64,000 nt of DNA from the NCBI GenBank assembly GCA_947476895.1, contig CANJRX010000001.1:62001-126000 (forward strand), written 5' to 3'. A program made the translations under genes and the position numbers. The first letter of the stretch is position 1. Each line of letters starts with the position of its first letter. The notes below the pieces were generated by a model that worked only from the letters and a program-made list of their open reading frames with translations, ran no database searches and was not told where the DNA came from. The stretch comes from Fidelibacterota bacterium. GTDB lineage: Bacteria > Pseudomonadota > Alphaproteobacteria > Rhodospirillales > Rhodospirillaceae. Of this stretch, positions 1 through 64,000 are shown one piece after another.

Positions 1-49
1 GCGCGGCGGAAGGCCTTGATCTAGGCCAATAAAAGGTCTGCTAGACCCC

Positions 50-92
50 AAAAGAAAACCGCGGCGCTGAGGTTTCCCTCGGCACCGCGGTC
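50..92 (-). terminator. Rho-independent terminator of the propeller-protein gene
   Basis: Read on the minus strand there is a GC-rich stem (CCGCGG arms extended inward to GAGG/CCTC) followed by a T-rich stretch at 57-50. It lies about 50 bp beyond the stop codon at 143, so it fits as terminator of that minus-strand gene. Confidence 0.7.
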
Positions 93-142
93 ATCGACTT
101 CTACTCTGGCCTTTCGGCCTATTCTATAGACTTATCAGTAGC

Positions 143-2407
143 TTAGAACGCGAGCGGATCCGGACGAACCTGGAACTTAACCATGGTCGGACCCGACGAA
201 CCGTCTTCGCCACCTTCTTCGTGCCACACGGGCTGCATGGCGTAGGTCGCGTAAACGCCGCGGCCTTTCCAACCAGCTTTCGCGTCATCGATACGGCCGT
301 CCATACCGCGGGTATGGAAGTCCATCGGATACGGCACGCGCATCACGGTCCACTTCTCGGCCTTCGTATCGAAAGCGAGCAGCGAGTCGGAGTTGGAGCC
401 GGTCAGGATCGGCACGTCTTTGCCGAGGCCCAAGGTGTCGTGGATATCAACCCACATCAGATAGTGGAAGTCGGTCGAGCCGGTCTTCACGCCCGGGTAT
501 TTCGGACCCGGCGAATCCCAGTACGTCCAACCTTCGGGGCACTGTTGACCAGTGGCCTGCGGGCCGCTCAAGATTTTGCACTTGCTGCGGTCGAGGCGAC
601 CCAAGCGGCCTTGCGCGAAGCCGGCGTAAGCAACGCCCTTCGAGTCAACGCTCATGCCGCGGATGTTGAAGCCTTCGTAGTTCACGCCGTCAGCCAACTT
701 GGCCGCTTCGTAAACTTCCGCACGGCAGGTTTCCGGCGGATTGGTGCCGGGGTTGAACTTCACGATCTGCGACGGCCACGGACCGGTCTTGGCGTACCAC
801 ATGCTGTGATCCGTCATGTCGACGTCCATGCCGTAGGTGCCGCCGGTGAGACGCGTGTCCTTCTTCGGATCGCTTTCGCCCATGTTACCCATGGCCAAAC
901 CGCCGCCTTCCGGATCAGCATTGTTCGCAGCGCGTGCGGGCTTGTTCCATTTTTCACGATCGGCATCGATCACCACTTCGTTCAAAGCACCCGCTTTGGA
1001 CGGCGTGGTCGAGTTGGTGTCGGCAACCATCGGGCACCAGCCCATGGCTTGCTTAGCATCGTGAGTCTTGTCCCACACATCAACGTCAGCCCAGCTCGCG
1101 ATATCGGTGCCGGAAGCGTACATCTTGTGATCGGTCGCCTGCATCAAGTGGTGCAGGTTGTTGCACATCGGAACGCCCGAGATCGCTTTGGTCTTGGGAT
1201 CGTATTCAACCAAAGTCGCCGTGGCTTTGCCGGGCTGCGGCCAGTACTTGGCATACTTGCTGACGTTGGCGTCCGAGCAATAAGCCGGCTTCGCTTCAGC
1301 TTCAGCGGCCTTCTTGCGATCGCGGAAACCACGGTCGGTGATCCACAGCTTGCCGTTGTGATCGAACATCGGGTTATGCGGAACGCCGTTACGGGCGGGA
1401 TCCGGCTCTTCGAGGAGCGTGACGCCCTTGGTGCCATCGACGCGATAACCGAATTCCGACTGCGCGTTGGTGTTCGGGTTCAGCACTTCGATGAAGCCGT
1501 GCATGGCGGTGATGCCGTAGATCGAGCCATTCGCGTTCTTGGTCGGGTCGTTACGATCGGACGAGGTCAGATCGTGGATGTAGCGACCGTTGCCCCAATC
1601 CCACGAGGTCAGAACGATGTTGCGTTCCATACCAGCCGGACGCGGCGGAGCTTCGGTCGGTGTGTCACCGTTTTCGACGCGCTTGGTGAAGTCAGCGAAC
1701 ATCTGCAGACCGCGAGCGCGACCGAACTGAGTCATGCCGTTGACCATGGTGGCAGCGTGTTCAGGACCGGTGTTGCCGATCGCCTGGTCGCCTTCAGCGC
1801 GCGACTTGGTGATACGTTCGGCCCAACCTTCCGGGGTGTTGTTCAGGAGCGTACGTGTCGTCTTGTCGCCCTGCTGGTGACACTGGATGCAACCGTTCTT
1901 CAGGTGCTGCAGCCACATCTGCTGCGTCTGCATCGTCATCGCAATGCCGTTGCCCTTCGGACCCGTGCCCGGGAATTCCGAGGCGTCCGGGAGCTTCATC
2001 AGGGTCTGCCAGTAGTTGGCCGGGTAATACTGCGCGGCTTCCTTAGCGTTCGGCGCGACGACCGACTTCAGCTGAAGGTTTTTGCCAGGAGCAGCGCCCG
2101 TGACGTGTTCGGAGTCGATGAGGCCGTAACCACGGACCCAGACTTCGTATTTCGCTTTGGGCAGTTCCGGCAGCATGAAGCGGCCTTGATCGTCGGTGAC
2201 GACGATCTTGATGAACTTGGTCGGGGTGTCGCTGGTTTGAGCGATAACCCAAACGCCGGCTTCCGGACCTTTGGCGCCCATAACAACGCCGCCAATGCCG
2301 TTGGCATTGGTCGGAACTGCGGCCGCCGGAGCAGCTGCGTAGGCCGCACCGCTGACAGCGATCAAACAGGTGGACGCGAACAGCGCCCGGACGAATTGTT
2401 TATTCAT
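143..2407 (-). CDS. Exported beta-propeller (Vgb/SMP-30-like) protein with carboxypeptidase-regulatory-like domain and CxxCH motif
   Basis: Predicted 754-residue exported protein. A Sec signal peptide (MNKQFVRALFASTCLIAVSG, cleavage after AYA) is followed by a carboxypeptidase regulatory-like beta-sandwich (residues about 35-115, containing DDQGRFMLPELPKAKYEV). A CIQCH haem c-binding motif lies at about residues 172-176. The rest is a long region resembling streptogramin-lyase/SMP-30 propellers. One CxxCH suggests a mono-haem periplasmic protein, possibly a dehydrogenase or lyase-like enzyme, but the substrate cannot be read from the sequence. The frame is open further upstream to 2533. I chose the ATG at 2407 because a GGAGGAGG ribosome-binding site lies just before it and a signal peptide follows at once. 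It is transcribed divergently from the M28 peptidase gene. Confidence 0.75.
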   Translation of the reverse strand: MNKQFVRALFASTCLIAVSGAAYAAAPAAAVPTNANGIGGVVMGAKGPEAGVWVIAQTSDTPTKFIKIVVTDDQGRFMLPELPKAKYEVWVRGYGLIDSEHVTGAAPGKNLQLKSVVAPNAKEAAQYYPANYWQTLMKLPDASEFPGTGPKGNGIAMTMQTQQMWLQHLKNGCIQCHQQGDKTTRTLLNNTPEGWAERITKSRAEGDQAIGNTGPEHAATMVNGMTQFGRARGLQMFADFTKRVENGDTPTEAPPRPAGMERNIVLTSWDWGNGRYIHDLTSSDRNDPTKNANGSIYGITAMHGFIEVLNPNTNAQSEFGYRVDGTKGVTLLEEPDPARNGVPHNPMFDHNGKLWITDRGFRDRKKAAEAEAKPAYCSDANVSKYAKYWPQPGKATATLVEYDPKTKAISGVPMCNNLHHLMQATDHKMYASGTDIASWADVDVWDKTHDAKQAMGWCPMVADTNSTTPSKAGALNEVVIDADREKWNKPARAANNADPEGGGLAMGNMGESDPKKDTRLTGGTYGMDVDMTDHSMWYAKTGPWPSQIVKFNPGTNPPETCRAEVYEAAKLADGVNYEGFNIRGMSVDSKGVAYAGFAQGRLGRLDRSKCKILSGPQATGQQCPEGWTYWDSPGPKYPGVKTGSTDFHYLMWVDIHDTLGLGKDVPILTGSNSDSLLAFDTKAEKWTVMRVPYPMDFHTRGMDGRIDDAKAGWKGRGVYATYAMQPVWHEEGGEDGSSGPTMVKFQVRPDPLAF

Positions 2408-2787
2408 GGCTAGTAAATCCCTCCTCCATGTAAAGGCGTGGCCGACATAGCCACACCTTGCTCGAAATAAAATTGAAGCTCCCGAAACTGAGGCGCGGAC
2501 AGTAGCACGGCGATACGTAACGGGGAGTAACATTGAGTTTAATTTGAAGGCAAAAACGAAGCTTAAGCCATTATGATGTGAATATTATTTTGGTTTAATA
2601 GAAGGTAACAAATGCTGTAACAACAGCCTGTTACAGACAGGTCGCTAGACCTTGCCAGACCATATTTATGGGCCCGCGGAGCGCACCTCGACCCATGACC
2701 TCGCTCTAAGCTATTCTCTCGGCGAAAGCCGCGTTCGACCTTGGGCGTAAAGGTGAATGACGGTCTAACCCGGGGAGGATTTACGTA
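2408..2787. promoter_or_regulatory. Divergent 380-bp intergenic region with inverted repeat CTGTAAC-N8-GTTACAG
   Basis: This stretch separates the divergent propeller and M28 peptidase genes. The only clear structure is a perfect 7-bp inverted repeat, CTGTAAC at 2615-2621 and GTTACAG at 2630-2636, separated by 8 bp. The geometry suits a dimeric transcription factor. The AT-rich flank (2570-2610) could hold promoters in either direction. I see no gene here. Confidence 0.45.
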
Positions 2788-4323
2788 ATGAAACGGATAA
2801 CGCGTCATCTTTTGACGGCAGCGATTGCTGTCATGCTGTTGCCGGCCAGCGCGTCGCTGGCCCAAATGCGCCCAGGCGCTAAGACCGAAAAGCAGTACGG
2901 CATCGGCCTGCCGCGCGACATGGACAAGCTGATCTTCGACGACAAGGAATACCCCGAGTTTCCGCTGAAAGCCGACCAACAGGCTTACAAGGACATCGAC
3001 GGCTACCGCATTAAAGAGACGCTGAAGAAGATCACCGCGATCTCGCTGCAAAGCCTGGATGAAGGCAATCAATACTGGGGCCGCATCGCCGGCACCAAAG
3101 CCGACAAGATGGCCACCGAGTTCATGGCTTCGGAATACCAGAAGCTTGGTCTGACGATCCGCCGCGAGCCCTACTCAATTCCTGAGATGTGGTTCCCCAC
3201 TCACTGGGAAGGTGGCTACAAGAGCGGCGACAAAACTGGCGCCTTTCAAACGCTCTTCCCCATCGACGGCACCGTCGGCACCGGCGGCAAGACCATCACC
3301 GCTGAAGCGGTGTGGGTCGGCATCGGCTCCAACGCCGATCTCGTCGGCCGCGATCTCAAAGGCAAAGCCGTCATCATTTACAGCATCTTCGTTCCCGGCG
3401 GCCGCAGCCATTCCGCCAGCGACCGCGCGGGTCTGTTCAACTCTGACACGCTGGCAACCAAAGCCGGCGCGGCCATGATCATCAACGTCATGGCGGTTCC
3501 CGGAAACGGTCAGTTCAATCCCGAAGGTGCGCCGGAAGGTGCGGGCGCCGTGCCGACCATGACGCTCAGCCAAGACGAAGGCTTCGTGCTGCGCGATCTG
3601 ATCGGCAGCGGCCAGAAAGTGAACATCAGCCTGAAGCTCGATGTCGAGACGCGCAAAAACGTCGCCAGCCAGAACGTCTATGCCACCTTGCCCGGCAAGA
3701 CCGACGAGCAGCTGTTTGTCCTCACGCACACCGACGGCTTCTTCCAAGGGGCGATGGATAACGCGAGCGGTATGGCTTCGGGCATCGAGCTAGCCCGTCA
3801 CTACGCCGCCATGCCGCGCGATCAACGTCCGCGCACCATGGTGTTCGTGGCAACGCCCGACCATCACCACGGCGAAACCGGCCGCGATCTGATGATCAAA
3901 AACTACGACTGGAGCAAAGTTGCTTTGCTGCTGAACGCCGAGCATACGTCCCAGACGCTGCTTTATATGGTCAACGCCGACCTCATGACGTCGAACGCCG
4001 TCAGCGCACGCCGTTGGTTTGTGAGCGGCAGCCCGGCCCTGCAAGGCCTGGTCAAGAAGACCTTCCAGGACTTCAACATCTCGATCTACAAAATCCCGGA
4101 AGCGCGTGCGGGTGGCTCGTTGGGCGCCGTCAGCCCCTATGCGCCGTCGTACCACCTCATCGATCACGTGATCTATCACACCACGCTCGACACACCTGAA
4201 CTGGTGCCGGCTGTGGGCCTTGGTTATAGCGCGCGCGCTTTCGCCAAGATCTTTGACGAAGCCAACAAGATGACAATGGCCGAAATACGCGGCACCGAGA
4301 AACTGCCGAACCCCGCGAAGTAA
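2788..4323 (+). CDS. Exported M28-family metallopeptidase with PA domain
   Basis: 511 residues with an N-terminal Sec signal peptide (cleavage after ASLA). Residues about 130-290 look like a protease-associated insert, flanked by an M28 zinc-peptidase fold. Visible catalytic-site candidates are His314 and Asp316 in LTHTDG and Asp324 in GAMDNASG, matching the HxD and bridging Asp of the family. The usual Glu-Glu pair is replaced by DHHHGETG (Glu363), so activity may be altered or the ligand set may differ. A GGGGAGGA ribosome-binding site precedes the ATG. The gene ends just before a strong bidirectional terminator. The likely role is periplasmic peptide or amino-acid-derivative hydrolysis; the substrate is unknown. 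Confidence 0.75.
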   Translation: MKRITRHLLTAAIAVMLLPASASLAQMRPGAKTEKQYGIGLPRDMDKLIFDDKEYPEFPLKADQQAYKDIDGYRIKETLKKITAISLQSLDEGNQYWGRIAGTKADKMATEFMASEYQKLGLTIRREPYSIPEMWFPTHWEGGYKSGDKTGAFQTLFPIDGTVGTGGKTITAEAVWVGIGSNADLVGRDLKGKAVIIYSIFVPGGRSHSASDRAGLFNSDTLATKAGAAMIINVMAVPGNGQFNPEGAPEGAGAVPTMTLSQDEGFVLRDLIGSGQKVNISLKLDVETRKNVASQNVYATLPGKTDEQLFVLTHTDGFFQGAMDNASGMASGIELARHYAAMPRDQRPRTMVFVATPDHHHGETGRDLMIKNYDWSKVALLLNAEHTSQTLLYMVNADLMTSNAVSARRWFVSGSPALQGLVKKTFQDFNISIYKIPEARAGGSLGAVSPYAPSYHLIDHVIYHTTLDTPELVPAVGLGYSARAFAKIFDEANKMTMAEIRGTEKLPNPAK

Positions 4324-4341
4324 TTCGCCCGGTTTCTAAAC

Positions 4342-4380
4342 AAACGGCGCAGCTCGAAAGAGCTGCGCCGTTTTCTTTTT
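4342..4380. terminator. Bidirectional terminator between M28 peptidase and fimbrial operon
   Basis: Perfect 14-bp stem (AAACGGCGCAGCTC paired with its complement) with a GAAA loop. A T-rich run follows on the plus strand and a shorter T run on the minus strand. It serves both convergent transcripts. Confidence 0.9.
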
Positions 4381-4393
4381 AGAATTGACCATC

Positions 4394-4858
4394 TTAAAAA
4401 TGAACGGTCACCACAAAATTTTCATTGTAGGTGCCCATGGCAGCGCTGCGCTGTCCGGCGGGAATACAGCCGTAAATCGGCACGGAGATCGTGTTGCCGG
4501 GTGACGGCGACGGATCGCGGTACACCTGGCTGCCGCCGGTGCCGTCGCCCCAGATCAACGTGCAGGCCGCGTCGAGATACAGATTGTATTCAAGTCCGCC
4601 CGCACCTTGGCTCATGCGGCGCGCAAAGGCATCCGCGCCGGTGCTGCGTTCCAGCGCGATCGAGATCGGCGTATTGGAGCTGCAATTATAAGTGATGGTG
4701 CCGTTGCCGCGGGCATCGCCCCGCGCAAAGGGGTTGTACTTGCCAAAACTCACCGGCGTCACATTTAAGCGACAGATGTTGGAGTCTGCGCTCTGCGCTT
4801 TTTCTAACGTGAGAAAGGGCGCGGCGACGGCGAGAATAAGCAGCGCGATTTTCTTCAT
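4394..4858 (-). CDS. Spore coat protein U (SCPU) domain fimbrial subunit, last gene of the operon
   Basis: 154 residues with a signal peptide (MKKIALLILAVAAPFLTLEK, cleavage after AQS) and one SCPU domain. The domain has paired cysteines (NICRLNV, TYNCSS, DAACTL, YGCIP) and the beta-rich C-terminus FVVTVHF typical of donor-strand pilin subunits. The ATG at 4858 overlaps the usher stop codon as ATGA, so translation is probably coupled. An in-frame start 4 codons upstream is less likely. By position (last, after the usher) it may be the tip or a minor subunit, as in Csu-type archaic pili. It is single-domain, shorter than typical two-domain tip adhesins of that class. Confidence 0.85.
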   Translation of the reverse strand: MKKIALLILAVAAPFLTLEKAQSADSNICRLNVTPVSFGKYNPFARGDARGNGTITYNCSSNTPISIALERSTGADAFARRMSQGAGGLEYNLYLDAACTLIWGDGTGGSQVYRDPSPSPGNTISVPIYGCIPAGQRSAAMGTYNENFVVTVHF

Positions 4859-7188
4859 GAGGCCTCGCATGTGAGCGTTCCCATCTGCACGAAGCGTTCG
4901 GTTGAGCTTAGCACCGCTAGTGAGAATCTACAGGCGTTGCCTTGGTAATCCACCACCGCTGGATAAGTTCCGGCCGGTAGGCTTTCCAGATAAAACTCGC
5001 CGCCGCCGCCCAAGGGCGAACGCAAGGTCTCGTTGCCGACGGTCACAGAAAGATCGCCGTAGGCGGGGGTCACAGTTTCACCCTGCACTTTTAGCATCAC
5101 CGCACCTTGAAAAGCCTGGAGCCGTTTGACGGCGAAGGCCACCACCGCACCACCACGGTAATAGGGCGCGACGGTGCGGTCGGTTTGTTCGACGCTGTAG
5201 TCCAACGGAATGTTTTGTGGCTCGATGCCCAGCTGGTTGCCGTAGTAGCTCAGCAAACTCGGCACCAGAAGGTTTCCGTTCTTGTCGGTTTTGCCGACGT
5301 CTTGATGCGACAGATAGCCGGTGACGCCGGGAAGCCCCGGCACACGGATCAAGCCATAAGCATCCTGAATGGGCCGCGTGAGATAGAAGTCGCCGCCGAT
5401 AAACGTAACGGCGCCGGCGGCAGAGAGCGTCGTGGATGTGTGCCCGTCGATGTGCGTGGCATCAAACTCATAGAACCCATAGGGGCCTTGATATTGAACG
5501 TCGGCGATACTGACGGCGCGTTGACCCGCGCTGGTTTGGGCGAGATACGACAAGCCTTCGCCGAGTGGCCGCGACTTTTGCATCTGAAGCGTACCGCCGA
5601 TGCCGTCGCGGTCGTAGGTTCCTGAGACCGTCGCCGTGGTCTCGCGTCCGACCGCCATGGTCAATGCTAGAAAGACCGCATCGTTGGCGCGGAAGTTTTC
5701 GGTTTTGCCGTGCGAGAGCGTGAGCGCAAGATTGAAACGGTCAGCAAGGCGCGTGGATGTGGTGAGATTGGCCTGGCGATTCTTTCCGGCGTCCCGGAAT
5801 TTCTGTTCGTTGACGTTAAACATGAAGTCGATGCCACCGACCCGCGTGCCGGCAAAGGCGCTGTATTGGCGCAAGGCCCGGTCGTCATTGCGATCCAAGC
5901 CCACCGTGGCGTAGCGGCGGCTGGTGTAGGTATATGCGCCGCCGAAGCTGAAGCGCGTCGACTGAAACACGTATTGCGCCGAAGCCGCAGCGCCGGCTGT
6001 TCCCTGTTGATTGCTGCCCGCGCCTGACATCGCGAGTGCGCCAATGGGCAAGGTGATCGTCAACTCAGGACCGCCGGCGACTTTGCGTTTATCGGCCGCG
6101 ATAAATCCACCGACGGTCAGATCGTCGGTGAGACCATAGCGATGGCGCGCAACACCGGCAGGACCGCCGTAAGACCCGAGCGAGGTCGCGAAGGACCTGC
6201 GCTCAAAGCCCGCCGTATAACTGAAATCGCTCAAACCTTTGCGCAGGACATGTGTGTCCAGATAGTAGGGCGCACCCAGTTCCTGTGTCAGGCCAAAAGC
6301 ATTACGCAACACCACACGCGTTGCACCGGCACCGGACACCGCCAGCAGATTTTGCAGATTGAACGGTCCCGGCGGCAGGTCGACAGTGCGCACCAACAGT
6401 CCGTTGATGTAGACGTCGGCAGTAGAGGGCGTGCTCACGACACCCGCAAAGCGCTGACCTGGGAACGCCGTGAAATAAGGATTGATCGAAAAGTTCTTGG
6501 CGTAACTCACACCTGCGATCTGGCTGGCGCCGCCCAAAATGCCCGCGTCGGCGACCGTATCGCCGACGACCACACGCGTCAGGTTGGCGCGATTGTCGAA
6601 CGTCGCGTTGGTGTTGATGCGCCGGAAATCGCCGCGCGTATTCACCGAAAAGGTATTGTCGAGAAACACACCGCCGACGCTCAAACCCTGTTCGCTCAGA
6701 AAACTGGGACGGTGCAGGCTTTCACTCGTGACGGCATAATTGATAAAGCCAGTGGTGTTGTGGATGTATTCGATTTTCTCAGGTGCATTGGCCAAGTCGA
6801 CGTTTGTCGCAGCCAGCAGCGAGGGGTCGGCCGTAAAATCCAGAATCAGATTGTCCTCGTCGTAGCGCAGACGTACACGCGGCCCCATGGCGTCGGCTCG
6901 CACATACAGTTCGCCGGCAATGTCTTCCGTCGTGCCTGGAACTTCTACGAAACCTGCGTCTTTTAACGCCGAGACCAGAATAAACACGGCGCCATCACGC
7001 AGCAGAACGCGCGCAGCACCCTTATCGACGCCGTTGACGGAGAGCTGCAGCAAAGCCGGGATAGGAGCTTCTGCTCCCCAAGCGGGCAATCCGCATAAAG
7101 CGGCAACGCTCAAGATCGCGGCAGCCAAGACAACAGTCCGGGCTGTGCGCTTCTTGGGCACTCTCCCTAACAATGCGGGCGATGTCAT
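4855..7188 (-). CDS. Fimbrial outer-membrane usher protein (archaic chaperone-usher type)
   Basis: 777 residues with a signal peptide ending in PAWGAEA. The N-terminal domain (about 40-140) resembles the periplasmic chaperone-binding domain of archaic ushers. It is followed by a long 24-strand-type beta-barrel with the plug insert (VSTPSTADVYINGLLVRTVD, about 255-275). C-terminal plug-like domains carry GGGGEFYLESLPAGTYPAV near residue 740. The length suits the archaic class. It recruits chaperone-subunit complexes and threads the growing fibre across the outer membrane. It sits 29 bp after the chaperone gene and overlaps the next subunit gene by 4 bp, so one transcript is likely. Confidence 0.9.
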   Translation of the reverse strand: MTSPALLGRVPKKRTARTVVLAAAILSVAALCGLPAWGAEAPIPALLQLSVNGVDKGAARVLLRDGAVFILVSALKDAGFVEVPGTTEDIAGELYVRADAMGPRVRLRYDEDNLILDFTADPSLLAATNVDLANAPEKIEYIHNTTGFINYAVTSESLHRPSFLSEQGLSVGGVFLDNTFSVNTRGDFRRINTNATFDNRANLTRVVVGDTVADAGILGGASQIAGVSYAKNFSINPYFTAFPGQRFAGVVSTPSTADVYINGLLVRTVDLPPGPFNLQNLLAVSGAGATRVVLRNAFGLTQELGAPYYLDTHVLRKGLSDFSYTAGFERRSFATSLGSYGGPAGVARHRYGLTDDLTVGGFIAADKRKVAGGPELTITLPIGALAMSGAGSNQQGTAGAAASAQYVFQSTRFSFGGAYTYTSRRYATVGLDRNDDRALRQYSAFAGTRVGGIDFMFNVNEQKFRDAGKNRQANLTTSTRLADRFNLALTLSHGKTENFRANDAVFLALTMAVGRETTATVSGTYDRDGIGGTLQMQKSRPLGEGLSYLAQTSAGQRAVSIADVQYQGPYGFYEFDATHIDGHTSTTLSAAGAVTFIGGDFYLTRPIQDAYGLIRVPGLPGVTGYLSHQDVGKTDKNGNLLVPSLLSYYGNQLGIEPQNIPLDYSVEQTDRTVAPYYRGGAVVAFAVKRLQAFQGAVMLKVQGETVTPAYGDLSVTVGNETLRSPLGGGGEFYLESLPAGTYPAVVDYQGNACRFSLAVLSSTERFVQMGTLTCEAS

Positions 7189-7217
7189 GTATGTATGCCG
7201 GAGTAGGCCCAGGGCCG

Positions 7218-8027
7218 TCAGGGCGTAGGCGTGGCAGTTTTCTGCGGCTCGACGAACTTAGGAGTTCCGTCACCGCAGGTGCCGGCAGGAATGGAGAGGC
7301 GTGTTTCGGTGCCTGAGGCGGCGCTGTCGGTGATCGCTTTAATGGCAATACCGCTCGCACGACGACAGGCGTCGCCGCCAAGCGCCACATGGAACGTGCG
7401 CCGTCCGCCGGCCAACACGTACCAGCCCTTTTGATTAACGTTGAAAGCCTCGCCGGCGCTGCCGGTGCCGACGACGTTGACGTTCTGCAGCATGAAATGC
7501 GCCGAGCCCGGATTAGCGACGGTGAACCGGAGCGTACCGTTGTCGATGACCGGCGGTTCGGTTTTGACTTTGGACTGGGCATCAGACGGCGCGACAAAGA
7601 CCGGCAAGGTCATATTTGTCAGCACCTGAATTTGCAGCGTCGCCTGTCCGGTCGCGGCTTGCGGCAATTCGTGAATCACAAGCCGGTAGGTTTTCTCGAC
7701 GCCGCCGGCGAGGCGTTCTGCGCCCAGGCGGATTTTCTTTTCACCGCGCGCAGGCAGTTCAAGGAGTGCCGGAAATACGATCAGCTCATTCGTAGGTACA
7801 AGGTTGGTTTTGCCGTCTTCGGTTTCCGACCACGCCTGAATGTTGACTTCGAAACGCGCGGCGTTATCGCTCTCGTTGGTCAGCGTCACCAGTTCAGATG
7901 CATTGCCGGGCTTGAGGACCACCGTCGTCGGTGTAACCGACACAGGCGTCGCCAGCGCAGGCGCCGCGCACATCACGGCGGCGAAGGCTGCAGCTTGAAT
8001 ATATTTCCCGACGTGTAGACGTGACAT
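7218..8027 (-). CDS. Periplasmic pilus-assembly chaperone (PapD-like)
   Basis: 269 residues with a signal peptide (cleavage after PALA). An N-terminal immunoglobulin-like domain (VSVTPTTVVLKPGNASELVTLTN) shows the G1-type strand features of PapD-family chaperones. A second domain begins near residue 160. It binds and folds SCPU subunits by donor-strand complementation and delivers them to the usher. A TTG start at 8069 is also open, but the ATG at 8027 is followed directly by the signal peptide and preceded by a purine-rich AAAGG site. The C-terminal tail is proline/threonine rich (PQKTATPTP). Confidence 0.88.
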   Translation of the reverse strand: MSRLHVGKYIQAAAFAAVMCAAPALATPVSVTPTTVVLKPGNASELVTLTNESDNAARFEVNIQAWSETEDGKTNLVPTNELIVFPALLELPARGEKKIRLGAERLAGGVEKTYRLVIHELPQAATGQATLQIQVLTNMTLPVFVAPSDAQSKVKTEPPVIDNGTLRFTVANPGSAHFMLQNVNVVGTGSAGEAFNVNQKGWYVLAGGRRTFHVALGGDACRRASGIAIKAITDSAASGTETRLSIPAGTCGDGTPKFVEPQKTATPTP

Positions 8028-8134
8028 GGCCTGCCTTTGAGGACTGAGCAGAACTCTTGACGGATTCAACGGGGAAATTGCGCCAATGTTCCCAAACAGC
8101 TGGTAATCCCCGGCTTAAACCGCAGGTAGAAATG

Positions 8135-8166
8135 GCATGAGCGGGAAATGGTTTTCCCGCTCATGC
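8135..8166 (-). other. Perfect 14-bp stem-loop between major pilin and chaperone genes
   Basis: GCATGAGCGGGAAA and its exact complement enclose a 4-nt loop. The hairpin lies downstream of the major-subunit gene (stop at 8199) and upstream of the chaperone start (8027) on the minus strand. Only a short weak U stretch (ATTTCT) follows, so it looks more like a partial terminator or a 3'-protecting hairpin. It would favour subunit mRNA over downstream mRNA. Confidence 0.7.
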
Positions 8167-8198
8167 TTCTCAAAGTTATGTCGTACAGCGACTCAGGG

Positions 8199-8705
8199 TT
8201 AGAAGTTCACCGTAATGGTGACCGTGTCGTTGTAGCTACCCGTGGCCGGGTTCTGGCCGGAAGGAATGCGGCCGTAAGCGGTCAGCGTGATCGGCGCACC
8301 GGTCGACGTGATGGGCTGCGGCGCAGCCGTGTTCCAGATCGTGCCGAAGGCGTTGTCGGTATAGATGTCGTAACCGAGGTAGTTGGTGCCGTTATTCAAC
8401 GCACGCGTCGCGTAAGACGGAGCGCGGTTGTTGTTGGCGCCTTGGTTCAGCACCACGGTCGCGTTCGTACCATTCGAGCAGGTGACCTGAATCGAACCGT
8501 TAGCCGTGCTGGCTGTGGTCGAAGCATAGCTACCGAAGCTCATGGTCGCGCCGCCGACAGTGCACGTTCCGCCGATGCTGGCAGATACCGACATGGTGGC
8601 CGTAGCCGTCGCCGCTTGCGCGGCACCCGCGCCAGCAATCATCGCCATCGCGAGGGAAGCTGCGCCGACGCGCAAGGCCTGCGCACGAAGAGCGTGATGT
8701 TTCAT
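8199..8705 (-). CDS. SCPU-domain major fimbrial subunit
   Basis: 168 residues. A long signal peptide ends in GAAQA. The mature SCPU domain starts TATATMSVSASIGGTCTV, has cysteines at TCTV and VTCSN, and ends in DTVTITVNF, the C-terminal strand pattern of the family. It is small, Thr/Ala/Asn rich and first of the recognised subunits, followed by a strong stem-loop. This fits the abundant shaft subunit of an archaic chaperone-usher pilus. Confidence 0.88.
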   Translation of the reverse strand: MKHHALRAQALRVGAASLAMAMIAGAGAAQAATATATMSVSASIGGTCTVGGATMSFGSYASTTASTANGSIQVTCSNGTNATVVLNQGANNNRAPSYATRALNNGTNYLGYDIYTDNAFGTIWNTAAPQPITSTGAPITLTAYGRIPSGQNPATGSYNDTVTITVNF

Positions 8706-8771
8706 ATTAGCGTTTTGTTAAGCATGGCAACGCGCGCGATTCACGCGACGTGCAATTGCAGATTCGAATTG

Positions 8772-9212
8772 TTAGTAGTCGACAGTAATGCCGAGCAGCG
8801 AGAGGTCGCTGCTTGCGCTGCTGCACATCGCAATACCGCGGCTGGCCGAGACGGGCGATGCGCATAAATCTGTACCGTCGATGTCATTGCTTGCGTCGTC
8901 GTCAGCAGCGATGAGCGTTTCACCTTCGGTGTGCAGCGTGACACGCGTGGATTTTGGCCCCGCGCAAAGCAGAGCAACGGACGCGCACGCGCCGAACTGC
9001 GCATCCGCCGTACTGGAGGATTTGGATGATTTGCGCGGCGTTTCGGCCACGCTCGCTTTGGCATTGATGCTACCGGTGACGGCCACGTAAGCCGTCACCG
9101 TCAGCGCAGAACGCGATTCCCCCGCGTACGCCATGCTTACAGGCGCACATAGAATCGCTGCTGCGATAAAAACCCCTAGTGCCGCTTCTGCGGCTGCCCC
9201 ATTCATCCCCAT
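8772..9212 (-). CDS. Small exported protein, probable fimbrial subunit-like, first gene of the operon
   Basis: 146 residues with a signal peptide (cleavage near SMAYA). The mature part starts with ALTVTAYVAVTGSI and ends in LSLLGITVDY. Both ends resemble the first and last beta-strands of SCPU subunits. The middle is Ser/Lys and Ala rich and contains several cysteines (FGACASVALLCAG, LCASP, AMCSS). I infer a divergent pilin-like minor subunit. The sequence does not show a full SCPU domain, so this rests partly on position directly upstream of the major subunit gene. Confidence 0.6.
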   Translation of the reverse strand: MGMNGAAAEAALGVFIAAAILCAPVSMAYAGESRSALTVTAYVAVTGSINAKASVAETPRKSSKSSSTADAQFGACASVALLCAGPKSTRVTLHTEGETLIAADDDASNDIDGTDLCASPVSASRGIAMCSSASSDLSLLGITVDY

Positions 9213-9381
9213 TACCCCATTCGAGGGTAAAACTCTTCCGCGAGTATGGGTAATTTACGGGAAGCGTAATAGTTGATTTTTTATTAAGACGACGGCTCCA
9301 CTGTGGATAAGTCGAAAAAATAATTGAACCGCGCAGCCTCTGATAGAATCGGTGGCGAACAATACCAGCGGAGTTGCCAGA

Positions 9382-10200
9382 ATGAGCTTACCGCCAGCAG
9401 AGAAACGCGCACGGTTTCGCGCTTTACATAGCAGCGGTTGTTTTGTGATCCCGAATCCCTGGGACATCGGCAGCGCGCGGTTTTTAGAGCAAGCCGGGTT
9501 TCAAGCTTTGGCCAGCACCAGTTCCGGCTTTGCCTGGTCGACGGGCCGGGCCGACGGCAACGTTCCAGTGAACGATGTGCTGATCCATTTAGCGGCTTTG
9601 AGCGCGGCAACAGATTTGCCGGTGAACGCAGACTTTGAAGACGGTCACGGCGTGAGCCTTGAGGACGTAGCTATGAATGTGGCGCGCGCCTGCGCAGCCG
9701 GGGTTTCAGGTCTTTCGATTGAGGATGCGCCCCAAGACGGCAGTCAACCGCTGTATGAGCTCGCCGATGCTGTCGCACGTTTGAAAGCCGCGCGCGCCGC
9801 CATCGATAAAGCCGGGGGTGATGTCGTTCTCACGGGCCGCGCCGAGAATTTCATTGTCGGCAGGCCCGATCTCGACGACGTGCTGCGGCGGCTGACGGCT
9901 TACGCGGAAGCCGGCGCTGACTGCTTGTATGCGCCGGGCCTCAAGACACCGGAGGAAATTACCGCGGTCGTGCGGGCCGTCGCGCCAAAGCCGGTCAATG
10001 TCTTGGTCACCGGGCCAGGGCCGACCGTGGCGGGCCTCGCAGCCCTTGGCGTGCGCCGCATCAGCACAGGCGGCGCTTTGGCGCGCAGTGCCTGGGGAGA
10101 ATTTATGAGAACGGCCCGAGAAATCGCCGGCGCGGGGACTTTTGAGTCCTTGAGCCGTGCGGCCTCGGGCCGTGATCTCAACGCCGCGATGGAACGCTAG
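9382..10200 (+). CDS. Isocitrate lyase/PEP mutase family protein
   Basis: 272 residues of the TIM-barrel PEP mutase/isocitrate lyase superfamily. Characteristic segments are VIPNPWDIGSARFLEQAGF, PVNADFEDGHG (metal-binding Asp/Glu region), LSIEDAP and VLTGRAENF. The Cys loop of true isocitrate or methylisocitrate lyases (KKCGH) is absent. That fits the oxaloacetate-decarboxylase/carboxyvinyl-carboxyphosphonate-like subgroup; the substrate is not assignable. A GTG at 9352 is also open. I prefer the ATG at 9382, with GCGGAG upstream and an N-terminus (MSLPPAEKRARFRALH) like family members. It stands alone, divergent from the fimbrial operon. Confidence 0.8.
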   Translation: MSLPPAEKRARFRALHSSGCFVIPNPWDIGSARFLEQAGFQALASTSSGFAWSTGRADGNVPVNDVLIHLAALSAATDLPVNADFEDGHGVSLEDVAMNVARACAAGVSGLSIEDAPQDGSQPLYELADAVARLKAARAAIDKAGGDVVLTGRAENFIVGRPDLDDVLRRLTAYAEAGADCLYAPGLKTPEEITAVVRAVAPKPVNVLVTGPGPTVAGLAALGVRRISTGGALARSAWGEFMRTAREIAGAGTFESLSRAASGRDLNAAMER

Positions 10201-10217
10201 CGCTATCGTTTAGAACT

Positions 10218-10868
10218 CTATGGGTCAGAGGGCTTGAACTGCAGCTCTTTACCCGCCGGCGGCATTTCTTCGGACACCGCAAGCAACGCCGCCACGGCAA
10301 CGTAGGTGCCGGCGACGGCCGTCAGATCAACCACGCCTTGTTCACCCAGAAGCTTCTTGGTGGCAGCGAAGGTCGCATCGGACACTTCATGCTTTTCCAT
10401 GAGTTCGGTGACGAAGTCGTAAACCACGGTTTCATCAGGCGCCATTTTGGACGGACGCTTTTTCTGGCGTAGATCGTCGATAATCTCTTTCGACAAGCCG
10501 TTCTTCATGGCGATGGGAACGTGCGCGTACCATTCAACCTGCGAACGCCACTGGCGGCCGATGATAAGAATGGCGAATTCATTCAACTTCAGCGGCACCG
10601 AAGTCTTGAGGCGCAGATAGCCCATAAGATCGAACATGTGACGGCCCATTTCCGGGCTGCGCATCATGGGATTGTAGGGACCGCCCAGACCGACGCTGGA
10701 GATTTTCATCACATCTTCGCCCAGCGACTTTTGCGCGGGGTTCAGTTGTTCCATGGTCATTTGCACAAAGCGCGGCTCTTTGCCGATGACGTTCGAGGCT
10801 GAAAACCCCATCATCGCTACTGCCGCGACTGCTGTTGCGGACAAGGCCGCAACGTGACTTTTTTTCAT
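10218..10868 (-). CDS. Carboxymuconolactone decarboxylase family protein with signal peptide
   Basis: 216 residues. The first 35 residues form an alanine-rich signal sequence or anchor. The rest is a CMD-type helical domain with LNEFAILIIGRQWRSQVEWYAH, the segment that in AhpD relatives carries the CxxC pair. Here the cysteines are absent, as in gamma-carboxymuconolactone decarboxylases. The periplasmic prediction is unusual for a classical decarboxylase, so the exact reaction is unclear. The ATG at 10868 is chosen over an upstream in-frame start because a GGGAGGA site lies just before it. Confidence 0.75.
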   Translation of the reverse strand: MKKSHVAALSATAVAAVAMMGFSASNVIGKEPRFVQMTMEQLNPAQKSLGEDVMKISSVGLGGPYNPMMRSPEMGRHMFDLMGYLRLKTSVPLKLNEFAILIIGRQWRSQVEWYAHVPIAMKNGLSKEIIDDLRQKKRPSKMAPDETVVYDFVTELMEKHEVSDATFAATKKLLGEQGVVDLTAVAGTYVAVAALLAVSEEMPPAGKELQFKPSDP

Positions 10869-11019
10869 CCTCAATCCTCCCTTCCTCACTGCGCTTTCGC
10901 GCTCCACTTCAACGCGGGCGAAAACGAGAAAACGTCCGCCGCGCGCTTGGGCCGAAGACTAGCCCAGAACGACGGGTTAGGGAAAGCCTACCGGTGTAAC
11001 GCGGGGCTATGGCTTCGGA

Positions 11020-11187
11020 TTAAGACGGCTGTGGTCGAGCTTCTTTTCGCCGCGCTGTTTTTCTGCGGTTTGCGCAGTCTTCAGCCTTGGTGCGGCCATA
11101 CTTAACGCGATTGCCGTCCGCTTTTGCGGCCGCGTCCTCACGGACTTTTGCTTTGCGTGCACGCCTGAGATTGACGATTTCGGCCAT
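11020..11187 (-). CDS. DUF4169 family small basic protein
   Basis: 55 residues starting MAEIVNLRRARKAKVREDAA and containing VKYGRTKAED, the pattern I associate with the alphaproteobacterial DUF4169 family. It is very rich in Arg and Lys, with no membrane segment or signal peptide. The function of the family is not known. The frame extends upstream to 11301, overlapping the start of the divergent GNAT gene, but family similarity begins at the ATG at 11187. Confidence 0.75.
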   Translation of the reverse strand: MAEIVNLRRARKAKVREDAAAKADGNRVKYGRTKAEDCANRRKTARRKEARPQPS

Positions 11188-11265
11188 GAAAATGTCCCAG
11201 CCGGGAGTTGCGGAAGTCACGTTTGTACCACATCTTGATGCTTCCCTTAGATGAAGGATGTCGTC

Positions 11266-11544
11266 ATGAGCACCAATGCCGTTTCCGATAATGTCGCCCA
11301 ACAGCGCTTCGAACTGGCGGAGGGCAGCGACGTGGCCTTCGCCAACTATCGTTTAAGCGGCGATGTGCTGACGATCCCTTATGTGGAATCGCCGCCGGCT
11401 TTACGCGGCAGAGGAACGGCTGGGCGTTTAATGCAAGGTCTGGTCGACCACGCGCGCGAACGTAAACTGAAGATCGTTCCGATCTGCGGTTATGCCGTGT
11501 CGTGGTTCACCCGCCACCCCGAGCACGAAGACGTGCTGCGTTAG
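11266..11544 (+). CDS. Small GNAT-like N-acetyltransferase (COG2388 type)
   Basis: 92 residues of the short GNAT subfamily. It has an N-terminal strand FELAEGSDVAFANYRL, the acetyl-CoA-binding loop LRGRGTAGRLMQG at about residues 51-63, and the C-terminal VPICGYAVSWFTRHPEHEDVL with the conserved Cys and Trp. The substrate is unknown. An ATG at 11251 is also possible. The ATG at 11266 has AAGGA at a better distance. Confidence 0.8.
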   Translation: MSTNAVSDNVAQQRFELAEGSDVAFANYRLSGDVLTIPYVESPPALRGRGTAGRLMQGLVDHARERKLKIVPICGYAVSWFTRHPEHEDVLR

Positions 11545-11563
11545 AACGCCCTTCTAGTTTTAT

Positions 11564-11673
11564 CCCTCCCCTGCAAGGGGAGGGTAAGGGAGGGGTCGTT
11601 TCTATCATCGGTGTTGGCGTTCTTTTGCGCGTACAACGACCCCCACCTAACCTCCCCCTTCCAGGGGGAGGAA
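11564..11673. repeat. Nested palindromic intergenic repeat (CCCTCCCC/GGGGAGGG type)
   Basis: Two GC-rich hairpins: CCCTCCCC-TGCAA-GGGGAGGG at 11564-11584, and CCTCCCCCTTCCAGGGGGAGG at about 11651-11671. They are enclosed by a third pairing between GAGGGGTCGT (11590-11599) and ACGACCCCC (from 11636). Repeats of this composition are frequent between genes in alphaproteobacteria. This copy lies between the convergent GNAT and molybdenum-enzyme genes and could also act as a terminator. Confidence 0.6.
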
Positions 11674-11676
11674 AAT

Positions 11677-13881
11677 TTACGACGACAGCTTCGCCTTGTT
11701 GATCGGCAACACCGTCACCGGCTTGCCCGTGAGCGCGAAGATGGCGTTGGCGACGGCCGGTCCCGCCGGCGGCACACCCGGCTCGCCCACACCCGTGGGA
11801 TTGGCCGTGGACGGAACGATGTGCACTTCGATCTTCGGCATCTCATCCATACGCAGCACATCGTAGCCATCGAAGTTGCTCTGCTCGACCAAGCCGTCTT
11901 TCAGCGTGATCGCACCCTTCATGACGGCGCCAAGACCATAACCAATGCCGCCTTCCATCTGCGCCCGGATCACATCGGGATTGATGGCGATGCCGCAATC
12001 GACGGCGCAAACGATGCGCTCGACTTTGATATCGCCCTTGGCATCACGGCTGACTTCAGCCACCTGCGCAACATAGCTACCAAAAGATTCGGCGACAGCA
12101 ATGCCGCGCGCTTTGTTCGCGCCAAGGGCTGTACCCCAGCCTGACTTCTGCGCGACAAGATCGAGCACCGCTTTGTGGCGGGCGTGTTCGGCCGGAAGCA
12201 TCGCCTGGCGGAACGCCAGCGGATCTTTGCCGGCGGCGCGCGCCATGATGTCGATGAAAACTTCGGTCGCGTAGGCATTGTGCGTGCTGCCGACAGAGCG
12301 CCACCACAACACCGGCACGCCCACGTCGGTGGTGTGCAGTTCAACATCGATGTTGGGGATGTTGTAAGGCAGGTTCGAAGCGCCTTCGACCGAAGTCGCA
12401 TCGATGCTGCCGGGCTGACCGGCGAAGGCCGTGCCCTTCATGATCGATTGACCGACAATGCGATGGCTCCAAGCCGTCAGCGCGCCGTTCGCATCAAGAC
12501 CCGCCGTCATGCTGTGCACGTACATGGGGCGATAGCGGCCGCCCTTGATGTCGTCTTCGCGCGTCCAGATCAGTTTTACCGGCGTACCCGCCGGCAGTGT
12601 TTTCGCGACTTCTGCCGTCTCAACAATAAAGTCCGAAGCGAAGTTCGCGCGGCGGCCAAAGCTGCCGCCGGCAAGCAGCGTATGGATGGTTACTTGTTCC
12701 GGCTTCAAACCCAGCACACGCGCGACATTGCCTTGATCAACGGTTTGGAATTGGCACCCGGCCCAGACTTCGCAAGCACCGTCTTTAATCTCGACCACTG
12801 CATCCATGGGCTCCATCGGTGCGTGCGCGAGATAGGGAAATTCGAAGTCGGCGGTGACGGTTTTTGCCGCCTTCGCGAGAACGCCTGCAGCATCACCGGC
12901 TTTCTTCGCCGATTGCCCCTGCGTTTTGGCGAGCTTTTTATATTCTGCCAGCAATTCCGGCGTGCCGCGCTTTTCCGCTTTGCTCTCATCCCAGGTGATT
13001 TGCAGCGCGTCGCGCGCTTGCTTGGCAGTCCAGAATGAATCGGCCACCACGGCAACGCCCGACGAAATTGGCGTCACCGAAATCACGCCCTTGAGGCGCA
13101 TGGACGCCGTGGGATCGAAGGTCTTCATCGTCGCACCGAAGCGGGGCGCGCGCGCCACCGCCGCATAGACCATGCCCGGACGTACGATATCGAGCGCGAA
13201 TATCGCCTTGCCGGTGGTCTTCTCGACGTTGTCCATGCGCGGCACGTTCGTGCCGATGAGGGTGAAGTCCTTTGGGTCTTTGAGTTTGACGTCCGCGGGC
13301 GGCGTCAAACGCGCGGCTTTGTCCGCCAGCGCGCCGAAGGTTGCCGAACGCTGAGACGCCGCGTGACTCACAACACCTTTGCTGACGGTGATGTCCACCG
13401 CCGGAACTTTCCAATCCTTTGCGGCCGCTTCAACAAGCATCGCGCGCGCGGTCGCGCCCGCTTTGCGCAGCTGCTCAAAAGAATTGGCAACCGCCGTACT
13501 CCCGCCGGTGCCCTGCATGCCGAAGGCAAGGTTCTTATAAAGCGCGGCATTGGCGGGCGCGCTTTCAGCGCGCATTTGGCTCCAATCCGCATCAAGCTCT
13601 TCCGCAACGATGGTGGGCAAGCCGGTGTAAACACCCTGTCCCATTTCCAAATGCTTGATCATGACGGTGACGGTGTTGTCAGGCGCTACGCGCACAAAGG
13701 CGTTTACCAGCTCGGCGTTCGTCAACGGCGGCGGCGCTTCAGCCGCCAGAACGCGCGATCCGCGGGGCGTAAACACAAAGCCGATGATTAAGCCCGCAGC
13801 TGTGCCCTTCAGCACATCGCGGCGGCTAGGCTTTGACATCGATGTTTTAGCGGCGGCGAAGGGGAATGCTTTTTTATTCAT
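11677..13881 (-). CDS. Molybdopterin-binding large subunit, isoquinoline 1-oxidoreductase beta (IorB)-like
   Basis: 734 residues of the xanthine-dehydrogenase-family molybdenum hydroxylases. A twin-arginine signal ([19 protein letters not shown]) predicts Tat export as a folded complex. Family segments include [20 protein letters not shown] (about 80-100), [26 protein letters not shown] (molybdenum-cofactor loop) and a C-terminal [23 protein letters not shown] carries the usual catalytic Glu. It would oxidise an aldehyde or N-heterocycle in the periplasm with the adjacent 2Fe-2S subunit. No cytochrome c or XdhC-like maturation gene is next to it, so the electron acceptor must be elsewhere. 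Confidence 0.88.
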
Positions 13882-13893
13882 GATGCGCACCCC

Positions 13894-14349
13894 TTACAAC
13901 GCTGTCGCCGCATCGTGAATCGCTTCACGGATGCGGTGATAGGTGGCGCAGCGGCAGATGTTGCCGCTCATGGCGGCGTCGATATCGTCATTATTGGGTT
14001 TAGGCTTGTCGGTGAGCAACGCCACCGCCGACATGATCTGGCCCGACTGGCAGTAGCCGCATTGCACGACATTGAGTTTTTGCCACGAAGCCTGCACGGC
14101 CTCCGCGGTCTTTCCTGAAATACCTTCGATGGTAGTGATCTTCGCACCCGCCACCGCCGACACGGGCGTGACACAGGCGCGGGCTGCTTCACCGTCGATG
14201 TGCACCGTACAGGCGCCGCATTGGGCGATACCGCAACCGTATTTCGTGCCGGTGAGTTCTGCCTTCTCACGGATGGCCCACAGCAGCGGCATTTCGGGGT
14301 CCACGTCCAAAGTCACGGGTTGGCCATTGAGGGTGAATGATGTGGGCAT
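13894..14349 (-). CDS. (2Fe-2S)-binding small subunit, isoquinoline 1-oxidoreductase alpha (IorA)-like
   Basis: 151 residues. The N-terminal plant-type ferredoxin domain contains CGIAQCGACTVH, the first [2Fe-2S] site. The C-terminal helical domain has CGYCQSGQ and CRCATYHRI, the second site. It passes electrons from the molybdenum subunit. It has no signal of its own; in this family it is co-exported with the Tat-tagged large subunit. The ATG at 14349 has GGAGG upstream. The longer open frame to 14484 lacks similarity. The gap to the large subunit gene is 12 bp, indicating an operon. Confidence 0.9.
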   Translation of the reverse strand: MPTSFTLNGQPVTLDVDPEMPLLWAIREKAELTGTKYGCGIAQCGACTVHIDGEAARACVTPVSAVAGAKITTIEGISGKTAEAVQASWQKLNVVQCGYCQSGQIMSAVALLTDKPKPNNDDIDAAMSGNICRCATYHRIREAIHDAATAL

Positions 14350-14431
14350 GATTGGACCTCCTGAGACGCGCGCGGGGTTTAGAGATGGTGGGGTCAAATG
14401 GCGCGTTCGTCCATAGCCCCGCGTAAGTTTA

Positions 14432-14935
14432 TTATACCGGTGGTGCCGCCGCCGTGAGATCGACAAACCGCGGTGGATGGCCACAAGCTTCCATAAACCG
14501 CTGCAGATCGGCGGATTGTATGGATGTTGTCATCGTGTTGAGGAGCGGGTGCGCGTTAATAACCTCAGCACCCATCATGGCTTTATCGAAAATCACCTGC
14601 ACCTGAATAGTCGGATCGTTAATAACGGCAAAGGGTGTGACCGAGCCCGGTGTTACACCCAGCACGCGCAACAACCGTTCCGCAGACCCAAACGACAGAC
14701 GCCCCGCGCCAATCAGCGGCGCCAGTTTCTTCAAGTCGATGCGCCGGTCGCCTGGCGCTACCACCAGCCACATCTTTTCCTTCGGATCACGCAGAAAAAG
14801 ATTTTTGACATGAATGCCGGGCAGATGCCCCACAGCGGCGGAAAGCTCTTCGACGGTGAACGCCGCGGCATGTTCGGTGGTGGTGGTCGCGATGCCGAGC
14901 TCAGTAAGGCGCGCGAATAGATCAGCCGGCGTCAT
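14432..14935 (-). CDS. Prolyl-tRNA editing protein ProX/YbaK-like (Ala-tRNAPro deacylase)
   Basis: 167 residues of the bacterial prolyl-tRNA synthetase-associated/ProXp family. Visible family segments are HAAAFTVEELSAAVGHLPGIHVKNLFLRD, the Lys of VKNLFL near the active pocket, GRLSFGSAERL and LGVTPGSVTPFAVIND. It hydrolyses mischarged aminoacyl-tRNAPro in the cytoplasm. The start directly follows the end of the TldE-like gene (stop codon to next gene spacing 0), so the three genes 17703 to 14432 may be co-transcribed. Confidence 0.88.
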   Translation of the reverse strand: MTPADLFARLTELGIATTTTEHAAAFTVEELSAAVGHLPGIHVKNLFLRDPKEKMWLVVAPGDRRIDLKKLAPLIGAGRLSFGSAERLLRVLGVTPGSVTPFAVINDPTIQVQVIFDKAMMGAEVINAHPLLNTMTTSIQSADLQRFMEACGHPPRFVDLTAAAPPV

Positions 14936-16258
14936 TCAGAGCGTCATCCGCATATCGTCGATGATCGCGCCCGGCAACCGCATGGATCGGGTGGACCGCG
15001 CTTCATAGGTGTCCGTGGACAACAGAAGATCACGCTCAGCCGTCAGGGCCACAAGGTTGTCGCCCAACATGCGATAGATGGAGTCATCAAAGCGCATGAC
15101 GTTGACCGGTGCGACGATCTCGCCGTTCTCGACCCAGAAGGTTGCAAAGCGCGTCATACCTGTGAGGCGCGCAGCGTTGCGGTCGGAATAATTGAGATAC
15201 CAAAGATTGCCGACATAGATGCCGGTGCCTAAGGTTTTGAGAATATCCTCGTGCGCCAGCGTGCCCGCGGCCATGTCCAAAGCCACCGGTGATTCGGAAT
15301 CGTCAGCACCGTTAGGCGCTTCATCAAACTCTGCTGCCGAACGCGGACTGACGAGGCAATCTTTATACGCGCCGTTTTCGATTAGCGTCACGTTGTCGGG
15401 CTTCACGAAGCCCTGGTTTTGAAAACCGGGGCTGAGACCATCGCGCATGTTTTCCGAGATGGTCACGGCAGAATTTAGTTTCACACCTTGCTCAACCATT
15501 TTGATCAGCGGCGTCGTCGCGGTGCGATGATCGGCGAGACCGAAGCCGCCCCAGCTCATCATACTGAGAATGTCTTCCATGGCGGCTGGCGCCAGATAAA
15601 CGCGGTATCCGTCGGGCTGAATGGTTTTCGCGGGACGCGCCAGCGCCGCCAAACGTTCTTTGGCCAAGCCAGCTTTGTGCGCGAAGGCCGCCGCATTCCA
15701 CGTCGTGCCGGCGTGACCCATCTTCACGGCCTTGTCGGCGCGCAGATAAAAGCTGAGATCGATGTTGAAAGCCTTCACCGTATCCCAATTGCGCTGACCG
15801 AGGCTGTTAGCGAAACCGCTGTGAATGGGACCTGCGGCGTAAAAGCCCACCATGTCGTGGCCGGCGCCCGCTTTCAAAACCGCATCGACGCTTTCTTCGG
15901 GCGTGCCGAGCGCACTGGGCATCACGCGCGTTGTTGACTGCGGCGTGGTGTTGATGAGGAAATGCGGATCTTCGGCCGTGTCATTCAGAATGTCGCGCAG
16001 CGTTGCGACGGCAGCTTTGACAACATCCGCATCTAAATCCTGTTCACCCGTGAGACTTAACGTCTGCGCGGCGTGACACTTCCCCCGAAACAATTCCAAG
16101 GTCAGATAGCGCTGCTCAACCATGCCGGCTTGGCGCACGGCCGAGCGATTAAAGCGCACAAAGTCTGAAGATTCACCGGAAAAGCGCGCCAGAAACCCCT
16201 CGTCGCCCTTTATCTGCGCGGCGATGACATCTGCGGTCGTATAAAACTGATCTTGCAT
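14936..16258 (-). CDS. TldE/PmbA-like metallopeptidase partner
   Basis: 440 residues of the TldD/PmbA superfamily without the HExxxH zinc motif, hence the TldE-like partner. Landmarks are RFNRSAVRQAGMVEQRYLTL near the N-terminus, and SENMRDGLSPGFQNQGF and TRFATFWVENGEIV in the C-terminal half. With TldD it forms a heterodimeric protease that trims modified peptides in the cytoplasm. The ATG at 16258 starts 5 bp after the TldD stop. A TTG at 16267 would overlap that stop codon. Confidence 0.85.
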   Translation of the reverse strand: MQDQFYTTADVIAAQIKGDEGFLARFSGESSDFVRFNRSAVRQAGMVEQRYLTLELFRGKCHAAQTLSLTGEQDLDADVVKAAVATLRDILNDTAEDPHFLINTTPQSTTRVMPSALGTPEESVDAVLKAGAGHDMVGFYAAGPIHSGFANSLGQRNWDTVKAFNIDLSFYLRADKAVKMGHAGTTWNAAAFAHKAGLAKERLAALARPAKTIQPDGYRVYLAPAAMEDILSMMSWGGFGLADHRTATTPLIKMVEQGVKLNSAVTISENMRDGLSPGFQNQGFVKPDNVTLIENGAYKDCLVSPRSAAEFDEAPNGADDSESPVALDMAAGTLAHEDILKTLGTGIYVGNLWYLNYSDRNAARLTGMTRFATFWVENGEIVAPVNVMRFDDSIYRMLGDNLVALTAERDLLLSTDTYEARSTRSMRLPGAIIDDMRMTL

Positions 16259-16263
16259 ATGAC

Positions 16264-17703
16264 TCAACCGCCGCCGAATACGTGCACATCGGCGAACACC
16301 GCCGGCGGCGCGCTGTGACCGACGCGGATGGCCTGGTTGGGTTCACCCTTGCCGCAAGTAGGTGTGCCTAACACTTGCACGCTGGCCGCATTGCCGAGGC
16401 CTTTAAGGTTGCGCCAAAAGGTCGCAGAAATACCGCGGTAGTTCGGATTTTTTACCACAGGACCCAACTTGCCGTTTTTGATGAGGCGCGCACGCTCGCA
16501 ACCGAACTGGAATTTGTTGCGGCTGTCATCGATGGACCACGACACATTGGTTTCCATGGTGATGCCGTTTTCAACACCACTCACCAAATCTTCAAAAGAG
16601 GCGCTTCCCGGTTCGAGATTCAAATTGGCCATGCGATCGATGGCCGGACGGTTCCAATTGCAGGCGCGGGCGTTGGCAACACCTGACGTATTTGCGCGCG
16701 CTTGGCTAAACGCGCCACCGAGCGGCTTCTGCAAAATTCCATCACGGATCAAGAACTGGCGCTCGGCGCGTGTGCCGTCGTCGTCAAAAGCGTAGGACGC
16801 AGCCTCGCCTACAACACCCGGATCGAAGGTGATGTTGAGCAACGGGGAGCCGTACTGATAACTGCCGAACATATCGAGGGTGACAAAACTAGTGCCGGCG
16901 TAATTGCGCTCATCACCCAAGATGCGATCCAGCTCCAACGGATGACCGATGGATTCGTGAATCTGGATGTACATCTGATCTGGTGCGAGCAGGAGATCCA
17001 TCTCGCCCGTGGGACAGTTGGGTGCGGCCAACAGCTCAAGCGCTTCGTCGGCGACGCGGGGCGCTGCGGTCCAGAAACCCACATCATCCAGCACATCAAG
17101 GCCGCCCTGACGGATCACGCCGCCCCGGCCAAAGGTTCGGGTTTGTGTTTCGCCGTCAACCGAAGCGCTGGCGCTTAAACCCGGCACGACAATGCCGCGC
17201 CGCTGGCGAATAAAATCGCCGGACGACGTGACGAGCACAGAGTCTTCGTCGGTGAAAGACAGATCCGTCGACCAATCGGCGATACGGTCATCGCGCTTCA
17301 GTTCTTCGGATTGCGCTTTAAGGCGCACAAACTTCTCGGCGCGGCTGACGGCATCCCAAGCGATGCGGGGCCGGTCTTCGTGATCATGATGGATGGTATT
17401 CGTGCTGCGCGGCGGCAATGGAGCCACCATGCGCCCCGCCGATCTTTGCGCCCACTCGAGCGCTGCACGGCCCGCACGCGTGAGGCCCGCCGCGCTGATA
17501 TCCGATGTCGCCGCATAGCCTAAACCGCCGCCGGCATGAACCGTAACCATGACGCCAAAGTCATCTGAAAGCGCCACCGGTTCGGCCACGCCGCGGGTGA
17601 CGGCCAGGTATTCCGCGCGGCTGCGCATAACGCGCACCGACCAAAAGTCACAAGCCGGGGCAACGGCGGCAAAACGTGCGGCAATATCGGCGGGCAATGT
17701 CAT
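16264..17703 (-). CDS. TldD-like zinc metallopeptidase
   Basis: 479 residues. The active-site motif HESIGHPLELDR lies at about residue 249, matching the HExxxH zinc site of TldD. Other family segments are VTVHAGGGLGYAATSD, YAFDDDGTRAERQFLIRDG and YRGISATFWRNLKGLG near the C-terminus. It is the catalytic half of the TldD/TldE protease. The ATG at 17703 is only 8 bp from an alternative start of the divergent mnmC gene, so the promoters must overlap or lie inside the coding sequences. Confidence 0.88.
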   Translation of the reverse strand: MTLPADIAARFAAVAPACDFWSVRVMRSRAEYLAVTRGVAEPVALSDDFGVMVTVHAGGGLGYAATSDISAAGLTRAGRAALEWAQRSAGRMVAPLPPRSTNTIHHDHEDRPRIAWDAVSRAEKFVRLKAQSEELKRDDRIADWSTDLSFTDEDSVLVTSSGDFIRQRRGIVVPGLSASASVDGETQTRTFGRGGVIRQGGLDVLDDVGFWTAAPRVADEALELLAAPNCPTGEMDLLLAPDQMYIQIHESIGHPLELDRILGDERNYAGTSFVTLDMFGSYQYGSPLLNITFDPGVVGEAASYAFDDDGTRAERQFLIRDGILQKPLGGAFSQARANTSGVANARACNWNRPAIDRMANLNLEPGSASFEDLVSGVENGITMETNVSWSIDDSRNKFQFGCERARLIKNGKLGPVVKNPNYRGISATFWRNLKGLGNAASVQVLGTPTCGKGEPNQAIRVGHSAPPAVFADVHVFGGG

Positions 17704-17756
17704 AAGATGATATGTCGCGCGGTGGCGGCGACTTTGCAAGCCACGTAAGGGAAATG

Positions 17757-19760
17757 ATGGGACGATCTCGGGCCTTACCGAGTCCTGGACTACAATGGCA
17801 ACCGGGGCGCTCGCCGAGCTCGGCGCTGTTCGATGATGTCTACTTCAACCGCCACGACGGACTTGCCGAGAGCCGCTATGTGTTCCTGGACGGCTGCGGC
17901 TTACCCGCGGCTTGGCAGAATGGCGATACCTTCACCGTCGCCGAACTGGGTTTCGGCACCGGCCTAAATTTTCTCAGCACCTGGGATTTGTGGCGCAAGA
18001 CCTGCCGACCAAATGCGCGCCTGCACTATATAAGTGTCGAGGGTTATCCGCTAACGCGGAGCGAGATTACCGAGTGCCTCGATCAATGGCCCCAGCTGCG
18101 CGCGCTGACGCGGGGATTGCTCAAGGTCTATCCCCATCCCCAGCCGGGCTTTCACCGCCTCTTTCCAGAAGCCAGCGACGGCGGCGACAGCAATCTCACG
18201 CTGACCTTGTTGTACGGCGAGGTAGCCGAGGTGCTGTCGCAGTTGGAAGCCAACGTGGATGCATGGTTCCTGGATGGGTTTACGCCTGAGAAAAATCCCG
18301 CCATGTGGCGCACGGAGGTGATGACTGAGATCGCGCGCATGTCACACGCCGGCACGCGTCTCGCGAGTTTTAGTGTCGCCGGAGATGTTCGTCGTGGTCT
18401 TGATGCTGCTGGGTTTGAGGTGAGCAAAGCGCCGGGCTTCCGCCACAAACGCGAAACGCTGACGGCTAGGTTTCGCGGCGATAAGTCGCAAGTTCAACCC
18501 ACGTTGCAGCCCTGGTTCACGCGCCCGCCCGCCGCACCCGTTCAGCGCGGGCATGCGGCGATCATTGGCGGCGGAATCGCCGGTACGAGTACCGCGCGCG
18601 CTTTGCAGCGGCGCGGCTGGCGCACGACCATCATCGACAAACGCAGCACCCTCGCCGACGAAGCTTCGGGGAACCCTGCGGGCGTCATGATGCCGCGGCT
18701 GACGGCGGCTGCAAATCTGGACGGACGCTTTTACGCTGCTGCGTGGCGTTTTGCTTTGGATACATTGGAAGAGATCAGCGATGCCGGTTTACCGCTGTAC
18801 CGCGACCGCTGCGGCTTGTTGCAACTCGCCACCGACGATGCTGAAGCCGCGCGTCAAAGCGCTATCGCTGCCGAGGGCCCCTTGCCCGAGCCCCTGCTCT
18901 TCCAAGTCGATGCCAATGAGGCTTCCGATATCGCGGGCTGCAAACTTGCCTATGGCGCATTGTATTTTCCGCAAGGCGGATGGCTGAGGCCCCGTGAGTT
19001 GTGCGCGGCCCTTGCTGCGAATGCCGGGCTTATCCTCGACGTCGACGTCGGCGACCTTCGTCATGACAACGGCATGTGGCAGGTGATCGACACGCAGGGA
19101 CGTATCTGCACGCAGGCCGATGTTGTCGTGCTCGCCAACGCATTAGGTGCTGCGGCTTTGCCCGCGACCCATTGGCTGCCCTTAAAAGCACGGCGCGGGC
19201 AGATCACGCTGGCGCCGCCGACGCCTGAGAGTGCGAAGTTACGCACGGTCCTCACCTACGGCGGCTACATGACGCCGGCGCATCACGGACAGCACTGCAT
19301 CGGTGCGACCTTCGATTGGGTGGACTCCGACGACTTGAATATCGCGCCCGCCGTTGTCGATGAAGATCACGCGCGTAACTTGGCTGAATTGGCGCGCGTG
19401 TTGCCAAGCCTCACGCCGCAAAGCGATGCAACGCTGTTGGGCGGACGCGCAGGCTTACGCTGCACGACGCTCGATCATTTACCGATTGTCGGACCCGTAC
19501 CGCACCACAGCGCTTACTTGCGCGACTTTGCCGAGCTGCGTCACGGCCACCCGTGGGCGCGCTATCCCACGGCGGTGTATCAACCGGGGCTGTATGCGTT
19601 GACGGGATTAGGTGCACGAGGACTGGTGAGCGCACCGCTCGCGGGAGAAATTGTCGCTGCACATATTACGGGAGAGCCGTGGCCCGTTGAGCGCGACTTA
19701 GTCACTGCTCTACACCCGGGGCGGTTCTTGGTGCGGGATTTGAAACGGCGCGAAGCCTAA
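17757..19760 (+). CDS. mnmC: Bifunctional tRNA 5-methylaminomethyl-2-thiouridine biosynthesis protein MnmC
   Basis: 667 residues with two fused enzymes. The N-terminal SAM-dependent methyltransferase (MnmD part, about 1-240) has FDDVYFNRHDGL and the SAM motif ELGFGTGLNF. The C-terminal FAD oxidoreductase (about 260-660) opens with the Rossmann motif IIGGGIAGTSTARAL. Together they convert cmnm5s2U34 to mnm5s2U34 in tRNA wobble positions. I place the start at 17757, with AAGGG five bases upstream. The N-terminus then aligns with E. coli MnmC just before FDDVYF. The frame is open from an ATG at 17712. Confidence 0.9.
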   Translation: MGRSRALPSPGLQWQPGRSPSSALFDDVYFNRHDGLAESRYVFLDGCGLPAAWQNGDTFTVAELGFGTGLNFLSTWDLWRKTCRPNARLHYISVEGYPLTRSEITECLDQWPQLRALTRGLLKVYPHPQPGFHRLFPEASDGGDSNLTLTLLYGEVAEVLSQLEANVDAWFLDGFTPEKNPAMWRTEVMTEIARMSHAGTRLASFSVAGDVRRGLDAAGFEVSKAPGFRHKRETLTARFRGDKSQVQPTLQPWFTRPPAAPVQRGHAAIIGGGIAGTSTARALQRRGWRTTIIDKRSTLADEASGNPAGVMMPRLTAAANLDGRFYAAAWRFALDTLEEISDAGLPLYRDRCGLLQLATDDAEAARQSAIAAEGPLPEPLLFQVDANEASDIAGCKLAYGALYFPQGGWLRPRELCAALAANAGLILDVDVGDLRHDNGMWQVIDTQGRICTQADVVVLANALGAAALPATHWLPLKARRGQITLAPPTPESAKLRTVLTYGGYMTPAHHGQHCIGATFDWVDSDDLNIAPAVVDEDHARNLAELARVLPSLTPQSDATLLGGRAGLRCTTLDHLPIVGPVPHHSAYLRDFAELRHGHPWARYPTAVYQPGLYALTGLGARGLVSAPLAGEIVAAHITGEPWPVERDLVTALHPGRFLVRDLKRREA

Positions 19761-19789
19761 AAGGCTATGGGTATCAGAGGCGCGTTTGG

Positions 19790-19878
19790 GAAATTGAGGT
19801 CAGGACCGAAGTTTCGGGGTCCATCTGCGCGGACGGGCGGGGTCGATGGTTCGGAAAATCGACCCTGACCTCAATTTC
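19790..19878. repeat. Palindromic MITE/REP-like element
   Basis: A perfect 15-bp inverted repeat (GAAATTGAGGTCAGG at 19790-19804, complement at 19864-19878) encloses two smaller hairpins. One is around GACCGAAGTTTCGGGGTC and one pairs GGTCGA with TCGACC. No coding sequence lies inside. The architecture fits a REP/MITE-type element mobilised in trans. No target-site duplication is obvious. Confidence 0.55.
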
Positions 19879-19907
19879 TTTGCCGCAAATTTCGAATTCG
19901 TTTTCAG

Positions 19908-19976
19908 AAAAAAATCTTCTCCCGCTCTACCAGCAAGCCCCGCCGTCAGCGGGTGCTGGGGCCGAGCGGGAGAAGA
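19908..19976 (-). terminator. Strong minus-strand terminator hairpin
   Basis: Perfect 12-bp outer stem (TCTTCTCCCGCT with its complement, 19915-19926 and 19965-19976) plus an inner CCAGCA/TGCTGG and CCCGC/GCGGG stem. On the minus strand it is followed by seven T (19914-19908). No annotated minus-strand gene ends here, which is the main argument for a small RNA. Confidence 0.75.
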
Positions 19977-20106
19977 CGAAACCCTGACGTCACCGGGGTA
20001 GGATTTGACTCGTGGGCAGTGACGATCAAGGCCGGAACAAGGTAAATTCTGAACACGGTCTCGAGGTGAGGCATGTGCCTATGAGGTTGCTACGCTCCTG
20101 TGTTGT

Positions 20107-20123
20107 GTGGGAATAATTCCCAC
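20107..20123. promoter_or_regulatory. Operator-like palindrome A, GTGGGAATAATTCCCAC
   Basis: Perfect 17-bp palindrome centred on 20115, just downstream of the predicted start of the minus-strand transcript. It closely matches palindrome B; the centres are 63 bp apart, six turns of B-DNA. It is a likely binding site for a dimeric regulator. Confidence 0.65.
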
Positions 20124-20133
20124 GGACAACCGT

Positions 20134-20162
20134 AACGTAAGACGTGCATCGGGTCCTGTCAA
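20134..20162 (-). promoter_or_regulatory. Minus-strand sigma70-type promoter between the two palindromes
   Basis: On the minus strand TTGACA (20162-20157) is followed after exactly 17 bp by TACGTT (20139-20134). The -35 is a perfect consensus and the -10 is moderate. Palindrome B lies upstream of the -35 and palindrome A near the predicted start point, a typical repressor arrangement. Confidence 0.5.
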
Positions 20163-20169
20163 CAAAAAA

Positions 20170-20186
20170 GTGGGAATATTTCCCAC
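20170..20186. promoter_or_regulatory. Operator-like palindrome B, GTGGGAATATTTCCCAC
   Basis: Second copy of the motif, with perfect GTGGGAA/TTCCCAC arms and centre at 20178. It lies 25 bp before the DUF6502 start codon, so a bound protein could also block that gene. Confidence 0.65.
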
Positions 20187-20210
20187 GACGTGTCATACAT
20201 ACATATAGAA

Positions 20211-21083
20211 ATGGCAGACCAAACCCCCATTGCGACTACGCCTAAGCCGCTGATCGGCGCCGTGAAGCGGCTGCTGCGGCCGTTGGTGCGTTTGCTGATC
20301 TCAAAGGGTATGGGTTTGCCGGCGCTGACCGAGCTTTTGAAGCAGGTGTATGTAGATGTGGCGCTGACGGAATTTCCGAACGACGGAAAAAAACAAACCG
20401 ACAGCGGCATCAGCATTCTCACAGGCGTTCACCGCAAAGACGTGAAGCGCTTGCGCGCACAGAAAGACAAAGGCCCCACGACACCGCGCAGCGTTAGCAT
20501 CGGCGGACAACTGGTTTCGCGTTGGGTGGGCTCACCTGAGACGACCGATAAAAAAGGCCGCCCCTTGCCGCTACCACGTCAAGCCGAGTCGCCGGGTGCG
20601 CCGTCCTTCGATGCCTTGGTCGCGGGTATTTCCACGGATGTGCGACCTCGCGCTGTGCTGGAAGAGTGGGTGCGGCTCGGAATGGCGCATATCGACAAGG
20701 AAGACCGTGTGGTTTTGAACCATCTCGCCTTCGTGCCCCAAAAAGGTCTTGAAGAGAAAGCATTCTACTTGGGCCGCAACATTCACGATCATATTGCGGC
20801 GGCGACCCACAACTTGCTGGGTGAAGGTAATCCACAGCTGGAGCGGAGCGTACATTACAGTGCACTGACGCCCGAATCGGCGGCGGAATTGGCCGAAGCG
20901 GCGCATAAATCGGGCATGGAGGCTTTGCTCGATATCAACCGCCTGGCCTTGGAGCTCGCCGCTAAAGATAAAGGCAAGGAAAACGCCACCCGACGCGTCA
21001 ATTTCGGCTTATATTTCTACAAGGGTTCGTCGGATTTTAAAAAGTTACGGTTAGAGACTGAATCAGAAGATTCGGACGCTTAG
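20211..21083 (+). CDS. DUF6502 family protein with HTH-like N-terminus
   Basis: 290 residues, cytoplasmic, of a family without known function. Residues about 15-85 are helical. The segment GISILTGVHRKDVKRLRAQ looks like a helix-turn-helix recognition region, suggesting DNA binding (my inference). The C-terminal half (about 110-290) is mostly helical with charged surfaces and ends acidic (LETESEDSDA). The ATG at 20211 starts MADQTPIATTPK. A GTG at 20190 would run through palindrome B's flank and is less likely. The ribosome-binding site is weak. The DUF5666 lipoprotein gene follows after 33 bp, so the two are probably one operon. Confidence 0.7.
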   Translation: MADQTPIATTPKPLIGAVKRLLRPLVRLLISKGMGLPALTELLKQVYVDVALTEFPNDGKKQTDSGISILTGVHRKDVKRLRAQKDKGPTTPRSVSIGGQLVSRWVGSPETTDKKGRPLPLPRQAESPGAPSFDALVAGISTDVRPRAVLEEWVRLGMAHIDKEDRVVLNHLAFVPQKGLEEKAFYLGRNIHDHIAAATHNLLGEGNPQLERSVHYSALTPESAAELAEAAHKSGMEALLDINRLALELAAKDKGKENATRRVNFGLYFYKGSSDFKKLRLETESEDSDA

Positions 21084-21116
21084 AGGCTGTCAAACGGCAA
21101 CCGGTTAACAGGGACG

Positions 21117-22283
21117 ATGAGCAGGGGTTTGCGAAACTGGCTAGACGTCACAACGCTGCGCGCATGCGCGGCGGCTGTAGCGCTGTCTTTGCTTGCAGCC
21201 TGCGCGACTGGACCGGCGCCCACCACTCTCGCAAAGGCCGATCCGAAAAACGGCGACGGTCTTGGCGGCACCGGGATCTTGGCATCCAACACGCGCGGTG
21301 ACGGCATTGGCGGCACCGGTATTCGCGGCACCATCACCGGCTTCGGTTCGATCCTGGTCAACGGCTTGAAGCTGGACTTCGATCATAAGACGACGGTTGT
21401 CAGCGACGGCAAGCCCGTGACGCTGGAAGCTTTGCGTGTCGGTCAGGTCGTGCAGGGCGTTGCCCGCACCGACGGCGGCAAGCTCAGTCTCGCCAGCCTT
21501 GAAATTCAACATGCGGTCTCAGGCCCTGTAAGCGCCATCGACCACACCACAGAAACGCTGACGGTGCTGGGCCAGAAAGTGCGTTTGAACCTGGCCGGCG
21601 ACAGCGCTGCCATTGCCGCATTCAAAACGCTGCAGGCCGGCGACATCGTCAACGTCTCGGGTCTGCGTCAGGCTGACGGCACCATCGTCGCCACGCGCGT
21701 CGATCAAACCGATCACGACGACCGCGTCATCGTGCGCGGCACCGCAACGTCTGCTAACGCCACCACGGTGCGTGTCGGCGATATTGAAATCCAAATGCCG
21801 GCCGGCACTGCGCCGCTTCAGGCGGGTGCGCGTGTGTTCGCACAAGGCCGCATGATCAACGGAAAGTTCGTGCCCGATGTCGTGAGCTATGGCGCGCCGC
21901 TCGCCTTTGGCGATGACGTGAAGGATGTCTCGATTGAGGCTTATGCGCCCGGCGCTGCCGGCGCGGGCCCGCTTGTGATCGACGGCGTCAGCGTTGGCGG
22001 TGCGGCCCTGCCCGCCGGAACGGTCGTCAATGATCGCGTGATCGTCACCGGCCAGATCGCAGGGCCCACGTCGATCACCGCCACGAACATCGCCACAGCG
22101 CGCACGGTCGTGACGATCAACGCCGCGCGCGGCTCAGTCCGCCCTGCCGCCATCCGCCCTGAAGGCGGACGCCCCGAGCGCGTTGCGCCGCGCCCGAAAA
22201 TTGAACGTCCGCAAGCTGTGAAGCCCGAAGTCCCGACGTCGCGCCCCGGCGTTGAGCGCCCGCAGGGCGTCCCAATGGTCTAA
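21117..22283 (+). CDS. DUF5666 domain lipoprotein
   Basis: 388 residues. The signal peptide ends in a lipobox, LSLLAAC (Cys at about residue 29), so the protein is probably lipid-anchored. Two glycine-rich copies of GDGLGGTGI and GDGIGGTGI follow (about 46-70). Then come several repeated small beta-barrel units typical of DUF5666, such as GTITGFGSILVNGLKLDF, SGPVSAIDHTTETLTVLG and VIVRGTATSANATTVRVGDIEI. The C-terminus is Pro/Arg rich and repetitive (about 345-388), possibly a cell-wall-binding or flexible tail. The function is unknown. It is coupled with the DUF6502 gene and ends at a strong terminator. Confidence 0.75.
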   Translation: MSRGLRNWLDVTTLRACAAAVALSLLAACATGPAPTTLAKADPKNGDGLGGTGILASNTRGDGIGGTGIRGTITGFGSILVNGLKLDFDHKTTVVSDGKPVTLEALRVGQVVQGVARTDGGKLSLASLEIQHAVSGPVSAIDHTTETLTVLGQKVRLNLAGDSAAIAAFKTLQAGDIVNVSGLRQADGTIVATRVDQTDHDDRVIVRGTATSANATTVRVGDIEIQMPAGTAPLQAGARVFAQGRMINGKFVPDVVSYGAPLAFGDDVKDVSIEAYAPGAAGAGPLVIDGVSVGGAALPAGTVVNDRVIVTGQIAGPTSITATNIATARTVVTINAARGSVRPAAIRPEGGRPERVAPRPKIERPQAVKPEVPTSRPGVERPQGVPMV

Positions 22284-22335
22284 GCGGGCCGATGGTCTAA
22301 GCGACTCTCTTCGAAATTTCTGAAGTGCAAAAAGA

Positions 22336-22373
22336 TTTGGGGCGGCCGAATAAACGGCCGCCCCAAAGTTTTT
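22336..22373. terminator. Bidirectional terminator between DUF5666 and porin genes
   Basis: A 13-bp perfect stem (TTTGGGGCGGCCG and complement) with a 6-nt loop. T-rich runs lie on both sides, serving the convergent DUF5666 and TorF-like genes. Confidence 0.9.
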
Positions 22374-22406
22374 AGCTCTTAGTTTTTTAGCTTGGTTTTT
22401 TTAGTC

Positions 22407-23120
22407 TTAGAACGCGCGGCTGAACTTCACGACGAACTTGTCGTCGGCGAGGTTGCCGAGGAAGCTGACGTCCGAGTCATAGTAGCGAGCATCGACATCG
22501 AACCAGTCGTAGACCTTCAAGGTCGCGCCGACGTTCCAGTCGGTTTGATCTTTGAAGCCGTTCGTGAGCATCCAGTAGCCGACGCCGCCGCTGACGCTGA
22601 ACATGTCCGCAACCGGGATACCGAACGACAGGTTGGTGTAGGTCGCATCGCCGGTGTTGCCGAAATTCTCAGGCGTGTAGGCGACATAAGCGGTCAGCGA
22701 GGCCATGCCGAAGTCGTAACCGGCTTTGCCGTAAACTTCCCACAGATTGTAGTTCGCAGCGCTCGGGGCGCCCGGATACCAGTAGTAGGTGAAGCCGACG
22801 TCATACGAGAAATTTTCGACTTTGCCGCCGTAGCCGGCGTAAAGGTCGAGTTCGGTGGTGGCGAGGTTGCCGTCGTTGAAATTGACCGAAGACGCCCAGG
22901 TGCCGGCGTGGAAGCCCATGCCGGTGTCCCAATCAAGACCGCCCTGAACGGCGGCGTTGTTGGTGGTCTGCGTGACGCCGCGGAAGATGTAATTGTTGGT
23001 GATCGCGATGTTGCCGGTCACGGTGCCGGGAAGCGGATTGGAGCTTTCTTCGGCTAACGCGACGAACGGCGTGAGGCTCATCGCAGCGGCGAATACCGCG
23101 GTCTTGGCTGACATTTTCAC
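22407..23120 (-). CDS. TorF family putative porin
   Basis: 237 residues with a signal peptide ending in FVALAEE. It is a beta-barrel outer-membrane protein rich in alternating aromatic residues. The start of the mature part, TGNIAITNNYIFRGVTQT, is the hallmark of the TIGR02001/TorF family. The terminal residue is Phe, as expected for BamA-dependent insertion. The GTG at 23120 (VKMSAKTAV) is preferred to the ATG at 23114 because AGGAGA lies seven bases before the GTG. It is expected to form a channel of unknown specificity. Confidence 0.85.
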   Translation of the reverse strand: MKMSAKTAVFAAAMSLTPFVALAEESSNPLPGTVTGNIAITNNYIFRGVTQTTNNAAVQGGLDWDTGMGFHAGTWASSVNFNDGNLATTELDLYAGYGGKVENFSYDVGFTYYWYPGAPSAANYNLWEVYGKAGYDFGMASLTAYVAYTPENFGNTGDATYTNLSFGIPVADMFSVSGGVGYWMLTNGFKDQTDWNVGATLKVYDWFDVDARYYDSDVSFLGNLADDKFVVKFSRAF

Positions 23121-23362
23121 GTAATAGTCTCCTATGATTTTTTTAAAATGGCACGGCACAAACAAAAGAAGCCGCTCATTTCTGCTGCGCTTTTATGACA
23201 TCGCAGCGCAGCAGATATACCTACCGCATTGCGTCATATCTAGAGATAGATGAAGCCCGGGAGACGTTCAGCCTGCGAGTGTTGCAGCGGGGACACGATA
23301 TAAGCTGATACCCACATTAAATAAAATGGCTCTGTTGCATGAGGGCAACAATGCCGGGTGGG

Positions 23363-24151
23363 TTAACGCCAGTGGTAGGTCACGACCATGCCGCCGCCGG
23401 CCGACGGGCTATTGGGTGAAAAACCGGCCACCGCATAGGTATTGAGCGACCAGTTATCGTTAAAGCGGACGTTGACGTAGGCCGTGCCTTCTTGGGGCGA
23501 GGCGGCGGCCTTAATGGCGGCTTGGCGCACATCGTAATAAAGGCCGGTCGTGACCATTTGAGACCAGGTGTACTGAAGGCCCACCGTCCCGAAGACCACG
23601 TTGCGCAACGCGAATCCGTCGGGCCGCCCGGTAAAGCGGTAGCCCAAACTGACGAAGGGCATGAAATCGCCCAGGCTCTTGGCGACGTCGATTTGGACGG
23701 CCCCGTCCCAGGCGCCGGTGCCCAGGCCCTTGCTGAAACTGGCGGTGGGGATTTTGACCCGGCCGGTCAGGTCTACAAACAGACCGTAGGTATAAAGGGA
23801 CTCGACCGCGTAGGTGCCAGAGAGACTGATATCGCCCACACCCGAAGCAGCACCCGAACTTCGCACGCCGGTCGTGCCTTCAGCACTGCCGTCCAACAAC
23901 ATGGCCGGGCCCGAAACACGAACCCACGGCACCACGGCTTTCAAGGTCCACGGGCCTTTGGCGGCTTGAAGGGTGACGGGGAGGTAAAGGATCTCGGTGC
24001 GTTTGGCTGCGCCGTAGTAACCCGAACTAAAATCAAAGCCGGAGCTCGCACGAAACTGCCAGAACGCGTCGGCGAAAGAGTCTTGGGCGTGCGCAAAGGC
24101 CGGACACCCCGCCGCCAACGCTACCGTCATGATGCCTGAGTAAAAACGCAT
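23363..24151 (-). CDS. Outer-membrane beta-barrel protein (transporter/MetA-pathway-like)
   Basis: 262 residues with a signal peptide (cleavage after AFAHA). The rest is strand-rich with many Gly and aromatic residues: SGFDFSSGYYG, YLPVTLQAAKGPWTLKAVVPWVRVSG, GVGDISLSGTYAV. This resembles the phenol-degradation MetA-like transporter family. The C-terminus TYHWR is less standard for a BamA signal. The ATG at 24151 lacks a clear ribosome-binding site, and upstream in-frame starts would run into the brnTA promoter region. The function is not assignable beyond outer membrane. Confidence 0.6.
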   Translation of the reverse strand: MRFYSGIMTVALAAGCPAFAHAQDSFADAFWQFRASSGFDFSSGYYGAAKRTEILYLPVTLQAAKGPWTLKAVVPWVRVSGPAMLLDGSAEGTTGVRSSGAASGVGDISLSGTYAVESLYTYGLFVDLTGRVKIPTASFSKGLGTGAWDGAVQIDVAKSLGDFMPFVSLGYRFTGRPDGFALRNVVFGTVGLQYTWSQMVTTGLYYDVRQAAIKAAASPQEGTAYVNVRFNDNWSLNTYAVAGFSPNSPSAGGGMVVTYHWR

Positions 24152-24198
24152 GGGGGATAGTAACAAACCTTTCAATCCGCACCAGCGTGACAAACGTA

Positions 24199-24227
24199 TT
24201 GACATACATACAATATGTATATACATA
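24199..24227 (+). promoter_or_regulatory. brnTA promoter with embedded operator palindrome
   Basis: TTGACA at 24199-24204 and TACATA at 24222-24227 are spaced by 17 bp. The spacer holds a perfect inverted repeat ATACATA-CAA-TATGTAT (24204-24220). BrnTA operons are autorepressed by the antitoxin complex, so this is the expected operator position. Confidence 0.65.
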
Positions 24228-24281
24228 ATCGACAGAGGCGGCACATTAGGCTTGGCACACATTTTAGTGTGGAGTATTCCT

Positions 24282-24563
24282 GTGGGCCCCTTCGAATGGG
24301 ATGCGCGCAAAAGCGCGTCCAATCTGGACAAACATGGCATCGATTTCGATGACGCTATCGGAATCTTTGACGGGTATTATTTTGAGTACTCCTCAACCAG
24401 AAACGAAGAGGAGCGTTATGTCGCCGTAGGAGAGATTGAAGGCGTGGTTCTCGCCGTGGTTTATAGCGCGCGAGGAGAGACACGTCGCATCATCTCCGCG
24501 AGACGCGCGAGAACCAATGAAGAAAGAGCCTATTATAAAGCGCTTGGGCGGAATCCGTCGTAA
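24282..24563 (+). CDS. brnT: BrnT family ribonuclease toxin
   Basis: 93 residues of the BrnT RelE-fold toxins. The diagnostic N-terminus FEWDARKSASNLDKHGIDFDDA is followed by EERYVAVGEIEG and the C-terminal RRIISARRARTNEERAYY, whose Arg and Tyr residues belong to the RNase site. It cleaves RNA to slow growth when free of BrnA. The frame is open from 24150. I place the start at GTG 24282, with GGAG eight bases upstream and the family's usual N-terminus immediately after. It overlaps brnA by 47 bp. Confidence 0.88.
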   Translation: MGPFEWDARKSASNLDKHGIDFDDAIGIFDGYYFEYSSTRNEEERYVAVGEIEGVVLAVVYSARGETRRIISARRARTNEERAYYKALGRNPS

Positions 24564-24816
24564 AGGTAAGACGGATTGGAAGCGTGTACGCGCGTTGTCG
24601 GACGAAGGCATTAGCGCCGCCGTGCGCAATGATCCCGATACAGAACTTCTCCCGAAGGATTTCTGGAAGAAAGCTAAAGTTCGGGCACCCGAGTCAAAGG
24701 TTGCAATCAGCTTGCGCCTTGACCGTGAGGTGCTGGAGTACTTCAAATCCGGGGGCGCAAAATATCAGACGCGCATGAATGCTGTTCTGCGCAGCTATAT
24801 GCAGCACAAGAAGTGA
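24517..24816 (+). CDS. brnA: BrnA family antitoxin
   Basis: 99 residues. It has an N-terminal toxin-binding region (KTDWKRVRALSDEGISAAV) and a C-terminal ribbon-helix-helix DNA-binding domain with ISLRLDREVLEYF and YQTRMNAVLRSYM. It neutralises BrnT and represses the operon. The ATG at 24517 lies inside brnT, the usual overlapping arrangement. It is about 10 residues longer than many BrnA proteins at the N-terminus. Confidence 0.88.
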   Translation: MKKEPIIKRLGGIRRKGKTDWKRVRALSDEGISAAVRNDPDTELLPKDFWKKAKVRAPESKVAISLRLDREVLEYFKSGGAKYQTRMNAVLRSYMQHKK

Positions 24817-24823
24817 TGGCCCG

Positions 24824-27331
24824 TTAAGCTTTCAGCGCAGCGATTTCGCGGCGCAGCTGGGCGATCAAGTCGCCGCATTCTGTCAGGTGTTTGGACTCGA
24901 CATCGAGAATGGCGTTGAAGGCCTTAGCTTTCAGGCCGATCACATCAACCTCCCGCGCGGCGCCTTCGATGCGCGCGGCATCTAGCACGATATCGATCAG
25001 GCGGTCGGCGGCATGCAGCCGTCCCCATAAATAATCATTCTGCCGATAGGCGAGGCAGAAGAACGCGCCGAAGTGATGGAACTGGATGCCCTTCAGCGTC
25101 GCGTCTGCGCCGCCCTTGCGCAACGTCTGCGCATCGTCGGGGCTGAGGCGGTCGACGCGGATTTCGTCGAATTCATCCAGGTCGCGCCAGTTGGTGATGG
25201 AGAACGTCAATACGTCCCAAACCGCAAAGCCGATGTAATGCTCGATCAGTTCGCGGCGCGCCGGCGTGGGCAGCGGCCCGACATCGCCAGCACCGTTCAC
25301 AAGCGCAATGAGCAGCGCATCGGTGCGCGTATTGTCGGTCTCAAGCGCCAAGTCGTTGCCGAGCAAATCCAGTGTCCGGCTGATGGGTTTCTCGAACAAT
25401 CGCGCGACCGCTTCCGGGTCAGAGGCTAACGCAGGCTCATTGACCATAGCCTGCACGATATCGCGCACGATGCTGCGCACGGCATCGAGCGCTTCGTGAC
25501 TGATGCCGCTTTGGCCGTCGTGGGCGTGGGCGGCGCGGGCCGTCATAGGTTGAAGGAGCGCCAGCGCGTCGTAGAGACCGGCTTTGACACGGTCGAGACG
25601 TTCGGATGTCAGGCCACCGAAATCATCTTCGGCCAGGCGTGTATAGAGTTGGTTGACGGCGCGCACCACGAAGCGCACACGGCGCTGGCGGTACTTCACA
25701 TCGAAGCGCAGCAGGAACTTGACCCAGACCGGCAGACCGATGGCGGGATTAGCGGGCTTAAGCAAATCGTCGGCGGACGGCGATACACCCGTCAGCTGCG
25801 CCCACTTTTGAATGACAGCGATAATGCGCCCGGATTCCGCGGTGTCGCGGTCGTACCCACAGATCTGGCCCACGAGACCCGCCACATCTTCGATCACGGC
25901 TGTAAGCTTGAGACGCAAGTATCCCTCGTAGGCAAAGCCGGTTTCGTTGCGCGCGCGATTGTTAGCCAGTTCGCGGAACCGGCCTATTTGCTCACCCGTG
26001 ATGACATTGTCGAGGGCCGGCCCGGCCACAGCATCAGCCATGGCGCGAATGTGGGAACGCGCACTATCGACCACCATCTGCAAGCGGCGCACTTCGGCGT
26101 TGTAGGTATTTACCCAAGCCAAATCGTCGTGAATGGGTTCGTTGCGCGGGATATCCGAAAGGGCGCCCTTCAGGGTCGAGAAGAAGCCGGGCGCTGGACC
26201 CATGCCCCGTTTCTCGGCGGTGCTTTTGGGATGCGGATCGATATAGAGCAAACGCCGGTCGACATGTCGATAAGCGGGGCGGCCGCGAATAGCTTCAATA
26301 GCTTTGGCGAAAGGCTTGTTGTTCAAGACGCTGCCGTCGATGAAAGACGCATCGGCGGGATTAATATTGGCCAGCAGATAAGGCCGGAAATTGCGATAGA
26401 GGAAATCAGCGCGCGTCGTCCAGCTGACCTTTTCCTCGGCGACCAAGCGGTCGATTTCGGCGAAGCGCATCGGCGGAAAAGCGCCGGGGAAAGACGACGT
26501 GGCCCGCGCAGCAAAGGCAAGGCCCGGCAAATTCTCGCGGTCGAAGCTCGATTTTTCATTGCCCTTGGGCCAATGCCGGTAAGACAGCCGCAGCATCTGG
26601 CGATGCTCGCGGTCTTGAATGACCGGCGGATCGTGGATCGGCGTATGAGTGACGTAGCCGTGGAAATCGGTCACGGTCACAAACAGGTCCAACTCGAGGC
26701 CTGCGGGAATCAGCGAGCTACCGCGCTCAACCGGATCGCCCATGCGCGAGAACCCGTCGAACAAAACCTTGGTGAGGTTATAACCGTCGAAGGGCGGCTT
26801 GAACCACCGCGAGCGGAGAAACATCGACAACTTCTGCTTCAGTTCGCGGTTCTCGCCCAAATCTTCGCGGAAGCGATACAGGAACATCCACACGAAAGGC
26901 CGGAAGTACCACTTGGCCCAAGGGCTCGCCTTGATATGCGGTGGCATCAGTTCAGCAACGTCGGAATGCTTCAGCCAGAAGTCGCGCAAGGGATCGATGT
27001 TGAGATCATGCGCGAGGGCTCGCGCAAGAATGACCCCGTTGATCCCGCCTGCAGAAGCGCCGGCAATGACGTCTACGACAATGCGCAGGTCAAGCGTCTG
27101 GCCGATGATCCGCAGCAGTTCAAAGTACGCCTGCTCGGTATCGGCGGGTTCATTGCGGGGCGCTGCTACATCGGCATAGGTCAGGTCGGGTTGATGGCGA
27201 TTGGTGAAGGTGTGGAAATCGCGCGAGGCGCGGACCAGCTTCAGAATTTCTTTGGTGACGCCGTGCATGTAGACGGCCAGCGACACTCCGCCGTAACACA
27301 CCAGAGCAAAGCGTAACTCTTTTTCCTTCAC
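24824..27331 (-). CDS. Patatin-like phospholipase-related protein
   Basis: 835 residues of the large patatin-related family (DUF3376 type). The N-terminal patatin domain has the oxyanion loop YGGVSLAVYMHG, the nucleophile motif GASAGG (about residue 91) and the dyad Asp in FIDGSVLNNKPF (about residue 330). The remaining 450 residues are helical and of unknown role. No signal peptide or lipid anchor is seen, so it is probably cytoplasmic or peripheral. It would hydrolyse acyl esters; the substrate is unknown. The stop codon is 7 bp from the end of brnA (convergent). Confidence 0.85.
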   Translation of the reverse strand: MKEKELRFALVCYGGVSLAVYMHGVTKEILKLVRASRDFHTFTNRHQPDLTYADVAAPRNEPADTEQAYFELLRIIGQTLDLRIVVDVIAGASAGGINGVILARALAHDLNIDPLRDFWLKHSDVAELMPPHIKASPWAKWYFRPFVWMFLYRFREDLGENRELKQKLSMFLRSRWFKPPFDGYNLTKVLFDGFSRMGDPVERGSSLIPAGLELDLFVTVTDFHGYVTHTPIHDPPVIQDREHRQMLRLSYRHWPKGNEKSSFDRENLPGLAFAARATSSFPGAFPPMRFAEIDRLVAEEKVSWTTRADFLYRNFRPYLLANINPADASFIDGSVLNNKPFAKAIEAIRGRPAYRHVDRRLLYIDPHPKSTAEKRGMGPAPGFFSTLKGALSDIPRNEPIHDDLAWVNTYNAEVRRLQMVVDSARSHIRAMADAVAGPALDNVITGEQIGRFRELANNRARNETGFAYEGYLRLKLTAVIEDVAGLVGQICGYDRDTAESGRIIAVIQKWAQLTGVSPSADDLLKPANPAIGLPVWVKFLLRFDVKYRQRRVRFVVRAVNQLYTRLAEDDFGGLTSERLDRVKAGLYDALALLQPMTARAAHAHDGQSGISHEALDAVRSIVRDIVQAMVNEPALASDPEAVARLFEKPISRTLDLLGNDLALETDNTRTDALLIALVNGAGDVGPLPTPARRELIEHYIGFAVWDVLTFSITNWRDLDEFDEIRVDRLSPDDAQTLRKGGADATLKGIQFHHFGAFFCLAYRQNDYLWGRLHAADRLIDIVLDAARIEGAAREVDVIGLKAKAFNAILDVESKHLTECGDLIAQLRREIAALKA

Positions 27332-27346
27332 AGCGATCCGCCCCTG

Positions 27347-27366
27347 CGCCGGCCCATAGGCCGGCG
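27347..27366 (-). other. 8-bp perfect hairpin in the patatin-gene leader
   Basis: CGCCGGCC and its complement surround a 4-nt loop, 16 bp upstream of the patatin start codon on the minus strand. It could hinder ribosome loading, but could equally be a chance GC palindrome. Confidence 0.35.
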
Positions 27367-27439
27367 GTTCCCGCCCCTCTATCGGTCGTGATCTTAGCGC
27401 AGAAGGAAGCGCCGCTGCATTATGAGAGTGAGGAGAGAA

Positions 27440-27469
27440 CCGCCGGCGAAAACCACATTTCGCCGGCGG
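27440..27469 (-). terminator. Terminator-like hairpin after the RND pump gene
   Basis: A perfect 12-bp stem CCGCCGGCGAAA with its complement and a 6-nt loop lies 12 bp past the pump stop codon. The U tract is poor, so termination may be incomplete. Confidence 0.6.
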
Positions 27470-27480
27470 ATCTTAAGACC

Positions 27481-30400
27481 TTATTCAGCCGGCTGGTGGC
27501 TGGGCGTGTCGTGCGCCTCGTCGTCGAGGCCACCCACGGGGAACTGAGTCTCGTAATCCTTCAACCTGGCCGCGACACGGCCGGGCGAGCCGGTCTTCTT
27601 GGCAAAGAGCATATAGAAGGTCGGCACCACGACCAGGGTCACGACCACGGCGAAAGCGACGCCGGTGAAGATGACCACGCCGATGGGCCGGCGGCTTTCA
27701 TGGCCGGCGCCGCTGGCGATCACCAGGGGCAGCGCGCCCATGATGGTGGCCAGAGCGGTCATGACGATGGGGCGGAGACGAATGATGGACGATTCGATGA
27801 TGGCTTCGCGGAATCCACGGCCTGCATCACGCAGCTGATTGGTGAACTCGACAATCAGAATCCCGTTTTTGGCGGCAAGTCCCACCAGCACGATGATGCC
27901 AATCTGCGAAAACAGATTGATGCTCTGTCCAAATATCAAAAGTCCGAAAAGCGCGCCGAAGACGGCAAGTGGGACCGTCATCATAATGACGACGGGATGC
28001 ATGAAGCTTTCGAACTGCGCCGCCAACACCAGGAACACGACCAAGAGGGCAAGACCGAAGCTGAAGTAAATAGCCGCGCTGTTGTCTTTGAAATCGCCGG
28101 CTTCGCCGCGCCAGGTCAAAAGGGCTTCTTGCGGCAGTTTCTCAGCCGCCACGCGCTCCACTTCCTTAACGACATCGCCCAGGATGACATCCGGGCGCGG
28201 GCTTAAGAACATGTTGAAGCTGCGGCGACGATCGAGACGGCTGAAGGATTCGGCGTAGGAGCCTTCTTCCAGCGTCACGAGGCTGGACAGCGGAATGAGC
28301 TGACGCGTGGTCGCCGACCGCACATAGATGTTGGACACGTCGTTGGGCGTAACGCGGTCTTCGTCCCTGCTCTGCAGGATAACGTCGTATTCTTCGCCCT
28401 TATCGACAAACGAGCCGACGGTGCGCGAACCCAGCATGGCGGACAAAGCTTCGCCAATGTCACCAACCGTCACGCCGAGGTCACCGGCGCGCACTTGGTT
28501 GATGCGGATACGGATCTGCGGTTTGTTTTCCGTGAACGAATTGCGCACGGCGACAAACATGGGATTGCCGGCCAAGCCGTCCATCAAAGCGTTACGCCAC
28601 ACACGCAAGTCGTCATAGGTCGGGCCGCTGACCGCGAGCATGATACCGCCGCCGCCACCGCCACCACCGCCGCCACCGCCGCCCCCACCGCCGCGGCCAA
28701 GGCCAGCGGGTAGGTTCGCGACAACTTGAGCGCCGGGGATTTGGCGAATCTTGGGATTGATCTCGGTTACGAACTCAGAGGTCGAGCGGCTGCGCTCGCT
28801 CCATGGCGCCATCCACAGCGTGATCTGCGCCATGTTGCCGTTGCCGCCCATGTTCTCGGTCACGCGGCTAATTTCGCCGCTTTCCACATAGGGCTTCATC
28901 AAAGCAACGGCGGCGGCCATCTGTCGTGCGGTGTAGTCGCCGTTGGAACCGTCAGGCGCGCGAATTTGAAGATAGACGTTGCCACGGTCTTCGCGCGGCG
29001 CAAATTCCTGCGGCAACAACGTGAAGAGCGCACCCGAGAGCACGACCACGATGCCAAAGCCGGCGAGGACCAGGCGCGGTGTGTCGAGGGCCTTATTCAG
29101 AACGCGCACATAGAAGCGTTGCAGCTTCTGGAAGGTTTCTTCCGCGAAATGGGCGAGCTTGGTGTGATCGAGATCCGGCGAAAGGATCTTGCTGCACATC
29201 ACAGGCGTCAACGTCAGCGAAACGAACATCGAGCAGACGACGGAAATAGCCATCGTCACCGCGAATTCTTTGAACAACGCGCCGACGGACCCTTGCAAGA
29301 GCGCGATGGGCGCGAAGGCGGCCACCAGCACCAGGGTCGTCGACACAATCGCCATGCCCACCTGGCGCGAGCCACGCAAGGCGGCGAGCAGCGGCGGCTC
29401 GCCCATTTTCATGCGGCGGTGGATGTTCTCAACCATGATGATGGCGTCATCGACCACGAGGCCGATGGCAAGCACCATGGCCAGCAACGTGAGAATGTTG
29501 ACGGAGAACCCAGCCGGCCACAGCACGATGGCGGTGGAGATCAGCGAGATCGGCACAGCGACCGCAGGAATAATGGCGGCGCGCATGCTGCCTAGGAAGA
29601 GGTAAATCACCAGCATGACGAGCACGGCGGCCACGGCCACAGCGATGCTGACTTCATGAATAGCGGCGGCAATGAACAGCGAGGTATCCGTGCCCAGCTG
29701 AATCGTCAAATCACGCGGCAAGGTTTTCTGGATCATTGCGATCTCGGCCTTCACGCGGTTAGCGACGTCCAGCGTGGAAGCTTGCGGCTGCTTGATGATG
29801 GCGAGAGCGACCGCGGGCGTGCCGTTGGTTCTGAAGATGCCGTGATCATCGCGGGGGGCCAGTTCGACTTTGGCGATCTCACCCAACCTGACCAGGTAAT
29901 TGTTCGCGCCGCGCATAACGACCAGATTGTTGAAGTCGTTCGGCGTTTGGAACGTACGGATGGTGCGTAAGGTAAAGTTGCGCTCGGTTGATTCCAGCTG
30001 GCCGGCGCCCAGTTCTACGTTTTCACGGCGCAGGGCCGCCTGCACGTCGGAAACCGTCAGGCCGCGCGCGGCCATGGCGCGGCGGTCGAGCCAGACGCGC
30101 ATCGCCTTGCGGCGCGCACCCACGGCGTTGACCGTGGCGACACCTTCGAGAGCTGCAAAGCGCGGCTGCAATTCCAGTTCTGCGTAGTCCGAAAGCTCCA
30201 TCGGATTACGCGAGCCGTTGACGTTGACGACGACGATGGGATCGGAGTCCGCGTCGGCTTTGGATACGCTCGGCGGGTCTTGCATGTCTTCGGGCAGGCG
30301 ACCGATGATGCGGCTGACCTTGTCGCGGATGTCGTTGGCGGCCACATCGACATTGTGGCCTTCGGTAAATTCCAGGGTGACTTGGCCGCGGCCGTCGCGC

Positions 30401-30651
30401 GAGAACGAGTTGATGGCTTTGACGCCTTCAATGCCGCTGACCGCGTCTTCAATAATCTTTACGACTTGTGACTCGATCACTTCCGCCGCAGCGCCGCTAT
30501 AGTTGGCGCCGATGCCGACAACCGGGCGTTCAATGTCGGGGGTTTCGCGTACCGGCAGCTGGAAGAAGGAGTAGAGCCCGAAAACCAGCAGCAGCAGGCT
30601 CGCGACAATGGCCACGATCGGCCGTTTGATCGACATGTCAGAAATGAGCAT
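27481..30651 (-). CDS. RND efflux transporter permease (HAE1-type)
   Basis: 1056 residues, the usual length of AcrB/MexB relatives, with 12 membrane segments and two large periplasmic loops. The N-terminus MLISDMSIKRPIVAIVASLL and GLVVDDAIIMVENIHRRM (the Asp-Asp proton relay in TM4) are visible, as is the second-half GLAAKNGILIVEFTNQLRD. It exports drugs or other amphiphiles by proton antiport with the adaptor encoded upstream. The second periplasmic loop carries a 16-glycine run not expected in the family. No TolC-type gene is adjacent. The adaptor gene is 100 bp upstream with a hairpin between. Confidence 0.92.
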   Translation of the reverse strand: MLISDMSIKRPIVAIVASLLLLVFGLYSFFQLPVRETPDIERPVVGIGANYSGAAAEVIESQVVKIIEDAVSGIEGVKAINSFSRDGRGQVTLEFTEGHNVDVAANDIRDKVSRIIGRLPEDMQDPPSVSKADADSDPIVVVNVNGSRNPMELSDYAELELQPRFAALEGVATVNAVGARRKAMRVWLDRRAMAARGLTVSDVQAALRRENVELGAGQLESTERNFTLRTIRTFQTPNDFNNLVVMRGANNYLVRLGEIAKVELAPRDDHGIFRTNGTPAVALAIIKQPQASTLDVANRVKAEIAMIQKTLPRDLTIQLGTDTSLFIAAAIHEVSIAVAVAAVLVMLVIYLFLGSMRAAIIPAVAVPISLISTAIVLWPAGFSVNILTLLAMVLAIGLVVDDAIIMVENIHRRMKMGEPPLLAALRGSRQVGMAIVSTTLVLVAAFAPIALLQGSVGALFKEFAVTMAISVVCSMFVSLTLTPVMCSKILSPDLDHTKLAHFAEETFQKLQRFYVRVLNKALDTPRLVLAGFGIVVVLSGALFTLLPQEFAPREDRGNVYLQIRAPDGSNGDYTARQMAAAVALMKPYVESGEISRVTENMGGNGNMAQITLWMAPWSERSRSTSEFVTEINPKIRQIPGAQVVANLPAGLGRGGGGGGGGGGGGGGGGIMLAVSGPTYDDLRVWRNALMDGLAGNPMFVAVRNSFTENKPQIRIRINQVRAGDLGVTVGDIGEALSAMLGSRTVGSFVDKGEEYDVILQSRDEDRVTPNDVSNIYVRSATTRQLIPLSSLVTLEEGSYAESFSRLDRRRSFNMFLSPRPDVILGDVVKEVERVAAEKLPQEALLTWRGEAGDFKDNSAAIYFSFGLALLVVFLVLAAQFESFMHPVVIMMTVPLAVFGALFGLLIFGQSINLFSQIGIIVLVGLAAKNGILIVEFTNQLRDAGRGFREAIIESSIIRLRPIVMTALATIMGALPLVIASGAGHESRRPIGVVIFTGVAFAVVVTLVVVPTFYMLFAKKTGSPGRVAARLKDYETQFPVGGLDDEAHDTPSHQPAE
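28645..28692 (-). repeat. In-frame glycine-codon repeat (16 Gly) in the RND pump gene
   Basis: Sixteen consecutive GGN codons (GGC, GGT, one GGG), seen on the plus strand as GCC/ACC triplets. They lie between PAGLGR and IMLAVSGP in the second periplasmic loop. A low-complexity GC triplet tract is prone to slippage, which here would change loop length by whole residues. Confidence 0.85.
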
Positions 30652-30719
30652 CGCAGCGAACCTTCTTCGGGACTTGCTTCTCGGGGACTTAGAATGTTCT
30701 CAGGAACTTATTAGTATCG

Positions 30720-30744
30720 AAAGCGGCGCACACGGCGCCGCTTT
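30720..30744. other. 10-bp stem-loop between adaptor and pump genes
   Basis: AAAGCGGCGC and its complement enclose a 5-nt loop, 8 bp after the adaptor stop codon. The T-rich side faces the plus strand, so it is not a classical terminator for the minus-strand operon. It may tune the adaptor/pump ratio. Confidence 0.5.
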
Positions 30745-30751
30745 TCTTAAA

Positions 30752-31864
30752 TCAGCCCGGGTGGCGTTGAGCTTCGCCCGGGGGCACATCGCCGCGCAGT
30801 TCAGCGGCATTGACCAGGTTGACCTTGGAGCCGGCCCGCAGGTCCTGCAGGCCTTCGGTGATTACGATGTCGCCTTCATTCAGGCCTTCCGTGATTTCCA
30901 CGGCGCCGGCACGGCGCCGGCCGATGACGACCTTCAGGCGCTTAACAACATTGTCGGGGCCGACGGTGAAGACGAACTGCTGATCGTTCTCGGGCACCAG
31001 CGCGATTTCGGGAACCATGATGGATTCACGTTGGTCTTTGATGAGCTGAACGACCATCAACATGCCGGGACGCAGCTTTACGTCTTCGTTCGGGATCATG
31101 GCGCGCACGGCGACCGAGCGCGTGACCGGATCGATACGGCTATCGACCGCGACAACGCGGCCTTTGAAGACTTCGCCCGCGTAAGCGCTGGCAATCGCTT
31201 CAATGTCGAGGCCGGGTTTTAAGGTGGAGATGAAGGTTTCAGGGATCGAGAAATCAAGCTTCACTTCTGAAATGTCGTCGAGCGTCGTGACAATCGTGCC
31301 CGGCGTCACCAGCGCGCCAACGCTGATGCGGCGTGTGCCGACAATGCCGGCGAACGGCGCGATGATGCGGCGATCACCCGAACGCACGCGGGCCGCAGCA
31401 ACAGTGGCTTGGGCTTTTTTCAGAAGCGCGGTTTGTTCATCGACCTTGGCCTGCGAGACGTGGTTGTCCCGCACCAGTTCCATGGTGCGCTCGAGTTCTT
31501 TTTTCTGTTGTTCTTGATTGGCCAGTTCGACATTCAGCGCCGCATCTTCGGCGCCGGCATCAACGGCGGCGATCTGGTCGCCTTTTCTGAAAGTCTGTCC
31601 ATCTTCGAAATCGATCGAGCGGATGATGCCTTGGGTTTTGGCGGTCAAGGTGACCGATTCTTTGGCAAACAGCGTACCAATCGCTTCGATGCGATCAGCG
31701 AACGTTTCTTTATGAGCGGCCACGCCTACGACGGGGCGCGCGTCCATACGTGCACCGCGCTGCTGTGGCGCCGAGCCGCCTTTGCCAAAGGCAAACCAGG
31801 CCCCCGCCGCGACAACGGCAACGGCGGCGACAATGATAAGTGGTCTTGAAACCTGGAAAGTCAT
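30752..31864 (-). CDS. RND efflux periplasmic adaptor (membrane fusion protein)
   Basis: 370 residues. A single N-terminal membrane segment (PLIIVAAVAVVAAGAWFAF) is followed by the HlyD/AcrA arrangement. The barrel-sandwich half-motifs are LFAKESVTLTAKTQGIIRSIDFEDGQTFRKGDQI and RIIAPFAGIVGTRRISVGALVTPG, with a helical hairpin between them (about 115-165, coiled). A beta-barrel and membrane-proximal domain follow. It links the pump to an outer-membrane channel. It lies upstream of the pump gene on the same strand. Confidence 0.9.
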   Translation of the reverse strand: MTFQVSRPLIIVAAVAVVAAGAWFAFGKGGSAPQQRGARMDARPVVGVAAHKETFADRIEAIGTLFAKESVTLTAKTQGIIRSIDFEDGQTFRKGDQIAAVDAGAEDAALNVELANQEQQKKELERTMELVRDNHVSQAKVDEQTALLKKAQATVAAARVRSGDRRIIAPFAGIVGTRRISVGALVTPGTIVTTLDDISEVKLDFSIPETFISTLKPGLDIEAIASAYAGEVFKGRVVAVDSRIDPVTRSVAVRAMIPNEDVKLRPGMLMVVQLIKDQRESIMVPEIALVPENDQQFVFTVGPDNVVKRLKVVIGRRRAGAVEITEGLNEGDIVITEGLQDLRAGSKVNLVNAAELRGDVPPGEAQRHPG

Positions 31865-32173
31865 GGCAAACCCGAGTTAGCAGATGCAGCAAAAAGTATG
31901 GGTGACAAACTATCCCGAAGACGTGTGCCGGTGCACCTGACAATCCCGAGAGTAGAAAAAAAGCGGTAATTTGGTCGTTGCGCGCCCTTTTAGGCCACGT
32001 TTCGGCGCCTGAATACCAAGATCATGAACGCTTTTATAGTTACGTCATTTAAAATGACAGCAATGTGATAACTGGCTGGCGCAAGAATGTCGCGTAAACC
32101 ACTGATAATATTAGTATAAGATGATCGGATTGTGTAAGACGCGGGGCGCTTCAGGCGCGCGTCAGATGCCATT
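31865..32173. promoter_or_regulatory. 309-bp intergenic region with palindrome GTCATTTAAAATGAC upstream of the efflux genes
   Basis: No gene is seen. A perfect 7-bp inverted repeat with one central base, GTCATTT-A-AAATGAC (32044-32058), lies about 180 bp upstream of the adaptor start. It would suit a TetR-type or similar regulator. AT-rich stretches at 32090-32130 may be promoter elements. The right end is the 3' side of the iminopeptidase gene. Confidence 0.4.
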
Positions 32174-33139
32174 TTACCGATAGAGTTTGAAATCTTCCGT
32201 GGCCTTGACCAGGGCCGCCCGGATTCCCGGTTCCATCGACGAATGGCCGGCATCGGCCACAACCCGGTATTGCGCGCCCGACCAAGCTCGCGCCAGCCGG
32301 TCGGCGGTGGCAATGGGGCACACCATGTCGTAGCGCCCTTGCACGATCACGGCCGGATGCTTGGCCAGGACCTCCAGTCCTTTGAGGAGTTGGTCGGGTG
32401 CCAGAAACCCACCGTTCATCATGTAATGGGCTTCGATCCGCGCCATGGAGAGCGCGCCGGCGTAATAGTGGTCCGACGCATCGGCGCGGACGCTTTTTTG
32501 CGCCGGGATCAGCCGCGAGCACGCGTTCTCATAAGCGCACCACGCCGCCGCCGCCGGTTTATGCACCGCAGGATCGGGATTGATGAGCCGCCGATAGTAA
32601 GCCGCGAGAAGATCGCCGCGCTCTGCGACCGGAATGTGTCCGGCAAAAGCACGGTGGGCTTCAGGAAAGAACCAGCCCATTCCTTTTGAGCTGGGGCCCT
32701 TGGAGCCTTCGCTCGCGCCGACAAACCAATCCACTTCTTCCTGCGAAAACAAAAAGACACCGCGCAGAATAAAGCCGATGCAGCGCGCCGGGTGCGCTTC
32801 GCCGTAAGCCAGCGCCAGCGTGGACCCCCATGAACCACCGAAGACCACCCAGCGCTCGATGTCTAAATGTTGGCGCAGGGCTTCGATATCGGCGACCAGA
32901 TGCGCGGTTGTGTTGTCGGTGAGATCGGCTTCCGGCGTGGAACGCCCGGCGCCGCGCTGATCAAAGAGAATGATGCGGTAGCTTTCGGGATCGAAGAACC
33001 GCCGGTACGCTGGCGCGGTTCCGGCACCCGGTCCGCCGTGCAGAAACACAACCGGCAAGCCTTTGGGATTGCCGGACTGCTCCCAATACAGACGGTGCGG
33101 CGGGCCGACATCAAGCACGCCCGAGGCATAAGCATCCAA
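32174..33139 (-). CDS. pip: Proline iminopeptidase (alpha/beta hydrolase)
   Basis: At least 321 residues. Clear family motifs are the oxyanion loop FLHGGPGAGT, DQRGAGRSTP and the nucleophile elbow GGSWGSTLALAYG (Ser about 109). The Asp is in QGRYDMVCP (about 267) and the catalytic His in DAGHS (about 295). It releases N-terminal proline from peptides in the cytoplasm. The only conventional start is a TTG at 33139. Homology continues upstream in frame (the residues RPLFAPL before DAYASG), and the frame stays open to 33247 without ATG, GTG or TTG. The true start may be an ATC or CTG; GGAG lies eight bases before an in-frame ATC. Confidence 0.88.
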   Translation of the reverse strand: MDAYASGVLDVGPPHRLYWEQSGNPKGLPVVFLHGGPGAGTAPAYRRFFDPESYRIILFDQRGAGRSTPEADLTDNTTAHLVADIEALRQHLDIERWVVFGGSWGSTLALAYGEAHPARCIGFILRGVFLFSQEEVDWFVGASEGSKGPSSKGMGWFFPEAHRAFAGHIPVAERGDLLAAYYRRLINPDPAVHKPAAAAWCAYENACSRLIPAQKSVRADASDHYYAGALSMARIEAHYMMNGGFLAPDQLLKGLEVLAKHPAVIVQGRYDMVCPIATADRLARAWSGAQYRVVADAGHSSMEPGIRAALVKATEDFKLYR

Positions 33140-33341
33140 GGGTGCGAACAGGGGGCGCTCGTCGGCAGTTTTAGACGCCTGTCTGCCGCCGTTGCTGTTA
33201 CCGATGTTCTCAAGTGCGGCGATGACCGTATCTCCAGCCGGAACGCATCAGGCCCCTATTCTCAGTCTCAAGACCCGTAAGAGCAAGGCCCATAAATGGG
33301 CATTTTCAGCGCCATACTCGACATTTCAGCATGCGACTTTT

Positions 33342-34556
33342 ATGGTGCCGCGCCTTCGACCATCAAGAGTTCAACGCCCGCAGATGCCGATTTTATTTCT
33401 GATCACGTTTATGGATCTTGTCGGCTTCGGCCTGTTGATTCCGCTGCTGCCGTTTTACGTGCAGCGCGTGGGTGCAACGCCCGAAATTATTACACTGGTT
33501 CTCGGACTTTATTCGGTCGGCCAACTTATCGCCGCACCCATCTGGGGCAAACTCAGCGACCGTTTGGGGCGCAAACCCATTCTCGCCGCCACAAGCTTTG
33601 GTTTGGCGCTGTCGTATCTGATGCTCGCTTATGCCGATACTTTGGCGCTGCTGATCTTCAGCCGCTTTTTCGGCGGGCTCATGGCCGGCAATATCGCCGC
33701 CGCGCAAGCTTACATCAGCGACATCACCACGCCGGAGACGCGCGCTAAGGGCATGGGCATGTTGGGCGCGGCCTTCGGTTTGGGATTCATTTTTGGACCC
33801 GCGATCGGCGGCGTGCTCGGCGGTCACGATGTGACGACGGCGGATTTCACATCCCCTGCCCTCGCCGCCGGCGTGGTGACATTCATCGCCGCCATCGGCG
33901 TTATGTTGTTTCTCAAAGAAAGTCTGTCGCCCTACATTCGTGCGACGCGCCGCGATTTACCGGCAACATCATTTATCGAAAATATACGCGCGGCCTTCAC
34001 ACGCAAAGTGCTGGCGATGCTGGTCGCCGCGAGCTTTCTCACCGTCACGGCCTGGGCCTTATTCGAAACCGTGTTCGCGCTGTGGGCCAACGCCCTGCTT
34101 TCATATGGACCGGCGCAGATCGGCTACGTGCTGACCTTCATGGGCGTGATCAGCGTCATCATTCAAGGCGGCGCCATCGGAAAACTTACGCGCCGTTTCG
34201 GCGAGCGCACGTTGGCCCTTGTTGCGATGATTTTCCTGATCGTGGGTTACGCAGCCCTTGCGCTGGCGGAAAGCGAGACGGCCATGCTCGGTGCCTGCGC
34301 GGTTCTCGCTGTTGGTTCGGCGCTGTTCACGCCGAGCCTTTCGAGTTTGGTATCGCAGCAAGCGGGTGAGCATGAACGCGGCGCGGTCTTGGGCGTCTAT
34401 CAGGGTGCCACAGCCTTAAGCCGCATCGTCGGCCCGGCCTTTTCGGGGCTGGTTTTTGCCCGCGTCGGCCACGGCGCACCCTTTCTGATGGCGGCAGCCT
34501 TAGTGATACCGGCCCTGGGCCTGCTGGCGCTCGCGCACATCGCGCGGAAACCGTAG
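33342..34556 (+). CDS. MFS transporter, TetA-like drug/H+ antiporter
   Basis: 404 residues with 12 predicted membrane helices. MPILFLITFMDLVGFGLLIP and the motif-A loop WGKLSDRLGRKPILAA (between TM2 and TM3) are typical of the tetracycline-resistance type DHA1 subgroup. Pairs such as RFFGGLMAGNIAAAQAYISD support this. Substrate specificity cannot be read. The ATG at 33342 is a guess: the frame is open from 33192, and ATG 33384 is the last possible start before TM1. No strong ribosome-binding site marks any of them. It is divergent from pip. Confidence 0.85.
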   Translation: MVPRLRPSRVQRPQMPILFLITFMDLVGFGLLIPLLPFYVQRVGATPEIITLVLGLYSVGQLIAAPIWGKLSDRLGRKPILAATSFGLALSYLMLAYADTLALLIFSRFFGGLMAGNIAAAQAYISDITTPETRAKGMGMLGAAFGLGFIFGPAIGGVLGGHDVTTADFTSPALAAGVVTFIAAIGVMLFLKESLSPYIRATRRDLPATSFIENIRAAFTRKVLAMLVAASFLTVTAWALFETVFALWANALLSYGPAQIGYVLTFMGVISVIIQGGAIGKLTRRFGERTLALVAMIFLIVGYAALALAESETAMLGACAVLAVGSALFTPSLSSLVSQQAGEHERGAVLGVYQGATALSRIVGPAFSGLVFARVGHGAPFLMAAALVIPALGLLALAHIARKP

Positions 34557-34612
34557 CCAAAAACCCTAATATTCCATAGTATTAGCGCGAGGTTCGGGCG
34601 CGGGTGCCGGGC

Positions 34613-34641
34613 CTTGACGAAGAACCTTCGCCACCCGACAT
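34613..34641 (+). promoter_or_regulatory. Possible heat-shock (sigma32) promoter before hsp20
   Basis: CTTGACG (34613-34619) followed after 14 bp by CCCGACAT (34634-34641) resembles the sigma32 pattern CTTGAAA-N13-17-CCCCATNT. The leader of about 75 nt forms a hairpin (CTCCC/GGGAG around 34678-34695). A ROSE-type thermosensor is possible, but the anti-SD motif is not clear. Confidence 0.35.
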
Positions 34642-34721
34642 AACAAGGGCTGCGCCAAAGTCTGGGCGGCCGTATCTCGCTCCCCTCGGGAGGAGATGTG
34701 AGACGAAAAGGAACTGGTCGC

Positions 34722-35186
34722 ATGACGAGAGTTTCCGTTTTTTCGAGCCCGCTGCTTCTGGGCTTCGATCATATCGAGCGGGTGCTGAATCAGGTCAACA
34801 AGACCGCAGCCGAAGGATACCCGCCTTACAACATCGAACAGACCGGCGAACATCGCCTGCGCATCACGCTCGCTGTTGCGGGCTTTGCCGATGATGATTT
34901 GAGCGTAAGTGTTGAAGACAACCAGCTCGTCATTCGCGGCCGGCAACAGCCAGAAGACAACTGCAACCGCGTTTATCTTCACCGCGGCATTGCCGCGCGC
35001 CAATTCACGCGCAGCTTCGTACTGGCCGAAGGCATTGAAGTACGCGGTGCCGAAGTTGTGAACGGGCTTTTGCACATCGACCTTGAAAGGCCGGTGCCGC
35101 AACCCAAAGTAACCCAGATAGAGATCAAAAGTGCGGTGAAGAAAAAGGCTTCACCCAAGACCATCGAACTCGATCCGCATAAATAG
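34722..35186 (+). CDS. Hsp20 family small heat-shock protein
   Basis: 154 residues. The N-terminal MTRVSVFSSPLLLGFDHIERVL is the IbpA-like start common in alphaproteobacteria. The alpha-crystallin domain spans about 35-130 (YNIEQTGEHRLRITLAVAGFADDDLSV, ARQFTRSFVLAEGIEV, NGLLHIDLER). The C-terminal extension is basic, and the usual IxI/V anchor is represented by TQIEI. It is an ATP-independent holdase for unfolding proteins. The ATG at 34722 has AAGGA upstream; an upstream in-frame start at 34698 is less likely. The DUF1150 gene follows after 97 bp. Confidence 0.9.
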   Translation: MTRVSVFSSPLLLGFDHIERVLNQVNKTAAEGYPPYNIEQTGEHRLRITLAVAGFADDDLSVSVEDNQLVIRGRQQPEDNCNRVYLHRGIAARQFTRSFVLAEGIEVRGAEVVNGLLHIDLERPVPQPKVTQIEIKSAVKKKASPKTIELDPHK

Positions 35187-35283
35187 AAATAAAAGTTTCG
35201 CTTTGCGCGGCAACAAAACCTGCGGTGGTGCCATTTAATACACGAGGGCCGCCGTTGGACTGATCGCTCGAAAGGAGGATCAT

Positions 35284-35589
35284 ATGTTTGACAAAGACCT
35301 GGATAAAGAACCCGAGACCGAAGTTGAAGATTTCGACGCCGGCGCATCCGATGACGAGGACATGCCGACCCAGCGCACACTGCTGACGTCGGTGAGCGGT
35401 TCGACCCCGATGGATTTAGCGCGGGTTGGGTTGGATGAAATCGCCTACATCCGCCGCGCCATGGTCAACGACGTGCCGATGTGGACCATCCACAGCGCCG
35501 CCGGCGACCCGCTCGGCGCAGCACACAGCTTCGACCAAGCCTGGGCCGCCGTAAGGCAAAACGACCTAGAGCCCGCGCGCGTACACTAA
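35284..35589 (+). CDS. DUF1150 family protein
   Basis: 101 residues, acidic at the N-terminus (DKDLDKEPETEVEDFDAGAS). The conserved core LARVGLDEIAYIRRAMVNDVPMWTIHSAAGDPLG ends with AWAAVRQNDLEPARVH. This family is restricted mainly to alphaproteobacteria and usually sits beside an hsp20 gene, as here. The function is unknown. A strong AAAGGAGGAT ribosome-binding site precedes the ATG. Confidence 0.88.
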   Translation: MFDKDLDKEPETEVEDFDAGASDDEDMPTQRTLLTSVSGSTPMDLARVGLDEIAYIRRAMVNDVPMWTIHSAAGDPLGAAHSFDQAWAAVRQNDLEPARVH

Positions 35590-35611
35590 GCGCTGCTGTT
35601 AATAAATTTGA

Positions 35612-35648
35612 GGGCGCGCCCGCTGATTTCAGCGGCGCGCCCTTTTTA
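35612..35648 (+). terminator. Terminator after DUF1150
   Basis: A 13-bp GC-rich stem (GGGCGCGC...GCGCGCCC with one bulged C) is followed by TTTTTATT. It closes the hsp20-DUF1150 unit. Confidence 0.9.
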
Positions 35649-35692
35649 TTTCCCATGCTATAAATTGCGCGCTTCAAGTGAACGCGTGGTCA

Positions 35693-35769
35693 GTTCCCGT
35701 AGCTCAGCTGGATAGAGCACCAGATTCCTAATCTGGGGGTCGTGAGTTCGAATCTCGCCGGGGACGCCA
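35693..35769 (+). tRNA. tRNA-Arg (anticodon CCT)
   Basis: 77 nt with a complete cloverleaf. The acceptor stem GTTCCCG pairs with CGGGGAC (one G-T pair), the D-arm is GCTCAGCTGGATAGAGC, and the anticodon stem CCAGA/TCTGG has loop TTCCTAA (CCT at 35727-35729). The T-arm has GTTCGAATC and CCA is encoded at 35767-35769. It reads the rare arginine codon AGG. Downstream (35770-35860) are GC-rich imperfect hairpins without a T run. Confidence 0.97.
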
Positions 35770-35898
35770 GCCTTAGCTTTCGTTAGTGAGCGTAGCGAAC
35801 TTAAGAAAGCTAGGCCCCGTCGAGCGCAGCGAGGCGGGCGGCGCCGCAAATTCTCTCGCGCTATTTCGGAGCAACCTTTTGAATTGGGCGTAAGGCCG

Positions 35899-36873
35899 AT
35901 GGCCGCCACCGTTCCCGCTGCTGCTTTACGCGATGCTCTGTTGGCCAAGCGCGAGATCGCACTGCTTGACGTGCGCGAGGAGGATCCGCATGCGCAGGAG
36001 CATCCCCTCTTCGCGGCCAACATGCCGCTGTCGCGTTTGGAAATTGACATCTACACCCTCTTGCCGCGCAGAGACGTGTTCATCGTGCTGATAGATGCGG
36101 GCGAAGGACTAGCCGCGCGCGCCGCCACTAAGCTTGAGAGCCTTGGCTACACGAATGTCGCACGCCTCGCCGGTGGATTGCAGGGCTGGAAAGATGCGGG
36201 CTTCGAAATTTTCCGCGACGTGAACGTGCCCAGCAAATCTTTCGGGGAATTCGTCGAAGCCAAACGCCATACGCCGTCCCTTCCAGCCGAGGAGGTGAAA
36301 GCGCTGCTCGACAAAGGCGCGGACATTATTGTCCTCGATTCACGCCCCTTCGAGGAATACACCACCATGAGCATTCCCACCGGCATTAACGTGCCGGGCG
36401 GAGAACTGGTGTACCGCGTCAACGATCTGGTTGTGTCTGACAAGACCACGGTCATCGTGAATTGTGCTGGCCGCACGCGCAGCCTTATTGGCACGCAGTC
36501 GCTGGTCAATGGCGGCCTAAAGAACCCCGTCCACGCCTTGCGCAATGGCACCATCGGCTGGACGTTGGCGGGGCTCACCTTAGAGAAAGGTCAGACGCGA
36601 CGATTTAAGCCGGAGCGGCCGCAGAAGACGGCATCGCCCGAATATCCGCGCAGCTGCGATAAGGCGATGGATACGGAAACAATCGACGGACCCGGCTGCA
36701 CGAACGCCGACGGGATGAAGTCATTGATCTCTGAACCATGGGCGGTCATGGCGCTGGCAAACACGGCATCGAGCAGCGCGGCTTTATCTTTCACGCCCAG
36801 AATCGTGACGGCGTTCTTCGCCGTACCGTCCGACTGCGAGAGCGCGAATTTTCGCCCGAAGATGGATGGCTGA
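35899..36873 (+). CDS. Rhodanese-domain protein, 3'-truncated and running into antisense sequence
   Basis: 324-codon frame. Residues 1 to about 236 form two rhodanese modules: ALRDALLAKREIALLDVREE to GGLQGWKDAGFEI, then SLPAEEVKALLDKGADIIVLDSRP with the active-loop Cys in VNCAGRTRS. Proteins of this type in proteobacteria normally carry further rhodanese modules after GLTLEKGQ. Here similarity stops at about 36606. The remaining 89 codons are the reverse complement of an MmgE/PrpD gene and are not real protein. Probably a broken gene. The ATG at 35899 has AAGG close upstream. Confidence 0.75.
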   Translation: MAATVPAAALRDALLAKREIALLDVREEDPHAQEHPLFAANMPLSRLEIDIYTLLPRRDVFIVLIDAGEGLAARAATKLESLGYTNVARLAGGLQGWKDAGFEIFRDVNVPSKSFGEFVEAKRHTPSLPAEEVKALLDKGADIIVLDSRPFEEYTTMSIPTGINVPGGELVYRVNDLVVSDKTTVIVNCAGRTRSLIGTQSLVNGGLKNPVHALRNGTIGWTLAGLTLEKGQTRRFKPERPQKTASPEYPRSCDKAMDTETIDGPGCTNADGMKSLISEPWAVMALANTASSSAALSFTPRIVTAFFAVPSDCESANFRPKMDG

Positions 36874-37127
36874 AGATCGCGGCACGCAACCACGGAGGCG
36901 AGCGTATCAAGGATATGCCGCCGCCCTAAATCGCGGATGTCTTCGGAAAGGGTGGCCGTGCCGCTTCCGGCGACGAACTTACTGAGGGGGCCAGTGACTT
37001 GCGGTTCTAACGGTGTTGCGTTCGCGGCCACACGTTGCGCGCGCGCAGGGAGTGCTGCCAGCACCGCTGCAGCACCCGTTGCCGCAAGCGCCGCGCGGCG
37101 CGTGATGCGAGATGAATATGTTTTCAA
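36591..37127 (-). pseudogene. MmgE/PrpD family protein, 3'-truncated
   Basis: 178 codons remain of a family usually 450-500 residues long. A twin-arginine signal (SSRITRRAALAATGAAAVLAAL) is followed by the PrpD N-terminal helical domain: HILDTLASVVAC, NAVTILGVKDKAALLDAVFASAMTAHGSEINDF, SVSIALSQLRGYSGDAVF. Similarity stops at about 36622, directly facing the truncated rhodanese gene. The last ten codons are antisense to that gene. The probable start is TTG 37127 with a GGGGGG site. A Tat signal on a PrpD-family protein is uncommon. Confidence 0.75.
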
Positions 37128-37286
37128 AGCGCCCCCCTGTCGAATGACGGGGTGCAGTGCAGGATTTATCACCCCTGGGTTAGGGTGCGGCGACGCCGCC
37201 TTACGGTGCAAGTCGAATCAGGGACGAGTTGTCATTCAATAATCACGACGTCATGACCAATTACATGGCGACGGGCGACACTTTGT

Positions 37287-37892
37287 CTACTTCTTCGGCG
37301 TCCAATCCGGTTCGCGCGGCAGCTTGGGGTCTGCGGTGATCTTCAGTTCGGCGCAGTGGTGATAGGTATAGCCGCCGTCCGCATTGAAGCCGTGCTCGGC
37401 CATCCATTGGATGACCTGCAGCGTGCAATTGTCGCAGTCGATGTTCGGAATGCGCACGTCGGTTTCCCAGATATGACCGGACGGAAATCTTTCTGTATGC
37501 GCGAACAGCCCATCCACCAGCACCGGGGGCTTTGGCTTCGTCTCGATCTTAGCCGAAACGGAATAAGGGCCTTTGTCGGTGGGGCGCGTCACGGTTTCGG
37601 GATCCGCGGGCAAACCGCCAGCGTCGCCAGCGAGGGCAATGCGGTAATGCCCGGGGTGATAAACCGTTTCCACCACTTTGATATGCAGCTGCGACCCGCC
37701 GCGAATGGGCGTCACCGCAGCGGTGGCCGGGTTCGAGCCGTGCGTGGTTCCGCCGCAGGGTTCCGGCTTTTGCGGATTGCCGCGGTCATCGAGGACCAGC
37801 GTTGGCGTCGGTTCCAGCAGTACAAAGTGTGAGCTTGCTTGCACCGGGATGAGAATGACGAGCGAAGCAATAAACGCTGGATGAAGTCTCAT
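37287..37892 (-). CDS. Exported lytic polysaccharide monooxygenase-like protein (SCE4755-like)
   Basis: 201 residues. The signal peptide ends VQASS, and cleavage there leaves an N-terminal histidine (HFVLLEPTPTLV). This arrangement forms half of the copper-binding histidine brace in lytic polysaccharide monooxygenases. Further His residues are in HPGHYRI (about 85) and YTYHHCAEL (178-179). Cysteines in DCDNCTLQVIQWM and HHC could form disulfides. I recognise the pattern as the SCE4755-type monooxygenase-like family. Copper binding and activity are inferred. The ATG at 37892 has GGAGGAG upstream. Confidence 0.7.
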   Translation of the reverse strand: MRLHPAFIASLVILIPVQASSHFVLLEPTPTLVLDDRGNPQKPEPCGGTTHGSNPATAAVTPIRGGSQLHIKVVETVYHPGHYRIALAGDAGGLPADPETVTRPTDKGPYSVSAKIETKPKPPVLVDGLFAHTERFPSGHIWETDVRIPNIDCDNCTLQVIQWMAEHGFNADGGYTYHHCAELKITADPKLPREPDWTPKK

Positions 37893-37993
37893 GTGTGCTC
37901 TCCTCCTGGGTTCCAAGCAGAGAGGTTTGCGCACTTTACCGGCGCGCACCAGTCACATTTTGGGGAGCTTGCCCCCCTTGAGAAACATGAGGC

Positions 37994-38908
37994 TTAGGCG
38001 GCCAGAAGTGCGTCGAGCGCCGTGAACTGCTCGGGGAACGCACCGGTGCTGTCGGACGCGATGGCGGCGTCGAGCGCGTCTTTCGAGGGATAAAGGTCGT
38101 GCACCACGACGAATGTTGCGCCGCCCTTTTCTTCGAAGGTCACGGTGGTAATCGAACCGTCGGGGCTTTCCTCATTTGTCCAGACCAAGCGCTTGTTGGC
38201 CACCACATCGAGGTATGTGCCGAAGAACGCCATGGGCTCAGGGGCCGCAGGGTGTTTGAACACAAACCGCACTTTGCCGCCCACGCGCACATCGGCCTCG
38301 CAGGAAACGAACGTTATGCCAAAGGATGCCGGCGCCCACCACTTCTTCAAAAGCTCGGGCGTGGTCCAAGCCTTGAACACAAGACCCGGCTCGAACAATG
38401 TCGGGCTGAAACGAACAGGGATCGGCAGATCGGTATGGCCCAGGAGCGTCGCGGGCGTAGAAGCCTTGCGGGCGGCATGAAGTTGAAGGGCCTGCAGGGT
38501 CCAGCGGCACAGCAGGAATACGATTCCCGCGAGCCAAATTGCGAAAAGCAGTGTCGTCATATCCAGGTCGCGGCTGGGCGTCGCATATTGAATGACGGGC
38601 GCGATAACATCCGGGACAGGCACATCTGCGAAGATCGTGGGCAACCGCAAGTCTGATGGGATGATATCTGGCGAAACCGCGGGCGCGGGCCACGCCAAGG
38701 CCAACCTGACGACAGGTGCGGTTTCCCAGCGTAAGAATTCGCCCGCCGCGACGATCAGCGAAAACGGAATGAGAAATTTGACCGACGCCGCAAACCACAA
38801 TCCGTGACGCACGGAAGCGCGGTTGTTGGCGAAGCACAGGGTCAATAACCCCATGAGAATCGCGAACAGGGTGGATTCGAAAAGATGATCGATAACGAAG
38901 GAGGTCAT
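37994..38908 (-). CDS. Chimeric protein: BlaR1/M56-type membrane domain fused to an SRPBCC (AHSA1) domain
   Basis: 304 residues. Residues 1-175 match the N-terminal part of M56/BlaR1 sensors: TM1 about 8-27, TM2 about 37-59, TM3 about 118-136, then PIPVRFSPTLFEPGLV. The HExxH zinc-protease part is absent. From about residue 177 the sequence is an activator-of-Hsp90/SRPBCC domain (VFKAWTTPELLKKWWAPASFG, ADVRVGGKVRFVF, ending FTALDALLAA). The join is in frame at LVFKAWT, where normal SRPBCC proteins also read LVFKAW, consistent with deletion at microhomology. The start overlaps the BlaI-type gene as ATGA. Confidence 0.8.
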   Translation of the reverse strand: MTSFVIDHLFESTLFAILMGLLTLCFANNRASVRHGLWFAASVKFLIPFSLIVAAGEFLRWETAPVVRLALAWPAPAVSPDIIPSDLRLPTIFADVPVPDVIAPVIQYATPSRDLDMTTLLFAIWLAGIVFLLCRWTLQALQLHAARKASTPATLLGHTDLPIPVRFSPTLFEPGLVFKAWTTPELLKKWWAPASFGITFVSCEADVRVGGKVRFVFKHPAAPEPMAFFGTYLDVVANKRLVWTNEESPDGSITTVTFEEKGGATFVVVHDLYPSKDALDAAIASDSTGAFPEQFTALDALLAA

Positions 38909-39291
38909 TTGGATTTCCCCTTTTGTTCGAACTTCGCGAGAACCTCTTCAGCTTCAGCGATATCTTCTTTGGTCAGTTTTCCGCTCTCGATCATGTGGGC
39001 CATAAGAAGGCTTGGGCCCCCGCCAAAAAGACTCAGCAGGTCATCAATGAGCCGCCCGCGTGCGGCTTGCGGCGAAAGGACAGCTTCGAAAATATGCGCG
39101 TTGCTGATCTTTTTTGTGCGCCGCAGGGTCTTTTTGGATTCCAAGCGGTACACGGTGGTCTGCACGGTGGTGTAGGCCGGGCGGCGCGTCGCCGGAAAAG
39201 CTTCCTGAATTTCGCGCACCGAACAGGGCCCGAGCTTCCAGACCGCCTCCATAATGCGGAGTTCAAGCGTGGTGAGTTTCGGTGTGGCCAT
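38905..39291 (-). CDS. BlaI/MecI/CopY family transcriptional repressor
   Basis: 128 residues. The winged-helix domain spans about 5-75 (LTTLELRIMEAVWKLGPCSVREIQEAF, PAYTTVQTTVYRLESKKTL). The C-terminal dimerisation helix region contains DDLLSLFGGGPSLLMAHMIESGKLTKEDIAE. Such repressors are inactivated by cleavage by a partner M56 protease. Here the partner gene downstream has lost its protease part, so signalling is probably broken or rewired. A perfect dyad (39314-39331) lies just upstream as operator. Confidence 0.9.
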   Translation of the reverse strand: MATPKLTTLELRIMEAVWKLGPCSVREIQEAFPATRRPAYTTVQTTVYRLESKKTLRRTKKISNAHIFEAVLSPQAARGRLIDDLLSLFGGGPSLLMAHMIESGKLTKEDIAEAEEVLAKFEQKGKSK

Positions 39292-39313
39292 GTGAATACC
39301 TTCGCGCGCCGTC

Positions 39314-39331
39314 CTACTATATACATAGTAG
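39314..39331. promoter_or_regulatory. Probable BlaI-type operator, CTACTAT-ATAC-ATAGTAG
   Basis: Perfect 7-bp inverted repeat with a 4-bp centre, 23 bp upstream of the repressor gene. TACT/AGTA arms resemble the TAC-GTA type dyads bound by BlaI/MecI proteins. An additional half site CACTAT is at 39336-39341. Confidence 0.7.
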
Positions 39332-39378
39332 ATTCCACTATCGGAGGTAACGCAAGAGATTTTCGGCGCGCAGACCGG

Positions 39379-41193
39379 CTACGCGCGCCCTAAACGCCCC
39401 AGCGCATATTCGCGATTGCGGCGCGCGGATTCGAACCCCGGCTTGAGCGCGAGCGCTTGGTCGAAACTGGACACGGCTTCGGCAAAGCGGTTGAGGCTTT
39501 GTAAAAAAACGCCGCGATTGTGCCATGCATCCGCATAGCTGGGCTTCATCGCAAGCGCGCGATCCAGGCATTCGATCGCCTCAGTGGTGCGCGTCATCTC
39601 GGCGAGGACGATGGCCCGGTTATAGAGCAGCTCAGGTGACGGCTGGAGCGCGAAGGCCTTGTCGTAGCTTGCAAGCGCTTCGTCGCGGCGGCCGAGGCCG
39701 TGCAGCATGGCGCCGCGGGCGATTAAAGCATCGGGATATTTTGGCTGCACCTTGAGCGCCGCGTCGAACCCCGCGAGCGCTTCCGCGGCGCGGCCCAAAT
39801 TCCACAGCGCAATGCCACGGTTGTAATGAGGCTCGGCGTGGTTCGGACTGAGCGCAATTGCGCGGTCATAGCTTGCCACCGCTTCCGCTTGCCGCCCGAG
39901 CTGCGCCATCAAGACGCCGAAGAAGTGCTGCGCCATCGCATTGGCTGGTTCGCGGCGGAGAACCTCGGCGCAACAGGTTTCAGCCTCTTTGAGATTGCCC
40001 ATGCGTTGCAGGAATATCGCGCGCTCCAGCTCGGCCGACAGGGTCGCGCCGTCGACCGTCAGGCGCTTTTGTTCACTGCCGCCGCGCGCACGGAGTGTTG
40101 CCACCGCCGGCTTTAAAAACGCTTCCCATTCTGCGGCGCGCTGCGTCCAAGTGCAGGTTGTGTTGACGGTCTGCGCTTGCGCGAAACGCGCTTCGGCCCA
40201 GGCCCGCGGATCGCGCTGAAACTCTTGTTCGTTTTTTTCCAGAAGGCCAGTGATGCCGGCGATATGGTCGGCGTGCGCGATCTTTCCGCCCTGCACCGGC
40301 AACAAATCCGCAAAGCCCATCGTGGTTTCCGGCAAAGCACCGAGATCGTTGCTGATCACCTTCAGGCCCGCGGCAATCCCCTCCTGCGCGACGATGCAGT
40401 AACTCTCGATAAAGGTGGACGGGTAGGTAAGGTAAGCCGCACCCCGGAACGCGTCCGCGAGGGCCCGTTGTCCGACAGAACCGTGAAGGCGAATGCGCGG
40501 ATTTTTCCCGGCAAGATCAAAGAGAGCAGCAAAGCTGCCCTCTTCCAGCTGGTAGGTGCGCATGGAGGAATAAACGTCCAGCTCAACCTGGCCCTTCACG
40601 CGGTCCATGACCTCTACGAGCAGATCAAGCCCCCGGAACGGCATGCTGGCATAGACGGCGCGGTTCTGTTTGGCCGCAAGCAAGTCATCAGCCGAAGAAA
40701 ACATATTCTCAAAAAACGGAGCGATGGCGTTTCTGATCGCCACCGTGGGAATGGAAAGCTTGAAAGCATCGCGCAGCGTCTCACTAACGCAGACGGCCGC
40801 ATCCAACCAACGCTCGAGTGTGCCGAGTGACGCCAAGGCCGGCTGATCGGGATAGATGTGCAGCCAGACGGCGCAAAAAGTTTTGGGGCTGGCGTTTTTC
40901 ACATAAGGCGCGATGTCGGGATAGTTGACTCCGATGACGGCGTCGTAATCGCCGTCACGAAAAAACGCGAGGGTATCGCGCTGCGTAGTGTTGAACGCCA
41001 CGTGCTTAACGCCCATGACCTCCGGCGGTGTGCCGTCCGGCAGCAGCGCAACAAGGGTCACATCATGGCCACGCGCTGCGAGGGCGCGCGCCAGATAGCA
41101 GATACAAGACGCCATGCCGCCCAGAGGCTGGCTTTCCGGCGTCGCGACGTTGAACGCCATATTGCTGGGCAGGTCGAAAAACACGATGCGCAT
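39379..41193 (-). CDS. Glycosyltransferase (GT4-like) with C-terminal TPR repeats
   Basis: 604 residues. The N-terminal GT-B type glycosyltransferase spans about 1-360. It has LGGMASCICYLARALAARGHDVTLV near the N-terminus and GAAYLTYPSTFIESYCIVAQEGIAAG, the donor-sugar loop with the conserved Glu residues. The C-terminal 210 residues form at least six TPR units with repeated motifs such as ANAMAQHFFGVLMAQLGR and PHYNRGIALWNLGRAAEAL. It is cytoplasmic. The combination suggests a polymer- or protein-directed transferase using TPRs to bind its acceptor (inference). The ATG at 41193 is followed by the family's MRIVFFDLPSN start. Confidence 0.82.
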   Translation of the reverse strand: MRIVFFDLPSNMAFNVATPESQPLGGMASCICYLARALAARGHDVTLVALLPDGTPPEVMGVKHVAFNTTQRDTLAFFRDGDYDAVIGVNYPDIAPYVKNASPKTFCAVWLHIYPDQPALASLGTLERWLDAAVCVSETLRDAFKLSIPTVAIRNAIAPFFENMFSSADDLLAAKQNRAVYASMPFRGLDLLVEVMDRVKGQVELDVYSSMRTYQLEEGSFAALFDLAGKNPRIRLHGSVGQRALADAFRGAAYLTYPSTFIESYCIVAQEGIAAGLKVISNDLGALPETTMGFADLLPVQGGKIAHADHIAGITGLLEKNEQEFQRDPRAWAEARFAQAQTVNTTCTWTQRAAEWEAFLKPAVATLRARGGSEQKRLTVDGATLSAELERAIFLQRMGNLKEAETCCAEVLRREPANAMAQHFFGVLMAQLGRQAEAVASYDRAIALSPNHAEPHYNRGIALWNLGRAAEALAGFDAALKVQPKYPDALIARGAMLHGLGRRDEALASYDKAFALQPSPELLYNRAIVLAEMTRTTEAIECLDRALAMKPSYADAWHNRGVFLQSLNRFAEAVSSFDQALALKPGFESARRNREYALGRLGRA

Positions 41194-41320
41194 GCTTGCG
41201 CGAATATCATAAATCCCAACCGAAGGCGACTCTAGGTCTGCATCATCTCGGGGCTCCCTTCGGCGGTGTATTTTACGTTCCATATGCTATGTTTAGGGTG
41301 GGAACACAGGGGGCAAAACC

Positions 41321-42061
41321 ATGACCAATTTCATTTCGAGAATTTCGCGCAGGCACGTGTTGGCGTTCACTGCTGCGCTTCTGTTCGCGACAACATTTTC
41401 AGGTCCGAGCTTCGCAGCCGCCGCGAAACCGAAAGTCGGCATCATTGGCGCAGGACGCATGGGCGGCTCTGTCGGCACGGCGCTCGCGAAAGCCGGATAC
41501 CAAGTCATGTTTTCATCGCGCAAGCCCGAAGAACTCAAAGACTTAGTGGCTGCAGCGGGCCCAAATGCGCAAGCCGGAACGGTTGAACAAGCCGCGGCCT
41601 TCGGCGACATCGCGATCACGGTGGTGCCCTACAGCGCCATGCCCGAAATCGCCAAGCAGGTAGGCCCGGTTCTGGCCCGCAAGCCGCTGCTCTTGGATAT
41701 CAGCAACCCTTCGCCGCAGCGGGACGGCGCGGAAGGCGAAAAGGCATTGCAAGAAGGACCTGCTGAATATCTGACCAAGTTGATGCCCGGCGTGAAGATC
41801 GTGCGCGGGTTTAATTCCATCGGCTTCGGTAAAATTCCTAATCCCGTACTGCCGAATGGCGGAAAGCTGGGCGTCGCTATGGTCGGCGAAGACGCAAAGG
41901 CGATCGAGATTGCCACCACCCTCGCCCGCGATATTGGGTTTGATCCGGTCGTCATCGGACCTTTGAGCCTGGGCAAATACCTCTATCGCCCGAGCACATA
42001 CTTCAACGGCACCCAAAGTGCGGATGAGATTCGCGCCATCGGTAAAACGGTTGGGAAATAA
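41321..42061 (+). CDS. NADP-binding oxidoreductase, F420-reductase-like, with export signal
   Basis: 246 residues. The first 34 form a twin-arginine-like or Sec signal (SRISRRHVLAFTAALLFATT, cleavage after SFA). The rest is an NADPH-dependent F420 reductase-type Rossmann domain: KVGIIGAGRMGGSVGTALAKAGYQVMFSSRKPEEL, AITVVPYSAMPEI, LLLDISNPSP, VRGFNSIGF. Export of a nucleotide-dependent enzyme is unusual and would need Tat co-export of bound cofactor. A GAAT/GGGGGC-rich segment precedes the ATG. The next gene begins 7 bp after the stop. Confidence 0.75.
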   Translation: MTNFISRISRRHVLAFTAALLFATTFSGPSFAAAAKPKVGIIGAGRMGGSVGTALAKAGYQVMFSSRKPEELKDLVAAAGPNAQAGTVEQAAAFGDIAITVVPYSAMPEIAKQVGPVLARKPLLLDISNPSPQRDGAEGEKALQEGPAEYLTKLMPGVKIVRGFNSIGFGKIPNPVLPNGGKLGVAMVGEDAKAIEIATTLARDIGFDPVVIGPLSLGKYLYRPSTYFNGTQSADEIRAIGKTVGK

Positions 42062-42067
42062 GTGACC

Positions 42068-43180
42068 ATGAAAATTCAGAATGTAGGCGTACCCCGCCGT
42101 AAGCTTCTTCAAGCCGCGGCTGTGGCTGGCGGATTGCCGATGTTCGGCACGGCTTGCACCTCTATGCCCGCGACCAACGTCAGTGCCACGGGCGCGCCGC
42201 CGCTGAAGGTCGCCGTGATCGACGACTATATGCGTGTGGTCGCACAAATCGCCGACTGGAAGGTTTTGAGTAGCAAAGCCAGCGTGGACTTCTTCCACGA
42301 TCACCTGGCCGATGACGATGCGCTGGCGAAACGCCTGGCGCCTTACGACATCATCGTTCTGGAACGCTATCGTACGCCGTTCTCGGCCAACCTGATTTCC
42401 AAGCTGCCCAAACTCAAGTTGCTGGTGAGCACGACGGGAGCCTCGGCCCACATCGCCGTGGCCCAGGCCCAAAAGCAAAACATCACCATCTGCACCACCG
42501 GCACCGGCCCCGATGAAGGCAACGTTGAAGAAGTGGCGTTCGGTTTGCTGATGGACCTGTGCCGCCAGATCTCGTGGCACAACGCCGATACCCATGCTGG
42601 AAAATGGCAGGTGCGGCCCACCCATTGTCTGCGCGGCAAGACGCTGGGGCTGATCGGCCTCGGTCAAGTTGGCTCGATGATGGTCCAGTTTGCCAAGCCT
42701 TTCGGCATGAATACCGTGGCCTGGAGCACGAACCTGAAAGACGACGGAGCCAAGGCGGCCGGAACGACGCGCGTAGAATTGAACGACCTGATGGCGCAGA
42801 GCGATTTCGTTTCGGTGCATTACGCGCTCAGCGAACGTTCGCGCAACCTGATCCGCGGCGAACATTTGGCGCTGATGAAGCCTACGGCCTATTTCATCAA
42901 CACCTCGCGCGGCGCGATCATCGACGAAGCGGCGCTGATTTCAGCGCTGCAGCAAAAGAAGATCGCCGGTGCGGCCCTGGACGTGGTCAACCAAGAGCCC
43001 ATCAATCTCGATAACCCGCTGCTGAAGATGGATAACGTGCTGCTGACGCCGCACATCGGCTATCCCACGGTCGAGCGTTTGACGATTGAATACGGCCAGG
43101 CCTTGGAAGACATCGTCGCCTATCTCGCCGGTAAACCGATCCGCGTGCTGAAACCAAACGGCGGTCGCGAGGAGACTTAG
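42068..43180 (+). CDS. D-2-hydroxyacid dehydrogenase family protein with twin-arginine signal
   Basis: 370 residues. The N-terminal [20 protein letters not shown] is a Tat-type signal, followed by ACTS, which could be a lipobox. The enzyme core shows the NAD motif [21 protein letters not shown] (about 197-217). Substrate and catalytic residues appear in [15 protein letters not shown] (Arg), DVVNQEP (Glu) and LLTPHIGY (His). It would interconvert 2-hydroxy and 2-keto acids. It is co-transcribed with the preceding reductase, and both are predicted exported. It overlaps the convergent ABC pseudogene by 4 bp. Confidence 0.82.
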
Positions 43181-44511
43181 GGCGCGTCGGCTTTCAGCGG
43201 CTCCGTCACCATAAACTGCGCGCGGGCGAGGCCGGCGAAGCGGCCGCCGGCGGCGACCAGTTCGTCGAAGGTGCCGCATTCGATGATCTTGCCATTATCG
43301 AACACCAGGATGCGCGAGGCTTTGCGCACGGTCGACAGGCGGTGCGCGATCACGAAGGTGGTACGATTTTTCATCACCTCGTCCAGGGCGCGCATGACTT
43401 TGGTTTCGGTATCGGCATCCAGTGCGCTGGTGGCTTCGTCGAGAATAAGAATCGGCGGGTTTTTCAAAAGGGCCCGCGCGATCGACAGGCGTTGACGTTC
43501 GCCGCCTGACAGCGAACGGCCCCGTTCGCCGACGTGATCCTCGAAGCCTTCAAATTTCTTGTCGATGAAGTCCAAAGCCTGGGCGCGTGCAGCTGCATCG
43601 CGCATCTCCTCGTCCGTGGCATCGGGTTTGCCGACGCGTAAATTGTCGGCAATCGAGCGATTGAACAGCAACGGCTCTTGGAACACGACGCCGATGTTGC
43701 GGCGGAGGGCGGCAAGCTGGAACGTCCGAATGTCGTCCCCGTCGATTTCGATGGACCCCATCTGCGGATCAAAGGCGCGGTGCAAAAGCGCGATCGCTGT
43801 GGATTTGCCGGCGCCCGTCGCGCCGACCAGCGCAATCGTTTCGCCGGGCATGGCGGTGAAATTGAGATGGTCCACCGCCATGGAGCGTGCATCGTAGGAG
43901 AAGGAGACATTCTTGAATTCGACGCGGCCCGCGAGGCGGCCTGGATCAACCGCATCGGGCATGTCGCGAATAGCCGGCACGGTATCGCGGACCTCGAAGA
44001 ATTCACGCAACCTCGGCGCTTGCGACACCACGCCATTGATGAAGGTCACCACCTGCTCCAGCCGGTTGATGATGAGACCGGAGAAGCTCATGAAGGTGAC
44101 CATCTCGCCGATGCTGGCCTGTCCGTTGATATGCAGGATTGTTCCGACCACGATGATCGAGAGCACGGTCAGGGTCGTTGCCGTGCGTGTCAGCACCACC
44201 GCGAGCGCCCACCACGACAACACCGGCATTTGAGCTGCCAACAAGCGACTGACGACGCTGCGCAAGTCCGCCACTTCCTGATCAAGCCGGGCAAAGCTTT
44301 GCACCAGGGCGATGTTGCCCAAAGTGTCCGCGGCGCGTTCGGCGAGATCGGAGTAGTGGCGCCTTACGTGCCCCACCAGGAGATTAATGCCAGCACCGAG
44401 GAGACGCTGGAATGCGTGCTGGTGCGCAGCGATAACGAAGCCGTGGCCATTAACCTCGCAATCGAACCGGTCGAAAAGCCCGAGAGCGTGCTTTGGATCG
44501 ATCCGGTTCAC
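43177..44511 (-). pseudogene. NdvA/ChvA-like glucan ABC exporter, N-terminally truncated
   Basis: The C-terminal ~393 residues are intact. The membrane part runs from [22 protein letters not shown], and the ATPase has Walker [10 protein letters not shown], signature [16 protein letters not shown], Walker [13 protein letters not shown] and the H-loop IAHRLST. This matches beta-glucan exporters of the NdvA/ChvA type, normally near 590 residues. The first ~180 residues with the initial membrane helices are missing. Upstream of about 44358 the frame is merely antisense to another gene's 3' end. The only start would be a GTG at 44511. Probably non-functional. Confidence 0.8.
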
Positions 44512-44523
44512 CGCGCGCCTTAG
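44366..44523 (+). pseudogene. 3' remnant of an unidentified plus-strand gene
   Basis: About 50 codons with good coding character end at TAG 44521-44523 ([20 protein letters not shown], then [20 protein letters not shown], then DPVHRAP). Codon choice is GC-rich at third positions like the neighbours. Its stop directly abuts the convergent YkgJ stop, as expected for an original gene end. The 5' part is gone; the sequence to the left is the antisense of the truncated exporter. I do not recognise the family. Confidence 0.5.
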
Positions 44524-45312
44524 TTACACGCTGGGTGCTACGTGCTGCGCCATGCGCGTGATGGCCGACAAGAAGTTCGGTGGCGCTGAAGTATCTACAT
44601 CCACACCTGCGAACACATCCTCACCTTTGAACCAACGGCGCTCGGCATTGTCGGTCAGGGCCGCGACCACCGCGCCTTCAAGCTCGTAGCCCGTCATGGG
44701 AAATTGCACGAGCGCCATGGCCGCACCCAACAGGACGCGCATGACGTTCATGGTCTGGATGTGATCGAGCGGCATAGGAATGTCGTTGCTGCTCATGTTG
44801 ACGTAGGAGGCAATGCAGGCCTCGACATCGAGCGACATGGTGCCGCGGCAACCCGAGGGACGCACGGCGTGGATTGAGCAGACCGTATCGACGAGCATTG
44901 AGCACGGGATATGCGCGGCCAGACGCTGCTCATGGGACATGCCCTTGGTGCGCTGATGGGTTTCGATGACCCGCGCGACTTTCTCTTTATCCCGCCGAAT
45001 GTGGTTGGCGATGTAGAAAGCTTCCGGCGCGGTCACGGTTACACGCTGATAGCAGCAGTGCGAACAACCGCGGCGGCAGGCCACGGGGCCGCTGGTCGTT
45101 ACGGGAACTGTGCGTTCAGCGAGCGCAGAGAGATGCGCGATGGCGTCTGAGCACGGCGACGGCGCGCGGTCATTCTGAAAAAGGCGCACGAGGTGGCGTA
45201 CGTGGGCTTCCGCGCGCCGCGAGTCGCCGCCGACATTGATCGGTTGCGATAGATACGGCTCGTCATCGCGCAGGAGCGCGCGGCGGTCGGCACGGGAAAA
45301 GCGCTCACTCAC
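44524..45312 (-). CDS. YkgJ family cysteine cluster protein (paralogue 1)
   Basis: 262 residues. The cysteine cluster ACRRGCSHCCYQ (about 78-89) continues with CSMLVDTVCSIHAVRPSGCRG (about 137-157), the YkgJ pattern thought to bind a metal or Fe-S. N-terminal and C-terminal helical extensions are shared with the paralogue at 49807-50592. The function is unknown. The stop codon abuts the remnant gene on the other strand. Confidence 0.8.
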   Translation of the reverse strand: MSERFSRADRRALLRDDEPYLSQPINVGGDSRRAEAHVRHLVRLFQNDRAPSPCSDAIAHLSALAERTVPVTTSGPVACRRGCSHCCYQRVTVTAPEAFYIANHIRRDKEKVARVIETHQRTKGMSHEQRLAAHIPCSMLVDTVCSIHAVRPSGCRGTMSLDVEACIASYVNMSSNDIPMPLDHIQTMNVMRVLLGAAMALVQFPMTGYELEGAVVAALTDNAERRWFKGEDVFAGVDVDTSAPPNFLSAITRMAQHVAPSV

Positions 45313-45350
45313 CTGACGTCACTCCGATGAAACACCGGAGTTATTTACAC

Positions 45351-45728
45351 TTATCCCGCCGCGACGTCACCCATGAGGCCGATGAGATTGCCGTCGGGAT
45401 CGCGGAAGAACTGCAGCATCAAGTTGCCTTTGGCGGTTTTCTGCAGCGTGAGCGCCGGTCCCCGGAATTCGACGCCGCGCTTGGCCAGCTCTGCCGCCAG
45501 CACCGGCAAGTCCGGCGCGTCGAAATAAATCGCCGTGGAGTCCGTGGGCGTAAGATTGGCGGCATTGGACCCGACCATGAGCCGGACGCCATTTTTGACT
45601 TGGAAAAACGCCATGCCGCTGACTTCGAACAGGAAAGGTAAACCCAGCGTGTCGCGGTAAAAAACAATGGCCCGGGGCAAATCGGAGGTGGGCAAGGCTA
45701 TTTGAACCAAATCGCGGTCTTTTAACAT
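45351..45728 (-). CDS. VOC family (glyoxalase/bleomycin-resistance-like) protein
   Basis: 125 residues, a single VOC module pair. LVQIALPTSDLPRAIVFYRDTLGLPFLFEVSGMAFFQV is followed by VRLMVGSNA and a second half with IYFDAPDLPVLAAELAKRGVEFRGPA and MLQFFRDPDGNLIGLMGDV. The metal-ligand Glu/His set is partly altered, so it could be a dioxygenase-like enzyme or a binding protein. It is transcribed divergently from a MarR-type regulator with a palindrome between them, so it is probably its target. AGGAG precedes the ATG. Confidence 0.85.
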   Translation of the reverse strand: MLKDRDLVQIALPTSDLPRAIVFYRDTLGLPFLFEVSGMAFFQVKNGVRLMVGSNAANLTPTDSTAIYFDAPDLPVLAAELAKRGVEFRGPALTLQKTAKGNLMLQFFRDPDGNLIGLMGDVAAG

Positions 45729-45767
45729 GGGTCCATTCTCCTGTAGGTTAGGGTCAGTGAAGTTTCG

Positions 45768-45780
45768 TTAGCTAAGCTAA
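45768..45780. promoter_or_regulatory. MarR-type operator, TTAGCT-A-AGCTAA
   Basis: A perfect 6-bp inverted repeat with one central base sits midway between the divergent VOC and MarR genes. Its size and position match autoregulatory MarR sites. Confidence 0.65.
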
Positions 45781-45798
45781 ATAAATGGATCGAGCGCC

Positions 45799-46275
45799 AT
45801 GGTCAAGAAAATTCCCGCGCGGGATAAAGCGCTGCCCCCCAAACTCACAGCCCGTGAGATTGCCGAGCAACTTCATTCGGGGTCGATCCGGTTGTTGCGC
45901 CGTTTGCGCAAAACCGACGACGTGGCGGGTCTGACGGGACCGCAAGCCTCGGCCTTGTCGGTGTTGGTGTTTGGCGGCGCGATGCCCTTGGGGAAACTGG
46001 CGGCCGCTGAACAGGTGCAGGCGCCGACGATGTCCCGGCTCATCAAAGAGATGGAAGGCCTGCAGTTGGTGACGCGCCGCAAAGATCGCGACGATGCGCG
46101 TAGCGTTCAGGTTGACGCGACAAAAAAGGGGCGGCATTTGTTGATGCAGGCGCGTGACAGACGTTTGGGGCGTTTAGAGGCCGTGATTTCCAAAAGCCCG
46201 CCGGAGCGCCAGCGTATTCTGAGTGAAGCTGCGGCAATGCTGCTGGAAATCGCCGAAAGCAAAGAGCTGGGTTGA
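45799..46275 (+). CDS. MarR family transcriptional regulator
   Basis: 158 residues. The winged-helix core lies at about 40-120: GLTGPQASALSVLVFGGAMPLGKLAAAEQVQAPTMSRLIKEMEGLQLVTRRKDRDDAR. The wing is marked by RDDARSVQVDATKKGRHLL. A short basic N-terminus (MVKKIPARDKALPPK) precedes helix 1. It probably represses the divergent VOC gene and itself through the palindrome at 45768-45780. Confidence 0.88.
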   Translation: MVKKIPARDKALPPKLTAREIAEQLHSGSIRLLRRLRKTDDVAGLTGPQASALSVLVFGGAMPLGKLAAAEQVQAPTMSRLIKEMEGLQLVTRRKDRDDARSVQVDATKKGRHLLMQARDRRLGRLEAVISKSPPERQRILSEAAAMLLEIAESKELG

Positions 46276-46290
46276 ACCGGAATTCTTGGG

Positions 46291-47148
46291 ATGCTGAAAT
46301 CTCTTCACGAGCTGCTGCGGTTTGACCGGCCCCCGCATGTTGTCGATATCGGCGCCAATCCCATCGATGGCGAGCCGCCTTACAAACCCTTGCTCAAAGA
46401 CGGTCTGTGCCGCGTTACGGGGTTCGAGCCACAAGCGGAAGCGTTAGCCGCGCTGAATGCAAACAAGACGGCCCATGAGACCTACCTGCCCTACGCTGTC
46501 GGCGATGGCCATACCAAGACGCTTAACATCTGCCAGTATTCCGGCTGGACCAGCACGCTGAAGCCGAATGCGGACTCGCTCGAGATTTTTCCGGTGTTTG
46601 CCCAAAACGCGCAAGTGCTGCGCCAGGTGCCGTTAAAGACCCACAAACTTGACGACATTGCCGAACTGGGCCGCATCGATTTTCTAAAAGTCGATATTCA
46701 AGGCGGCGAACTTGACGTTTTCCGCAATGCCCGTCGGCATCTGAAGGACGTTGCCGTCATACAAACCGAGGTCTCGTTCGTCACGCTTTATGACAATCAA
46801 CCGGGCTTTGGCGAAATCGATGTGGAACTGCGCCGTCAGGGTTTCATGCCGCACTGCTTTGCGGAAATGAAACTGGCACCCATTGCGCCGTTGGTCATGA
46901 ACAACAACCCGTATCAGGCCCTGAACCAATTGCTTGAAGGCGACATGGTGTATGTGAAGGACTTCCGTACACCGGCCAAGCTGGACAACGACCAGATCAA
47001 AACGATCTGCTTCATTGCGACGGCCTGCTATGGATCGTTCGATCTCGCATTCCGCTGCTTGCTCATTCTAGAGCAACGCGGCGCCGTCGCCGCCGATGCA
47101 GCGCAGCGGTACATGCAGATCGTCAACACGATGTCGCAGGCGCGCTAG
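46291..47148 (+). CDS. FkbM family methyltransferase
   Basis: 285 residues. The SAM-binding start is VVDIGANPIDGEP, unusual in having an insertion after DIGAN. It is followed by RVTGFEPQAEALAALNAN and the core IDFLKVDIQGGELDVFRNA (FkbM signature with Asp and Glu). The C-terminal 60 residues are helical with CFIATACYG. FkbM enzymes O-methylate sugars or peptides. The gene lies close to a second methyltransferase (47988) and 15 bp after the MarR gene. Confidence 0.85.
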   Translation: MLKSLHELLRFDRPPHVVDIGANPIDGEPPYKPLLKDGLCRVTGFEPQAEALAALNANKTAHETYLPYAVGDGHTKTLNICQYSGWTSTLKPNADSLEIFPVFAQNAQVLRQVPLKTHKLDDIAELGRIDFLKVDIQGGELDVFRNARRHLKDVAVIQTEVSFVTLYDNQPGFGEIDVELRRQGFMPHCFAEMKLAPIAPLVMNNNPYQALNQLLEGDMVYVKDFRTPAKLDNDQIKTICFIATACYGSFDLAFRCLLILEQRGAVAADAAQRYMQIVNTMSQAR

Positions 47149-47152
47149 CGCG

Positions 47153-47884
47153 TTATTTCTTGAGAATCAGGCTGCCGACGTCCCAAGACTTGGCGGCCTC
47201 GGGCCGCGTGATGAACTTGATGAAGGCTTGGGCTTCGGCCGGCGCTTTTGCGTTGTTGCAAATGGCCGTGGAAATATCGAGCTTCATGCCCAATTCCGGC
47301 GGCACGTGGCCGATGACGTCTGCACCCTCGATCTTGTCTTCGCTCAACGTGCCGATGCCAAGCGGCACTTCGCCGCGTGCGACGGCGTTCGCAGGAGCGC
47401 CTTGCGTGATGATGCCTTTGACGCCGGCGAATTCGGGGCGCGTGAGCATTTTGGCCACCTGGCCGCCACTGGTGCTGCCGCGCGTGGGATCGGCATAACC
47501 GACGCCGGTTTTCTTGAGCGTGGCGATAAATTTATCCAGCGTTGAAATATCGGGGTGGGGCGTGCCGGTTTTGACGACGGCAGCCATGGGAATGGTGCCG
47601 ACAAAGGTCAGCGTGTCTTTTTTGGTGACGGCCGCAAGCGCCGGAAACTCGCTCGGCGGCAGAACCACCAGATCGCAAGCTGTACCGCCCGCGACGCTAT
47701 CGCGGATCGGACCGCTGCTGCCGGTTTGGATGGTGGCGTTATGGCCCGAGGCCTTGGCCCAATCGGCGGCGAGTGTCTTCAACCCAAGGCCCGCGCTGCC
47801 GGGTGTGATGACGAGAATATCAGTCGCCGAAGCCGTCATGGGCGCTGTTACCAGCGCAGCCAACACCACACATTTACGCAGCAT
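47153..47884 (-). CDS. ModA-like substrate-binding protein
   Basis: 243 residues with a signal peptide (cleavage after TASA). It has the type II periplasmic binding fold of molybdate/extracellular solute-binding proteins: ILVITPGSAGLGLKTLAADW, GGTACDLVVLPPSEFPAL, GVGYADPTRGSTSGGQVAKML. No ModB/ModC genes are adjacent, so it may be an orphan sensor or scavenger. The ligand is not certain. The ATG at 47884 has GGGGAGGA upstream. Confidence 0.82.
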   Translation of the reverse strand: MLRKCVVLAALVTAPMTASATDILVITPGSAGLGLKTLAADWAKASGHNATIQTGSSGPIRDSVAGGTACDLVVLPPSEFPALAAVTKKDTLTFVGTIPMAAVVKTGTPHPDISTLDKFIATLKKTGVGYADPTRGSTSGGQVAKMLTRPEFAGVKGIITQGAPANAVARGEVPLGIGTLSEDKIEGADVIGHVPPELGMKLDISTAICNNAKAPAEAQAFIKFITRPEAAKSWDVGSLILKK

Positions 47885-47987
47885 GTTCTTCCTCCCCTGG
47901 ATGAATCCAACCCGCTTCGCACGCGAGCCTATCATTTCGACGGTGTGTTTTCTGTACGAATTCGCTCCCTTGCGTTAAAGCTACCTT

Positions 47988-48791
47988 ATGCAAGCTAAAG
48001 ACTTTGTGCAGCGCGGTCAGACGGCTTTGGTGCAAAACCTTTTTGCCGAAGCGAAGTTGGCTTTTGAACAGGCGTTGCACGTCGATTCCAATTGCATCGA
48101 GGCGCATTACGCTTTGGTGAAGTTGCGGTTTCCGGGCGAAAGCTACTACGACGTTCTCTCGCGCATGCACGCCGCGTTGCGGCCCAGGACTTATATTGAG
48201 ATCGGCGTGGCCGGCGGCGCATCCATGTTGCGCGCCTTGCCCGGCACGAAATGCATCGGCGTCGACCCCGCGCCGAACCCGGACACAAAGCTCGCGCATG
48301 TGAAGTTGTTTCCGCTGCGCAGTGATGAATTTTTTGCGACGCAGGATCTGACGGCGCTGTTCGATGGCCTTCCGGTCGATATGGGGCTGATCGACGGCAT
48401 GCATCTTTTCGAAAACACGTTGCAGGATTTTATCAACCTGGAACGTTCCTGTGCGCCCGGCAGCACGCTGCTGATCCATGATTGCCTGCCCTTCAACGAA
48501 CTGACGGCTTCGCGCGAACGCAAGACGTTGTTCTGGACCGGTGACGTGTGGCGCATTTTTCCGGTGCTGGCGCGTTTCCGCCCCGATCTTTCGCTGACGG
48601 TCGTGGGCTGTATCCCGTCGGGATTAGGGATTGTGCGAAAGCTCGATCCCGCCTCCGACATTCTCGCTAGGCAGCACCAAGAGGCCGTGGACTTCGGCTT
48701 TACGCTCGACTTCCCCGTCAGCCAGAATCTGGCGACCCATGGCGTAAATGTGATTTCGAACGATTGGGCTGAAGTCTCGCGGGCGCTCTAG
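47988..48791 (+). CDS. Class I SAM-dependent methyltransferase with N-terminal TPR
   Basis: 267 residues. Residues 1-45 are a TPR-like helix pair (FVQRGQTALVQNLFAEAKLAFEQAL). The methyltransferase core has TYIEIGVAGGASMLRALPGTKCIGVDPAP (about 68-96), GLIDGMHLFENTLQDFINLE and TLLIHDCLPFNE. It resembles the Methyltransf_24 group found in polysaccharide or glycan clusters. The substrate is unknown. The start follows a short T-rich leader. Confidence 0.8.
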   Translation: MQAKDFVQRGQTALVQNLFAEAKLAFEQALHVDSNCIEAHYALVKLRFPGESYYDVLSRMHAALRPRTYIEIGVAGGASMLRALPGTKCIGVDPAPNPDTKLAHVKLFPLRSDEFFATQDLTALFDGLPVDMGLIDGMHLFENTLQDFINLERSCAPGSTLLIHDCLPFNELTASRERKTLFWTGDVWRIFPVLARFRPDLSLTVVGCIPSGLGIVRKLDPASDILARQHQEAVDFGFTLDFPVSQNLATHGVNVISNDWAEVSRAL

Positions 48792-48870
48792 GATTCACGG
48801 GGCTTCCTCTGCTAGCATCCCTGTCGAGGACGCGGGGCCGCGTCATATCATTCATCGTGGAGGGACACCT

Positions 48871-49749
48871 ATGTGCGACCAGGATTCACTGAACGACATG
48901 GCTGAACATCAGCGCAAGAACGGCGACGTCAGCCGCCGGCGTTTCGGTGGGCTGGCGATGGGCGCCGCCTTGATGGCGACGCTGCCGCGCGCGGCCAATG
49001 CGCTCGACGTAAAAGAATCCGACGTCACGATCAAAACGCCGGACGGCACGGCGGAAGCCTATTTCGTGCATCCCGCGACCGGCAAATCGCCGGCGGTTCT
49101 GGTATGGGTCGATGCCTTTGGCTTACGCCCTGCTTTCAAGCAGATGGGCAAGCGTCTGGCGGAATCCGGCTACGCCGTTCTGATTCCCAATCCTTATTAC
49201 CGCGTCGCTAAAGTGCCTGCCCTGCCGGAAGGCTTGGATTTCGCCAAACCCGATGACCGCGCGCAGATCATGAAGCTCATGACCACGCTGACGGCGGATA
49301 CCAACCTCACCGATGCGAAAGCCTTTGTGTCCTATCTCGATGCGCAAGCCGCAGTGGACACGTCTAAGAAAATGGGCACCACCGGCTATTGCATGGGTGG
49401 CCCCATGACGATGCGCACGGCGGCTTATCATGCGGACCGTGTTGGCGCTGCGGGATCGTTCCATGGCGGCGGCCTTGTCACCGACAAGCCCGATAGCCCG
49501 CATCTGTTGGTGCCGAGAATGAAGGCACAGTATCTGTTCGCCATCGCCGAGAACGACGACAAGGCCCAGCCCACCGCGAAAGACGAACTGCGCACCGCTT
49601 TCGGCAAAGCTAAGTTGAAAGCCGAGATCGAGGTTTATGCCGGCACCATGCACGGATGGTGCCCGCCGGATGCCACGGTCTACAACCAGGCCCAGGCCGA
49701 AAAAGCTTGGGAACGCTTGCTGGCTACTTTCAAGACTGCTTTGGTCTAA
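48871..49749 (+). CDS. Dienelactone hydrolase family protein with Tat signal
   Basis: 292 residues. The N-terminal GDVSRRRFGGLAMGAALMAT is a twin-arginine signal; cleavage follows ANA. The alpha/beta hydrolase core has LVWVDAFGLRPAFKQMGKRLAESGYAVLIPNPYY, the nucleophile motif GYCMGG (Cys about 171) and the catalytic His in GTMHGWCPP. The Asp is likely in AENDDKAQ. It is expected to hydrolyse an ester or lactone in the periplasm. A GTGGAGGG site precedes the ATG. Confidence 0.88.
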   Translation: MCDQDSLNDMAEHQRKNGDVSRRRFGGLAMGAALMATLPRAANALDVKESDVTIKTPDGTAEAYFVHPATGKSPAVLVWVDAFGLRPAFKQMGKRLAESGYAVLIPNPYYRVAKVPALPEGLDFAKPDDRAQIMKLMTTLTADTNLTDAKAFVSYLDAQAAVDTSKKMGTTGYCMGGPMTMRTAAYHADRVGAAGSFHGGGLVTDKPDSPHLLVPRMKAQYLFAIAENDDKAQPTAKDELRTAFGKAKLKAEIEVYAGTMHGWCPPDATVYNQAQAEKAWERLLATFKTALV

Positions 49750-49768
49750 AAAGTTTTCTGAGAATGCT

Positions 49769-49808
49769 AAAACCTCACGGTCTTTTCAGGCCGTGGGGTT
49801 TTGCTTTT
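49769..49808. terminator. Bidirectional terminator between hydrolase and YkgJ paralogue
   Basis: A 12-bp stem AAAACCTCACGG/CCGTGGGGTTTT (one G-T pair) has A/T runs on both sides. It serves the convergent genes ending at 49749 and 49807. Confidence 0.85.
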
Positions 49809-50592
49809 AGAGACTCTGCGCGGTGAACGCCGCCATTTGCCGGATGGCTTGTTCGAACTGCGGCGGTGGCGGTGATTGGACCGGAAGGCCCGCAAAAATC
49901 TTTTCGCCCGCGAGCCAGCGCGCTTCCGCATTCTCTTGCGAAAGAATGACCGTGAGCGCCGCGTTCATTTCATAGACCGCCGAACTTAGCCCTGCGATCC
50001 GAAGCGCCGCCATCAAAAGGATGCGGCAGGCGTGCACAATCGACACGTACTGTTCCGGCATAGGGATGCTGGCCGTTTCATTGCGCGTAAAGGCCGCCAA
50101 GCATGCTTCCAGATTGGTTGAGACGAAAGCATGGCAGGCCAACGGCCGCGCCTTGTAAATCGAACAGATTTTATCTTCCAATAAGGCGCAGAAAACTTTC
50201 GCTTCCAGGCGGCTCATTAAATCAAGATCGTGGGTGCGCCGGTGCGCTTCGATGATGGCGTCTTTGGCTTTGGGATTATTTTTGATCTGGGCGGCGACGT
50301 AAAAAGCCTCGGGTACGGTCAACACCACCATCTGCGTACAACAATGCGAGCAGCCCTTGCGGCAGGCGATATCTTTGTGCGGTGGCGCGGTACGGTCGAA
50401 CAGCGACGTCACATGGGCGATGGCTTCGGAACAGGGCGAAGCGCTTTTGTAATTTTTGAGCAGCGTGAAAACGTGACGCACATGAGTCGCCATGGGCCGG
50501 GGATCCGTGCCCATCGGCAGCGACGAAGCCAAAATCTTGGCCTCCTGCTTTTGCAGCAAACGCCGGTCTTGTCTTGAAAGGGTATTGCTCAT
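49807..50592 (-). CDS. YkgJ family cysteine cluster protein (paralogue 2)
   Basis: 261 residues, similar along its length to the protein at 44524-45312. It shares LSRQDRRLLQKQEAK versus FSRADRRALLRDDEP at the start, HVRHVFTLLKNYKSASPCSEAIAHV, the cluster ACRKGCSHCCTQ, and CALLEDKICSIYKARPLACHA. The matching N- and C-terminal extensions point to a duplication within this lineage. The cysteine cluster probably binds a metal; the role is unknown. Confidence 0.8.
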   Translation of the reverse strand: MSNTLSRQDRRLLQKQEAKILASSLPMGTDPRPMATHVRHVFTLLKNYKSASPCSEAIAHVTSLFDRTAPPHKDIACRKGCSHCCTQMVVLTVPEAFYVAAQIKNNPKAKDAIIEAHRRTHDLDLMSRLEAKVFCALLEDKICSIYKARPLACHAFVSTNLEACLAAFTRNETASIPMPEQYVSIVHACRILLMAALRIAGLSSAVYEMNAALTVILSQENAEARWLAGEKIFAGLPVQSPPPPQFEQAIRQMAAFTAQSL

Positions 50593-50669
50593 TTTCCAAC
50601 ATTACGGCGGCGGGTGGCCGTAAACAAGACAACTGGTCTAAGGTGTGCTCAAACATATGGGGAGCATCA

Positions 50670-51365
50670 ATGCTTCTACGGCGCGTCTGCCTAGTTCTTG
50701 TGGCGTTGATGATGGCGCGGCCAATCTTTGCGGCCGAGGCGCCGGCCGTGGATTTGGCGCTGGTGCTGGCGGTGGACACATCCCGGAGCATCAGCGAGAG
50801 CGAAGCGCTGACCCAGCGCGCGGGCTACATCCATGCCTTTCGCAACGCGCGCGTGGCGGACGCCATCAAAGGCGGCGCTTTCGGACGGATTGTCATTTCC
50901 TATGTCGAATGGTCCAGCGCCTATGAGCAAGAGGTGATCATGCCGTGGCGCGTGATCTCCGACGCGGCGAGTGCACAGAAATTCGCCGACGACTTGGAAA
51001 CCCTGCCCTATAAACCCGGCACCTCGACCTCCATCAGCGGCGGTATCGATTTCTCGATGGCGCTGTTCAAAGGCCTTGCCTTCGCGCCAGCCCGCAAAGT
51101 CATCGACGTGTCCGGCGACGGCTACAGCGATTTTGGGCGGGCCGTGACCGACGCGCGTGATGAAGCTGTGGCCGCCGGCGTTACGATCAACGGCCTTGCG
51201 GTTATGGTAGAGCGCCCTAAAAACAAACAGCAGTCACCGGCCGATCTGGACACCTACTACCGCAATAATGTTATTGGCGGGCCGGGATCGTTCCAATTGC
51301 CGGTGCGCACGCTGGACGACTTCAGCAAGGCGATCCTGCAGAAGCTGGTGCTGGAAATTTCTTAA
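50670..51365 (+). CDS. DUF1194 protein with von Willebrand factor A-like domain
   Basis: 231 residues with a signal peptide (cleavage after IFA). The MIDAS motif DTSRSIS lies at about residues 35-41, within VDLALVLAVDTSRSIS. It is followed by the family segments RIVISYVEWSSAYEQEVIMPW, STSISGGIDFSMALF and VIDVSGDGYSDFG. It is a periplasmic metal-ion-dependent adhesion-type domain. The function of DUF1194 is unknown. GGGGAG precedes the ATG at 50670, and the longer open frame to 50574 lacks support. Confidence 0.85.
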   Translation: MLLRRVCLVLVALMMARPIFAAEAPAVDLALVLAVDTSRSISESEALTQRAGYIHAFRNARVADAIKGGAFGRIVISYVEWSSAYEQEVIMPWRVISDAASAQKFADDLETLPYKPGTSTSISGGIDFSMALFKGLAFAPARKVIDVSGDGYSDFGRAVTDARDEAVAAGVTINGLAVMVERPKNKQQSPADLDTYYRNNVIGGPGSFQLPVRTLDDFSKAILQKLVLEIS

Positions 51366-51384
51366 AGTAGTTCTGGAGACGCGT

Positions 51385-51834
51385 TTGCAGATTTTTATCG
51401 ATGCCGATGCCTGCCCCGTGAAGGACGAGGTGGTGCGCGTGGCCGAGCGTCATAACCTGCCCGTGCTGCTGGTGAGTAACACCTGGATGCGGGGCCCAGA
51501 TCATCCGCTGGTGCAGCGCTTTACGGTCGACACGCACCCCGACGCTGCCGACGACTGGATCGCCGAACGCGTGACGAATGTGGACATTGTCATCACGTCC
51601 GACATTCCGCTGGCGGCGCGCTGTGTGGCCAAGGGTGCGAAAATTTTGCGGCCCAACGGCAAACCGCTGGACCAGGATTCCATCAGCATGGCGGTGGCGA
51701 TGCGCGATCTGCACACGCACTTGCGCGAAACCGGCGAGATCACCAAAGGCCCCGCACCTTTCCAGAAGCAGGATCGGTCGCGGTTTTTGGATGCACTCGA
51801 AACCGCTATTCAGGCTATCAAGCGGCGGAAGTAA
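51385..51834 (+). CDS. UPF0178 (YaiI/YqxD, DUF188) family protein
   Basis: 149 residues. The N-terminal QIFIDADACPVKDEVVRVAERH is the family hallmark, and DIVITSDIPLAARCVAKGA and the C-terminal FQKQDRSRFLDALE support it. The fold is PIN-like, with acidic residues in DADACP and TSDIPL, suggesting a nuclease; the function is unproven. The start is a TTG at 51385 with GGAG seven bases upstream. The upstream frame overlaps the DUF1194 gene in another phase. Confidence 0.88.
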   Translation: MQIFIDADACPVKDEVVRVAERHNLPVLLVSNTWMRGPDHPLVQRFTVDTHPDAADDWIAERVTNVDIVITSDIPLAARCVAKGAKILRPNGKPLDQDSISMAVAMRDLHTHLRETGEITKGPAPFQKQDRSRFLDALETAIQAIKRRK

Positions 51835-51852
51835 TAAAGTAAGACTGTCCGC

Positions 51853-52125
51853 ATGAAGCCCTATCTGATCGCCCTCGCGTTTTATCTGGTCATCGGTCTG
51901 ATATTGAGCCGCACGGTCTTGCGCGCCAAAAGCCGCGGTCGCCGGAGCTTTTGGGACGTGGTGGTGGGCGCGGCAATTATGCCGGTGCTTTTTGTCATCC
52001 TGCTCGCCTGCATTCTGTTCGAAGACCTGTGGAAACGGCTTCTGATCGCGCTCGATTATGAGCCACCAGAAGAAATGAGAGCCGGGCCGGAAACACCCGC
52101 AGCGCGCGATCCCAGCGAGACCTAA
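51853..52125 (+). CDS. Small membrane protein, unknown function
   Basis: 90 residues with two hydrophobic segments, about 4-20 (YLIALAFYLVIGLILS) and 36-58 (VVVGAAIMPVLFVILLACIL). A basic linker RAKSRGRRSF lies between them, and the C-terminal tail is proline/glutamate rich. The positive linker would be cytoplasmic, giving both ends outside. I do not recognise a family. It begins 18 bp after the UPF0178 gene and is probably co-transcribed. Confidence 0.6.
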   Translation: MKPYLIALAFYLVIGLILSRTVLRAKSRGRRSFWDVVVGAAIMPVLFVILLACILFEDLWKRLLIALDYEPPEEMRAGPETPAARDPSET

Positions 52126-52168
52126 GCGCGCCAAAAAGCGGCAAATAGCGGCTTTCTGGGCAAAAGCA

Positions 52169-52408
52169 TTGACTTATTAACCTTTAAAGCTTACATCCCC
52201 CCCCGACCGCATCATGCGGCAACGTCTCGCGATACGCGCGCAGGCGCCAGGCTTAGAGCCCCAGGCTTAAAGCAAAGGCGCCGTCCCTCGAGAAGTTTAA
52301 TTCTCCCTCCCGTCGGTTGCGTGCCCACCGGGTTTCCGCAGACCGTTCTTTCGCCGGCGCTTTTTAAGCGCGGCCTCAAGCACGTTTGCGTGTTTTGAAA
52401 GTGAATAC
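52169..52408 (+). promoter_or_regulatory. Possible promoter and long 5' leader of the DEAD-box helicase gene
   Basis: TTGACT (52169-52174), a 17-bp spacer and TACATC (52192-52197) form a moderate promoter. The leader of about 200 nt contains a palindrome CCGCAT-C-ATGCGG (52206-52218) and a direct repeat of CCAGGCTTA near 52247 and 52260. Long structured leaders are common for cold-inducible DEAD-box genes; that function here is inference. The ribosome-binding site (GAAAG) is weak. Confidence 0.35.
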
Positions 52409-53698
52409 ATGACTACTTTTTCCGACCTCGGTCTGATCGAGCCGCTTTTGCGCGCGCTGACCACCGAAGGCTACACCACCCCGACCCCGATCCAGACGCA
52501 GGCCATTCCGCTTTTGCTGCAGGGCCGCGACATGCTGGGCATCGCCCAGACCGGCACCGGCAAGACAGCAGCTTTCGCGCTGCCGATCCTGCAACGCCTG
52601 GACGCGAACCGCGTTAAGGCTGCGCCGCGTAATCCGCGCGCTTTGATCCTGACGCCGACCCGCGAACTGGCTGTGCAGATCAATGAAGGCTTCAGCACCT
52701 ATGGCAAACACCTTGGTTTCAAGCGCGCCGTGATTTACGGCGGCGTCGGCCAAGGCCCGCAAGTTTCGGCGCTCAATGCCGGCGTCGACATCCTGGTGGC
52801 GACACCGGGCCGTTTGCTCGACCTGATGAACCAGCGCCACATCAACCTGCAGAACGTTGAGTTCCTGGTGCTTGATGAAGCCGACCGCATGCTGGACATG
52901 GGCTTTATTCGCGACGTGAAAGTCATCGTCTCGAAAATCGTTGTGCCCCGTCAAACGCTGCTGTTCTCGGCGACAATGCCCGAAGCGATCATGAGCCTGG
53001 CTAAGGGCATCTTGAAAAACTACGAGCGCATTGAAGTCACGCCGCAGTCAACAACCGTGGAACGCATCGCGCAGCGCGTGATGTTTGTCGCCCGCGAAGA
53101 CAAGCGCCGCCTGCTCACCGATTTGTTGAATGACAAAGCCGTGACGCGCGCCTTGGTGTTCACGCGCACCAAACATGCCGCCAACCGCGTCGCCGAACAT
53201 TTGGCCAAAAGCGGCGTCAGCGCCGACGCCATTCACGGCAACAAGTCGCAGAATGCGCGTCAACGCAGCCTGGACGCCTTCAAGTCCGGCAAAGCCCGCG
53301 TGCTTGTCGCCACGGATATCGCCGCGCGCGGTATCGACGTGGACGGCATCAGCCACGTCATCAACTTCGAACTGCCGACAGATCCGGAAAGCTACGTGCA
53401 CCGCATCGGCCGTACGGCCCGCGCTGGTACATCGGGCGCTGCGATCTCGTTCTGTGATGCGGATGAAGTGGGCGATCTGCGTTCCATTGAGCGCGCCACA
53501 CGTCAGACCATTGAAGTGGATACCACCCACGCGTTCCATGCCGCGCATATCGCGACGCGCAGCGAACGCAGCGGCGGTCCGCGCCCTCAAAACCGGCCGA
53601 GCGGCAATCGTCCGTCGCAAGGTGATCGTAATAGCCGGAACAGCCGTGGCGGCAAAGGCGGCGGTCGCCCCTGGGAAAACCGCTCCAAGGCGGCGTAA
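52409..53698 (+). CDS. DEAD-box RNA helicase, RhlE-like
   Basis: 429 residues. All core motifs are visible: Q motif [12 protein letters not shown], motif I AQTGTGKT, Ia [30 protein letters not shown], then [12 protein letters not shown] and [14 protein letters not shown], with the Arg fingers in [10 protein letters not shown]. The C-terminal tail (about 375-429) is Arg/Gly/Asn rich ([20 protein letters not shown]), typical for RNA binding by RhlE-type proteins. It likely remodels rRNA or mRNA, often in cold adaptation. Confidence 0.92.
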
Positions 53699-53745
53699 TA
53701 TTCTACCAGAACGATCCGGGTTAATAACCCGGGGTTGATATAGCG

Positions 53746-53784
53746 CGGCGCGGACTCTTAAATGGGTCCGCGCCGTTGTTTTTT
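53746..53784 (+). terminator. Terminator after the DEAD-box helicase gene
   Basis: A 10-bp perfect stem CGGCGCGGAC/GTCCGCGCCG is followed by TTGTTTTTTAG. Just before it is a 17-bp palindrome CCGGGTTAATAACCCGG (53716-53732). Confidence 0.9.
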
Positions 53785-53866
53785 AGAACCACTGTAGTCT
53801 AGCTTACATATCTCCGGGAAAGCGCGCGTCGACGCAACTCGGCCGTGTTTTGTATGTTAGCTGGGT

Positions 53867-55318
53867 TTGGTTCTTCCATTGTCCGACAGTTCTTCCGATC
53901 ACCAACGCAGTTTGGCCACGCAGCGCGCGGTGCTGCGTTTCGCGCGCCTCATCGTCAACGCGCTCAGCTTGGGGTTGATCTTCACCATGCTTTTGGCGGT
54001 CGTCGTTTTGTGGCTGGAAAAGCGCAGCTGCATGACGCTCGACCGCGAACAGTATCGCGGGTTGCTGCTGATCATTTTCCTTACCATCACGCTGTCGGCC
54101 TATGTGGTGCTGGAATATTTCCAACATCGCAATGACGAGCGCGAAGCTAAAAACAAACGCCCGCAAAAGGGCAAAGTCAAAGACGAGCCGGCCTTCGCGC
54201 CGATCTTTGTCGAACCTGTGCCGCCGCCGACCGCGCTTTCGCTGATATCGAATGCAGCAGAAGACGTTCCGGTACCGGACGGGCTGTCTATCGACGCGCA
54301 CAACACTGTCTCGGTCACGCCTGTTGAGATACCGCACGAACCCAGCGCACCTGTCCGCCCCGCACCCGCTGTATCTGACGATGCCAGTGCGGCGCTGTTC
54401 GTTCAAACCGTCACCGCGGCTGTCGTAGGCTTCGACGAAGAGCCGACGCCATTCATTCAATTCGGCCTGCGCCTTTTTATTATGGGCGGATGCGGTGAAC
54501 TCGCGCGCCGCAATGCTTTGACGACCGCGCAGGGCAAAGCTGTGCTTATGCGCATGCTGGCAGAAATGAGCGTGACGAAACGCGACGCGGCATCCTTTGC
54601 CGCCAACGCCAATACTTTTGCGCAAGTTCCTAATTTGCGCGGTCCCATTGATGCCGGTTATCGCGCTATGGCGCATTTACACGACGCTGGCTTTGTGAAC
54701 ATCGCTGACCTGATCGATGCCATGGCGCAGTGGAAAATCCAGGATGGCCTATGTCAGCCGCCGGAGCCGGTGACATTCGTGGCGACGGCAATTGTAGCAG
54801 CCATGGCGGGAGCGGCCACGCCGCCCGAAGATCGCCAGAGGTCATTGCGCGCACATAATAAATTTGTTGGCGCGGCCCTCGATCATTTCCAGGGCCGTGA
54901 GATCCACAATCTCGGCAATGGATTTGTTGCGGCTTTTACCGATGCGTCTTTAGCCTTGCGCGCGGCGGAGAATATTCTGGAGCAACTGGACGCCTTCGCG
55001 CGTGAAAATCCCAAGCTCACGGTGCTACCGCATATCGGTATCGATACGGAAATGGCTGCGGTGGTGAACGGGACTTATATTTCGGCGGCGCTCACCCGTG
55101 CGGTGACCATTGCCTCGTTGACGCCGACGAATCACATCTATTGCAGCGAAGCCACGTGCAGCGATGCAGCCGAGGTGTTTTCGTTTGAGCCCGTCACAGC
55201 CATTGAAAGTTATGCTGAACTGCCGCCGGTGTTTTCGACGGCGTGGTCGCGGGCACCCGCAAAGGGCGGCCCCGCAGTTGAATACCGTCAGATCGGCACG
55301 ATGGCGGACGCTTCTTAA
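53867..55318 (+). CDS. Membrane-anchored protein with degenerate class III nucleotide-cyclase-like domain
   Basis: 483 residues. Two membrane helices (about 27-48 and 62-84) are followed by a proline-rich linker (about 85-185) and a helical middle domain (about 190-290: LRLFIMGGCGELARRNAL, MLAEMSVTKRDAASFAANANT). The C-terminal domain (about 300-450) follows the cyclase homology pattern: FVGAALDHFQGREIHNLGNGFVAAF and VLPHIGIDTEMAAVVNGTY. The metal-binding Asp of GDGF is Asn (GNGF), and the first-strand Asp is absent. It is probably non-catalytic, perhaps a sensor. Only TTG starts (53867 or 53879) are available. The stop overlaps the thiolase gene. Confidence 0.7.
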   Translation: MVLPLSDSSSDHQRSLATQRAVLRFARLIVNALSLGLIFTMLLAVVVLWLEKRSCMTLDREQYRGLLLIIFLTITLSAYVVLEYFQHRNDEREAKNKRPQKGKVKDEPAFAPIFVEPVPPPTALSLISNAAEDVPVPDGLSIDAHNTVSVTPVEIPHEPSAPVRPAPAVSDDASAALFVQTVTAAVVGFDEEPTPFIQFGLRLFIMGGCGELARRNALTTAQGKAVLMRMLAEMSVTKRDAASFAANANTFAQVPNLRGPIDAGYRAMAHLHDAGFVNIADLIDAMAQWKIQDGLCQPPEPVTFVATAIVAAMAGAATPPEDRQRSLRAHNKFVGAALDHFQGREIHNLGNGFVAAFTDASLALRAAENILEQLDAFARENPKLTVLPHIGIDTEMAAVVNGTYISAALTRAVTIASLTPTNHIYCSEATCSDAAEVFSFEPVTAIESYAELPPVFSTAWSRAPAKGGPAVEYRQIGTMADAS

Positions 55319-56583
55319 TTCGACAGTAAGCATACAGCGCCCAAACCGCCATCGGTGCAGATGCTGACGATGGCGCGGCTGCCTGGCGGGAAGCCCGCCA
55401 ATTCCTTCACGGCCTGGCTCAGAATGCGCGCACCCGTCGCGCCGAACGGGTGGCCGATGGCAACGCTGCCGCCATTGGGGTTCAAGCAGCTCCACGGGAA
55501 TTTGCCGAGGTTTGCGGATACACCAACGCGCTCGCACAGCCAGGCTGCATCTTCCATCGCCGCCACATGGCACAGTACCTGCGCCGAGAAGGCTTCGTGG
55601 ATTTCCCACAGCGCTACACCTTCATAGGTGAGGTTGTTGCGCGCGAGCAGACGGGGGATCGCGAAAGCCGGCGCCATCAGCAAACCATCGCGCAGGATAT
55701 CCACGCCCGCCATTTCCCAATCCAACAGCTTCACACGGGCTGCACTTTCAGGAACCCGCGCGAGGCCCGCCTCATCCGTCACCCACAAGGCCGCAGCCCC
55801 ATCGGTGAGCGGCGACGAGTTGCCGGCCGTGAGTGTGCCGGCGCTGATGGGATCGAAAGAGGGCTTCAGCTTGGCCAGTTTGGAGAGCGAGGTATCGGCG
55901 CGCGGAATCGCGTCTTTGCTCAAGCCGTCCACGGGGATGACGAGATCGTCAAAGAATCCGGAATCCCAGCCCGCCACAGCGCGCTGATGCGTCTTCAAGG
56001 CCAGATCATCTTGGGCTTCGCGGCTGATATGCCAGGTCTTAGCCATGATTTCGGTGCCGTCGCCCATCGAAAGGCCGGTGGTGCGGTTGGTGATGCTGGG
56101 GATGTGGAGCTTCACATCCTTCAGCGGCAGTTCCGCGAGCATGTCGGCCCGCTGGCCGAGGGACTTGCCTTGGAAGAATTTGCGCAGCCAGGTGGAGAGC
56201 TTTTGATTTAGGCCGATCTGGATGCCGCTCATGCTTTCGACGCCGCCGACCAGCGCGAGTGTGCCGGGGGCTTTGTGCACGGACTCAGCGGCGCTAAACA
56301 CCCCGACCATGCTGGTGGCGCAGGCCATCACAACCGAATAGGCGGGGATGTAAGGACTAACACCGGCATCGAGCGCCACTTCGCGGGCGATATTACTCCA
56401 ATGCAAATTAGGGGCGACCGTGCCCCAGACGATGAGGTCGGGCTTATCGGCCGCTTTCAACTTGCCGCACATGGCCTGGACCACCGGCACCGAGAGCGCG
56501 ATGGCGTCGCGCCCTGCGAGGGCCCCGTCCACTTTGGCGAAGGGTGTGCGCACACCGGCCGCCAGCCACAAGGATTTTGACAT
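55315..56583 (-). CDS. Thiolase (acetyl-CoA C-acyltransferase)
   Basis: 422 residues. The nucleophile Cys is in VVMACATSMVG (about residue 89). The C-terminal His and Cys are in HPFGATGARI and SICTDGGLGAVC, and HEAFSAQVLCH carries the second active-site His. It cleaves 3-ketoacyl-CoA or condenses acetyl-CoA; the insert QKLSTWLRKFFQGKSLGQRA is FadI-like. No FadB/FadJ partner is adjacent. The ATG at 56583 has GGAGG at seven bases. Confidence 0.9.
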   Translation of the reverse strand: MSKSLWLAAGVRTPFAKVDGALAGRDAIALSVPVVQAMCGKLKAADKPDLIVWGTVAPNLHWSNIAREVALDAGVSPYIPAYSVVMACATSMVGVFSAAESVHKAPGTLALVGGVESMSGIQIGLNQKLSTWLRKFFQGKSLGQRADMLAELPLKDVKLHIPSITNRTTGLSMGDGTEIMAKTWHISREAQDDLALKTHQRAVAGWDSGFFDDLVIPVDGLSKDAIPRADTSLSKLAKLKPSFDPISAGTLTAGNSSPLTDGAAALWVTDEAGLARVPESAARVKLLDWEMAGVDILRDGLLMAPAFAIPRLLARNNLTYEGVALWEIHEAFSAQVLCHVAAMEDAAWLCERVGVSANLGKFPWSCLNPNGGSVAIGHPFGATGARILSQAVKELAGFPPGSRAIVSICTDGGLGAVCLLSN

Positions 56584-56682
56584 CTCGAATCGCCTCCGCA
56601 CCATGTCCACCGACTCAAGAGCTTAGCATTATTGCGGCGGGCCTGTTGACCCGGGACCGCGTGGGGCCGATATTACAGTCCT

Positions 56683-58692
<2,010 letters not shown>

Positions 58693-58718
58693 TCGACAAG
58701 CATCGGTTCGGCTAAAGG

Positions 58719-60593
58719 ATGCAGCTTTCAGCGCAGCTGTTTGACGCGATGGCCTTGTTTCAAGCTGGTCAGCTTGACGAGGCCGAGCGCCATTGCAAAG
58801 CAGCTCTCGCCGCTGAACCGACGGTGCTGGACGGCTATCAGCTTTTAGCCGCCATTAAACTCAGTCAGGGCCGGCATCAGGACGCGGCGGACGTGCTTCA
58901 TACGGCGCTCGGCCATCATCCGGGCGCTTTTGAGCCCAGGTTCATGCTGGGATCGATCATGCGCACCTTGGGCCGCCGCGATGAGGCCCTGCGCTACTAT
59001 CACGAAGCCTTGGCGATCAATCCCAACATCGCCGAAATTCACAGCAACATGGGCGTGCTGCATCACGATCAGGGCGAACTGGAGCCGGCTATCGCCTGCT
59101 ACCGCGAAGCCTTGCGGCTTGCGCCCGGCCAGATCGAAGCGCGCCGCAATCTTGCTGCGGCTTTGCGCGCTCTTGGACGCATCGACGAAGGCATGGTTGA
59201 GTTTGAGACCATCCTGAAATTCGATCCCACCTACGCCTATGCCGAACTGATGGCGATGCACAGCGCCCGTGAGCTGTGCCAATGGGAACACTTCGATGCC
59301 ATGGCGGCCCGCGCCCGCGCACTGGCCGTCACGCAGGCCGGGAAATTCTCGCCGTTCCTTTTGTTGTCATGGCCTGTACCGCCCGATCTGTTGCTGAAAG
59401 CCGCCACGGCTTTCGCAGCGGCTTTTGTCCCGCCGCAAACATTGATGCCGGCAGCCCCTCAAAGCGGCGCAAGAAAACTGCGCATTGGTTACTTTTCACC
59501 GGACTTCCGCGATCACGTTGTGGCCAACGTCATTCCCGAAGTGCTGGAATGCCACGACCGCGCGGCCTTCGATGTTGTGGCGTACTCCTACGGGCCGCAT
59601 GACGATTCGATTCAAAGGAAACGTATTCAGGCAGCCTGCACGGATTTTGTCGACGTGCGCGGCCTTTCCGATGACGATGCCGCGAAAAAGATTCGCGATG
59701 ATGGTGTCGATATACTTGTCGACCTCAACGGCTTCACCGGCAGCATTCGCCATCAGGTTCCCGCACGCCGGCCTGCGCCTGTGCAAATCAGTTGGCTTGG
59801 GTATCCGGGCACCACGGGATCGACGGCGATCGATTATCTGGTGGCCGACGCCTTCACAATCCCCACCGATGCCGAGCGATTTTACAGCGAGAAAATCATC
59901 CGCCTGCCGCATTCGAGCCAGCCGCACGACCGCAAACGTGTGATCGGCGATGCGCGTCCGCGCGAAACCTATGGCCTGCCGGCCGAAGGTTTTGTGTTCT
60001 GTTCGTTCAATCACCCGCAAAAGATTACACCGGGCATCTTCGGCGCGTGGATGGCGATCTTAAAAGCCGTGCCCGAGAGCGTGCTGTGGCTTAAAGCCGA
60101 CCGTGAGGACACCAAAGCCAATCTTCAGCGCGCAGCGCTGGCAGCAGGCATTGATGCGACGCGCCTGGTGTTTGCCGCGCGCACAAAAGATCCGGCAGAG
60201 CACCTTGCGCGTTACCGTACGGCGGATTTGGCGCTTGATACATTCCCCTACAACTCGCACACCACGGCCAACGACGCCCTTTGGGTGGGATGCCCCTTGG
60301 TCACGCTTGCGGGCGATACCATGCCCGCCCGCATTGCCGGGGGGATTTTGCAGGCTTTAAATTTGCGGCAGCTTTTAACGGCGTCGCTTGAGGCTTATCG
60401 CGACACCGCCATACATTTCGCGCGCACGCCCCATGATCTCGCTGAGATCAAGCGCCAGCTTAGTGTGGGGAAAGGCGAAGGCCATTTCGACACCACGCTT
60501 TTCACGCGCCATTTGGAAATGGGGTTCCGCGAGGCCTGGACGATTCACAGCGCCGGCGAAGCGCCGCGGCATATCGCCGTTAAAGCGCCTTAG
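58719..60593 (+). CDS. TPR-containing O-GlcNAc transferase-like glycosyltransferase (GT41/SPINDLY)
   Basis: 624 residues. The N-terminal half (about 1-180) holds five TPR units (AMALFQAGQLDEAERHCKAAL, PGAFEPRFMLGSIMRTLGR, IAEIHSNMGVLHHDQGELE). From about 250 the catalytic GT41 domain follows: LRIGYFSPDFRDHVVANVIPEV with the catalytic His, DILVDLNGFTG, QISWLGYPGTTG, FCSFNHPQKITP and the UDP-binding TFPYNSHTTANDALWVG. It probably glycosylates cytoplasmic proteins, for example flagellin or adhesins; the acceptor is unknown. It starts 26 bp after thiC but is otherwise unrelated. Confidence 0.9.
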   Translation: MQLSAQLFDAMALFQAGQLDEAERHCKAALAAEPTVLDGYQLLAAIKLSQGRHQDAADVLHTALGHHPGAFEPRFMLGSIMRTLGRRDEALRYYHEALAINPNIAEIHSNMGVLHHDQGELEPAIACYREALRLAPGQIEARRNLAAALRALGRIDEGMVEFETILKFDPTYAYAELMAMHSARELCQWEHFDAMAARARALAVTQAGKFSPFLLLSWPVPPDLLLKAATAFAAAFVPPQTLMPAAPQSGARKLRIGYFSPDFRDHVVANVIPEVLECHDRAAFDVVAYSYGPHDDSIQRKRIQAACTDFVDVRGLSDDDAAKKIRDDGVDILVDLNGFTGSIRHQVPARRPAPVQISWLGYPGTTGSTAIDYLVADAFTIPTDAERFYSEKIIRLPHSSQPHDRKRVIGDARPRETYGLPAEGFVFCSFNHPQKITPGIFGAWMAILKAVPESVLWLKADREDTKANLQRAALAAGIDATRLVFAARTKDPAEHLARYRTADLALDTFPYNSHTTANDALWVGCPLVTLAGDTMPARIAGGILQALNLRQLLTASLEAYRDTAIHFARTPHDLAEIKRQLSVGKGEGHFDTTLFTRHLEMGFREAWTIHSAGEAPRHIAVKAP

Positions 60594-61195
60594 CTGCCGG
60601 GAAAGAATGCAGCCGAGTACGCCATAGCAACGTCTTGCGTTGTAGGCGAGACAAAGGCCAAGGCCCACAAATCATAATCCGGCGCCGGACGTCCGCCGAC
60701 CAGCGTTGCATTAAAGCCCGCGTCATTGAGCTCGGCCATAAGGGTTTTTTGCGTGAACCCACAGCGGTGCGCCATGAAGTGCATGCCGCCCGCAATGGAC
60801 GGCCGGTGACCGTAGATGATGTCGAGCGGCGTGATGGTACCCACCTCGGACATATAGACAGCGTCCGTCAATTTCCCTTGGGCCACTTCGGCGCAGATGG
60901 ATTGTAAATCGGGACAGGTGATCAGCACGAAACCGCCCGGCTTTAGGACGCGGCGAAACTGCGCGAGCGCCGTCGGAACTTCGTGCGGGTAAAGATGCTC
61001 GATACTGTGGGACGAATAGAGGGCGTCATAGCTCGCGTCCGGCACCTTCGACATATCGGTCATAGAGCCGAGAATATCGGGCTGCGCGTTGGGGTCGACG
61101 TACATGGTTGTTTCGCGCCAGGCGTCCGCATACCGGCCGAAGGGGGTTTGCGCCTGGCGCGAACCGCCGCATCCGACATGCAAAAAGGTCTTCAT
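60590..61195 (-). CDS. Class I SAM-dependent methyltransferase
   Basis: 201 residues. The start MKTFLHVGCGGSRQAQTPFG is a SAM motif I variant. It is followed by DALYSSHSIEHLYPHEVPTALAQFRRVLKPGGFVLITCPDLQ, the Methyltransf_11 core. The C-terminal part has GHRPSIAGGMHFMAHRCGFT. Such proteins occur in surface-glycan clusters. It converges on the GT41 gene with a 4-bp overlap, so a link to the glycosyltransferase is possible but not shown. Confidence 0.82.
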   Translation of the reverse strand: MKTFLHVGCGGSRQAQTPFGRYADAWRETTMYVDPNAQPDILGSMTDMSKVPDASYDALYSSHSIEHLYPHEVPTALAQFRRVLKPGGFVLITCPDLQSICAEVAQGKLTDAVYMSEVGTITPLDIIYGHRPSIAGGMHFMAHRCGFTQKTLMAELNDAGFNATLVGGRPAPDYDLWALAFVSPTTQDVAMAYSAAFFPGS

Positions 61196-61288
61196 CTCCG
61201 TCGCTCCTGTACCTAACGCATGCTAGGGTCGCCGACGTGCGGCAACGCATGATAATCCTTGGGGATAATCCTGGCAGGCTGACCGAAT

Positions 61289-61981
61289 ATGAGCAAGCTC
61301 CGCGTCAGAATTGCAAAAGCGCTGGTGTGGATTTTCGCCGGCGTGGTTCTTGTGCCAATTGCGTTGGTATTGCTTTACCGCTTTGTCAGCCCGCCTATCA
61401 CACCCTTGATGCTGATCAGGGGCGGCAACGTCGCGTATCAATGGGTACCGATGACGCGCATCGCACCAGTGCTCGCACGCTCGGTACTGACGGCGGAAGA
61501 CGAGAACTTCTGCCAGCATCACGGGTTTGATAAGGCCGCCTTGCAAAAAGCCCTCGATCAATACCTGGATGAAGACGAAGAAGCCACGCTCCGCGGCGGC
61601 AGTACAATCTCGCAGCAAACCGCCAAGAACGTTTTCCTGTGGCCCGACCGCACCTGGATTCGCAAAGGGCTGGAAACGGGCTTCACGCTTTATATCGAAG
61701 CCATGTGGCCGAAGCAGCGCATCATGGAAGTGTATTTAAACGTGGTGGAGTGGGCGCCCGGCGTTTACGGGGCAGAAGCTGCGGCGCGCCATCATTTCAA
61801 AAAAAGTGCGGCAGCCTTATCCGCCCACGAAGCGGCAGCCCTGGCGGCCGTGCTGCCCAATCCGCGCAAATGGAATGCGTCGAATCCCGGACCTTATGTA
61901 CAGGGCCGCACGACCACGCTGCAGGGTCGCGCCGCGCGCGTGGGCGCGCTCGCGAACTGCCTGCAAAATCCTAAGCCTTGA
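61289..61981 (+). CDS. mtgA: Monofunctional peptidoglycan glycosyltransferase MtgA
   Basis: 230 residues. One N-terminal membrane anchor (about 10-32) is followed by the GT51 domain. It has SVLTAEDENFCQHHGFD (catalytic Glu in AED), RGGSTISQQTAKNVFLW, YLNVVEWAPGVYGAEAAARHHF and AALAAVLPNPRKWN. It polymerises lipid II into glycan strands at the inner membrane. Its 3' end overlaps the convergent response-regulator gene by 11 bp. Confidence 0.95.
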   Translation: MSKLRVRIAKALVWIFAGVVLVPIALVLLYRFVSPPITPLMLIRGGNVAYQWVPMTRIAPVLARSVLTAEDENFCQHHGFDKAALQKALDQYLDEDEEATLRGGSTISQQTAKNVFLWPDRTWIRKGLETGFTLYIEAMWPKQRIMEVYLNVVEWAPGVYGAEAAARHHFKKSAAALSAHEAAALAAVLPNPRKWNASNPGPYVQGRTTTLQGRAARVGALANCLQNPKP

Positions 61982-62549
61982 AATCGTGCGGCTGGCGCGG
62001 TGGCGGCGCCGGCTTGCGCTGGTCTTCGGCTGCCGTCGGTTCGGGTTCGGTGGTGTTTATCACAACCTCGGCCGTAGCATCTGACGGCAACACAACAGGA
62101 TCTTTGTCCAAACGCGGCTTAGCAACTTTACCGCCAGCCAGGGCGCGTTCCAGCGCCTCGATCAGATTGGCGACGCCGACAGGTTTCACAAGGAAGGCCG
62201 AGATCCCGAGCCGCGCCGCGCTGCGGTAAAGGTCCATATTGTTATCGCCCGTCATCATGACGACCGGCAATTTCTTCAGAATTTCTGATTTAGCCGCCCG
62301 CAGTTTTTCAATGAACTTAAGCCCGTTCATACCCAGCAGGTGATAGTCGACAATAGCGACATGAGCGAGGTTTGGATTTTGCTCGAGATTATAAAATGCA
62401 TCTTCGCCTGAACGCGCGGCATGCAAGCCGCCGACATGGCTTTTCAACATGCTTTCCACGAGGTCGAGCACAAAGTTTTGGTCCTCGACCACGAGGACCG
62501 AGGCCTCCTTTAGGGGCCGCGGCGTTTTATCTTTGTCTTTGGATCCCAC
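61971..62549 (-). CDS. Single-domain response regulator with C-terminal tail
   Basis: 192 residues. The receiver domain spans about 12-135. The acidic pair is in LVVEDQNFV, the phospho-acceptor Asp in VAIVDYHLLGMNG, Thr in VVMMTGDN and Lys in FLVKPVGV. The tail (about 140-192) is Pro/Glu rich with no output domain, so it may act by protein-protein contact. The start is a GTG at 62549 with GGGAGG eight bases upstream; the open frame reaches 62636. No histidine kinase gene is nearby. Confidence 0.85.
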   Translation of the reverse strand: MGSKDKDKTPRPLKEASVLVVEDQNFVLDLVESMLKSHVGGLHAARSGEDAFYNLEQNPNLAHVAIVDYHLLGMNGLKFIEKLRAAKSEILKKLPVVMMTGDNNMDLYRSAARLGISAFLVKPVGVANLIEALERALAGGKVAKPRLDKDPVVLPSDATAEVVINTTEPEPTAAEDQRKPAPPPRQPHDFKA

Positions 62550-62656
62550 GGATACGGCCTCCCGGCTCACATCGGCGTATGCATGATCATAGGATAGGAC
62601 CAACCGGTTAATCCACCGCGGAACTGTACCCTTCACGGATGTGGATCAGATAACGC

Positions 62657-63478
62657 TTAGATAACAATCGTAGCGGCTTCGTTCTCTAAAAACCGCAGGA
62701 TCGACAAGGCGGCCATATGGGAGGTCTTGGGATTATCAGGCGAAGGATTGGCGTTGATCCGTAAAGAGAGGCTGCCAAAGGCGCCCTCGGCTTCCAGGTG
62801 ATGCACGTTCTGGGTCACGTTGGGATCAGCCACAAGTTCGACTCGGGTGGCTTCGAAGCCCATGCCCGCCAGTGCCGCCGTGGCGGCGACATTGGCGTTC
62901 TTTGGGAACGTGAGGGCAGCTTCGCGCGCGTTACCGGAAAAAATCACGGTCGGTACGGTGATCGCATCAAGATCATGCGCGCTTTCAGCCGGCGTGCCTT
63001 TCCAAGCTTTCGGCGGTTTGCTTGAGCGCAGCGTAACCTTTGTAAGCCCTGCGAGCTTTCCTGAAGAGAGCGCGTCTACACCCGGCAAGGCACCCGCAAC
63101 CAGTTTCAGCTTGCCCGCGGATTTTGCGGCGGCGGCTTTGATCGTGTTCCACAATGATTCATCGGCGAGGCTGCCGGTGGACGCGAGGATGAAATCGACG
63201 CCCGCTTCAAGCACCGGCGCGGCATAGGCCGCAACCGCGCTATGACCGGCGCATTCAACGACGCGGTCGGGCTTGAAGGCGAGAAGCTCGGCCAAGGAGT
63301 TCACAAGGGGATGCGCGCCGACAGAGGCTTTATCGCCGCCCATGCCCAAGGCCGCAACGACCTGCAGCCGCGACCCGGGGGCCGCGCAGAACTGCGTCAC
63401 GATTTTCGCGATAGCGCCATTGCCGATAAGAGCGATTTTCAAAGCTGCCGACCCGGAATATTGAACCTTGCCGGTCAT
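62657..63478 (-). CDS. nadX: L-aspartate dehydrogenase
   Basis: 273 residues. The NAD-binding start is KIALIGNGAIAKIVTQF, with VVECAGHSAVAAYAAPVLEAG, ILASTGSLAD, and the family's C-terminal signature INANPSPDNPKTSHMAALSILRFL. It oxidises L-aspartate to iminoaspartate, the first step toward NAD in organisms lacking NadB. No nadA/nadC genes are in the window. The ATG at 63478 (MTGKVQYS) is chosen; another ATG is three codons upstream. Confidence 0.88.
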   Translation of the reverse strand: MTGKVQYSGSAALKIALIGNGAIAKIVTQFCAAPGSRLQVVAALGMGGDKASVGAHPLVNSLAELLAFKPDRVVECAGHSAVAAYAAPVLEAGVDFILASTGSLADESLWNTIKAAAAKSAGKLKLVAGALPGVDALSSGKLAGLTKVTLRSSKPPKAWKGTPAESAHDLDAITVPTVIFSGNAREAALTFPKNANVAATAALAGMGFEATRVELVADPNVTQNVHHLEAEGAFGSLSLRINANPSPDNPKTSHMAALSILRFLENEAATIVI

Positions 63479-63513
63479 ACCATACACAGCAGGCGAGGCA
63501 ACTGCGCGGGTAA

Positions 63514-64000
63514 CTAGGTAGACTTTTCCGCGAGGCGGCGTTCCAGATGATCAAGGCGGTCCGCGCCCCAAAACGGCTCGCCGTCCAACAGTGTATAAGG
63601 TGCGCCGTTCATGCCTTCGGCTTTGGCGGTTTCCACAGCTTTGATGACGGCCCGCTTGGCGCCTATGTCTTTTTCAGCCGCCACGATCTCGGCTTCGGTC
63701 ACGGGCAGATCTTTACAAGCCGCGAGAATCTCGGGTGCTGTGGCGATGCTGCGGCCATGGCCGAACAGCTGCAGCATGACGGCGCGGGCGAAAGCATGAG
63801 ACAGCCCCTCGTCCCGCGCCTTGAGCAGATAAAAAGCATAACGCGCGAGCTTTACATCTGGCGGAAACGGATCGGGCAGACGCGAGGGCAATCCGGCAAA
63901 TTCACAGCTGCGGGCGAAGTCGATTTTGAGATACTCGAATTTCGCCTGGATCATCATGGGCGGTGTGACGCCTTGCGCTTGGAACAGGTGACCCAGCGAA
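63514..64000 (-). CDS. DsbA family / 2-hydroxychromene-2-carboxylate isomerase-like protein, partial
   Basis: At least 162 residues; the reading frame stays open to the right edge, so the N-terminus is outside the window. Visible segments are SLGHLFQAQGVTPPMMIQAK at the edge, then FEYLKIDFARSCEFAGLP, LPDPFPPDVKLARYAFYLLKARDEG and the C-terminal GMNGAPYTLLDGEPFWGADRLDHLERRL. This is the kappa-class GST/HCCA isomerase pattern (VPxxxxxGExFWGxDRL). It may isomerise aromatic degradation products or act as a glutathione-dependent enzyme. Confidence 0.85.
   Translation of the reverse strand, partial: SLGHLFQAQGVTPPMMIQAKFEYLKIDFARSCEFAGLPSRLPDPFPPDVKLARYAFYLLKARDEGLSHAFARAVMLQLFGHGRSIATAPEILAACKDLPVTEAEIVAAEKDIGAKRAVIKAVETAKAEGMNGAPYTLLDGEPFWGADRLDHLERRLAEKST

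Follow-up and report, generated by a model that had tools for sequence, protein, structure and literature searches.

Palindromic sites conserved upstream of DUF6502 genes suggest an autoregulatory circuit that includes a divergent small RNA

Introduction

Two matching 17-bp palindromes lie just upstream of a DUF6502 gene in the window (the whole stretch of 64,000 nucleotides that was analyzed, to which all coordinates below refer), raising the question of which protein reads them and which transcripts they control. The gene (20211..21083, plus strand) encodes a 290-aa protein that belongs clearly to the Pfam family PF20112, scoring 114 bits against a gathering cut-off of 27 and covering positions 4–259 of the 268 in the model. 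Searches of Pfam, NCBIfam, and PDB retrieved no relative that would give DUF6502 a function; the PDB sequence-profile search in particular produced nothing credible and no detectable solved relative, and scans of viral contigs recovered no relatives either. A literature search found no paper on DUF6502, nor one on GTGGGAA/TTCCCAC as a bacterial operator. Transcription factors controlling both themselves and a divergent gene are a known kind of system, and a preliminary description of the locus had proposed that DUF6502 may bind the palindromes and regulate itself. Here, we examine this proposal by comparison across genomes, with the family and class of the source organism taken from kinship labels.

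Results

A palindrome pair linked to DUF6502 genes

Operator A (GTGGGAATAATTCCCAC, 20107..20123) and operator B (GTGGGAATATTTCCCAC, 20170..20186), neither of which is assigned to a strand, lie exactly 63 bp apart from center to center, as had been described, and 24 bp lie between the last base of B and the DUF6502 ATG (20211). A scan of the whole 2,707,585-bp assembly returned exactly two perfect GTGGGAA-N3-TTCCCAC matches, A and B themselves, where base composition predicts 0.011 per genome; the motif is not scattered across the genome. Within the window, A and B also form the sole pair of identical-arm 7-3-7 perfect palindromes at a distance of up to 300 bp. The occurrence of this pair at DUF6502 is far beyond chance.

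The same pair was recovered in orthologues of the same genus and the same family. Of the 73 genomes of the GTDB family, 38 encode DUF6502, and the perfect motif was detected in 34 of these 38 versus none of the 35 DUF6502-negative genomes (Fisher 1e-16). Three of the four exceptions are genomes of genus g7 carrying degenerate sites with the same 62-bp spacing, and the fourth (G018) encodes a DUF6502 protein without its first ~30 residues, downstream of a region that looks rearranged or misassembled. When orthologous loci were inspected, the motif was found upstream of DUF6502 in 37 of 38 within the family, where shuffled sequences would yield 0.03 and none of the 317 control windows held one, and in other families at 14 of 36 loci, compared with 0.1 in shuffles and 2 of 316 control windows. 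A conserved palindromic operator in the own promoter, one of the features by which palindrome-binding autoregulatory HTH (helix–turn–helix) transcription factors are judged, is present at these 37 family loci, in other families, and in Alphaproteobacteria; the palindrome also precedes the DUF6502 genes of Azospirillum, Methylocystis, Pseudoroseomonas, and Microvirga plasmids. About 60% of the sampled DUF6502 loci outside the family, Rhizobium included, carry no clear motif.

An evenly sampled survey of the class found a perfect site in 7 of 337 genomes, six of which belong to the 15 that encode DUF6502 (Fisher 2e-8). A lone perfect motif in a genome without DUF6502 (G338) falls inside a reading frame and was taken as chance. 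In two of the six genomes (G110 and G422), DUF6502 is not adjacent to the perfect site, which instead precedes a different gene, and these sites are possibly further targets. The first (L233, 1995-2011) precedes a gene for a small protein and the second (L234, 2037-2053) one for a protein with glycine/aspartate-rich repeats. Altogether, the comparative data strongly support a linkage of the A/B palindromes to DUF6502.

A conserved predicted small RNA on the opposite strand

The preliminary description had placed a divergent promoter between the sites, on the minus strand, with the composition TTGACA-17-TACGTT. Both hexamers were found there, the −35 at 20162-20157 and the −10 at 20139-20134; what had been overlooked is the predicted transcript of this promoter, a conserved small RNA (sRNA). 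The predicted sRNA comprises ~220 nt (19908..20127, minus strand), its start being deduced from the −10 and its end from the terminator. Its 5′ half (GGAGCGUAGCAACC...GUGUUCAG; 20034..20104, minus strand) is highly conserved and, according to alignments and individual folds, mostly unpaired, which makes it a likely base-pairing region. This half is followed by a conserved hairpin (19982..20033, minus strand) with a GUCAC/GUGAC stem and the loop ACGAGUC..CCUACCCC, in which 4 of 6 core pairs show compensatory changes, and by an intrinsic terminator (19908..19976, minus strand) composed of a hairpin of 13+ bp (19976-19915) and 7 T, with compensatory changes in 7 of 13 pairs. Taken together, hairpin and terminator exhibit such changes in 11 of 19 pairs with 97% of cells paired, a level reached by 0 of 500 shuffles, and slid controls gave 1-5.

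A covariance model built on this RNA (R1) recognized 37 of the 38 DUF6502-positive family genomes at E<1e-20 and none of the 35 negative ones, and found no copy beside DUF6502 genes outside the family. Weak R1 matches in G036 and G070 were discarded, their scores being far below those of true copies and their positions inside long reading frames. A small protein was rejected as an alternative to the RNA since no reading frame is conserved across the orthologues, so that the element combines its own promoter, a terminator, and a covarying structure with the lack of a conserved ORF, as expected of structured sRNAs in general. A covariance search of Rfam 15 with the sRNA produced chance-level matches only, with no family at the gathering score, and a known sRNA or riboswitch was accordingly dismissed.

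Two further observations concern this region. Extra copies of the sRNA occur away from DUF6502 in G094 and G095 (L108 and L109), where the palindromes are decayed and no terminator hairpin is apparent. Additionally, a further large inverted repeat (GAAATTGAGGTCAGG...CCTGACCTCAATTTC) occupies 19790-19878 between mnmC and the sRNA terminator and encloses a smaller hairpin around CGCCCGTC; it is present in one copy in the genome and conserved in the genus.

Promoter geometry and the direction of control

The sRNA promoter is preserved in 36 orthologous loci, where it reads TTGACN (once TTGATA)-(16-18)-TAnnnT or close to it. The −35 (TTGACA in the window, 20157..20162, minus strand) begins with TTGAC, once TTGAT, in all 36 loci, and the −10 (TACGTT, 20134..20139, minus strand) fits TAnnnT in nearly all of them, with a spacer of 16-18 bp. 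A mechanical sigma-70 scan left this promoter unlisted in the present genome because its −10 is weak here. The operators occupy fixed places around it, nearly all loci following the layout B-(7-9)-TTGAC-(16-18)-TAnnnT-(10-11)-A, and in 34 of 36 the distance from the −10 to A is 10-11 bp. In the window, B lies 7 bp upstream of the sRNA −35 and A spans approximately +5 to +21 of the sRNA. On the DUF6502 side, 26 of 36 loci have a −10-like hexamer 7 bp after B (predicted in the window as CATACA, 20194..20199, plus strand, a weak match in this genome), which indicates that the −35 region of this gene's promoter coincides with B. As the ATG follows this −10 by 5-12 bp in the close relatives of the window, the DUF6502 mRNA is predicted to be leaderless. 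In genus g2 (L026, L059, L061, and L062), a short and possibly leaderless upstream ORF, for example MNTNHPCAQDT, ends near or over the DUF6502 start, an arrangement that suggests translational coupling.

In established promoter architecture, sites over the −35 and just past the start, as B and A respectively appear to be, are typical of repression, and it is from this geometry alone that repression by DUF6502 is read. The arrangement could also be that of an activator: B, centered ~51 bp upstream of the sRNA start, would act as a class-I-like site for DUF6502, and A would limit output at high protein levels. The 7-9 bp between B and the sRNA −35, with an A/T tract in between, and the weak sRNA −10, as seen in activated promoters, fit such a role. 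However, nearly all loci have a near-consensus sRNA −35 (TTGACN), A occupies a blocking position at ~+5 to +21, and B also lies over the DUF6502 −35, a blocking position that recurs at a second target of genus g2 and G022 described below; we thus regard activation as unlikely, if the most serious of the alternatives.

A looping repressor, which the preliminary description had favored, finds less room in these data. Dimers at A and B would touch across 63 bp, or six helical turns, and the conservation of paired sites and the confinement of all 36 spacings to 5.8-6.3 turns agree with that. The A–B spacing nevertheless varies from 61 to 66 bp, shifting with the 16-18-bp promoter spacer and the flanking gaps, and its total variance (2.06 versus 1.79 for the summed parts) reveals no compensation that would preserve helical phase. 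Moreover, spacings in other families are ~28-54 bp, and a 63-bp DNA loop is stiff. Since the spacing is the sum of promoter parts, looping is not needed to explain it, and we consider it improbable.

A second putative target

The seven g2 genomes and G022 conserve a second site with the same arrangement of palindrome, 7 bp, and −10, placed before an RNA-like element (CGTGCCCGTCAGCGCATGGCCGGAC...GTCCGGCC) that is strictly conserved and lies ~66 nt downstream of the palindrome (L051-L056, L058, and L064). The site lies in the convergent intergenic region of O-acetylhomoserine sulfhydrylase-like and ureidoglycolate lyase-like genes, named by sequence resemblance. No Rfam family matched the element, which on its layout is a probable second target of DUF6502.

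The DUF6502 protein and its recognition helix

The preliminary description had pointed out an HTH-like segment in DUF6502 (TDSGISILTGVHRKDVKRL), and structure prediction lends it some support. The N-terminal model, of mediocre quality (pLDDT 59), places a helix at 54-61, a turn, and a helix at 65-76, with pLDDT ~70-75 in this segment. The structural neighbors of this weak model are nearly all HTH DNA-binding domains at Z ~5, including CAP, NsrR, TrpR, IclR-type, IscR, DeoR, and sigma region 4; a Foldseek search with the same model returned no match below E 0.8. The full-length model, built from three sequences, is poor (pLDDT 38). Downstream, DUF6502 has a conserved operon partner, a DUF5666 protein identified by profile match (PF18914; 21117..22283, plus strand), and the DUF6502–DUF5666 operon was also found in Azospirillum, Methylocystis, Rhizobium, and Pseudoroseomonas (L226-L229 and L231). 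Repeats of a DGIGGTGI motif are present in the DUF5666 proteins here.

The HTH-like segment varies together with the site. Outside the family, all loci with the motif have HRK[DE] in this segment (14 of 25 with HRK[DE] versus 0 of 11 without). Base 6 of the half-site changes from A to T as the predicted recognition helix changes from VHRKD to LQR(K/R)D: of 190 half-sites accompanied by His, 187 have A at this position, and of 24 accompanied by Gln, 21 have T. In a second clade, formed by paralogues that carry TGLQR(K/R)DI, the sites read GTGGGTA-N3-TACCCAC or GTGTGTA-N3-TACACAC instead; because most of the covariation comes from this one clade (8 loci), it does not amount to many independent events. 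With this in mind, the pattern suggests that DUF6502 itself reads the site.

Were another transcription factor to bind the palindromes, DUF6502 would be merely one of its target genes. Such a reading draws on the fact that direct binding by DUF6502 is deduced and that the protein is without a solved relative detectable by sequence, and it has to contend with the lack of the motif from every DUF6502-negative family genome, its position upstream of DUF6502 in distant classes, and a half-site that tracks the DUF6502 helix; we hold it to be about as improbable as looping. That the palindromes are RNA hairpins (terminators or protein-binding elements) rather than DNA operators is very improbable: B with T6 on the minus strand does score as a terminator-like hairpin and A would fall in the sRNA 5′ end, but the arms are invariant within the His class instead of covarying, the loop has just 3 nt, and B is left out of both transcripts, whose predicted start sites lie downstream of it.

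Discussion

As the motif is linked to DUF6502 and the half-site tracks the helix, an HTH autoregulator is the most likely identity of DUF6502, and the earlier suggestion that it binds the palindromes to control itself stands as the best reading of the comparative evidence. We consider it rather probable that DUF6502 acts as an HTH repressor of its own operon and of the divergent sRNA through A and B. DUF6502, presumably as a dimer, would bind the palindrome GTGGG-A/T-rich-CCCAC; when placed on B it would block RNA polymerase at its own DUF6502–DUF5666 promoter, and when placed on A, just past the sRNA start, it would block the sRNA promoter. Release of the repressor by a signal would then allow the sRNA and the operon to be expressed together, and the sRNA would probably pair with mRNAs via its conserved unpaired 5′ half. 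The sRNA is probably a main regulated output of the circuit.

A bolder proposal, to which we give even chances, makes DUF6502 the founder of a new bacterial transcription-factor family in which the operator can be read from the recognition helix (GTGGGAA from VHRKD and GTGGGTA from LQR(K/R)D). Its chief outputs in the present GTDB family would be new sRNAs (the divergent one and the second one of g2 and G022), so that DUF6502 would be a dedicated sRNA regulator. The DUF6502 family, its operator, the covariation of helix and half-site, and the sRNA all appear to be undescribed. If the circuit is as proposed, a Pfam family scattered widely in Pseudomonadota would gain a function, a binding site, and residues that may set its specificity, and would be tied to a new conserved sRNA, bringing a protein and an RNA that both lack a description together in one regulatory circuit.

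Among known systems, the Qrr sRNAs of Vibrio harveyi quorum sensing reportedly form a feedback module of transcription factor and sRNA, and share with the proposed circuit the placing of a regulator and an sRNA in one control loop; in the DUF6502 case, by contrast, the sRNA is the divergent neighbor, and no homology was found through Rfam. The protein itself is a clear member of PF20112, for which operator, HTH, and targets are newly proposed here. Classical autoregulatory HTH repressors of the LacI, IclR, and DeoR types have their operators in a divergent intergenic region. DUF6502 has no sequence relation to them in Pfam or PDB searches, yet its HTH segment LTGVHRKDVKRL resembles the LacI-type LAGVSxxTVSRVL pattern, and the palindromic operators over the own and the divergent promoter are alike in both; whereas the divergent gene of those repressors is an enzyme operon, at the DUF6502 locus it is an sRNA.
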